From: a virus
IMG/VR virus record: IMGVR_UViG_3300048033_000482
Span: 1 to 25,250 of that record
Direction: 5' to 3' (one strand)
Length of the DNA stretch: 25,250 nt
The notes beneath the pieces are model-generated. The model saw only the letters and a list, made by a program, of their open reading frames with translations. It searched no databases and was not told the DNA's origin. How positions within the stretch are numbered: position 1 is the stretch's first letter; every line of letters starts with the position of its first letter. Position numbers and translations under genes: made by a program. This document shows, one piece after another, positions 1-25,250 of the stretch.

Positions 1-1
1 G

Positions 2-241
2 AGTAGAGTAGTACATGATGAGAAAGTAGAGGTAGTATCAAAGGTGGTAAATAAAGTTCCAACATTTATCTGGCCTCTGATTTGGTTGATTGTAATGACA
101 GGAAGTACAATATACATTATGGAGAACCAACAATCATTTGGCGATTGGGTAGGGTTTGTTTACATTGGAGCAATGTTAGTAATTAGTGGTATTAGTATAT
201 CCATTTCAAACTGGTTCAATCTAAAGAATAGAGATAAGTAA
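2..241 (+). CDS. small two-helix membrane protein, 5' end outside window
   Basis: The reading frame is open from base 2 to a TAA at 239-241, so the gene probably begins upstream of the window. A GTG at 44 is the only plausible internal start, but the upstream codons read as a charged protein segment without a stop. Two hydrophobic stretches are visible: one around VPTFIWPLIWLIVMTG and another around WVGFVYIGAMLVISG. They are separated by a short polar loop, and the C-terminus is basic (NLKNRDK). This suggests a small integral membrane protein with two transmembrane helices. I recognise no family. The next gene begins one base after the stop codon, so the two are probably co-transcribed. Confidence 0.6.
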   Translation, partial: SRVVHDEKVEVVSKVVNKVPTFIWPLIWLIVMTGSTIYIMENQQSFGDWVGFVYIGAMLVISGISISISNWFNLKNRDK

Positions 242-406
242 ATGGGTGGCCCAAGTAAGAGATATGTTCCAACTATTGAAGAGTTGGAATTGATGGATAG
301 CAAACGGATATGGGAGATGTATCATAAAGTTGAAATTTTTATCGGACCATCCGATAGTATTAAGTATATAGATAAAATTATAAAAGAATATGGGAAAGAA
401 AAGTAA
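242..406 (+). CDS. hypothetical protein, 54 aa
   Basis: A short reading frame starts with ATG directly after the previous TAA and ends at TAA 404-406. It overlaps the next gene by 17 bases. The protein begins MGGPSKRYVPTIEELELMDS and ends with a lysine-rich helix (KYIDKIIKEYGKEK). It has no membrane segment and no motif I recognise. The tight packing and the charged, helical composition support a real gene, but its length keeps this tentative. Confidence 0.55.
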   Translation: MGGPSKRYVPTIEELELMDSKRIWEMYHKVEIFIGPSDSIKYIDKIIKEYGKEK

Positions 407-836
407 AGAGTACAAAAAACTTTGGGATGTGTTTCAGGATGAACTATCAGATAACGAGCTACAACATAATTTCGATGAGTTTGTTTCACTCGGAGATGAG
501 CTTAATCCTAGCTATGAGGATATGTTTATACACCATCAAAAGATGGAGAATGAGATTGCTGAAATTAAAGATGCTATTTTATTATCCGCATTGAATAGTA
601 TATCATCTGAAGGATTGAATCGTAAACTAAGAGATTTAGAATCAGCAGCTGAAGAGTTGGAAGAAGAGATGAATGTGGTGTATGCTCAAATAAAACACTA
701 CGATGATTTGGCTGATAAGTATCAATCTTATTCCGAGCGTAAACTATTTGTATGGTGGCAGGTATTTACTACATTGGATGATGATACACCTGATTGGTTA
801 GATTGGAAGGCTACATATATTGAAAACATTATTTGA
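390..836 (+). CDS. hypothetical acidic coiled-coil protein
   Basis: This 148-aa protein is rich in Glu and Asp. A long heptad-like helical stretch at roughly residues 45-115 (EIAEIKDAILLSAL through LRDLESAAEELEEEMNVVYAQ) probably forms a coiled coil. The C-terminal 30 residues are Trp-rich (VWWQVF, DWLDWK). No catalytic motif is apparent. The ATG at 390 lies inside the end of the preceding small gene, and the stop is two bases before the next ATG, so this looks like one cistron of an operon. I do not recognise the family. Confidence 0.7.
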   Translation: MGKKSKEYKKLWDVFQDELSDNELQHNFDEFVSLGDELNPSYEDMFIHHQKMENEIAEIKDAILLSALNSISSEGLNRKLRDLESAAEELEEEMNVVYAQIKHYDDLADKYQSYSERKLFVWWQVFTTLDDDTPDWLDWKATYIENII

Positions 837-838
837 TT

Positions 839-1207
839 ATGAAATTAGATTTTAGAACGAGAACAACATATACCATTACTCAGGTATCAGAAAATCCCAT
901 CTCATTAGATAGTACAGAGTTTAGATTTGCGATTCCATCATTTGAAGGTGAAACCGAAGAAGAGTTTTGGGATTACATTAAAGATAACCTTTCCTCTTGG
1001 GAAGCTGAAGAATACATTGAGGCAAATGAAGGTATTCTTCCTGATGAACTATTAGATGATTTATACACTACATTTGTAGATTACCCAACTAAAGAAATGT
1101 TTGATTCACGAACTAAGAGTGATGAGATTGTTATGGAAGGTGGTACGATTGATGGAGAGTATACTAGGTATGCTGGTTTTAATGCTAGATATAATACTGA
1201 TTACTAA
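839..1207 (+). CDS. hypothetical acidic protein, 122 aa
   Basis: An in-frame TTG at 833 would overlap the upstream gene, but I choose the ATG at 839, two bases after that gene's stop. The protein begins MKLDFRTRTTYTITQVSENP, a beta-strand-like start, and then becomes strongly acidic (GETEEEFWDYIKDN, WEAEEYIEANEG). It lacks membrane segments and recognisable motifs. Its stop overlaps the next start as TAATG, a typical translational coupling arrangement. Confidence 0.65.
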   Translation: MKLDFRTRTTYTITQVSENPISLDSTEFRFAIPSFEGETEEEFWDYIKDNLSSWEAEEYIEANEGILPDELLDDLYTTFVDYPTKEMFDSRTKSDEIVMEGGTIDGEYTRYAGFNARYNTDY

Positions 1208-1500
1208 TGGGGATATTAAAGAAGAAATATAAAAGAGATGATTCGGAACTCATCCAATCTGTTATTGATAGTGGTTTAAAAACATTCATCACTAAAATAA
1301 AAATGATAGAAACATCAAAGGTTAAAGGTTATCAAATTTACGAATGTGATTATATTGATAATGGTATTAGCCGAAGTATAAATATCATAGCAGTGGATAT
1401 ATCCGATGCGGTATCTAAGTTAGAAGGATTGGTTGGTAGAGGTATACCCGAACAAACCGCAAATTATTTGTTAAGTAGTAAAACATTAAATAGTAAATAA
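1207..1500 (+). CDS. hypothetical protein, 97 aa
   Basis: The ATG at 1207 shares one base with the previous TAA. The basic N-terminus (MGILKKKYKRDD) is followed by a mixed alpha/beta region and a C-terminal segment GIPEQTANYLLSSK. The central part reads as alternating beta strands (KVKGYQIYECDYIDNG, SINIIAVDISDA) with a helix after it. I recognise no family. It sits in a run of tightly packed small genes, consistent with an early or middle accessory region of a T4-like phage. Confidence 0.62.
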   Translation: MGILKKKYKRDDSELIQSVIDSGLKTFITKIKMIETSKVKGYQIYECDYIDNGISRSINIIAVDISDAVSKLEGLVGRGIPEQTANYLLSSKTLNSK

Positions 1501-1503
1501 GTT

Positions 1504-2076
1504 ATGGCAAATCATATAGAAAATTATATTACAATTGAAAACTCAAATGAAGAAGTTCTTAAAGAAGTTAAACGAGTATTCGAAACTAAAGAGGGTGAGT
1601 GGGAAGTTGATACCGAAACTCTAGCTAAGAGAGTATTTGGTGATGATGCGCCTGAAGAATATGATAGAGGTTGGTATTGTGAAGAGTGTGGTGCTAAGTG
1701 GTTATATGGTTCTATCGAAGATGATTCCGATGAAGAACAAGTAGTTCGTATGGTATCGGCATGGGACCCGGTTAATGGATGGATTGAGAGATTCGCTTAC
1801 AACCTACGTCAAATCAAAGAAGATGTTGTGGTTCACAATACATTTGAAGATGAGGGTTATAACTTTGCAGGTGTTTACTTTGCCTCTAAATATTACGATG
1901 ATGTAGAATGGGTTGATATTGAAGAACATAATGTAGAAGAGTTTTGGGATAATGATGAACTCAGAGAAGCATACCACAACGATTTATATCAAGTCCTTTT
2001 AGACCACAAAGAAGCGTATAAAGAAACAATGGAAGATGTAAAGAATAATCCAGATGAGTATGTACATTACCGATAA
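1504..2076 (+). CDS. Api92-like (DUF1281-type) phage protein
   Basis: The 190-aa protein has the overall pattern of the Api92-like family found on phages and plasmids. That pattern is an N-terminal MxNxIENYITI strand, a GAKW segment (about residues 63-66), a SAWDP motif (about 85-89), an amphipathic helix, then a DEGYNFAGVY segment (about 117-126). A CEEC pair around residue 60 could bind metal or form a disulfide and is not something I can place in the family. The C-terminus is very acidic. The function of the family is unknown to me beyond a predicted ferredoxin-like fold. It is the last gene before a terminator/promoter element at 2081-2136. Confidence 0.6.
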   Translation: MANHIENYITIENSNEEVLKEVKRVFETKEGEWEVDTETLAKRVFGDDAPEEYDRGWYCEECGAKWLYGSIEDDSDEEQVVRMVSAWDPVNGWIERFAYNLRQIKEDVVVHNTFEDEGYNFAGVYFASKYYDDVEWVDIEEHNVEEFWDNDELREAYHNDLYQVLLDHKEAYKETMEDVKNNPDEYVHYR

Positions 2077-2080
2077 ACAT

Positions 2081-2136
2081 TTAACAATTATTTAACATTT
2101 AAGGTTTGGTATATCCAAACCTTTTTTGTATCTTTG
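2081..2136 (+). promoter_or_regulatory. class A promoter with TTAACA doublet
   Basis: TTAACA boxes lie at 2081 and 2092, 11 bases apart. After seven bases comes TTTG (2105-2108), then a 20-base spacer and TATCTTTG (2129-2136). The last two match the Bacteroidota -33/-7 elements. Five other promoters in the window share exactly this 56-base spacing. It would drive the gene at 2155 with a leader of roughly 14 nt. Confidence 0.8.
2101..2127 (+). terminator. intrinsic terminator inside promoter
   Basis: AAGGTTTGG (2101-2109) pairs perfectly with CCAAACCTT (2115-2123) around a TATAT loop, and a run of six T follows (2122-2127). The hairpin can end transcription of the Api92-like operon. The -33 TTTG of the next promoter is in its left arm. 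Confidence 0.8.
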
Positions 2137-2154
2137 AATTGTAAAAGAAAAGAT

Positions 2155-2481
2155 ATGAGAAAAGTAGTTAATAAGAAAAAAGCATTAGAACTTACAGGCG
2201 GTACTTATAAGGTTGGTACATTGTTTGGATGGACGTATTCTGATTTAGTTAACCTTATGGGAGAACCAACACTACCAGAACCCAGCGGTGATGCGAAGGT
2301 TCAAAAAGAATGGGTGATTGTAGATGGTGATAATGTATTTACCATTTATGATTGGAAAACATATGATGTTGAATACACCATTACTGAGAATACTCAATGG
2401 AGTGTTGGTGGTAAAGTATCGGCATATGAATTCATTGATAAGTTGGAATCTAAGTTGAACGCTAAAAAAGAATTAGTATAA
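2155..2481 (+). CDS. conserved hypothetical phage protein, 108 aa
   Basis: A TTG at 2134 is in frame, but it lies in the -7 element of the promoter, so I choose the ATG at 2155. The protein contains a segment GGTYKVGTLFGWTYSDLVNL, then a beta-rich core around KEWVIVDGDNVFTIYDWKTY, and finally WSVGGK. I have seen this FTIYDWK...W.VGGK pattern in phage proteins of unknown function. No catalytic residues stand out. It is the first gene of the transcript starting at the promoter 2081-2136, and its stop overlaps the next start (TAATG). Confidence 0.68.
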   Translation: MRKVVNKKKALELTGGTYKVGTLFGWTYSDLVNLMGEPTLPEPSGDAKVQKEWVIVDGDNVFTIYDWKTYDVEYTITENTQWSVGGKVSAYEFIDKLESKLNAKKELV

Positions 2482-2966
2482 TGGGGTATAATCCGTTCCG
2501 TTGGTATACATCAGGTAAGTATCGTAATAAACCACTTAAATCAAATGCACCACTATTACTAAAGATTCGTAATGGTGATTTTGAATCATCACCTTTCTTT
2601 AAAGAGGCAGATGATAATCGTAAGTTATATCATAAGATGTATGATAACTATATGAATACATCACCAATGAAAAATCTTAAAGATAAGGAGCATGAAGCTC
2701 ACCAATGTGCTAAGATGAAACGAATCAAAGAACAGAAGTTGTTAGAGAAGGGTTTAGAAGAAGAGCAACTAAGATTAAATCAACTAAAGAAAGAATTAGA
2801 ATCTGAGTTTGGTAAGTGTCTTTGGGATAAATCATTAGAACGTCAGAGAGGTAAAGGTACTACTGAAGATTTATATTGGTGGTATAAGAAGCAATGTAAG
2901 ATGGGACAAACACCATCAGAGATTGCAATTGCATTAGGTAGAAAAACAACTAAAGGATTAAAGTAA
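2481..2966 (+). CDS. hypothetical basic helical protein
   Basis: This 161-aa, Lys/Arg-rich protein has a central helical, probably coiled-coil, stretch (residues about 75-110, KMKRIKEQKLLEKGLEEEQL). Its C-terminus (LYWWYKKQCKMGQTPSEIA followed by IALGRKTTKGLK) resembles a helix-turn-helix in shape: a helix, a turn at MGQ, and a second helix with small residues. DNA binding is therefore possible but only inferred. It is translationally coupled to the upstream gene through TAATG. Confidence 0.62.
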   Translation: MGYNPFRWYTSGKYRNKPLKSNAPLLLKIRNGDFESSPFFKEADDNRKLYHKMYDNYMNTSPMKNLKDKEHEAHQCAKMKRIKEQKLLEKGLEEEQLRLNQLKKELESEFGKCLWDKSLERQRGKGTTEDLYWWYKKQCKMGQTPSEIAIALGRKTTKGLK

Positions 2967-2967
2967 T

Positions 2968-3312
2968 ATGAAGTACGACCCAAATAACGAATTAACTGAA
3001 GAACAACTAAACAAATTAGGTGAAGATGATTTTGATGCGTTTTTAGATTACTTAGACCAGAAAGCTGAACATCTAAAACAATTCACTAAACCATTAGGTG
3101 AATACCACACCAAACGATATGCGGCTGTTTCTGCAGCTCATCAGGGTAAACAACTAACCGAAAAGGAGTTTCAATCAGCAAAAAAGATTGGTAAAGAAGG
3201 TGATATGATAAACCACCAACGTATCATTGATAAGATGAAAGAGAAGGATATGAAAGAACCTGATAAGCATGTTAAGAATATTAAGACACATCGTTCTCAA
3301 TGGTTTGATTAA
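2968..3312 (+). CDS. hypothetical protein, 114 aa
   Basis: ATG follows the previous stop by one base. The N-terminus is acidic (NNELTEEQLNKLGEDDFDAF) and the C-terminal half is Lys- and His-rich. The whole reads as alpha-helical, without membrane or signal sequences. No known motif is visible. It belongs to the same operon as the two upstream genes by spacing. Confidence 0.62.
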   Translation: MKYDPNNELTEEQLNKLGEDDFDAFLDYLDQKAEHLKQFTKPLGEYHTKRYAAVSAAHQGKQLTEKEFQSAKKIGKEGDMINHQRIIDKMKEKDMKEPDKHVKNIKTHRSQWFD

Positions 3313-3330
3313 TTTTATATTATAAAAGAA

Positions 3331-3504
3331 ATGAAAATAACAACATATGGCCATGCAATAATACTAATGTGTATTGGGTTATTGTTTACATCAACAACCT
3401 CATTACTATCAATTTTTTTTGGTGGATGTTTAGTGGGGTATTCATTAAGATTGGCAAGACGTTCTGGAAAAGAGGATTCCGAAAATGAATCATTAAATAG
3501 ATAA
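3331..3504 (+). CDS. small membrane protein, 57 aa
   Basis: The ATG at 3331 opens a frame to TAA 3502-3504. It fills an otherwise empty gap between the flanking genes. The protein begins MKITTYGHAIILMCIGLLFT and has two hydrophobic stretches (about residues 8-20 and 24-38, LLSIFFGGCLVGY). A basic segment RLARRSGK and an acidic tail follow. This fits a two-helix membrane peptide with a cytoplasmic C-terminus. No family is recognised. Confidence 0.55.
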   Translation: MKITTYGHAIILMCIGLLFTSTTSLLSIFFGGCLVGYSLRLARRSGKEDSENESLNR

Positions 3505-3511
3505 GTAAATT

Positions 3512-3739
3512 ATGAAAGCAATATTAGAATTTGATTTACCCAATGATAGTGAAGAGTTTAGATTAGCATCTACTGCTAGTGATATGTATAATACACTTTG
3601 GGAAATGGACCAATGGTTAAGGTCAGCTATTAAGTATGCGCCTGATAGTATGAGTGATGACACGATGTGTGCATTGGAACAATGTAGAGAGAAGCTTTAT
3701 GAAATATGTGAAGTTAATAATATAAACTTTGATTTATGA
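3512..3739 (+). CDS. conserved phage hypothetical protein, 75 aa
   Basis: The sequence MKAILEFDLPNDSEEFRLA, then LWEMDQWLRSAIKYA and finally NNINFDL matches a small protein family that recurs in many tailed phages. The family starts with a beta strand plus 'DLP', has a central W.MDQWLR helix, and ends with an N-I-F segment. Its function is unknown. The stop overlaps the next start as ATGA, so it is coupled with the gene at 3736, which is also a common phage hypothetical. Confidence 0.72.
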   Translation: MKAILEFDLPNDSEEFRLASTASDMYNTLWEMDQWLRSAIKYAPDSMSDDTMCALEQCREKLYEICEVNNINFDL

Positions 3740-4092
3740 GAAATATAAAATGGTTCTTTCGTAGACTAAAACGAGTATGGGATTTCCTACCTATCATTTG
3801 GAAGGGGTATGATTTTGATTATTCTCATGCTATTGATTTGTTTAAGTATCAATTAGAACGTACTGCTGATTCATTGGAATCTGATAAAGCTTATACAGAG
3901 AGTGCAAAACTCCATGCACAGAAGATTAGAACTGCAGTTCGGTTAATGGATAAGGTTTACAATGAAGAATACTTAGATTTTATAGGGGTAACATCCCATA
4001 CGGAATTTAAAAAGATGCAAGTTAAACAAGATAAGGCTGAGAGAATCCTTTGGAAATTTATTTCACATAATATCAAACATTGGTGGGATTAG
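3736..4092 (+). CDS. conserved phage hypothetical protein, 118 aa
   Basis: The N-terminus is basic and aromatic (RRLKRVWDFLPIIWKGYDFDY). A helical core LFKYQLERTADSLESD and KIRTAVRLMDKVYNEEYLDF follows, and the protein ends with HNIKHWWD. This combination (W..P.IWK.RDWD, L...L.R, IR....L..R....Y, terminal WWD) is a recurring phage protein pattern with no assigned role. It overlaps the upstream gene by 4 bases and is the last gene before the tRNA cluster. The promoter of that cluster starts just after its stop codon. Confidence 0.72.
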   Translation: MRNIKWFFRRLKRVWDFLPIIWKGYDFDYSHAIDLFKYQLERTADSLESDKAYTESAKLHAQKIRTAVRLMDKVYNEEYLDFIGVTSHTEFKKMQVKQDKAERILWKFISHNIKHWWD

Positions 4093-4093
4093 A

Positions 4094-4125
4094 TTTGGAT
4101 ATATGAAACTTATGTTGTATATTTG
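4094..4125 (+). promoter_or_regulatory. class B promoter for tRNA cluster
   Basis: TTTG at 4094-4097 (within TTTGGATATAT), 20 bases, then TATATTTG at 4118-4125. This is a perfect Bacteroidota -33/-7 match without TTAACA boxes. It lies immediately upstream of the tRNA cluster, with no protein gene of normal size before the first tRNA. Confidence 0.8.
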
Positions 4126-4152
4126 TAAAAGTTATTTGATATTTAAGTAAAT

Positions 4153-4248
4153 GGGGGGAGCAAAACGTAAAATCCTAAGATTACAACCGACGGGTTGCTT
4201 AGGTTGGGACTCTGATGCTGGAAGCGCGCTAAAGGAGTGAAGCCCCCT
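4153..4248 (+). ncRNA. candidate structured leader/spacer RNA 1
   Basis: The stretch between the promoter and tRNA-Leu folds on paper into a closed domain. GGGGGG (4153-4158) pairs with CCCCCT (4243-4248). Inside is a strong hairpin in which CCTAAG (4174-4179) pairs with CTTAGG (4198-4203) and CAACC (4184-4188) pairs with GGTTG (4193-4197), with an ATTA bulge on the 5' side. ACTC (4209-4212) can pair with GAGT (4235-4238). I recognise no known RNA family. A 29-codon frame (4151-4240) also runs through it, but the pairing explains the sequence better. Confidence 0.5.
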
Positions 4249-4254
4249 TAATTT

Positions 4255-4340
4255 GCTACTGTGGTGGAATTGGTAGACACGAGGGACTTAAAATCCCTTG
4301 AACAGTAATGTTCGTGTGGGTTCGACTCCCACCAGTAGTA
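4255..4340 (+). tRNA. tRNA-Leu (anticodon TAA)
   Basis: The cloverleaf is complete. The acceptor GCTACTG pairs with CAGTAGT (one G-U). The anticodon stem AGGGA/TCCCT encloses loop CTTAAAA, giving anticodon TAA. A long variable arm (GAAC/GTTC) is typical of class II Leu tRNAs, and the T arm is GTGGG TTCGACT CCCAC. The discriminator is A, as expected for Leu. CCA is not encoded. It reads UUA, a codon frequent in these AT-rich genes. Confidence 0.96.
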
Positions 4341-4342
4341 CT

Positions 4343-4433
4343 AAAGAGAGGTAGTGAAGCTACAATGATATAGAAAAAGGTAAGGGTTAACCTCTATATC
4401 GTAGTAACCCCGAAAGACCCGAAACCTCTCTTT
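4343..4433 (+). ncRNA. candidate pseudoknotted spacer RNA 2
   Basis: The whole spacer between tRNA-Leu and tRNA-Arg is closed by a 9-bp stem, AAAGAGAGG (4343-4351) with CCTCTCTTT (4425-4433). Inside are a small TAG/CTA hairpin (4352-4362) and an 8-bp stem, GATATAGA (4367-4374) with TCTATATC (4393-4400). The loop of that stem contains GGGTTA (4384-4389), which is exactly complementary to TAACCC (4405-4410) and would form a 6-bp pseudoknot. No known family is recognised. The outer stem followed by T-rich sequence could alternatively aid tRNA processing. Confidence 0.55.
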
Positions 4434-4436
4434 TAT

Positions 4437-4513
4437 GCACCCGTAGCTCAGCTGGATAGAGCAACGCACTTCTAATGCGTAGGTCATAGGTTCGAATCCT
4501 ATCGGGTGTACCA
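4437..4513 (+). tRNA. tRNA-Arg (anticodon TCT)
   Basis: Acceptor GCACCCG/CGGGTGT, D arm GCTC...GAGC, anticodon stem ACGCA/TGCGT with loop CTTCTAA (anticodon TCT), and T arm ATAGG TTCGAAT CCTAT. The discriminator A is followed by an encoded CCA (4511-4513), unlike the other two tRNAs. It reads AGA, the favoured Arg codon in this AT-rich sequence. Confidence 0.96.
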
Positions 4514-4515
4514 AA

Positions 4516-4597
4516 GAGCGGGTAAATAGTTCAGTACACCTCTGCAGGGGTAAATGTAAGTTACTGTTAATAGGACGACGTATCCTAACGACTGCTC
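4516..4597 (+). ncRNA. candidate structured spacer RNA 3
   Basis: The spacer between tRNA-Arg and tRNA-Ser is closed by GAGCGG (4516-4521) with CTGCTC (4592-4597). CAGTA (4532-4536) pairs with TACTG (4562-4566), enclosing ACCTC/GGGGT (4538-4542 and 4547-4551). A hairpin TAGGA (4571-4575)/TCCTA (4583-4587) has a 7-nt loop, the same geometry as a tRNA T arm. The octamer GGGTAAAT occurs twice (4520 and 4548). It could be a degenerate, D-armless tRNA-like structure, but no tRNA identity can be assigned. Confidence 0.5.
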
Positions 4598-4601
4598 GAT
4601 T

Positions 4602-4686
4602 GGAAGATTGGCAGAGTGGTCGATTGCACTGGTCTTGAAAACCAGCATACCGAAAGGTATCGTAGGTTCGAATCCTACATCTTCCG
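4602..4686 (+). tRNA. tRNA-Ser (anticodon TGA)
   Basis: Acceptor GGAAGAT/ATCTTCC and anticodon stem CTGGT/ACCAG with loop CTTGAAA (anticodon TGA). A long variable arm (TACC GAAA GGTA) and discriminator G are both typical of tRNA-Ser. The T arm is GTAGG TTCGAAT CCTAC. CCA is not encoded. It reads UCA. Confidence 0.96.
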
Positions 4687-4706
4687 CAAAAATATTTTAA
4701 AAAAGA

Positions 4707-4738
4707 CTTGTGTAATTAAAAAATAAGTTGTATATTTG
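4707..4738 (+). promoter_or_regulatory. class B promoter
   Basis: CTTG (4707-4710), 20 bases, TATATTTG (4731-4738), preceded by an A-tract (TTTTAAAAAAGA) also seen before the promoter at 12109. The ATG of the next gene is only 7 bases after the -7 element, implying an almost leaderless mRNA. Confidence 0.78.
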
Positions 4739-4745
4739 TATTCAA

Positions 4746-5018
4746 ATGAGATGGGAAACTGTACATATAACCGATAAAATCCATTACCTTAAAAGGTTAG
4801 TGGAAAACTCTACTGATAAAGAAGATACTGATATCTACATTATTCAGGCGTTGATTACAGGTTCTTTAAACACCAGAGATGCTGATGATGAATATGGATT
4901 CGAAATTCAACCACATCACATTAAGTTTATGAGAAAGTTATGGAATACTGCTATCGAAACTCAAAAAGATACATCGGTAGTAGATTCTATAAATATTGAA
5001 ATGCGGAAGAGGGGTTAA
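4746..5018 (+). CDS. hypothetical protein, 90 aa
   Basis: An in-frame TTG at 4728 overlaps the promoter -7 region, so I choose the ATG at 4746. The protein begins MRWETVHITDKIHYLKRLVE and is hydrophilic and helical, with a segment GFEIQPHHIKFMRKLWNTAI. I recognise no family. Its last five codons and stop (5001-5018) overlap the 5' strand of the first tRNA-like RNA. The transcript from 4707 therefore carries both this gene and the two cloverleafs, so RNA processing would cut close to its stop codon. Confidence 0.62.
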   Translation: MRWETVHITDKIHYLKRLVENSTDKEDTDIYIIQALITGSLNTRDADDEYGFEIQPHHIKFMRKLWNTAIETQKDTSVVDSINIEMRKRG

Positions 5019-5074
5019 GAGAAACCCGTCTGACATCCAGTCAGAAGAAGTTGGGGCAGTACCAACCTTCCGCT
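5003..5074 (+). ncRNA. non-canonical tRNA-Gly(UCC)-like cloverleaf, copy A
   Basis: The fold is an exact cloverleaf: acceptor GCGGAAG (5003-5009)/CTTCCGC (5067-5073), linker AG, D-type stem GGGTT/AACCC with loop AAGAGA, G, anticodon-type stem TCTGA/TCAGA with 7-nt loop CATCCAG, 4-nt variable region, T-type stem GTTGG/CCAAC with 7-nt loop GGCAGTA, then T at position 73. The middle of the anticodon loop reads TCC (Gly). U8, the D-loop GG, U33 and the T-loop TTC are all absent, and CCA is not encoded. Copy B repeats the fold with compensatory changes. Whether it is charged, or is a decoy or cis-acting mRNA structure, cannot be read from the sequence. Confidence 0.75.
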
Positions 5075-5079
5075 CAACT

Positions 5080-5151
5080 GCGGGAAAGGAGTTAAGAGAA
5101 ACTCGCCGTACTTCCAGTACGGAGATGGTGGGGCAGTTCCACCTTCCCGCT
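5080..5151 (+). ncRNA. non-canonical tRNA-Gly(UCC)-like cloverleaf, copy B
   Basis: This has the same 71-nt layout as copy A: acceptor GCGGGAA (5080-5086)/TTCCCGC (5144-5150), AG, D-type stem GAGTT/AACTC with loop AAGAGA, G, anticodon-type stem CCGTA/TACGG with loop CTTCCAG, variable AGAT, T-type stem GGTGG/CCACC with loop GGCAGTT, then T at 73. The acceptor stem and T73 match those of E. coli tRNA-Gly as I recall it, and the loop has U33 and anticodon TCC. Relative to copy A, seven base pairs changed on both sides (acceptor 2, D 1, anticodon 3, T 1) and none is broken. Confidence 0.75.
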
Positions 5152-5174
5152 CTAATAAAATAAAAATTGAATAA

Positions 5175-5513
5175 ATGGATTATAAGGAAATTCACAAACT
5201 AATGGAAATCCAATATCTAACGGGAAGGTTAGATGAACTCTACAAAGGATATGTTCCAGCCCATACCTCAACATCTCAGAGGTTTATTGATAGTCGTATA
5301 TCTAAATACGAAGATAAGTTAATGAACTTAGACCCCATCGCATTTCATTTATATAAGGTGCAGCATAATAATGTTAAATTCTCTAAGAGAAAATCCAAAG
5401 CAAAGATATCAGCGTTACTATCTACCATCAAAGATGTGTTGATTGATGAGTTCGGTTGTGAGGAAGATAATAAGTTGGTAGAACAAATTAATCAACAATT
5501 AAATACATACTGA
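5175..5513 (+). CDS. hypothetical protein, 112 aa
   Basis: The ATG at 5175 follows the second cloverleaf by 23 bases. The protein is hydrophilic and mostly helical, starting MDYKEIHKLMEIQYLTGRLD, with a basic middle (KFSKRKSKAKISALL) and an acidic, Asn/Gln-rich C-terminus. No motif is recognised. No promoter is visible between the cloverleafs and this gene, so it is probably read from 4707 together with them. Confidence 0.62.
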   Translation: MDYKEIHKLMEIQYLTGRLDELYKGYVPAHTSTSQRFIDSRISKYEDKLMNLDPIAFHLYKVQHNNVKFSKRKSKAKISALLSTIKDVLIDEFGCEEDNKLVEQINQQLNTY

Positions 5514-5514
5514 T

Positions 5515-5682
5515 ATGACAGCAGAACAACAAATAGAGGAAATCCTTTGGGAAGCACATTCATATGGTATTAGGAGTGAAGTGATGGGTGATGCCAGAGA
5601 GCAACTAAAATCAAATCCTAAACTTGATAAAGTAGTGGCATATGAGAAAGCATTTACAAAATTAACAATCAACATTAAATGA
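5515..5682 (+). CDS. hypothetical protein, 55 aa
   Basis: A short frame begins with ATG two bases after the previous stop and ends with TGA, overlapping the mgsA start (ATGA). It begins MTAEQQIEEILWEAHSYGIR and has a second helix DKVVAYEKAFTKL. The helix content, the tight fit between neighbours and the coupling to mgsA support a real gene. Similar short helical proteins with a 'W-E-A' N-terminus occur in phages, but no function is known to me. Confidence 0.58.
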   Translation: MTAEQQIEEILWEAHSYGIRSEVMGDAREQLKSNPKLDKVVAYEKAFTKLTINIK

Positions 5683-6053
5683 AAATAGCACTAATAGCAC
5701 ATGATGGAAAGAAAGCCGATATGGTTTCATTTGTTATGAAACGATTGGATTTCTTTAAACGTACTGATGTTGATATTGTAGCAACAGGTACAACTGGTAC
5801 AATGATTACTCACGCAGGAGTAGATAAAGTTCAAAAGGTTGCATCAGGCCCAATGGGTGGTGATGCAGAGATTGGTGCTATGGTAACTAGAGGTGAAGTT
5901 GATGGTGTAATATTCTTTAGAGACCCATTAGATAAGCACCCACATGATGTAGATATCTCTATGTTAATGAGATTATGTGATGTACACGATGTACCCCTTG
6001 CAACTAACTATCGTTCAGCACATATTCTTATTAAATACTTTAAAGGTAAGTAA
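5679..6053 (+). CDS. mgsA: methylglyoxal synthase
   Basis: Methylglyoxal synthase converts dihydroxyacetone phosphate to methylglyoxal and phosphate, bypassing lower glycolysis. The 124-aa protein keeps the family signatures: IALIAHDGKK (3-12), TGTTGT (36-41), GPMGGD with the catalytic-type Asp at 62, FFRDPL (79-84), HPHD (87-90) and ATN (108-110). E. coli MgsA has about 152 residues; the missing part is mainly at the termini, so the core looks intact. It overlaps a small gene upstream by 4 bases and is followed one base later by thyA. This is an unusual phage metabolic gene. In infected cells it could release phosphate from triose phosphates or slow host metabolism, but that is inference. 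Confidence 0.92.
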   Translation: MKIALIAHDGKKADMVSFVMKRLDFFKRTDVDIVATGTTGTMITHAGVDKVQKVASGPMGGDAEIGAMVTRGEVDGVIFFRDPLDKHPHDVDISMLMRLCDVHDVPLATNYRSAHILIKYFKGK

Positions 6054-6054
6054 T

Positions 6055-7095
6055 ATGAATAAATTAGATAAGCAATATCAACAACTACTTTCGGATATAA
6101 TTGAATTTGGAGTTGAGAAAAATGATAGAACAGGCACTGGGACTATTTCAGAATTTGGACATCAATTCCGACACAATATGTCAGATGGGTTTCCACTACT
6201 AACCACAAAGAAGATGGCAGTCAAAACAATGATGACTGAATTGAAGTGGTTCTTAAAGGGAGATACTAACATTAAGTATTTGGTCGATAACGGATGTAAC
6301 ATTTGGAATGGTGATGCATTCAAAAACTATATTAGTAAAACTAATGAGTATAAAGGTAATTGGCCTGATACTATGGATGAGTTTATTGAACGAATCAAAA
6401 CCGATGATGAATTTGCTATGAAGTGGGGTGAGTTAGGTCCTATCTATGGTAAGCAATGGAGAGATTGGACTGAATACTATGTTGAGAAATTCAATGGTGG
6501 TAATCCTATTATAGTAGAGAGAACTAAAGACCAAATTGCAAATCTAATTGAAGAACTAAAAACAAATCCAGATTCTCGTAGACTTATGGTTTCAGCTTGG
6601 AATGTTGGTGAGTTAGACCAAATGACTCTACCACCATGTCATTATGGATTCCAATGTTACACTACAAAGATGTCATTTGAAGAACGAGTTACTTATTGGA
6701 CATCATCTTTAGGTAAGGATGTATCATACGCCAAACGAATTAATGATTCTGATTTAGATGAAAGGGGTGTACCTAAAAGAAAGTTATCTTTGATGTGGAA
6801 TCAACGTTCAGTAGATACATTCTTAGGTTTACCATTTAACATCGCATCGTATGGAACATTACTTCTACTACTATGTGAAGAGACTGGATATATGGCAGGA
6901 GACCTAATTGGTAACTTAGGTGATGTTCATCTATATAAGAATCACATTGAACAAGCAAAAGAACAATTGGTGAGAGAACCATTCGAATTACCACAACTAG
7001 AATTAAGAGAAGTTGATGTGTTAGACGGTGAGTTCAATTATACAGTGGTTGGTTACCAATCACACCCAAGCATTAAAGCACCTTTAAGTAATTAA
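6055..7095 (+). CDS. thyA: thymidylate synthase
   Basis: ThyA methylates dUMP to dTMP using methylene-tetrahydrofolate. Hallmarks are DRTGTG (24-29), GPIYGKQWR (128-136), SRR (174-176), the nucleophile Cys195 in LPPCHYGFQ, RSVDTFLGLPFNIASY (251-266, with the dUMP-binding Asn262) and GDVHLY (289-294). I choose the ATG at 6055; a longer frame opening at 5977 would run through mgsA. At 346 aa it is about 80 residues longer than E. coli ThyA. The extra sequence is two insertions, at about residues 86-123 and 207-243, and the C-terminus is KAPLSN. It sits next to mgsA and supplies dTMP for phage DNA synthesis. Confidence 0.96.
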   Translation: MNKLDKQYQQLLSDIIEFGVEKNDRTGTGTISEFGHQFRHNMSDGFPLLTTKKMAVKTMMTELKWFLKGDTNIKYLVDNGCNIWNGDAFKNYISKTNEYKGNWPDTMDEFIERIKTDDEFAMKWGELGPIYGKQWRDWTEYYVEKFNGGNPIIVERTKDQIANLIEELKTNPDSRRLMVSAWNVGELDQMTLPPCHYGFQCYTTKMSFEERVTYWTSSLGKDVSYAKRINDSDLDERGVPKRKLSLMWNQRSVDTFLGLPFNIASYGTLLLLLCEETGYMAGDLIGNLGDVHLYKNHIEQAKEQLVREPFELPQLELREVDVLDGEFNYTVVGYQSHPSIKAPLSN

Positions 7096-7157
7096 GTTCA
7101 TCGAAGAAATCTGATAGTTGGTGGTTGTGGTATAGATATTGTACTATATACTATACG

Positions 7158-7607
7158 ATGAGAAAAATGATTCTATCAGTTGCACTTACAATCGGAATGA
7201 TTGGGTCAACGTTCGCACAAATGGCAATACCAGGTGAGGTATTCGCAAGTAATCCAAACAGATTTAACGGAAGAAAAGTAACTATAAAAAACATAGTAAT
7301 TAAATCTGAATCAGTAGGTACTAACCAATCAACAATATCAGGTCCTGTTAATTTAAATGTAGCACCAGGGGCAATTGGAACTCCATCGGCACCTAACGTA
7401 ACACCATGTAGAGCTCCAAGAGGATTTTCTAAAGTAGGTGTATTCTTTAAAGCAATGCCTGAATTTAATGGTTGTTTCTTTATGGCCGATAATATGAAAG
7501 CTCAAATGGATAGAGAGATTGGACATGAGGATGTGGAAGCACAAATCACATTTAGAGGGGATTCTCGTACTGGTTACATGGTTTCTTTTTACAGATTAGG
7601 TCAATAA
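7158..7607 (+). CDS. secreted or periplasmic hypothetical protein
   Basis: I choose the ATG at 7158 because it gives a textbook signal peptide: MRK, a hydrophobic core MILSVALTIGMIGS, and a likely signal peptidase I site after TFA, leaving a mature protein of about 129 aa. The mature part begins with PGEVFASNPNRFNGRKVTI, which looks like a beta strand of an OB-like fold. It contains two cysteines (CRAPRGF and NGCFF) that could form a disulfide in the periplasm. I recognise no family. It is followed by a terminator and promoter at 7618-7673. A phage protein made for export could act at the envelope, for example in superinfection exclusion, but there is no direct evidence. Confidence 0.7.
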   Translation: MRKMILSVALTIGMIGSTFAQMAIPGEVFASNPNRFNGRKVTIKNIVIKSESVGTNQSTISGPVNLNVAPGAIGTPSAPNVTPCRAPRGFSKVGVFFKAMPEFNGCFFMADNMKAQMDREIGHEDVEAQITFRGDSRTGYMVSFYRLGQ

Positions 7608-7617
7608 TCTAAAAGAT

Positions 7618-7673
7618 TTAACAATTTCTTAACATTGGGGGCTTGGTAAAGTCCCCTTTTTTCATTATCTTTA
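7618..7673 (+). promoter_or_regulatory. class A promoter with TTAACA doublet
   Basis: TTAACA at 7618 and 7629, seven bases, CTTG at 7642-7645, 20 bases, TATCTTTA at 7666-7673. The spacing is identical to the promoter at 2081. It drives the small membrane protein at 7703. Confidence 0.8.
7637..7662 (+). terminator. intrinsic terminator inside promoter
   Basis: GGGGGCTT (7637-7644) pairs with AAGTCCCC (7649-7656, one G-U) around a GGTA loop, followed by six T (7657-7662). It ends the thyA/exported-protein transcript. The -33 CTTG of the next promoter straddles the stem and loop. Confidence 0.82.
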
Positions 7674-7702
7674 CTATGTAAAAGAGATAAAAGTTATATA
7701 GT

Positions 7703-7900
7703 ATGAAAAATTATCAAGCGATTTTATTAGTAATGGTTGGGTTCGGATTAGGTATCGGTACTGCGGCTGGAAAGGTTCAATCAGTAATTCATTTTGCGGG
7801 TGCCGCCAATGAGATGGGGTTCGCATTTATGGGTATCCTAATTGGTATGTGTGGTTTGTTTGCCATTAATTACAGAAAACTACTGAAAGGTTTAAATTAA
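7703..7900 (+). CDS. small membrane protein, 65 aa
   Basis: The protein starts MKNYQAILLVMVGFGLGIGT and has two hydrophobic segments (about residues 6-24 and 38-56, MGFAFMGILIGMCGLFAINY) joined by a short loop, with a basic C-terminus RKLLKGLN. This indicates a two-helix inner-membrane protein. Gly-rich helices suggest close packing or oligomerisation. It forms its own transcription unit between the promoter at 7618 and the one at 7925. No family is recognised. Confidence 0.65.
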   Translation: MKNYQAILLVMVGFGLGIGTAAGKVQSVIHFAGAANEMGFAFMGILIGMCGLFAINYRKLLKGLN

Positions 7901-7924
7901 GATGTTAATAACTTGTTAATAACT

Positions 7925-7980
7925 TTAACAATTATTTAACATTAAAAGCTTGTTTATTCAAGTAAAATGCCTTATCTTTA
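7925..7980 (+). promoter_or_regulatory. class A promoter with extended TTAA array
   Basis: TTAACA at 7925 and 7936, seven bases, CTTG at 7949-7952, 20 bases, TATCTTTA at 7973-7980. Two further boxes (TTAATA at 7905 and 7916) lie upstream, again 11 bases apart. From 7973 to 8005 the sequence is identical to 10720-10752, the start of the AAA ATPase transcript. Confidence 0.82.
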
Positions 7981-8027
7981 CATAGTAAAGAGAGATAATT
8001 AATAATCAACTTAAAAAATATAGATAT

Positions 8028-10190
8028 ATGAGAGATAACACAAAATATAGTTCGTACTGGTTGCGAGATGATTTATTTGATGATGACTCAGATGTTGTTG
8101 TTGATAAGGTTGAGAAGAAACAATCAAATCTTCTGGCCTTAGCATCATACAAACGGGCAGTATCAAACTTTGTTAATATCGTTACCAATGAGAACATCAA
8201 AGTGGTGTTCGACCAGCGTGGGGATAATTCCTATACCGATGGTAAGACTGTTACCATTTCATCTAAGATGGATGATAAAGAGTTTGACCCTACTGTTGGG
8301 TTAGCACTTCACGAAGGTTCTCACATTAAGTTAACCGATTTTAATACTCTTCGGAAAATTAGTAATTACGATTTTCCTCAACCAATTGGATATAGTTACC
8401 TATCAGATTTGGAAGCTAAACATCATATGAGTTATGAGGGTGTTCGTAGTTGGGTTGCGAGTAACATCAAAGATTTACTAAATGTGATTGAAGATAGACG
8501 AATTGATTATTACATCTATTCTACTTCTCCTGGTTACAAAGGTTACTACCACGCAATGTACGATAAGTACTTCAACGCTAAGATTATCGATAAAGGTTTG
8601 AAATCTTCTGAGTGTCGTACTGAAGATTGGGATTCTTATATGTTCCGTATTATTAACATTACCAACGCTAATCGTGATTTGGATGCACTTCCAATGTTAC
8701 GAAAAGTTTGGGAGTTGATTGATTTAAAAAACATTAACCGACTTCAGAACACTCAACAGGCGTTTGAATTGGCTTGTGAGGTTTTCAAATTAGTAGAAGA
8801 TTCACTTCCACCAACCGAACAACCTGAGAATGGTGAGGGTAATGGTGAGGGTAACTCTGATGATAACGAACAACAGCCAGGTGAAGGTGCTGGTGGTGGT
8901 GGGGATACCTCTGAAACCAATGGTACTGATAATACTGAAGGGCCTGAGAATGATGGTCAATCAAAGCAAGATTCAAATGGTACTGATGATTCCGATGGAG
9001 ATGCTGATGGTGATGATGTAAAATCAGGCCGCTCTTCTTACAATCCAAATGGTGCTGGTGGTGATGGTTCTAACAATCAAATTGCTGATAAGAAAGTTAG
9101 TAGTGGTGATGGAGAACTTTCTGACCGCCAGAAAAAGCAATTAGATAACGCTATTAAGAAACAAAAAGATTTTCAAAATGGTGATATCAAAAAGAAGAAA
9201 GTTGGTAAAGGTGAGAATCAAAAATTAGAAACACTTTCTAAGGCGGGTATCGATGAGAAGTTAGCTGGTAAGGATTATGAATCCAAACGATATTGGAGAC
9301 AAGATAAAGCAACGCCTGTTGTTGTGGTTCGTAATTTTACTAAAGGTTTAGTTGATTCTGATACGATTGATATGTTATCTACATACAATTGGTATTGTGA
9401 ACGTAACCAACCAGCAATCACCAAAGGTACTCAGATTGGTACTATGTTGGGTAAACGTTTGAAGGTTCGTTCTGAAGAACGTTCATTGGTTACTCCTCGA
9501 ATGAAGAATGGTAAAATATCAGGTCGATTGTTGCATGAGTTGGGTATGGGTAATGTTCAAATCTTTGACCAGATGGTAGTTAATAAACATAAACCTGCTT
9601 TGATTCATATCTCTATTGATGCTAGTTCTTCAATGGGTGGTAGTAAGTGGACTAACTCACAAACGGCAGCGGTTGCTATCGCTAAGGCGGCTTCAATGAC
9701 TTCTAATTTAGATGTTGTTATTTCGTATCGTTCAATACAGCAAGGTGGTGGTTCACATAGTTCAGTTCAACCACTTATGTTAATCGCTTACGATTCTCGT
9801 ACTGATAAGTTCTCTAAGATTCAACAATTGTTTCAATACATTAATCCTTGTGGAACTACTCCTGAGGGATTGTGTTTTGAATCTATCTTAGATGATATTA
9901 CCAAAACCAACAAAGGTGCTGAAAGTTACTTTATTAACTTCTCAGATGGGTGGCCAGGTTTTCAAAATAGTGATATTGATTATTGTGGTGAGGCTGCTGT
10001 TCAACATACGGCTAATCAGATTAAGAAAATGAGAATGGCTGGAGTAAACGTTCTATCGTACTTCATTGAAGAACGTGGATATGGTGGTGCTATTGATAAC
10101 TTTAAAGCAATGTATGGTAAATCGGCCGAAGCAATTGATGTTACTTCTCTGATTCCATTGACACGAACACTAAATAAAATGTTTGAATAA
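8028..10190 (+). CDS. metallopeptidase-like/VWA-domain protein (CobT-like)
   Basis: This 720-aa protein has three parts. The N-terminal domain carries ALHEGSH (93-99), an HExxH zinc motif, followed by NVIEDRRID (152-160), which resembles the third ligand region of gluzincin-type peptidases. Residues about 262-365 are a Gly/Asp/Glu/Asn-rich linker. The C-terminal VWA domain has a MIDAS: DASSS (531-535), GTTPEG (609-614) and FSDG (638-641). The arrangement resembles CobT-type VWA proteins that partner MoxR/CobS AAA+ ATPases, and such an ATPase is encoded at 10780 from a promoter with the same leader. A cobalt chelatase role is unlikely in a phage; a remodelling or chaperone complex, perhaps with protease activity, is more plausible. 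Confidence 0.85.
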   Translation: MRDNTKYSSYWLRDDLFDDDSDVVVDKVEKKQSNLLALASYKRAVSNFVNIVTNENIKVVFDQRGDNSYTDGKTVTISSKMDDKEFDPTVGLALHEGSHIKLTDFNTLRKISNYDFPQPIGYSYLSDLEAKHHMSYEGVRSWVASNIKDLLNVIEDRRIDYYIYSTSPGYKGYYHAMYDKYFNAKIIDKGLKSSECRTEDWDSYMFRIINITNANRDLDALPMLRKVWELIDLKNINRLQNTQQAFELACEVFKLVEDSLPPTEQPENGEGNGEGNSDDNEQQPGEGAGGGGDTSETNGTDNTEGPENDGQSKQDSNGTDDSDGDADGDDVKSGRSSYNPNGAGGDGSNNQIADKKVSSGDGELSDRQKKQLDNAIKKQKDFQNGDIKKKKVGKGENQKLETLSKAGIDEKLAGKDYESKRYWRQDKATPVVVVRNFTKGLVDSDTIDMLSTYNWYCERNQPAITKGTQIGTMLGKRLKVRSEERSLVTPRMKNGKISGRLLHELGMGNVQIFDQMVVNKHKPALIHISIDASSSMGGSKWTNSQTAAVAIAKAASMTSNLDVVISYRSIQQGGGSHSSVQPLMLIAYDSRTDKFSKIQQLFQYINPCGTTPEGLCFESILDDITKTNKGAESYFINFSDGWPGFQNSDIDYCGEAAVQHTANQIKKMRMAGVNVLSYFIEERGYGGAIDNFKAMYGKSAEAIDVTSLIPLTRTLNKMFE

Positions 10191-10393
10191 TGGTACTGAA
10201 TATTGAGAGATTAAATTTGGAATACCTATCTTGGACTATTGATAATGGGGAAGGTCGAAACTCAGATGATTTGAGATTCGGCCAGTTTCTCCACATCAAA
10301 TATAACAAAGAGTTGGGAACACCTGATGTGTTTTATGTAGAAAACGCCACATCTGCTTATGAAACTTTGTTAAAACATTTAACAATTTCTTAA
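10190..10393 (+). CDS. hypothetical protein, 67 aa
   Basis: The start overlaps the VWA gene's stop by one base (TAATG). The protein begins MVLNIERLNLEYLSWTIDNG and contains RFGQFLHIKYNKELG and DVFYVENATSAYETLL. It looks like a small alpha/beta protein with no membrane segment. The stop codon is inside the second TTAACA box of the next promoter. No family is recognised, but co-translation with the VWA gene suggests a linked role. Confidence 0.62.
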   Translation: MVLNIERLNLEYLSWTIDNGEGRNSDDLRFGQFLHIKYNKELGTPDVFYVENATSAYETLLKHLTIS

Positions 10394-10434
10394 CATTAGA
10401 AATTTGGATATATCAAATAAATGTCGTACTTTAG
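10379..10434 (+). promoter_or_regulatory. class A promoter with TTAACA doublet
   Basis: TTAACA at 10379 and 10390, seven bases, TTTG at 10403-10406 (TTTGGATATAT), 20 bases, TACTTTAG at 10427-10434. The -7 element is a weaker match than in the other class A promoters. The upstream gene's stop codon is embedded in the second box. Confidence 0.72.
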
Positions 10435-10453
10435 TACTGTAAGATTGAGAGAT

Positions 10454-10675
10454 ATGAGAAAAACGATTGAAGTAAAAAAGATTTTAGATTACGTTAACAA
10501 CCAACTGACTCGTACTGATGAGTATTGTGATGAGAAGTTTAAGGCTGGTATGTGTACTATGATTGAGAGAGTGTTATTTGATACTAATCAGTATAATGGA
10601 TATACTCCGTTGATTAGTGAGGCTAATGTGGGTGATGAGGGTTATTATACTCGCCACTACCATATGAAAAGTTAA
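10454..10675 (+). CDS. hypothetical protein, 73 aa
   Basis: An in-frame ATG at 10421 falls between the -33 and -7 elements and would be upstream of the transcript, so I choose the ATG at 10454. The protein begins MRKTIEVKKILDYVNNQLTR and has a helical middle (AGMCTMIERVLFDTN) and a Tyr/His-rich tail (GYYTRHYHMKS). This arrangement resembles small phage proteins of unknown role. Its stop codon lies inside the first TTAACA box of the AAA ATPase promoter. Confidence 0.6.
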   Translation: MRKTIEVKKILDYVNNQLTRTDEYCDEKFKAGMCTMIERVLFDTNQYNGYTPLISEANVGDEGYYTRHYHMKS

Positions 10676-10727
10676 CATAAACTTAACATTGAAAATTTGG
10701 ATATATAAAAGTAAAGTAGTATCTTTA
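10672..10727 (+). promoter_or_regulatory. class A promoter with TTAACA doublet
   Basis: TTAACA at 10672 and 10683, seven bases, TTTG at 10696-10699 (TTTGGATATAT), 20 bases, TATCTTTA at 10720-10727. Its leader begins with the same 33 bases as that of the VWA gene, suggesting matched expression of the two partners. Confidence 0.82.
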
Positions 10728-10779
10728 CATAGTAAAGAGAGATAATTAATAAAAGTTAAACAATTAAAAAATAAAAATT

Positions 10780-12048
10780 ATGGCTAAAGCACAGCGTTCC
10801 GTATTCCTTAAAGTTGTTCGTAATGAGAACAAAGAGTTAATTTTAGTAGACACAAATGGTGTTGAATTTTTTGTTCCCGAAATTAATGAGAAGGGAACTT
10901 CACTTTATAAACGAGCCGTTGCATCGGCTAACAATCCTTCTAAGTATTGTTTCAAAGTACGTGTAAAGGGTAACCTATCAGAAGGTTCAGTTGAGTTCGG
11001 TAGAGTTCCTGCTGAGAAGTTCAATGGGGCTGAGCCTGTTGAGAACTTCAACCAACCAAATGGTGGTTTGGAAGCATTCAAAATGGTTAGTACACCACCA
11101 CCTTCAGAAGCAGTTGAGAAACCAATGGAAGAAGAATTCCTAAAGTTTATTCACTCAGATGCTAATGGTTTGAAACCAAAGATGTTGTTTATGGGTGAAC
11201 TTAAATGGAAGTATCTGATTCGTAACATTCTTCGTGGTAAGAATATTATGATGACTGGGCCAGCTGGTTGTGGTAAAACTATGGCCGCTAAAGCAGCAGC
11301 CAATTCCATTGAAGGTTACAATATGGAAATCTTCAACTTAGGTTCTACACAAGACCCCCGTGCTACGTTGATTGGTAACACTCAGTTCGATACTAAGAAA
11401 GGAACTGTGTTCTCACCATCACCATTCGTTAAAGCAATACAAACTCCAAACACTGTGATTGTGTTGGATGAGATTAGCCGGGCTCACCCTGAGGCTCACA
11501 ACATTCTGATGACGGTGTTGGATGCTGGACAACGTTACTTACGATTGGATGAGGCTTCCGATTCACCTGTTGTGAAGGTTGCTGAAGGTGTTTCCTTCAT
11601 CGCATCGGCTAACATCGGTAATGAATACACCGCCACTCGTCAACTTGACCGGGCGATTGTTGACCGATTCTCAATCATTGAGATGGATACTTTGACTAGT
11701 GATGAAGAAAAATCACTACTTCATATGATGTATCCTTCGGTTGATATCAACCTAATTAACTCGGTTGCTGAGATTACTTCAATGACACGTTCTGAGGTTA
11801 AGAAGGAAACTCCACAACTCACTAACTCACTATCGACTCGTACAGCAGTTGAGATTGGTTCTCTACTCTACGATGGGTTTAATTTGGCTGAGGCTGCTGA
11901 GATTACAATCTACCCATTATTCGATGATGCTGGTGGTGCTCAATCAGAACGTACTTACATTCGACAGTTCGTTCAAAAGTTTGTTGGTTCTTCTGAAGAA
12001 GAGAACTTGTTCAATACTGAAACTGAAGATTTGAGTAACCCATTCTAA
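10780..12048 (+). CDS. MoxR/CobS-type AAA+ ATPase
   Basis: The 422-aa protein has an N-terminal region of about 130 residues of unknown fold, then an AAA+ module: Walker A GPAGCGKT (160-167), Walker B VIVLDE (226-231), sensor 1 SAN (276-278) and DRAIVDRF (290-297) with candidate arginine-finger residues. HPEAHNILMTVLD after Walker B is typical of MoxR/CobS/CbbQ proteins. CobS-like ATPases are common in T4-like phages, where their role is unresolved. The partner is most likely the VWA protein at 8028, since MoxR ATPases work with VWA proteins. It has its own promoter with a matching leader and ends at a strong terminator (12075). Confidence 0.92.
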   Translation: MAKAQRSVFLKVVRNENKELILVDTNGVEFFVPEINEKGTSLYKRAVASANNPSKYCFKVRVKGNLSEGSVEFGRVPAEKFNGAEPVENFNQPNGGLEAFKMVSTPPPSEAVEKPMEEEFLKFIHSDANGLKPKMLFMGELKWKYLIRNILRGKNIMMTGPAGCGKTMAAKAAANSIEGYNMEIFNLGSTQDPRATLIGNTQFDTKKGTVFSPSPFVKAIQTPNTVIVLDEISRAHPEAHNILMTVLDAGQRYLRLDEASDSPVVKVAEGVSFIASANIGNEYTATRQLDRAIVDRFSIIEMDTLTSDEEKSLLHMMYPSVDINLINSVAEITSMTRSEVKKETPQLTNSLSTRTAVEIGSLLYDGFNLAEAAEITIYPLFDDAGGAQSERTYIRQFVQKFVGSSEEENLFNTETEDLSNPF

Positions 12049-12074
12049 GATATTGTTTAACTCTCTTAAAGTAG

Positions 12075-12100
12075 ACCCCACATTGCGTGGGGTTTATTTT
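12075..12100 (+). terminator. intrinsic terminator
   Basis: ACCCCAC (12075-12081), loop ATTGC, GTGGGGT (12087-12093), then a T-rich tail TTATTTT. It lies 26 bases after the AAA ATPase stop and before the next promoter. Confidence 0.88.
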
Positions 12101-12108
12101 AAAAAAGA

Positions 12109-12140
12109 TTTGGATAATAACTTTATTTTTTGTATATTTA
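12109..12140 (+). promoter_or_regulatory. class B promoter
   Basis: TTTG (12109-12112, within TTTGGATAAT), 20 bases, TATATTTA (12133-12140), preceded by the A-tract TTTTAAAAAAGA shared with the promoter at 4707. It drives the operon beginning at 12162. Confidence 0.78.
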
Positions 12141-12161
12141 TCAAACAAATGTTATTAAGAT

Positions 12162-12479
12162 ATGGATATTAAAGAATTAACAAACGACATTTACGAATCC
12201 CTTTTAGAAGATGGGTTCTTTGAAAGTGAGTTTATAGATGAGCATAAGTTTAAAGCTAGGTTCTATAAAACGATGAGTAACTCAGTTGTTACTGAAAACA
12301 ATTTAGATGCTGAATCTATTATGGATTTAGTTTTGGAAATCACCAAAGAGATTATCAAAGAGAATGTAGATAATACAGTTTCCGAATTAAAAGATAAGGG
12401 AATACTCGATGAGGTTGAAACTGAAGATGGTGAGATTGGTTATGTATTAAATGAAAATGTAGATATAAGTTATGAGTAA
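12162..12479 (+). CDS. hypothetical acidic protein, 105 aa
   Basis: The ATG at 12162 lies about 20 bases after the -7 element. The protein is strongly acidic, beginning MDIKELTNDIYESLLEDGFF, with several predicted helices (NLDAESIMDLVLEITKEIIK) and an acidic C-terminus. It has no Cys and no membrane segment. No family is recognised. It overlaps the next gene by 8 bases and is the first gene of the 12109 transcript. Confidence 0.65.
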   Translation: MDIKELTNDIYESLLEDGFFESEFIDEHKFKARFYKTMSNSVVTENNLDAESIMDLVLEITKEIIKENVDNTVSELKDKGILDEVETEDGEIGYVLNENVDISYE

Positions 12480-12879
12480 AGAAAAAGAAAATCCTATACC
12501 AGAAGAGTATTGGAATACAGATGATGTTTCTCAAGAAGAGATGGAAGCATTACAGGCTGCGGCAAATGAGATGGAAGAGTATTTATCACAACCTACTGAT
12601 GAGTGGAATGAAATGGATGAAGTGTATTACGACCATCTCAGAGAACGATTTCAAAAAGGGCCAGATGAGATTGGGCCTCGGCAATTTAAACAATTCCAAA
12701 ATGCGTTTCTACCAATTCAAATGATGGTTATTCCTGCCGGTAGACAACACAATGGTGAAGAGGTGGTATCGTATTACCATACACTTACCGAAGATATGGA
12801 AGTGGGTGAGTGTAATGGTTCGTATGAACTACTTACCGAAAAAGAATTAGAAGAAAAATTTAACATTAAATATAATTAA
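12472..12879 (+). CDS. hypothetical acidic protein, 135 aa
   Basis: The N-terminal half is very acidic and helical (SQEEMEALQAAANEMEEYL). The C-terminal half looks like a small beta domain (PIQMMVIPAGRQHNGEEVVS, GECNGSYELLTEKELEEKF). No motif identifies it. The 8-base overlap with the upstream gene suggests coupled translation. Confidence 0.63.
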   Translation: MSKEKENPIPEEYWNTDDVSQEEMEALQAAANEMEEYLSQPTDEWNEMDEVYYDHLRERFQKGPDEIGPRQFKQFQNAFLPIQMMVIPAGRQHNGEEVVSYYHTLTEDMEVGECNGSYELLTEKELEEKFNIKYN

Positions 12880-12889
12880 AAACAAAGTT

Positions 12890-13090
12890 ATGAAGTATTA
12901 CATTGCAAAAGTAAAAGTAGTTACAACTGATGACAAGGGTCGTCAAAAGAAAATGATGGAACAATATTGTGTACACGCAGTATCGGTAACCGATGCGGAA
13001 ACAAAAGTACATGAAGAGTTTAAGAACGATGGTTTGGAATTCGAAGTTACATCAGTATTAGAAACTAAAATCATAAAGGTTATTAGCTAG
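12890..13090 (+). CDS. DUF4494-like protein
   Basis: The 66-aa protein begins MKYYIAKVKVVTTDDKGRQK and continues EQYCVHAVSVTDAETKVHEE, then FEVTSVLETKIIKVI. This matches the pattern I know for DUF4494: strand, K-K-x-x-EQY-V-A-S-x-T-x-AE, helix, FEV strand, K-I. The family is small, of unknown function, and I associate it mainly with Bacteroidota and their phages. It therefore also supports the host assignment. It sits in a run of small accessory genes from the 12109 promoter. Confidence 0.65.
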   Translation: MKYYIAKVKVVTTDDKGRQKKMMEQYCVHAVSVTDAETKVHEEFKNDGLEFEVTSVLETKIIKVIS

Positions 13091-13100
13091 AGGTAAATTA

Positions 13101-13334
13101 ATGAATTATGTAACAGGTTCAACTGTAATTGTAAGTGTATTTAAAGTTTTAAAGGTTGGGAAAGTGGTTGAAAAGCTACCAACTAAAAGAGGGTACAAAT
13201 ACACAATTAAATCAGAAGATGGTAAGGTGCATGAAAATGTATATGTTGATGATAAAAAAGCAGAATCATTTATAAATAGTAGTCTTACAACATCGTTTAC
13301 AAAATCGAATGGGAATGGAAAAGAAGAAGTTTAA
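13101..13334 (+). CDS. hypothetical small beta-rich protein, 77 aa
   Basis: The protein begins MNYVTGSTVIVSVFKVLKVG and alternates hydrophobic and basic residues (KLPTKRGYKYTIKSEDGKVH, ENVYVDD). This suggests a small beta barrel such as an SH3- or KOW-like fold. The C-terminal part is Ser/Thr/Asn-rich and overlaps the next gene by about 26 bases. No family is recognised. Confidence 0.55.
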   Translation: MNYVTGSTVIVSVFKVLKVGKVVEKLPTKRGYKYTIKSEDGKVHENVYVDDKKAESFINSSLTTSFTKSNGNGKEEV

Positions 13335-13605
13335 TCGTATAAAGAAGAGAGTACTAAAGAAGTATCCTAAAGCAACCACAAGAATATCTAAAGATGGATT
13401 GTATTATGTATCAACTGGAACAGAAGATTCTGTTGTTAGTGAATATATGATACCACCATCGAAAGATGTATCTAATGCGTGGTTGTTAGTTAGTGAAACT
13501 ATGAAAGTACATCAGAATATAGAAAGAACCAATCCTAACCGAATGGATGCTGCATCTTTTGAGAAAAAATTCAATCGTATTTCAAATAGAAATAAACGTA
13601 AATAG
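13309..13605 (+). CDS. hypothetical basic protein, 98 aa
   Basis: Two start codons lie close together (ATG 13309 and ATG 13315), and the second would give 96 aa. The protein is very basic (MEKKKFNRIKKRVLKKYPKA at the start, FEKKFNRISNRNKRK at the end). Its middle segment GLYYVSTGTEDSVVSEYMIP followed by SNAWLLVSETMKV reads as strands and a helix. The charge could suit nucleic-acid binding, but no motif supports that. It is probably the last gene of the 12109 transcript. Confidence 0.62.
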   Translation: MGMEKKKFNRIKKRVLKKYPKATTRISKDGLYYVSTGTEDSVVSEYMIPPSKDVSNAWLLVSETMKVHQNIERTNPNRMDAASFEKKFNRISNRNKRK

Positions 13606-13667
13606 TTGAGTTCATTAAAGATATTTTCATATTTATTGTAAATAGTTTAATACTCAATTATAATGTT

Positions 13668-13958
13668 ATGAAAAAATACAATGGAAAGCCAAAAAGCTAT
13701 GTTAATCATGGTGGGGCATCAACGGAAAAAGACAGGGAGCGTTTGAGAAAGTTAGGTAAAAATTACAATTCAATAGATTTTGCTATGACTAATCAAATGA
13801 ATGAATCTAACTATTCTGATAAAAGTATCCCAATCGGTACACTCGAAGTTGGAAAGTTTTCAGTTGATTTGACTTGGTCAGAATGTAGCAAGATTATGGA
13901 AACGTTACAAGATGCCCAACTAACACATCGGCAGAAAATCCGATTAGGAATGTTTTAA
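13668..13958 (+). CDS. hypothetical protein, 96 aa
   Basis: The protein starts with a basic, disordered stretch MKKYNGKPKSYVNHGGASTE and then KDRERLRKLGK. It ends with a helix-rich domain (VDLTWSECSKIMETLQDAQL followed by THRQKIRLGMF). The 62-base gap upstream contains AT-rich sequence with CATATTTATTG and a possible weak promoter, but no full -33/-7 match. No family is recognised. Confidence 0.6.
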   Translation: MKKYNGKPKSYVNHGGASTEKDRERLRKLGKNYNSIDFAMTNQMNESNYSDKSIPIGTLEVGKFSVDLTWSECSKIMETLQDAQLTHRQKIRLGMF

Positions 13959-13962
13959 ATGA

Positions 13963-14388
13963 ATGGAAACATCAGAATTCTTTAAACAACTAGGTTTAGG
14001 AGACCCGGACATGGAAGAAGCTCGTGAATGGGTTTCCTATACTAAGTTTGAGAATGCTGTTCCAGATATCCTTACACTATCCGAATTTGTAGATAGTGTT
14101 TTAAAAAAAACAGTTACAGATGATGCAAAACCACACCTTTGGTTTTCTGAGAGGTATATGATAAGTAGATACCTAAACTCTACTAACCCAGCATCTGATG
14201 ATTATATAGAACAATTCGAAAGTAGAATCACAGTTCTAAAATCAAAAATATCATCCGATGATATTACATACAAATACATACATAAATTCTTAGATATTTT
14301 AATTCAAGAAATACATACCAAACGTATGGTCTTTTCTAAAGAAGTTTTAGAATATTTAAATGAATTATATAAGGGAAACATTAAATGA
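13963..14388 (+). CDS. hypothetical helical protein, 141 aa
   Basis: The ATG at 13963 follows the previous stop by four bases. The protein is mostly alpha-helical and acidic at its start (METSEFFKQLGLGDPDMEEA), with a later helix DYIEQFESRITVLKSKI and a C-terminal KEVLEYLNELYKGNIK. No membrane segment or catalytic motif is visible. It is followed closely by an ATATTTATAT element directly before the next start. Confidence 0.6.
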   Translation: METSEFFKQLGLGDPDMEEAREWVSYTKFENAVPDILTLSEFVDSVLKKTVTDDAKPHLWFSERYMISRYLNSTNPASDDYIEQFESRITVLKSKISSDDITYKYIHKFLDILIQEIHTKRMVFSKEVLEYLNELYKGNIK

Positions 14389-14390
14389 TA

Positions 14391-14400
14391 ATATTTATAT
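14391..14400 (+). other. ATATTTATAT element before start codon
   Basis: The ten bases ATATTTATAT abut the ATG at 14401. Similar GATATTTATAT elements precede the starts at 15738 and 22757. The motif contains TATTTATA, the reverse complement of the T4 late promoter TATAAATA, so its direction and role are uncertain. Confidence 0.3.
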
Positions 14401-14592
14401 ATGATGAGTATAGACCAAATCGAAGAACCATTTAAAAGTAAAATAATTAAAATTTTACAAAATGAATCTAATTCTGATAAACTGCTTCAGAGTTTAAAAC
14501 TCTATATGTTAAACGAAGATTATTTCAAAAGACTAAATGTTGATGCTGCTTGGATAGCATATGAGATAGTTAAGAACTATAATAAGAGGTAA
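14401..14592 (+). CDS. hypothetical protein, 63 aa
   Basis: Two ATG codons are adjacent (14401 and 14404), and either may be used. The protein is helical: IEEPFKSKIIKILQNESNSD, then LLQSLKLYMLNEDYFKRLNV and AAWIAYEIVKNYNKR. It has no membrane segment despite its hydrophobic helix faces. It lies 4 bases before the next gene. No family is recognised. Confidence 0.55.
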   Translation: MMSIDQIEEPFKSKIIKILQNESNSDKLLQSLKLYMLNEDYFKRLNVDAAWIAYEIVKNYNKR

Positions 14593-14596
14593 GATA

Positions 14597-14992
14597 ATGT
14601 TTGATGCAGAATACTGGGATGAGAGTGAGTTTAATTTCTTCAATATATTAGAAGATAATGATAAATTACTCTACATATATGATTTAATGGTCGGTGAATT
14701 CGTTCACGAATATAATCGTGGTGATGAATCTATAAACGATATTTTTGAAATAGAGTTCGATGAAGAACCTATGGATAATATACGACAAGACGTTACACTA
14801 ACATTTACCGATGATGGTAAGATAAAGTTTACAGGCTCCGAGTTATCTATACTTTTGAAAGTTGCTAGCGATATGGTAATGAACGGTCTTATATTATCAA
14901 ATCAAAATGTTGAATTTACAAAATTCGAGCCGTGGGATGTAATTTTAACATTTGATTTAATTGGTGAAACCTCACCAATCTCATTAAACTGA
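14597..14992 (+). CDS. hypothetical acidic protein, 131 aa
   Basis: This is an acidic protein with Asp/Glu-rich segments (YWDESEFNFFNILEDNDK). Its C-terminal half is beta-rich: DVTLTFTDDGKIKFTGSELS, then a helix ILLKVASDMVMNGLI and a strand PWDVILTFDLIGETSP. No family is recognised. The stop codon is inside a 9-bp hairpin that may act as a terminator. Confidence 0.6.
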   Translation: MFDAEYWDESEFNFFNILEDNDKLLYIYDLMVGEFVHEYNRGDESINDIFEIEFDEEPMDNIRQDVTLTFTDDGKIKFTGSELSILLKVASDMVMNGLILSNQNVEFTKFEPWDVILTFDLIGETSPISLN

Positions 14993-15006
14993 CAATCTGT
15001 CAGTTT
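14986..15006 (+). terminator. possible weak terminator
   Basis: AAACTGACA (14986-14994) pairs with TGTCAGTTT (14998-15006) around a 3-nt loop, but the stem is AT-rich at its base and the following T-tract is interrupted (TTTATTAT). It overlaps the stop codon of the upstream gene. It may instead be a DNA-binding dyad. Confidence 0.4.
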
Positions 15007-15090
15007 ATTATGACACAATTTCCGATTTATTAGAATGGTACACAAGTTGAAATATACTATGTGTAAGTTTAAACATTAAAGAAGGAGAAT

Positions 15091-15462
15091 ATGATTTTAA
15101 AAACAAACAGTGTATTCGATACACTATTAAATGATTTAATGGAAGATGGTAATCTACATAAGTGGAACAGGCCTCATCCAAATGAGTATTTTAATCGTAA
15201 GATGAAAGTTGAAGATGATGTACTATCAATGGAGTTTGATGTACCAGGGTTATCTAAAAAAGATATCTCAGTTAAGGTAGAAGATAACATTCTATCAATC
15301 ACAGGTGAAAATGATAGTAGAACATTCAATAAGAGTTATAAGATTTCTGATGATTGGGATGTTACTAAAACTTCTGCAGAAACTAAGGATGGGGTATTAA
15401 CAATCAGTATTCCTAAGTTAGAAGAAAAGAAAGCTAAAGTGATTGAGGTAAAAGTTAAGTAA
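15091..15462 (+). CDS. hsp20: Hsp20/alpha-crystallin small heat-shock protein
   Basis: The 123-aa protein contains the alpha-crystallin domain at about residues 37-110: VEDDVLSMEFDVPGL (40-54), KKDISVKVEDNILSITG (56-72) and the signature A...DGVLTISIPK (96-109). A C-terminal VIEVKVK strand may serve as the dimer or oligomer contact. The N-terminal region (about 36 residues) is short. Small heat-shock proteins are frequent in T4-like marine phages and probably stabilise phage proteins during assembly. Unlike most genes here it has a good Shine-Dalgarno sequence, AAGGAGA (15082-15088), with rather short spacing to the ATG. It sits alone between a weak terminator and the 15463 gene. Confidence 0.92.
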   Translation: MILKTNSVFDTLLNDLMEDGNLHKWNRPHPNEYFNRKMKVEDDVLSMEFDVPGLSKKDISVKVEDNILSITGENDSRTFNKSYKISDDWDVTKTSAETKDGVLTISIPKLEEKKAKVIEVKVK

Positions 15463-15651
15463 GTGTTTTGTAAAGAAGTTATAGAAAAAGGGGGGAGACT
15501 CTACATAGTTCTAAAGAAGATTCGAATTGAACATAATCCAATTGTTCAGAATTGGAGAGAACATCTCAGAGCCGATATCGTTTTGAAAAAAGAACCATTC
15601 TATTATTTTTGTGAGGAAATTGTAGATGTTGAACCGCTAGAAGAAACTTAA
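15463..15651 (+). CDS. hypothetical protein, 62 aa, GTG start
   Basis: The frame begins with GTG directly after the hsp20 stop. There is no ATG in the frame, so GTG is the best start. The protein begins with FCKEVIEKGGRLYIVLKKIR and ends with EPFYYFCEEIVDVEPLEET. It looks like a small alpha/beta protein with two cysteines. No family is recognised. Its stop overlaps the first TTAACA box of the promoter at 15648. Its coding potential is moderate. Confidence 0.5.
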   Translation: MFCKEVIEKGGRLYIVLKKIRIEHNPIVQNWREHLRADIVLKKEPFYYFCEEIVDVEPLEET

Positions 15652-15703
15652 CATAAACTTAACATAGGGGAGTTGGAAAACTCCCCTTTTTTTATTATCT
15701 TAG
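15648..15703 (+). promoter_or_regulatory. class A promoter with TTAACA doublet
   Basis: TTAACA at 15648 and 15659, seven bases, GTTG at 15672-15675, 20 bases, TATCTTAG at 15696-15703. This is the same 56-base plan as the five other class A promoters. It should drive the 15738 gene and uvsE. Confidence 0.75.
15667..15693 (+). terminator. intrinsic terminator inside promoter
   Basis: GGGGAGTT (15667-15674) pairs with AACTCCCC (15679-15686) around a GGAA tetraloop, followed by seven T (15687-15693). The -33 GTTG of the promoter straddles the stem-loop junction. It ends the hsp20 transcript. Confidence 0.88.
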
Positions 15704-15722
15704 TAGTGTAATTAAGAGATAG

Positions 15723-15733
15723 GATATTTATAT
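15723..15733 (+). other. GATATTTATAT element
   Basis: This 11-base element lies 4 bases before the ATG at 15738 and is identical to 22732-22742. It may be a second, late promoter or a translation-related leader motif. The evidence is the repeat itself and its position. Confidence 0.35.
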
Positions 15734-15737
15734 CATT

Positions 15738-15881
15738 ATGAGTAACACTAAAAGCAATAACGATAAACTACAAAAGACTGAGTTTTCCATACAGGAAATA
15801 TGGCAGGCTATGCGTGGTAACGTCTATAAGAATAAAAAAAAGTATAATCGTAAAAATAAACACAAAAACAAAGAACAATAG
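15738..15881 (+). CDS. small very basic protein, 47 aa
   Basis: ATG 15738 to TAG 15879-15881 encodes a protein starting MSNTKSNNDKLQKTEFSIQE and continuing IWQAMRGNVYKNKKKYNRKN, ending KHKNKEQ. The C-terminal half is dominated by Lys and Asn, so nucleic-acid binding is possible. The gene fills the space between the promoter and uvsE and is preceded by a GATATTTATAT element. No family is recognised. The size and composition leave some doubt. Confidence 0.5.
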   Translation: MSNTKSNNDKLQKTEFSIQEIWQAMRGNVYKNKKKYNRKNKHKNKEQ

Positions 15882-15883
15882 TT

Positions 15884-16786
15884 ATGGGAAATTTAGGATA
15901 TGCGTGTATTAATATGACGCTAGGTAAGAAAGGTATTACTACTAATCGTAGTATGATTAAACGTACCTTTAATGAAAAAGGTATTCCGTATGCATCTGAA
16001 CTCAGTATTCAGAACTGCAGGGATTTAATTGAGATTATCAAATGGAATGAACAGAATGATGTTAAGTTCTTTAGAATGAGTTCTAATTTATTTCCGTGGT
16101 CATCTGAATATCCATTATCTGAGTTACCACATTATAATCGTATCAAAAACTTATTGGCAGGCGCAGGTCATCTTGTTAACAAATACGAACATCGTATTAC
16201 ATCACATCCTGGCCCATTCAATGTATTGGTATCACCTAAAGAAAATGTTGTACAAAATACTATTACTGATTTATCAATACATGGTGAGGTATTTGATTTA
16301 ATGGGATTATCTCGTACTCCATACAACAAACTCAATATTCATTGTAATGGTGTGTATGGTGATAAGATTGCTGCTATGGATAGGTTCTGTAAGAACTTTG
16401 AGAGGTTGCCTGAATCAGTTCAGACTCGTTTGACTGTGGAGAACGATGATAAAGCAAGTATGTACTCTGTAAAAGATTTAATGTATATACATGAACGTAT
16501 TGGTATCCCTATTGTGTTCGATTATCACCACCACAAATTCAATACAGGCGGTCTTACCGAAGAAGAAGCTCTAAAACTTGCGGCTAGTACTTGGGGTGAT
16601 ATCAAACCTGTTGTACATTACTCTGAGAGTAAATCATTACATGAGGGTAACGAATCAATTAAACCACAAGCACATTCAGATTATATATCTAATTACATAG
16701 ATACATACGGGCTTGATGTTGATATAATGATAGAAGCAAAAGCTAAGGAATTAACTCTTTTAGAATACAGAGGCGTTAACGCATAA
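15884..16786 (+). CDS. uvsE: UV damage endonuclease UvsE/UVDE
   Basis: UVDE nicks DNA 5' to UV photoproducts and other lesions and starts alternative excision repair. The 300-aa protein has the TIM-barrel family motifs in order: GYACINMTLG (5-14), TTNRS (19-23), FFRMSSNLFPW (62-72), SHPGPFNVL (107-115), IHCNGVYGDK (152-161), VENDD (185-189), FDYHHHKFN (212-220), VHYSES (244-249), HSDYI (264-268) and MIEAKAKE (282-289). The metal-binding Glu, Asp and His positions all look present. The length matches bacterial UvsE. It would protect phage DNA in sunlit surface water, which fits an environmental host. Confidence 0.94.
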   Translation: MGNLGYACINMTLGKKGITTNRSMIKRTFNEKGIPYASELSIQNCRDLIEIIKWNEQNDVKFFRMSSNLFPWSSEYPLSELPHYNRIKNLLAGAGHLVNKYEHRITSHPGPFNVLVSPKENVVQNTITDLSIHGEVFDLMGLSRTPYNKLNIHCNGVYGDKIAAMDRFCKNFERLPESVQTRLTVENDDKASMYSVKDLMYIHERIGIPIVFDYHHHKFNTGGLTEEEALKLAASTWGDIKPVVHYSESKSLHEGNESIKPQAHSDYISNYIDTYGLDVDIMIEAKAKELTLLEYRGVNA

Positions 16787-16847
16787 TATCCCGTTTAGCT
16801 TGTTTTATTATTTAATTATTTTCTTTTTAATATTTATTACTAAGATT

Positions 16848-16876
16848 ATAGGGTTGTTTACAACTCTATTCTTCTT
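16848..16876 (+). terminator. probable terminator after uvsE
   Basis: ATAGGGTTG (16848-16856) pairs with CAACTCTAT (16861-16869, one G-U) around TTTA, followed by a pyrimidine-rich TCTTCTT. The tail is not a pure T-run, so efficiency is uncertain. A perfect 12-base palindrome TTCTTATAAGAA follows at 16872-16883. Confidence 0.5.
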
Positions 16877-16892
16877 ATAAGAAAGAATTTTA

Positions 16893-16900
16893 TATAAATA
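16893..16900 (+). promoter_or_regulatory. T4-type late promoter TATAAATA
   Basis: A perfect TATAAATA lies 15 bases before the ATG at 16916, a position suited to a -10 element with a short leader. T4 late promoters have this -10 alone, recognised through gp55, and a gp55-like gene is present at 20042. Confidence 0.55.
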
Positions 16901-16915
16901 CAGTCCAGGAATTTA

Positions 16916-17974
16916 ATGAAACTAAAAATAAGTAAAATTGTTGATAACTTTTTCTCAAGAAGAGTTTGGTTCATCATATTGATGAGTTTAAGTACCTTTG
17001 CGTTAGCAGGTTCTGCTGCATACTACTCTGTATTTGGACTGAGTTCTTTATTCGCTGGTGCTAAATTTGAAGTTATCATAATGGCATCTGCATTAGAGTT
17101 TTCTAAATTGATAGTAGCATCGTATCTACACAATAATTGGAAATCAGCAGGTTGGATGAAGTGGTATTTAACTATCGCACTGACCGCTCTTATGATAATT
17201 ACATCAGCAGGTATCTATGGATTCCTAACCTCAGCATATCAAAAAACTGCTGACCAATTAGGAGTATTGGATAAGCAAGTTGAAGTTGTTGAATTAAAGA
17301 AAAATAGATTTGAAGAATCTCTAGAAGGGTATAAGTTAGAAAGAAACCAACTTAATGGTTCTATTACAGAACTTACTAAGGGGTTATCTAATAACACTAT
17401 ACAATACAAAGATAGAGAGACTGGTGAGATTATAACAACTACATCATCATCAACGCGTAAGGTTCTTACAGAGCAATTAAACGATATGAAAACACAACGT
17501 AATAGTGTATCAATAAAAATGGAAGCATTGACAGATTCAATTACTTCTTTAGATTTAAAGGTTTTAGATTTACAAACAAACAATGAGGTTGCCGCAGAAG
17601 TTGGCCCATTAAGATATATGGCAGAGATTACTGGAAAACCAATGGCAGTAATTGTAAATTGGTTTACACTACTAATTGTATTTGTATTTGACCCTCTTGC
17701 AATCTCAATGGTAATTGCTTTAAATAAACTTATGAATCAAAAAAAAGATGATGAAGAAGAAGATTACTACACCATACGAAATAGAATGGTAAAAGAACAT
17801 ACCATAAAAAACCAACATAAGGATAAGGTGGTTATCATTAATGACGATACTTCTGATAAATTAAATACACCACCTCAAGAACCGATAGATACCGATGATT
17901 CAGTAAACATATATGGTGAGCCAGCTAAAAAGCGTTATAATGATTCTGTGGTATCTAATCAAAACTCAAAATAA
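16916..17974 (+). CDS. membrane protein with periplasmic or cytoplasmic coiled coil
   Basis: The 352-aa protein has hydrophobic segments at about residues 17-42, 52-70, 82-104 and 243-270. Between the third and fourth is a long coiled coil (about 110-225) with heptad-like leucines. The C-terminal 80 residues are hydrophilic and acidic, containing Pro/Asp stretches (PPQEPIDTDD). Similar multi-helix plus coiled-coil proteins occur in marine T4-like phages without a known role. A holin role is unlikely at this size; membrane remodelling or scaffold attachment is possible. It has its own late-type promoter and no overlap with neighbours. Confidence 0.75.
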   Translation: MKLKISKIVDNFFSRRVWFIILMSLSTFALAGSAAYYSVFGLSSLFAGAKFEVIIMASALEFSKLIVASYLHNNWKSAGWMKWYLTIALTALMIITSAGIYGFLTSAYQKTADQLGVLDKQVEVVELKKNRFEESLEGYKLERNQLNGSITELTKGLSNNTIQYKDRETGEIITTTSSSTRKVLTEQLNDMKTQRNSVSIKMEALTDSITSLDLKVLDLQTNNEVAAEVGPLRYMAEITGKPMAVIVNWFTLLIVFVFDPLAISMVIALNKLMNQKKDDEEEDYYTIRNRMVKEHTIKNQHKDKVVIINDDTSDKLNTPPQEPIDTDDSVNIYGEPAKKRYNDSVVSNQNSK

Positions 17975-17975
17975 A

Positions 17976-18007
17976 TTTGGATAATTCAAATTTTATTTGT
18001 ATATTTG
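17976..18007 (+). promoter_or_regulatory. class B promoter
   Basis: TTTG (17976-17979, within TTTGGATAAT), 20 bases, TATATTTG (18000-18007). It is a strong -33/-7 match directly after the upstream stop, giving a leader of about 30 nt before clpP. Confidence 0.8.
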
Positions 18008-18042
18008 TATTAACAAACTTTAAAAAGACTTTATAAAAAATT

Positions 18043-18684
18043 ATGAGTGATTTGTATAATGATGGTAGAACCACAACAACTGGTGGTAATATTGAAGCGA
18101 GGTATGAAACTACTCCATCTGAGAGAGAGAAATGGTTTCAGGAGTTTAGAGAATTCGATTATGGGTTAGATATCAGAGATAATGTTATCTTAGTTCAAGA
18201 CGAAATCATTCAAGGTTTAACATTTGATGTTATATCAAAAGTAAGATTACTTAGAAAAATAAACTCAGATTTAAAATCAATAACAATCCTTCTTAACTCA
18301 CCAGGTGGTGATGTTGTGGAAACTTTAGGATTGATAGATTATATTCGTTCATTAGATACTAATGAGGGTATTAAAACAAATATTGTATGTAGAGGTTCAG
18401 CGATGAGTGCGGCCGCATTACTACTCTCAGCTGGGACAGGTGTTAGAGCAGCATCTAAACATTCTAAGATTATGGTTCACCAACTATCATCATTTGCTGC
18501 TGGTAAACTTTCAGATTTAAAATCAAATGCAAAGTTTGCAGAACAATTGGAAGATGATTGTAACACAATTATGGCTGAGTGTACAAAGAAAGATAAAAAG
18601 TGGTGGGAAGAAAATCAACAAAACGATTACTTCTTATCAGCAAACGATGCATTAGAATTAGGTATAATAGATAAAATAATATAA
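18043..18684 (+). CDS. clpP: ClpP-like serine protease
   Basis: The 213-aa protein has a ClpP/crotonase-type fold with an intact catalytic triad by alignment to ClpP. Ser122 is in GSAMSAAALL, His146 in MVHQLS and Asp195 in NDYFLSA. The oxyanion segment NSPGGD (85-90) is also present. The N-terminal 45 residues are longer than in host ClpP propeptides and acidic. In T4 the prohead protease is gp21, which is unrelated in sequence; here a ClpP-like enzyme next to a GroES could act in head maturation or protein quality control. No AAA+ Clp partner is seen nearby, unless the CobS-like ATPase serves. It is the first gene of the 17976 transcript. Confidence 0.92.
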   Translation: MSDLYNDGRTTTTGGNIEARYETTPSEREKWFQEFREFDYGLDIRDNVILVQDEIIQGLTFDVISKVRLLRKINSDLKSITILLNSPGGDVVETLGLIDYIRSLDTNEGIKTNIVCRGSAMSAAALLLSAGTGVRAASKHSKIMVHQLSSFAAGKLSDLKSNAKFAEQLEDDCNTIMAECTKKDKKWWEENQQNDYFLSANDALELGIIDKII

Positions 18685-18687
18685 GAT

Positions 18688-18984
18688 ATGGAATACAGTT
18701 ACAGACCCTTAGGGGATAGAGTTGTCGTAAAAATCGTAAAACGACATGATGAAAAAACAGCAGGTGGTTTATACAAACCATCAGGTTCAGAAACTACAAT
18801 GATGGGTGAAGTCATAGCAGTTGGTAGTGGATTATTTACTCATTCGGGTGAGGTTATCCCTATGAGTACAAAGGTGGGTGATATAGTTCTATTAGATGGG
18901 ACTGGTTCTAAACACCGAAATGGTAAAGAAACATATCACATTTATAGAGAAAGTGAATTTCTATCCATATTAGATGAAAAATAA
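18688..18984 (+). CDS. groES: GroES-like co-chaperonin (gp31 functional analogue)
   Basis: The 98-aa protein matches Cpn10: RPLGDRVVVK (6-15), the mobile loop ending TAGGLYKP (24-31), GEVIAVGSG (40-48), KVGDIVLLDG (62-71) and YRESEFLSIL (86-95). Its length equals GroES. It would cap the host GroEL ring. In T4, the structurally related gp31 replaces GroES to fold the major capsid protein, so a capsid-folding role is likely. This protein is closer to true GroES than to gp31. It lies 3 bases after clpP, so a protease/chaperone pair is made together. Confidence 0.94.
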   Translation: MEYSYRPLGDRVVVKIVKRHDEKTAGGLYKPSGSETTMMGEVIAVGSGLFTHSGEVIPMSTKVGDIVLLDGTGSKHRNGKETYHIYRESEFLSILDEK

Positions 18985-18997
18985 AAAATAAAAAGTT

Positions 18998-19768
18998 ATG
19001 ATACACATTTTAGACGAGACTCAGATTGCTGAGAACTATGAAAAGTTCAGAAAGCTAATCAACCAAACATTTACAGGCGAAAGATTAGAATCCCTTAATA
19101 AGATGTACGACCATCTTGAAGATAGAATCGTTCTTACACCTGCATCATCAACTGAACATTTTCACAATGCATTTGCTGGTGGTTATATAGACCACGTTTT
19201 AAGAGTTACGAGAAATGCTATAAAGGTATTCGATTTACATACTGAGTTGGGATTGGGTGATGGTGGATATGATAGAGAGACTGTAATATTTACAGCACTA
19301 CATCACGACTTAGGTAAAGTTGGTAACGCTGATGAAAGTTGGTATATTCCAAACGATTCACAATGGCATGTTGAGAATCAAGGTAAGATTTATAAAACCA
19401 ACCCATCAATGCATTGGATGAATCTAAACGATAGAACATTTTGGATGTTAAATAATTTCGGAATAAAAATATCAGAAGTTGAATACTTGGGTATTAAACT
19501 TACAGATGGTCTTTATGATGATTCCAATAAAGAGTATTATATCGCATACAATAAAGATAATGCACTAAAGACTGGGTTACCATTTGTAATGCACCAAGCT
19601 GATATAATGGCCGCTAGATTTGAAAATGAAAGATGGTTAAAATTAAAGCAAGGTGAATCTCCAAAAAATGTAGGTGGTAGACCAACAAAGAAAACAAAAT
19701 TAGAAAACGTAACAATGCCGGAGAAGATTGATTTTAAATCTATCTTTGGTGAAGTAGAGGAAGCATAA
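18998..19768 (+). CDS. HD-domain phosphohydrolase-like protein
   Basis: The 256-aa protein has an HD-superfamily metal site: His66 in YIDHVLRV, His103-Asp104 in ALHHDLGK, and Asp202 in HQADIMAA. The C-terminal 45 residues are basic and then acidic (NVGGRPTKKTKLENVTMPEK). The HD family hydrolyses phosphate esters of nucleotides and nucleic acids; the substrate here is unknown. Similar HD proteins occur near the baseplate genes of T4-like marine phages. It follows groES by 13 bases and leads a block ending in the late sigma factor. Confidence 0.85.
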   Translation: MIHILDETQIAENYEKFRKLINQTFTGERLESLNKMYDHLEDRIVLTPASSTEHFHNAFAGGYIDHVLRVTRNAIKVFDLHTELGLGDGGYDRETVIFTALHHDLGKVGNADESWYIPNDSQWHVENQGKIYKTNPSMHWMNLNDRTFWMLNNFGIKISEVEYLGIKLTDGLYDDSNKEYYIAYNKDNALKTGLPFVMHQADIMAARFENERWLKLKQGESPKNVGGRPTKKTKLENVTMPEKIDFKSIFGEVEEA

Positions 19769-19770
19769 TT

Positions 19771-20064
19771 ATGGAATTATTATTCATAGTAATATTATCA
19801 GTTTCAACCTTACTATTAGGATACACAACATACAATCTCCTTCGTAAAAACGAAGCATTGGAAGATGAAGTGGAATTCTCAGAAACCTATATAGAAAATA
19901 CATATAACTCTATGAAGAGAGCGTATGCTAGATTAAGGAAGGTGGATAGGTTAGGTTCGTTTGAAGCTGATGATGAAAGTGGGTATATCTTTAATGAGAT
20001 TAAAAACACAATAGAACAATTAAACGAAACATATAACTTAGATGCCGAGGAAGAGAAAGAATAA
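19771..20064 (+). CDS. small membrane-anchored coiled-coil protein
   Basis: The 97-aa protein starts with a single hydrophobic helix (MELLFIVILSVSTLLLGYTT). A charged helical region follows (LLRKNEALEDEVEFSETYIE, IFNEIKNTIEQLNETYNL) that is probably a coiled coil, with a Glu-rich tail. A single-span, spanin-like or signal-anchor topology is possible, but no Cys lipobox is present. It overlaps the gp55-like gene by 23 bases. No family is recognised. Confidence 0.65.
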   Translation: MELLFIVILSVSTLLLGYTTYNLLRKNEALEDEVEFSETYIENTYNSMKRAYARLRKVDRLGSFEADDESGYIFNEIKNTIEQLNETYNLDAEEEKE

Positions 20065-20758
20065 AAGGTATTTCACAAAGATTACTGAAATTGCTATAAA
20101 CGCATATAACGGATGTGATGACCAAAAACTAAAAAATAAAATATACAATAGGTTTATTCACTATCCATTTGATAAAATGGCAGAGAATGTAATTCATACT
20201 TACAAAACATATTATTTCGATGTACCATATGAGGATGTAAAGGCAAATGTAGTTGCATTCCTTAATGAAAAGATTCACAAATTTAATGGTGCAAATGGTA
20301 GAGCATTTTCATATTTCACAGTTGTAGCCAGAAATTATTTGTTTAATGAGAATAATGCAAACTATGCCCGAATGAAAAGTCGGGATGATTTAACAAAAGT
20401 TGATTCATCTCGTAATATTGTAAACGAAGTTGTTAGTGAGCAAATGAAAGAAGCTAAATCAGATTTCTTCGACCACTACACTCAATACATTGATTATCAT
20501 TTGGATGATTTGTTCGCAAAAGATAGGGATAAGGCAATTGCTGATTCTATAAATGAACTATTTAAAAACAGAAACGATTTATATTCGTACAATAAGAAGG
20601 CACTCTATATACTTATTAGAGAACGAACTGGTGTACATACCCAATATATAACAAAAGTAGTTGGTAAACTTAAATTAGTTTATGCAGAACTTTATACTGA
20701 GTATAGTAAAACAGGTCATATTGGATTGACTTATAAGTTAAAGGATAGAAATGGATAA
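20042..20758 (+). CDS. gp55: late-transcription sigma factor, gp55-like
   Basis: In T4, gp55 is a minimal sigma that directs host RNA polymerase to TATAAATA late promoters. This 238-aa protein has a basic N-terminus and a sigma-region-2-like core (about residues 45-110) with AFSYFTVVARNYLF (88-101), the most recognisable motif. Its C-terminal helix-turn-helix-like part KKALYILIRERTGVHTQYIT (185-204) resembles the C-terminus of cyanophage gp55. It starts inside the upstream gene (23-base overlap) and overlaps the next gene by 8 bases. A TATAAATA element at 16893 fits its presence. It could instead be a different sigma-like regulator. Confidence 0.75.
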   Translation: MPRKRKNKRYFTKITEIAINAYNGCDDQKLKNKIYNRFIHYPFDKMAENVIHTYKTYYFDVPYEDVKANVVAFLNEKIHKFNGANGRAFSYFTVVARNYLFNENNANYARMKSRDDLTKVDSSRNIVNEVVSEQMKEAKSDFFDHYTQYIDYHLDDLFAKDRDKAIADSINELFKNRNDLYSYNKKALYILIRERTGVHTQYITKVVGKLKLVYAELYTEYSKTGHIGLTYKLKDRNG

Positions 20759-21119
20759 GGATACTGAATTATTTAAAGGTAAATCATTCTCAGATATAAT
20801 GGCTGATATCTATAATAACTCAAAGAAAAAGGATAGACAGTTAAAGCTTCTGATTGCCCAATTAGAACCATTGGTAAAAAATATAAATGATGCTACTGTG
20901 GTAGTTCCTTTGATAAAAGAGTATATGGAAGTATCAGTAAGAAACGATGAACAAATCGTAAAACTTGCAGCAATCGTTCAGAGAATGATGAAAGATGTTA
21001 ACTCAGATGAAATGGGCGGTGGTTTAGGATTATCGGAAGAAGAGAAAAAACAACTTTTAGAAAACGCAAAAGCAATTGATGATAAAATAGACTCTCTCAC
21101 AAACGAAGGAGATGAATAA
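20751..21119 (+). CDS. hypothetical helical phage protein, 122 aa
   Basis: The protein is almost entirely helical: KGKSFSDIMADIYNNSKKKD, RQLKLLIAQLEPLVKNINDA, VVVPLIKEYMEVSVRND and EEKKQLLENAKAIDDKIDSL. A glycine break (MGGGLGL) lies near residue 90. Similar helical proteins sit between gp55 and baseplate genes in marine T4-like phages; the role is unknown. It is coupled to both neighbours by overlaps (8 bases and 1 base). Confidence 0.68.
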   Translation: MDKDTELFKGKSFSDIMADIYNNSKKKDRQLKLLIAQLEPLVKNINDATVVVPLIKEYMEVSVRNDEQIVKLAAIVQRMMKDVNSDEMGGGLGLSEEEKKQLLENAKAIDDKIDSLTNEGDE

Positions 21120-22105
21120 TGCCAAAAACAAATAGTCCTATATTAACTGGTACTGTTACCGCAGTAAACTTAAAAGATAGTACCCCAACTGATACTTTAA
21201 AAATTGCAGTGAGGGTGCCTGGAATTCAAGGTATCCAACTTGCATATCCATTGGATGTAAATATAAAAAGAATACCATTGGTAGGTGAGAATGTTATTAT
21301 TGTAAAATCAACTCGACCTACGGCAAACTCTGTAACACAGGCTCAAGTTAACTACTATTTAAGCCCAACTGCAACTCAAAGTAATGTACACCTCAACCTA
21401 CTCCCAAATACTATGGGACCGGTTAATAATGATACATCATATGCAGCTGCAGCTGCGGGAGCAATAGGTTCAGCTGCGGGTGGTTTTCAACCCAATGGGT
21501 TTGAAGAAAGAACTGATGTTGGTTCGTTACAGCCATTTTTAGGAGATGTTCTATTGGAAGGTAGGTTCGGCCATTCGTTAAGATTTGGGTACACCCCACT
21601 TCTATCAAATACAACAGAACGACCAAGTTGGTCTGCCCCAGGTAAAGTATCAGAACCAATCACAATTATATCCAATGGTAGAAAGAGTGGTGGTTCTTAT
21701 AACAAGTTTATTATAGAAGATGTTAATGATGACCTTTCATCCATATGGTTAACATCTAAACAGCAACTAAAACTAAAACCATCTCAGAAAAAAATTGGAG
21801 AAGATGTTAAGAAGCCAAATGTTTATAAAGATGCATCAATTGTATTGAACTCTGATAGGTTATTTTTAAACGCAAGAGATGAACGGGTTATCATATCTGG
21901 CAAGAAAGATATTATCAACGCTACACCAAAGTGGGCTATGGAAATGGATAAGTTCTTTAACCTTATGGAAAAGTTGGTTAGTGAATTAGTAGATTTAACT
22001 TCAGCAAAAGCAACATATGCCACTGGTGTTGGTCCGACCGGTCCTGCTACGAACGCAGTTAAGGTTAAAGAGATTTTTGATGAACTAAAAAAGATGAAAC
22101 AATAA
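21119..22105 (+). CDS. gp5-like baseplate protein with N-terminal OB fold
   Basis: The 328-aa protein begins with beta-rich sequence typical of the gp5 OB domain: GTVTAVNLKDSTPTDTLKIA (11-30), VPGIQG (33-38) and IPLVGENVIIV (52-62). Later come GDVLLEGRFGHSLRFGYT and EPITIISNG, then SSIWLTSKQQLKL, and a C-terminal helix. This pattern fits the baseplate proteins of marine T4-like phages annotated as gp5-related. T4 gp5 has 575 aa, including a lysozyme and a triple-stranded beta-helix; neither is seen here. It may cap or form part of the hub beneath the tail tube. It is coupled to the upstream gene by a 1-base overlap. Confidence 0.72.
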   Translation: MPKTNSPILTGTVTAVNLKDSTPTDTLKIAVRVPGIQGIQLAYPLDVNIKRIPLVGENVIIVKSTRPTANSVTQAQVNYYLSPTATQSNVHLNLLPNTMGPVNNDTSYAAAAAGAIGSAAGGFQPNGFEERTDVGSLQPFLGDVLLEGRFGHSLRFGYTPLLSNTTERPSWSAPGKVSEPITIISNGRKSGGSYNKFIIEDVNDDLSSIWLTSKQQLKLKPSQKKIGEDVKKPNVYKDASIVLNSDRLFLNARDERVIISGKKDIINATPKWAMEMDKFFNLMEKLVSELVDLTSAKATYATGVGPTGPATNAVKVKEIFDELKKMKQ

Positions 22106-22106
22106 G

Positions 22107-22718
22107 ATGCCCGCAAATTGGCCTACATTTATAACACAAGTGGGTAACTACCTAAACGACCCTAAAGAGGGTAAGACTCATAAAGAAACAGCTGAGAAGA
22201 TTGCTTCATCATATCACACTGCGGCATCTACTGTACAGGTAATATTATATCCAAACTTGGTTATGGTAAGACCCCCATACTTACCAATTAAAAATGCTAT
22301 ATTAAAAACTTTTGATAATATAAGAGAATCTGAAAAGAAAGCTAGACCAGAACAATTCACAGATTGGGCAAATGCAGTGGTGGATTATTGGAAAAAATCA
22401 CAATTCTCACCAGCACCATTTCACCCACAATCTATAATAGAATCCACAGGTACTGCAGGAGTTCCAATACCAATTTCACACATAGTATCAAATGGTGGTG
22501 ATGTAGATAAACTAAAAAAAGATTTACATAGGGCGTTTGACCATGAACCTCAGAAGATAAAATACGGCATTCCATTTGCTACTGAATTATCTACTGCGTT
22601 TACATCACATTTACAAACTGTTAAAGGAACACATTATCTTACAGTCACACCAGGAACACCAGTTACGCCAGGAACACCAATCGTTAACAAACCATTTAAA
22701 TGGAGTGGTGTAGTATAA
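22107..22718 (+). CDS. hypothetical virion or baseplate protein
   Basis: This 203-aa protein begins MPANWPTFITQVGNYLNDPK and has an N-terminal helical domain. A Pro-rich middle (FSPAPFHPQS) and a C-terminal tandem TPGTPVTPGTP repeat (about residues 183-193) follow. The repeat suggests a flexible linker or surface-exposed region. The tail-gene location and start 1 base after the gp5-like stop suggest a structural role. No family is recognised. Confidence 0.65.
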   Translation: MPANWPTFITQVGNYLNDPKEGKTHKETAEKIASSYHTAASTVQVILYPNLVMVRPPYLPIKNAILKTFDNIRESEKKARPEQFTDWANAVVDYWKKSQFSPAPFHPQSIIESTGTAGVPIPISHIVSNGGDVDKLKKDLHRAFDHEPQKIKYGIPFATELSTAFTSHLQTVKGTHYLTVTPGTPVTPGTPIVNKPFKWSGVV

Positions 22719-22731
22719 AACAAAACAAATT

Positions 22732-22742
22732 GATATTTATAT
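22732..22742 (+). promoter_or_regulatory. GATATTTATAT element, possible late promoter
   Basis: This is identical to the element at 15723-15733 and lies 14 bases before the ATG at 22757, in the only gap of the baseplate gene run. Its position suits a late promoter -10. The sequence is the complement of the T4 late motif rather than the motif itself. Confidence 0.4.
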
Positions 22743-22756
22743 AAAAGTATATTATT

Positions 22757-23242
22757 ATGAAGGCAAAAGAATTAGCACAATTATTAGAATTAGTAGTTAG
22801 AAAGGTAGTCAAAGAAGAACTTAAACCAATCTTAAAAGAGATTAAGCAAAGTTCTAAGCCTATCATTAAAGAACGTGCGGTAACTAAACCTACTGCAGTA
22901 CAAAAAGACCCACTAGATATTTCAGGTCTATTAGAAACTAAAAAATCTAAAGTACAAAAGTTTTCAGAAAACCCATTATTAAATGATATGTTAAACGAAA
23001 CAATGAATGATGGTGAGTGGAGAAATATAGATGCTGAATTTGGCTCCAATCAAGCACAGGGATTTGATAGAGCACATATGGCATCTGCTTTAGGGTATGG
23101 TGAACAAAGTGTTATACCAACTACGGATGCTGATGGTAAGCCAGTTGATATGGATGTGCTAAAGACGAGTGGTGTGGCAGATGCACTTACAAGAGATTAC
23201 TCGGGATTGATGAAAGCCATCAATTCCAAAAAGGGGAAATAG
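22757..23242 (+). CDS. hypothetical structural-region protein, 161 aa
   Basis: The N-terminal 35 residues form a strongly charged coiled-coil-like helix (AQLLELVVRKVVKEELKPIL). A linker and then a small acidic domain follow (NPLLNDMLNETMNDGEWRNI), ending GLMKAINSKKGK. Proteins of this pattern sit immediately upstream of gp25 in marine T4-like phages. A tail or baseplate role is inferred from position only. The gene ends 3 bases before gp25. Confidence 0.65.
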   Translation: MKAKELAQLLELVVRKVVKEELKPILKEIKQSSKPIIKERAVTKPTAVQKDPLDISGLLETKKSKVQKFSENPLLNDMLNETMNDGEWRNIDAEFGSNQAQGFDRAHMASALGYGEQSVIPTTDADGKPVDMDVLKTSGVADALTRDYSGLMKAINSKKGK

Positions 23243-23245
23243 TAA

Positions 23246-23686
23246 ATGGCCAAACAAAGAACAGAACGAAATTTTGAACCATTAGATTTACAACCTGATG
23301 TGGCTATTGGAGTAACCCTACCATATGGTAAGAAGGGTGGTTTATTTCAACTAAGTTATACAACAGAAGAGCAATCAGTATCTAATTTAAAAAACTTACT
23401 ACTAACCAGAAAAGGTGAACGGTTGTTTCAACCTAACTTTGGTTCTGATGTTTATTCTTTGATGTTTGAAAATATCGATAGTGATTTATCATCGACATTA
23501 GCAGCAGCTATAACAGATGATATAGAGTTTTGGTTACCATATATAGTTATTAATGATATCAATGTTGATGTAGTTGAAGATAGAAATTATGTAAAAATAT
23601 CACTATCATTTAAGGTAACTCAGCAGGGTGCAAATAGAGAAATAATATTATATGCAGATACCGCTGGTACTGTAACAATAGAATAG
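23246..23686 (+). CDS. gp25: baseplate wedge protein gp25
   Basis: The 146-aa protein carries the GPW_gp25 signature: an IGVTLPYGKKGGLFQLSYTT segment (21-40), then LKNLLLTRKGERLFQPNFGS (48-67) with DVYSLMFE (68-75), and a helix and strands (DDIEFWLPYIVINDI). gp25 is a conserved wedge component beside gp6 and gp53 that starts sheath assembly. The GERLFQPNFGS motif and the length (T4 gp25 is 132 aa) make this a secure call. It is followed 7 bases later by gp6. Confidence 0.95.
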   Translation: MAKQRTERNFEPLDLQPDVAIGVTLPYGKKGGLFQLSYTTEEQSVSNLKNLLLTRKGERLFQPNFGSDVYSLMFENIDSDLSSTLAAAITDDIEFWLPYIVINDINVDVVEDRNYVKISLSFKVTQQGANREIILYADTAGTVTIE

Positions 23687-23693
23687 GTATAAT

Positions 23694-25250
23694 ATGGCAA
23701 AGAAAATTAATAATGATTTAGTACAAAAAGATGTATCGTTAATCGGTAGAGATTTTGGTGAATTTAGAAAAAACTTAGTTGAGTTTTCTAAAAATTATTT
23801 CCCAAATACTTATAACGATTTTAACGAATCATCTCCTGGTATGATGTTTATGGAAATGGCATCATATGTAGGTGATGTGTTATCATTCTATACAGATACA
23901 CAGCTAAGAGAATCTCTTCTAACAACTTCTGAAGAAAATAGAAATTTATTTAATTTAGCGGGGGTATATGGATATAAACCAAAAAACTATGTACCAGCGA
24001 CAGTAACAATGGATATATTTCAACTACTACCAGCTAAAGGTGAGGGTGATAATGTTCGACCTGATTACGATTATGCTTTAAGAATTTCAGATGGTATGCA
24101 ATTTGGTTCTGAAGAAAACAACGATGTGAATTTTATAGCACAGGGTGAAGTAGATTTTGCATTCTCATCATCATACAGTCCCACAGAATTATCAGTATAC
24201 CAAGTAGATGAAACTACTAATGAGCCAATTTATTACTTATTAAAGAAACAAGTAAAGGCCTCAAGTGGTACTATTGAAACAGCCGAGTTTGAATTCGGTG
24301 CACCAAAAATTTATGATAAAATAAAAATAGAAGAGCCAAAATTTATAAGGGTAACATCAATAGTAGATAGTGATGGTGATGAGTGGACTCATGTACCATA
24401 TTTAGCACAAGATACTGTATTTGAACAAATAGAGAATAATGAAGATAATTCAACATCGCTCGTTGAGTATAGTGGAGAAACACCATATCTTTTAGAATTA
24501 AAAAGAGTTCCTAAAAGATACATATCTAAAGCTGAAGATAAGGGCGTAGTAACAATTCAATTTGGTGCCGGTATATCCCAAAACGCGGATGAAGAAATCG
24601 TACCAAATCCAGATAATGTGGGTTCTAATTTGTATAATGTAGTTGGTGATTTAGACCAAGGTATCGACCCATCTAATTTTCTATACACTAAAACGTATGG
24701 AGTTGCACCATCAAATACAACATTAACCGTTTCCTATTTAGTTGGTAATGGTATTGTAGATAATGTACCATCAAAAGACTTAGTAAATATTGTAGCAATA
24801 GAATCTGAGTTTAGGAACGAACGTAATTTAGATGATACCTTAATTGAATTTATTAGAAACTCAGTAGCGGTAACTAATCCAGAACCAGCTAGAGGTGGTA
24901 GAAGTGAAGAAACAATGGATGAAATTCGTAATAATGCTATGGCATTCTTTGCTGCACAAAATAGAACTGTTACTAGAGAAGATTATGTAATGAGGTGTTA
25001 TGCGTTACCACCACAATTTGGTTCGTGTCCTAAAGCATATTTATCACAAGATTATCAGATTGAAAATAAAAAAGCAGATGGTACAACAATTTCATCTGAG
25101 ATACCAAACCCATTAGCATTAAATTTATATACAATGGGATATACTGATGATAAAAAACTAACACCATTAAATCCCGCTACAAAAAGTAATTTAAGAAACT
25201 ATATATCATATTATAGATTACTAACAGATGCAGTGAATATAAAGGATGTA
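23694..25250 (+). CDS. gp6: baseplate wedge protein gp6 (BaseplateJ-like), 3' end outside window
   Basis: The frame opens at ATG 23694 and runs 519 codons to the window end without a stop. It begins MAKKINNDLVQKDVSLIGRD and continues with the gp6/J-protein N-terminal pattern: DFNESSPGMMFMEMASYVGD, LSFYTDTQLRESLL and GVYGYKPKNYVPA. A later segment NSVAVTNPEPARGGRSEETM followed by FFAAQNRTVTREDYVMRC matches the conserved core of BaseplateJ proteins. In T4, gp6 (660 aa) dimerises to link adjacent wedges and forms the inner ring of the baseplate. Its position after gp25 is the usual T4-like order. Confidence 0.93.
   Translation, partial: MAKKINNDLVQKDVSLIGRDFGEFRKNLVEFSKNYFPNTYNDFNESSPGMMFMEMASYVGDVLSFYTDTQLRESLLTTSEENRNLFNLAGVYGYKPKNYVPATVTMDIFQLLPAKGEGDNVRPDYDYALRISDGMQFGSEENNDVNFIAQGEVDFAFSSSYSPTELSVYQVDETTNEPIYYLLKKQVKASSGTIETAEFEFGAPKIYDKIKIEEPKFIRVTSIVDSDGDEWTHVPYLAQDTVFEQIENNEDNSTSLVEYSGETPYLLELKRVPKRYISKAEDKGVVTIQFGAGISQNADEEIVPNPDNVGSNLYNVVGDLDQGIDPSNFLYTKTYGVAPSNTTLTVSYLVGNGIVDNVPSKDLVNIVAIESEFRNERNLDDTLIEFIRNSVAVTNPEPARGGRSEETMDEIRNNAMAFFAAQNRTVTREDYVMRCYALPPQFGSCPKAYLSQDYQIENKKADGTTISSEIPNPLALNLYTMGYTDDKKLTPLNPATKSNLRNYISYYRLLTDAVNIKDV

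Follow-up and report, generated by a model that had tools for sequence, protein, structure and literature searches.

A covarying family of tRNA-Gly-like phage RNAs is linked to mom genes and may carry glycine for DNA modification

Two tandem 71-nt elements in a phage genome fragment are members of a conserved, covarying family of structured RNAs resembling glycine tRNAs, and in several Mom clades this family is linked, physically and genomically, to the gene for Mom. The fragment (hereafter the window, an IMG/VR phage contig of 25,250 bases) encodes gp25, ClpP, UvdE, an MGS-domain protein and an AAA protein. Judged by the sequence features that they keep and lose, the RNAs are probably glycine tRNAs that can be charged but cannot be used in translation, and for the two elements we consider a dedicated role in DNA modification likely, as glycine tRNAs outside translation that act as a glycyl carrier feeding Mom.

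The original prediction of two plus-strand cloverleafs with the geometry 7/2/5-6-5/1/5-7-5/4/5-7-5/7 was borne out in position, geometry and loops (Table 1), and direct comparison showed its count of seven compensated differences between the copies (acceptor 2, D 1, anticodon 3, T 1) to be right. The cloverleaf is the fold of each copy taken alone (-30.0 kcal/mol for copy A, -32.1 kcal/mol for copy B). C35-C36 had been ascribed to copy B, which does have them, but they are not specific to it: copy A has both bases as well. The 77-nt repeat spacing of the window copies is also found in related phages (L004, L005, L006, L008, L009, L011 and L012). Standard tools pass over these elements: ARAGORN calls only tRNA-Leu, tRNA-Arg and tRNA-Ser in the window, leaving copies A and B uncalled, and the Rfam tRNA model RF00005 (cut-off 29 bits) gives no match, even at E = 10, for the copies of the window, of the Pelagibacter phage Mosig or of locus L102. 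Only one relative, in locus L306, passes RF00005 (32.4 bits). Rfam 15 has no entry for the family, its models giving no more than chance matches both at the gathering threshold and at E = 10.

Table 1. Features of the window in and around the two tRNA-Gly-like RNAs
Feature	Position	Strand	Details
tRNA cluster	4255-4687	+	canonical tRNA-Leu(UAA), tRNA-Arg(UCU), tRNA-Ser(UGA); just 5' of copies A and B
Upstream small ORF	4746-5018	+	90 aa from ATG 4746 (listed as 96 aa from TTG 4728)
Copy A, tRNA-Gly-like RNA	5003-5073	+	71 nt; fold z -4.6; R1 95.4 bits, E 1.9e-25
Copy A acceptor stem	5003-5009/5067-5073	+
Copy A D arm	5012-5027	+	loop AAGAGA
Copy A anticodon arm	5029-5045	+	loop CATCCAG 5034-5040; anticodon UCC 5036-5038
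Copy A T arm	5050-5066	+	loop GGCAGTA; U73 = 5074
Linker between copies	5074-5079	+	TCAACT, 6 nt; U73 of copy A and 3' flank
Copy B, tRNA-Gly-like RNA	5080-5150	+	71 nt; fold z -4.0; R1 97.2 bits, E 5.8e-26
Copy B loops		+	AAGAGA, CTTCCAG, GGCAGTT; anticodon UCC 5113-5115; U73 = 5151
Downstream ORF	5175-5513	+	112 aa; begins 20 nt past copy B match

The stop codon of the upstream small ORF (TAA, 5016-5018) falls inside the D arm of copy A; counterparts of this ORF, 51-63% identical, occur in eight related loci (L003, L005, L006 and L008-L012), and all eight stop within the D arm of the first RNA copy. The downstream ORF is conserved in L005 and L009, with the same 20-nt gap, and in L003, where it lies 12 nt past the single copy. 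Pfam searches with the upstream and downstream ORFs gave no match for either. Within the tRNA cluster, the spacer between tRNA-Leu and tRNA-Arg (4342-4436, plus strand) holds a long imperfect hairpin, AAGAGAGG...CCTCTCTT (-25.4 kcal/mol, z -3.7), which is possibly a further stable RNA of the cluster; the fold of the adjacent spacer (4514-4601) is unremarkable (z -1.1).

The family was collected with search patterns in which the loop letters were fixed and the stems left free. In the alignment of 43 distinct copies, 98.4% of pair cells hold a standard pair, as against 38-48% when it is slid; two-sided changes are seen at 18 of the 23 pairs; and the covariation score is 0.77 (0.21 when shuffled). 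A covariance model termed R1 gave 107 matches across 86 viral loci, scoring up to 99 bits, and only three weak matches (18-35 bits) in 83 chance-match loci totalling 736 kb. Members are also present in metagenome-assembled contigs of Planctomycetota, Elusimicrobia and Deltaproteobacteria, and in the cultured Pelagibacter phage Mosig EXVC030M. The Mosig copy (L217 2457-2532; record 7779-7854) lies inside the annotated CDS Mosig_000011, probably a spurious ORF, has the T loop GGCAGTA, and includes a 25-nt stretch 92% identical to T4-type tRNA-Gly genes. Several candidates were discarded along the way: the pattern TCCAG..AGA..GGGCAGT gave chance matches only; apart from chance cyanophage matches (antisense in gp14), blastn of the region against named phages returned a true relative only in Mosig; and matches in RaK2 and Muenster proved to be canonical tRNA-Gly.

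Across 86 distinct copies G1:C72, C2:G71, U73, C35 and C36 are invariant, and no search pattern required the acceptor pairs or U73; later patterns did require CC in the anticodon loop, and an early loop pattern free of that requirement has CC there in all its true members. G3:C70 is present in 82 of the 86, and 20 encode CCA after U73. The glycine identity set of bacterial GlyRS matches these invariant positions (PMC9976931), and all 86 copies carry the determinants of a GlyRS substrate. Features needed by an elongator tRNA (U8, GG18-19, T54-T55-C56 and U33), on the other side, are lost or variable: position 8 is A in every copy; 78 have AAGAGA, without GG18-19, as their D loop; nearly all T loops consist of GGCAG or GGCGG and two further bases, without TTC54-56; and position 33 is free (T 46, A 29, G 6, C 5). 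The wobble position 34 is C in 40, U in 32 and A in 14. Hence the original label of a tRNA-Gly(UCC)-like RNA stands for glycine but not for UCC, which is not specific, and its claim of a non-canonical elbow is strongly supported by the loss of U8, the D-loop GG and the T-loop TTC. Among its three functional guesses, charged glycine carriers outside translation fit best, as the GlyRS determinants are invariant and those of the ribosome and the elbow are gone.

Variants of these RNAs were met in several records. Canonical tRNA-Gly(GCC) genes lie directly 3' of two aberrant copies in L127 (1385-1458) and L129 (9930-10003), so that both kinds stand side by side. In L351 (2054-2132) and L369 (about 2078-2155) the tRNA-Gly-like gene linked to Mom has A73 instead of U73; A73 is a feature of tRNA-Gly paired with alpha2-type GlyRS, and the discriminator base may follow the GlyRS type of the host. 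Two jumbo phages, G340 and G342, encode aberrant tRNA-like RNAs (L531 1501-1576 and L536 1501-1571) with the T loop GGCAGTA and CCA, whose anticodon loops (TTCGTAA and TTGGTAA) are not NCC; these are perhaps carriers for other amino acids.

GC-rich members of the family are placed at the end of a Mom gene (PF25680, E 1e-41 to 1e-46; PHROG 1384). Against a PF25680 cut-off of 27.1 bits, the RNA-linked ORFs score 142-158 bits and those of the large phages 131-177 bits. An iterated Mom HMM was derived after masking of the RNA, replacing a version that still took in the tail encoded by the RNA. This HMM matches 74 of the 103 RNA loci, in every case on the strand of the RNA, and has no match in loci without the RNA. 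Mom lies within 600 nt of the RNA in 72 of the 103, upstream of it in 68 and downstream in four (L179, L181, L194 and L200). In large phages the RNA is tens of kilobases from mom: all eight RNA-bearing IMG/VR records longer than 110 kb, several of them near-identical, encode two or three Mom genes at other places. A fixed 2:2 ratio of RNA to Mom copies was considered and dropped, as 1:2, 1:3 and 2:2 all occur. In Mosig, the RNA is present and Mom was not detected.

The window too lacks a recognizable mom gene within its 25 kb, and its phage is most likely a mom-bearing one whose fragment was cut short, mom being predicted from near-complete relatives. Two such relatives of 167-173 kb (G015 and G021) encode two Mom genes each; their AAA protein is 70-72% and their gp25 51-55% identical to those of the window, and the RNA about 4-6 kb before the AAA gene is an order common to all three.

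Where the two genes adjoin, the RNA begins at the first codon position of the mom frame in all 72 loci of the first set, a phase that we ascribe to common descent of two overlapping genes; translation across the RNA may have a role in these loci. A purely protein-coding reading was considered, since many copies have an open frame 1 that runs on from mom, and was rejected: other copies have stops in this frame, the pairs covary, and trans-encoded Moms have no such tail, so that the conserved unit is the RNA. The same overlap, together with that of copy A and the stop of the upstream ORF in the window, could instead point to an element acting in cis on mom or other mRNAs (in processing, stability or translation control), whose tRNA likeness serves only RNase P/Z cutting or a regulatory fold. 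This guess of the original prediction fits poorly, because the RNA can stand on either side of its partner gene or far away from it; moreover, GlyRS determinants are unnecessary for a cis fold, and several of the trans RNAs have stops in the frame that the tail would occupy. We regard it as very unlikely.

The linkage was also approached from the opposite side, with Mom protein baits that hold no RNA information, which gathered three Mom clades of 67, 80 and 74 loci (221 in total). Of the 67 loci in the phiEf11-like clade, 33 have an R1 match at the 3' end of Mom (E 7e-18 to 0.041), and at this same position ARAGORN calls tRNA-Gly (UCC, ACC or CCC) in five loci and an unnamed tRNA-like gene in one; tRNAs of other kinds number only four across all 221 loci. 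A scan for GlyRS features, which itself demands GC ends, U73 and a CC loop and so gauges enrichment and not conservation, detects them at 39 of the 47 distinct 3' ends of this clade's Mom genes, as against 0.92 when shuffled and 1 of 94 neighbouring windows. The Mom 3' ends form a series running from ARAGORN-called tRNA-Gly through four-armed forms to D-arm-less forms of 63-66 nt, most with encoded CCA. Further afield, a search in trans of 15 Mom-bearing large or mid-size records found a tRNA-Gly-like RNA in four (one with two ARAGORN-called tRNA-Gly genes), and a tRNA-Gly(UCC) passing the Rfam threshold comes after a Mu-like Mom in genome G250 (L306). Among 298 genomes of a Planctomycete class, ten have a strong RNA match and all ten have Mom, which occurs in just 17 of the 298; seven of the ten were previously known, which may be why they entered the set, and a test on the three new genomes by themselves gives a Fisher p of 3e-5. 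On the Mom tree, the RNA-linked proteins are spread over several separate clades.

The coupling is not universal. In the two other Mom clades the RNA is near mom in 2 of 80 and 0 of 74 loci, R1-type RNA is absent from the Mom-bearing named phages examined (Mu, Listeria, Melnitz, P12002L and others), and no RNA was found 3' of mom in Mu, JD024, phiEf11 or Psychrobacter Y8A; Mom is therefore not always dependent on a phage-encoded carrier, and phages without the RNA may use host tRNA-Gly or another donor. Some Mom genes carry a DUF465 label or no annotation in public records (L243 2468-3277 in Melnitz; L245 1501-2145 in Edwardsiella phage ABTNL-9).

The tRNA-Gly genes that ARAGORN calls at some mom 3' ends (L306, L346, L351, L353, L370 and L375) would suit ordinary, if divergent, phage tRNA-Gly serving translation, with the mom adjacency a matter of hitchhiking or the relic of an integration site. 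Yet most copies lack U8, GG18-19 and TTC54-56, some lack the D arm, and U33 is free; ACC anticodons are present, which to our knowledge are not normally used for glycine in bacteria; L127 and L129 hold canonical tRNA-Gly(GCC) beside their aberrant copies; and an integration relic would not be expected to be glycine every time, in the orientation of mom and placed at the YPK end of Mom across many clades. We regard this origin as highly improbable.

The remaining guess of the original prediction, a decoy or sponge, supposes that charged or uncharged tRNA-Gly mimics absorb defence toxins such as the toxSAS FaRel2 or the GNAT TacT, and that RNA and mom adjoin since both are counter-defence genes. 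FaRel2 picks tRNA-Gly/Thr by G1:C72, C2:G71 and pairs 4 and 5, and phages are known to deploy tRNAs against tRNA-targeting defence (PMC11559606); TacT reads U73 and G71 (PMC9976931); the RNA is conserved at its first two acceptor pairs and U73, and Mosig carries it without Mom. Acceptor-stem toxins need no anticodon, however, yet C35-C36 are as invariant as the acceptor positions, and because they are fixed far from the acceptor stem such a decoy fits less well. NCC loops moreover survive in the D-arm-less forms, the RNA begins at the last Mom codons in many clades, and it was recovered by a fetch based on Mom only. We judge the decoy unlikely.

We therefore favour a glycyl carrier for Mom, under which the RNAs would have descended from tRNA-Gly, keeping the features read by GlyRS and losing those of the ribosome and elbow, with some relatives losing the whole D arm. 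Each would be expressed as a discrete RNA and loaded with glycine by the host GlyRS; the phage Mom, a GNAT-fold transferase, would accept the glycyl group and place it on the adenine N6 of phage DNA. The Mom product is known to add C2H3NO to adenine, giving an N6-carbamoylmethyl group of glycinamide type. N6-glycyl-adenine is an isomer of that product; an intramolecular rearrangement might turn one into the other, and passage through a five-membered ring is chemically plausible. An AlphaFold model of an RNA-linked Mom (pLDDT 91) has Mu Mom (8bv8) as its nearest PDB entry. Glycyl-RNA is proposed as donor because a chargeable, non-translating tRNA-Gly is coupled to a GNAT enzyme whose product adds C2H3NO. 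Several observations weigh against it: RNA and Mom copy numbers are not one to one; in certain jumbo-phage RNAs the T loop of the family is combined with an anticodon loop that is not of glycine type; Mosig carries the RNA but no detected Mom, Mu a Mom but no such RNA, and the window contig has no mom; and published opinion prefers an acyl-CoA donor such as glycyl-CoA (PMC7824862).

Four known systems are closest. With bacterial tRNA-Gly (T4-type UCC and E. coli), the phage RNAs share the conserved acceptor pairs, U73, C35-C36, the cloverleaf and, in part, CCA; they differ in lacking U8, in the D loop AAGAGA without GG, the T loop GGCAGUU, and the free U33 and wobble position, in the missing D arm of some, and in escaping ARAGORN and Rfam. 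The non-translational tRNA-Gly of staphylococci is chargeable, unfit for translation and gives glycine to a GNAT-like transferase (pentaglycine, FemXAB). The phage RNAs likewise have lost the D-loop GG and retained GlyRS identity, but their proposed acceptor is DNA, not peptidoglycan, and the family is far more degenerate, phage-borne, and found beside mom instead of fem genes. Pfam, PHROG and structure all identify the RNA-linked proteins as Mom, the family of Mu Mom (PF25680); Mu mom differs in being accompanied by the zinc-finger regulator com and by no tRNA-like gene. TacT is a GNAT that recognises glycyl-tRNA-Gly via U73 and G71 (PMC9976931); it acetylates the amino acid on the tRNA from CoA, whereas here glycine would pass from RNA to DNA.

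Our search for a Mom-tRNA link covered the open-access literature, with preprints and subscription journals outside that scope, and found none. For the donor of the Mom group an acyl-CoA is the published guess, and the coupling of the RNA to mom in several clades makes the question of the donor directly testable. The glycyl-carrier reading also predicts what Mu Mom itself may use: as a tentative extension, which we rather doubt, all Mom enzymes, Mu Mom included, might use glycyl-tRNA, from the host or as a dedicated phage RNA, with RNAs of the L531/L536 type possibly serving other amino acids. The family adds to phage biology an RNA missed by standard tRNA finders, together with D-arm-less tRNA relatives, and, if the reading is true, there would be a class of DNA modification in which the amino acid is delivered by a tRNA.
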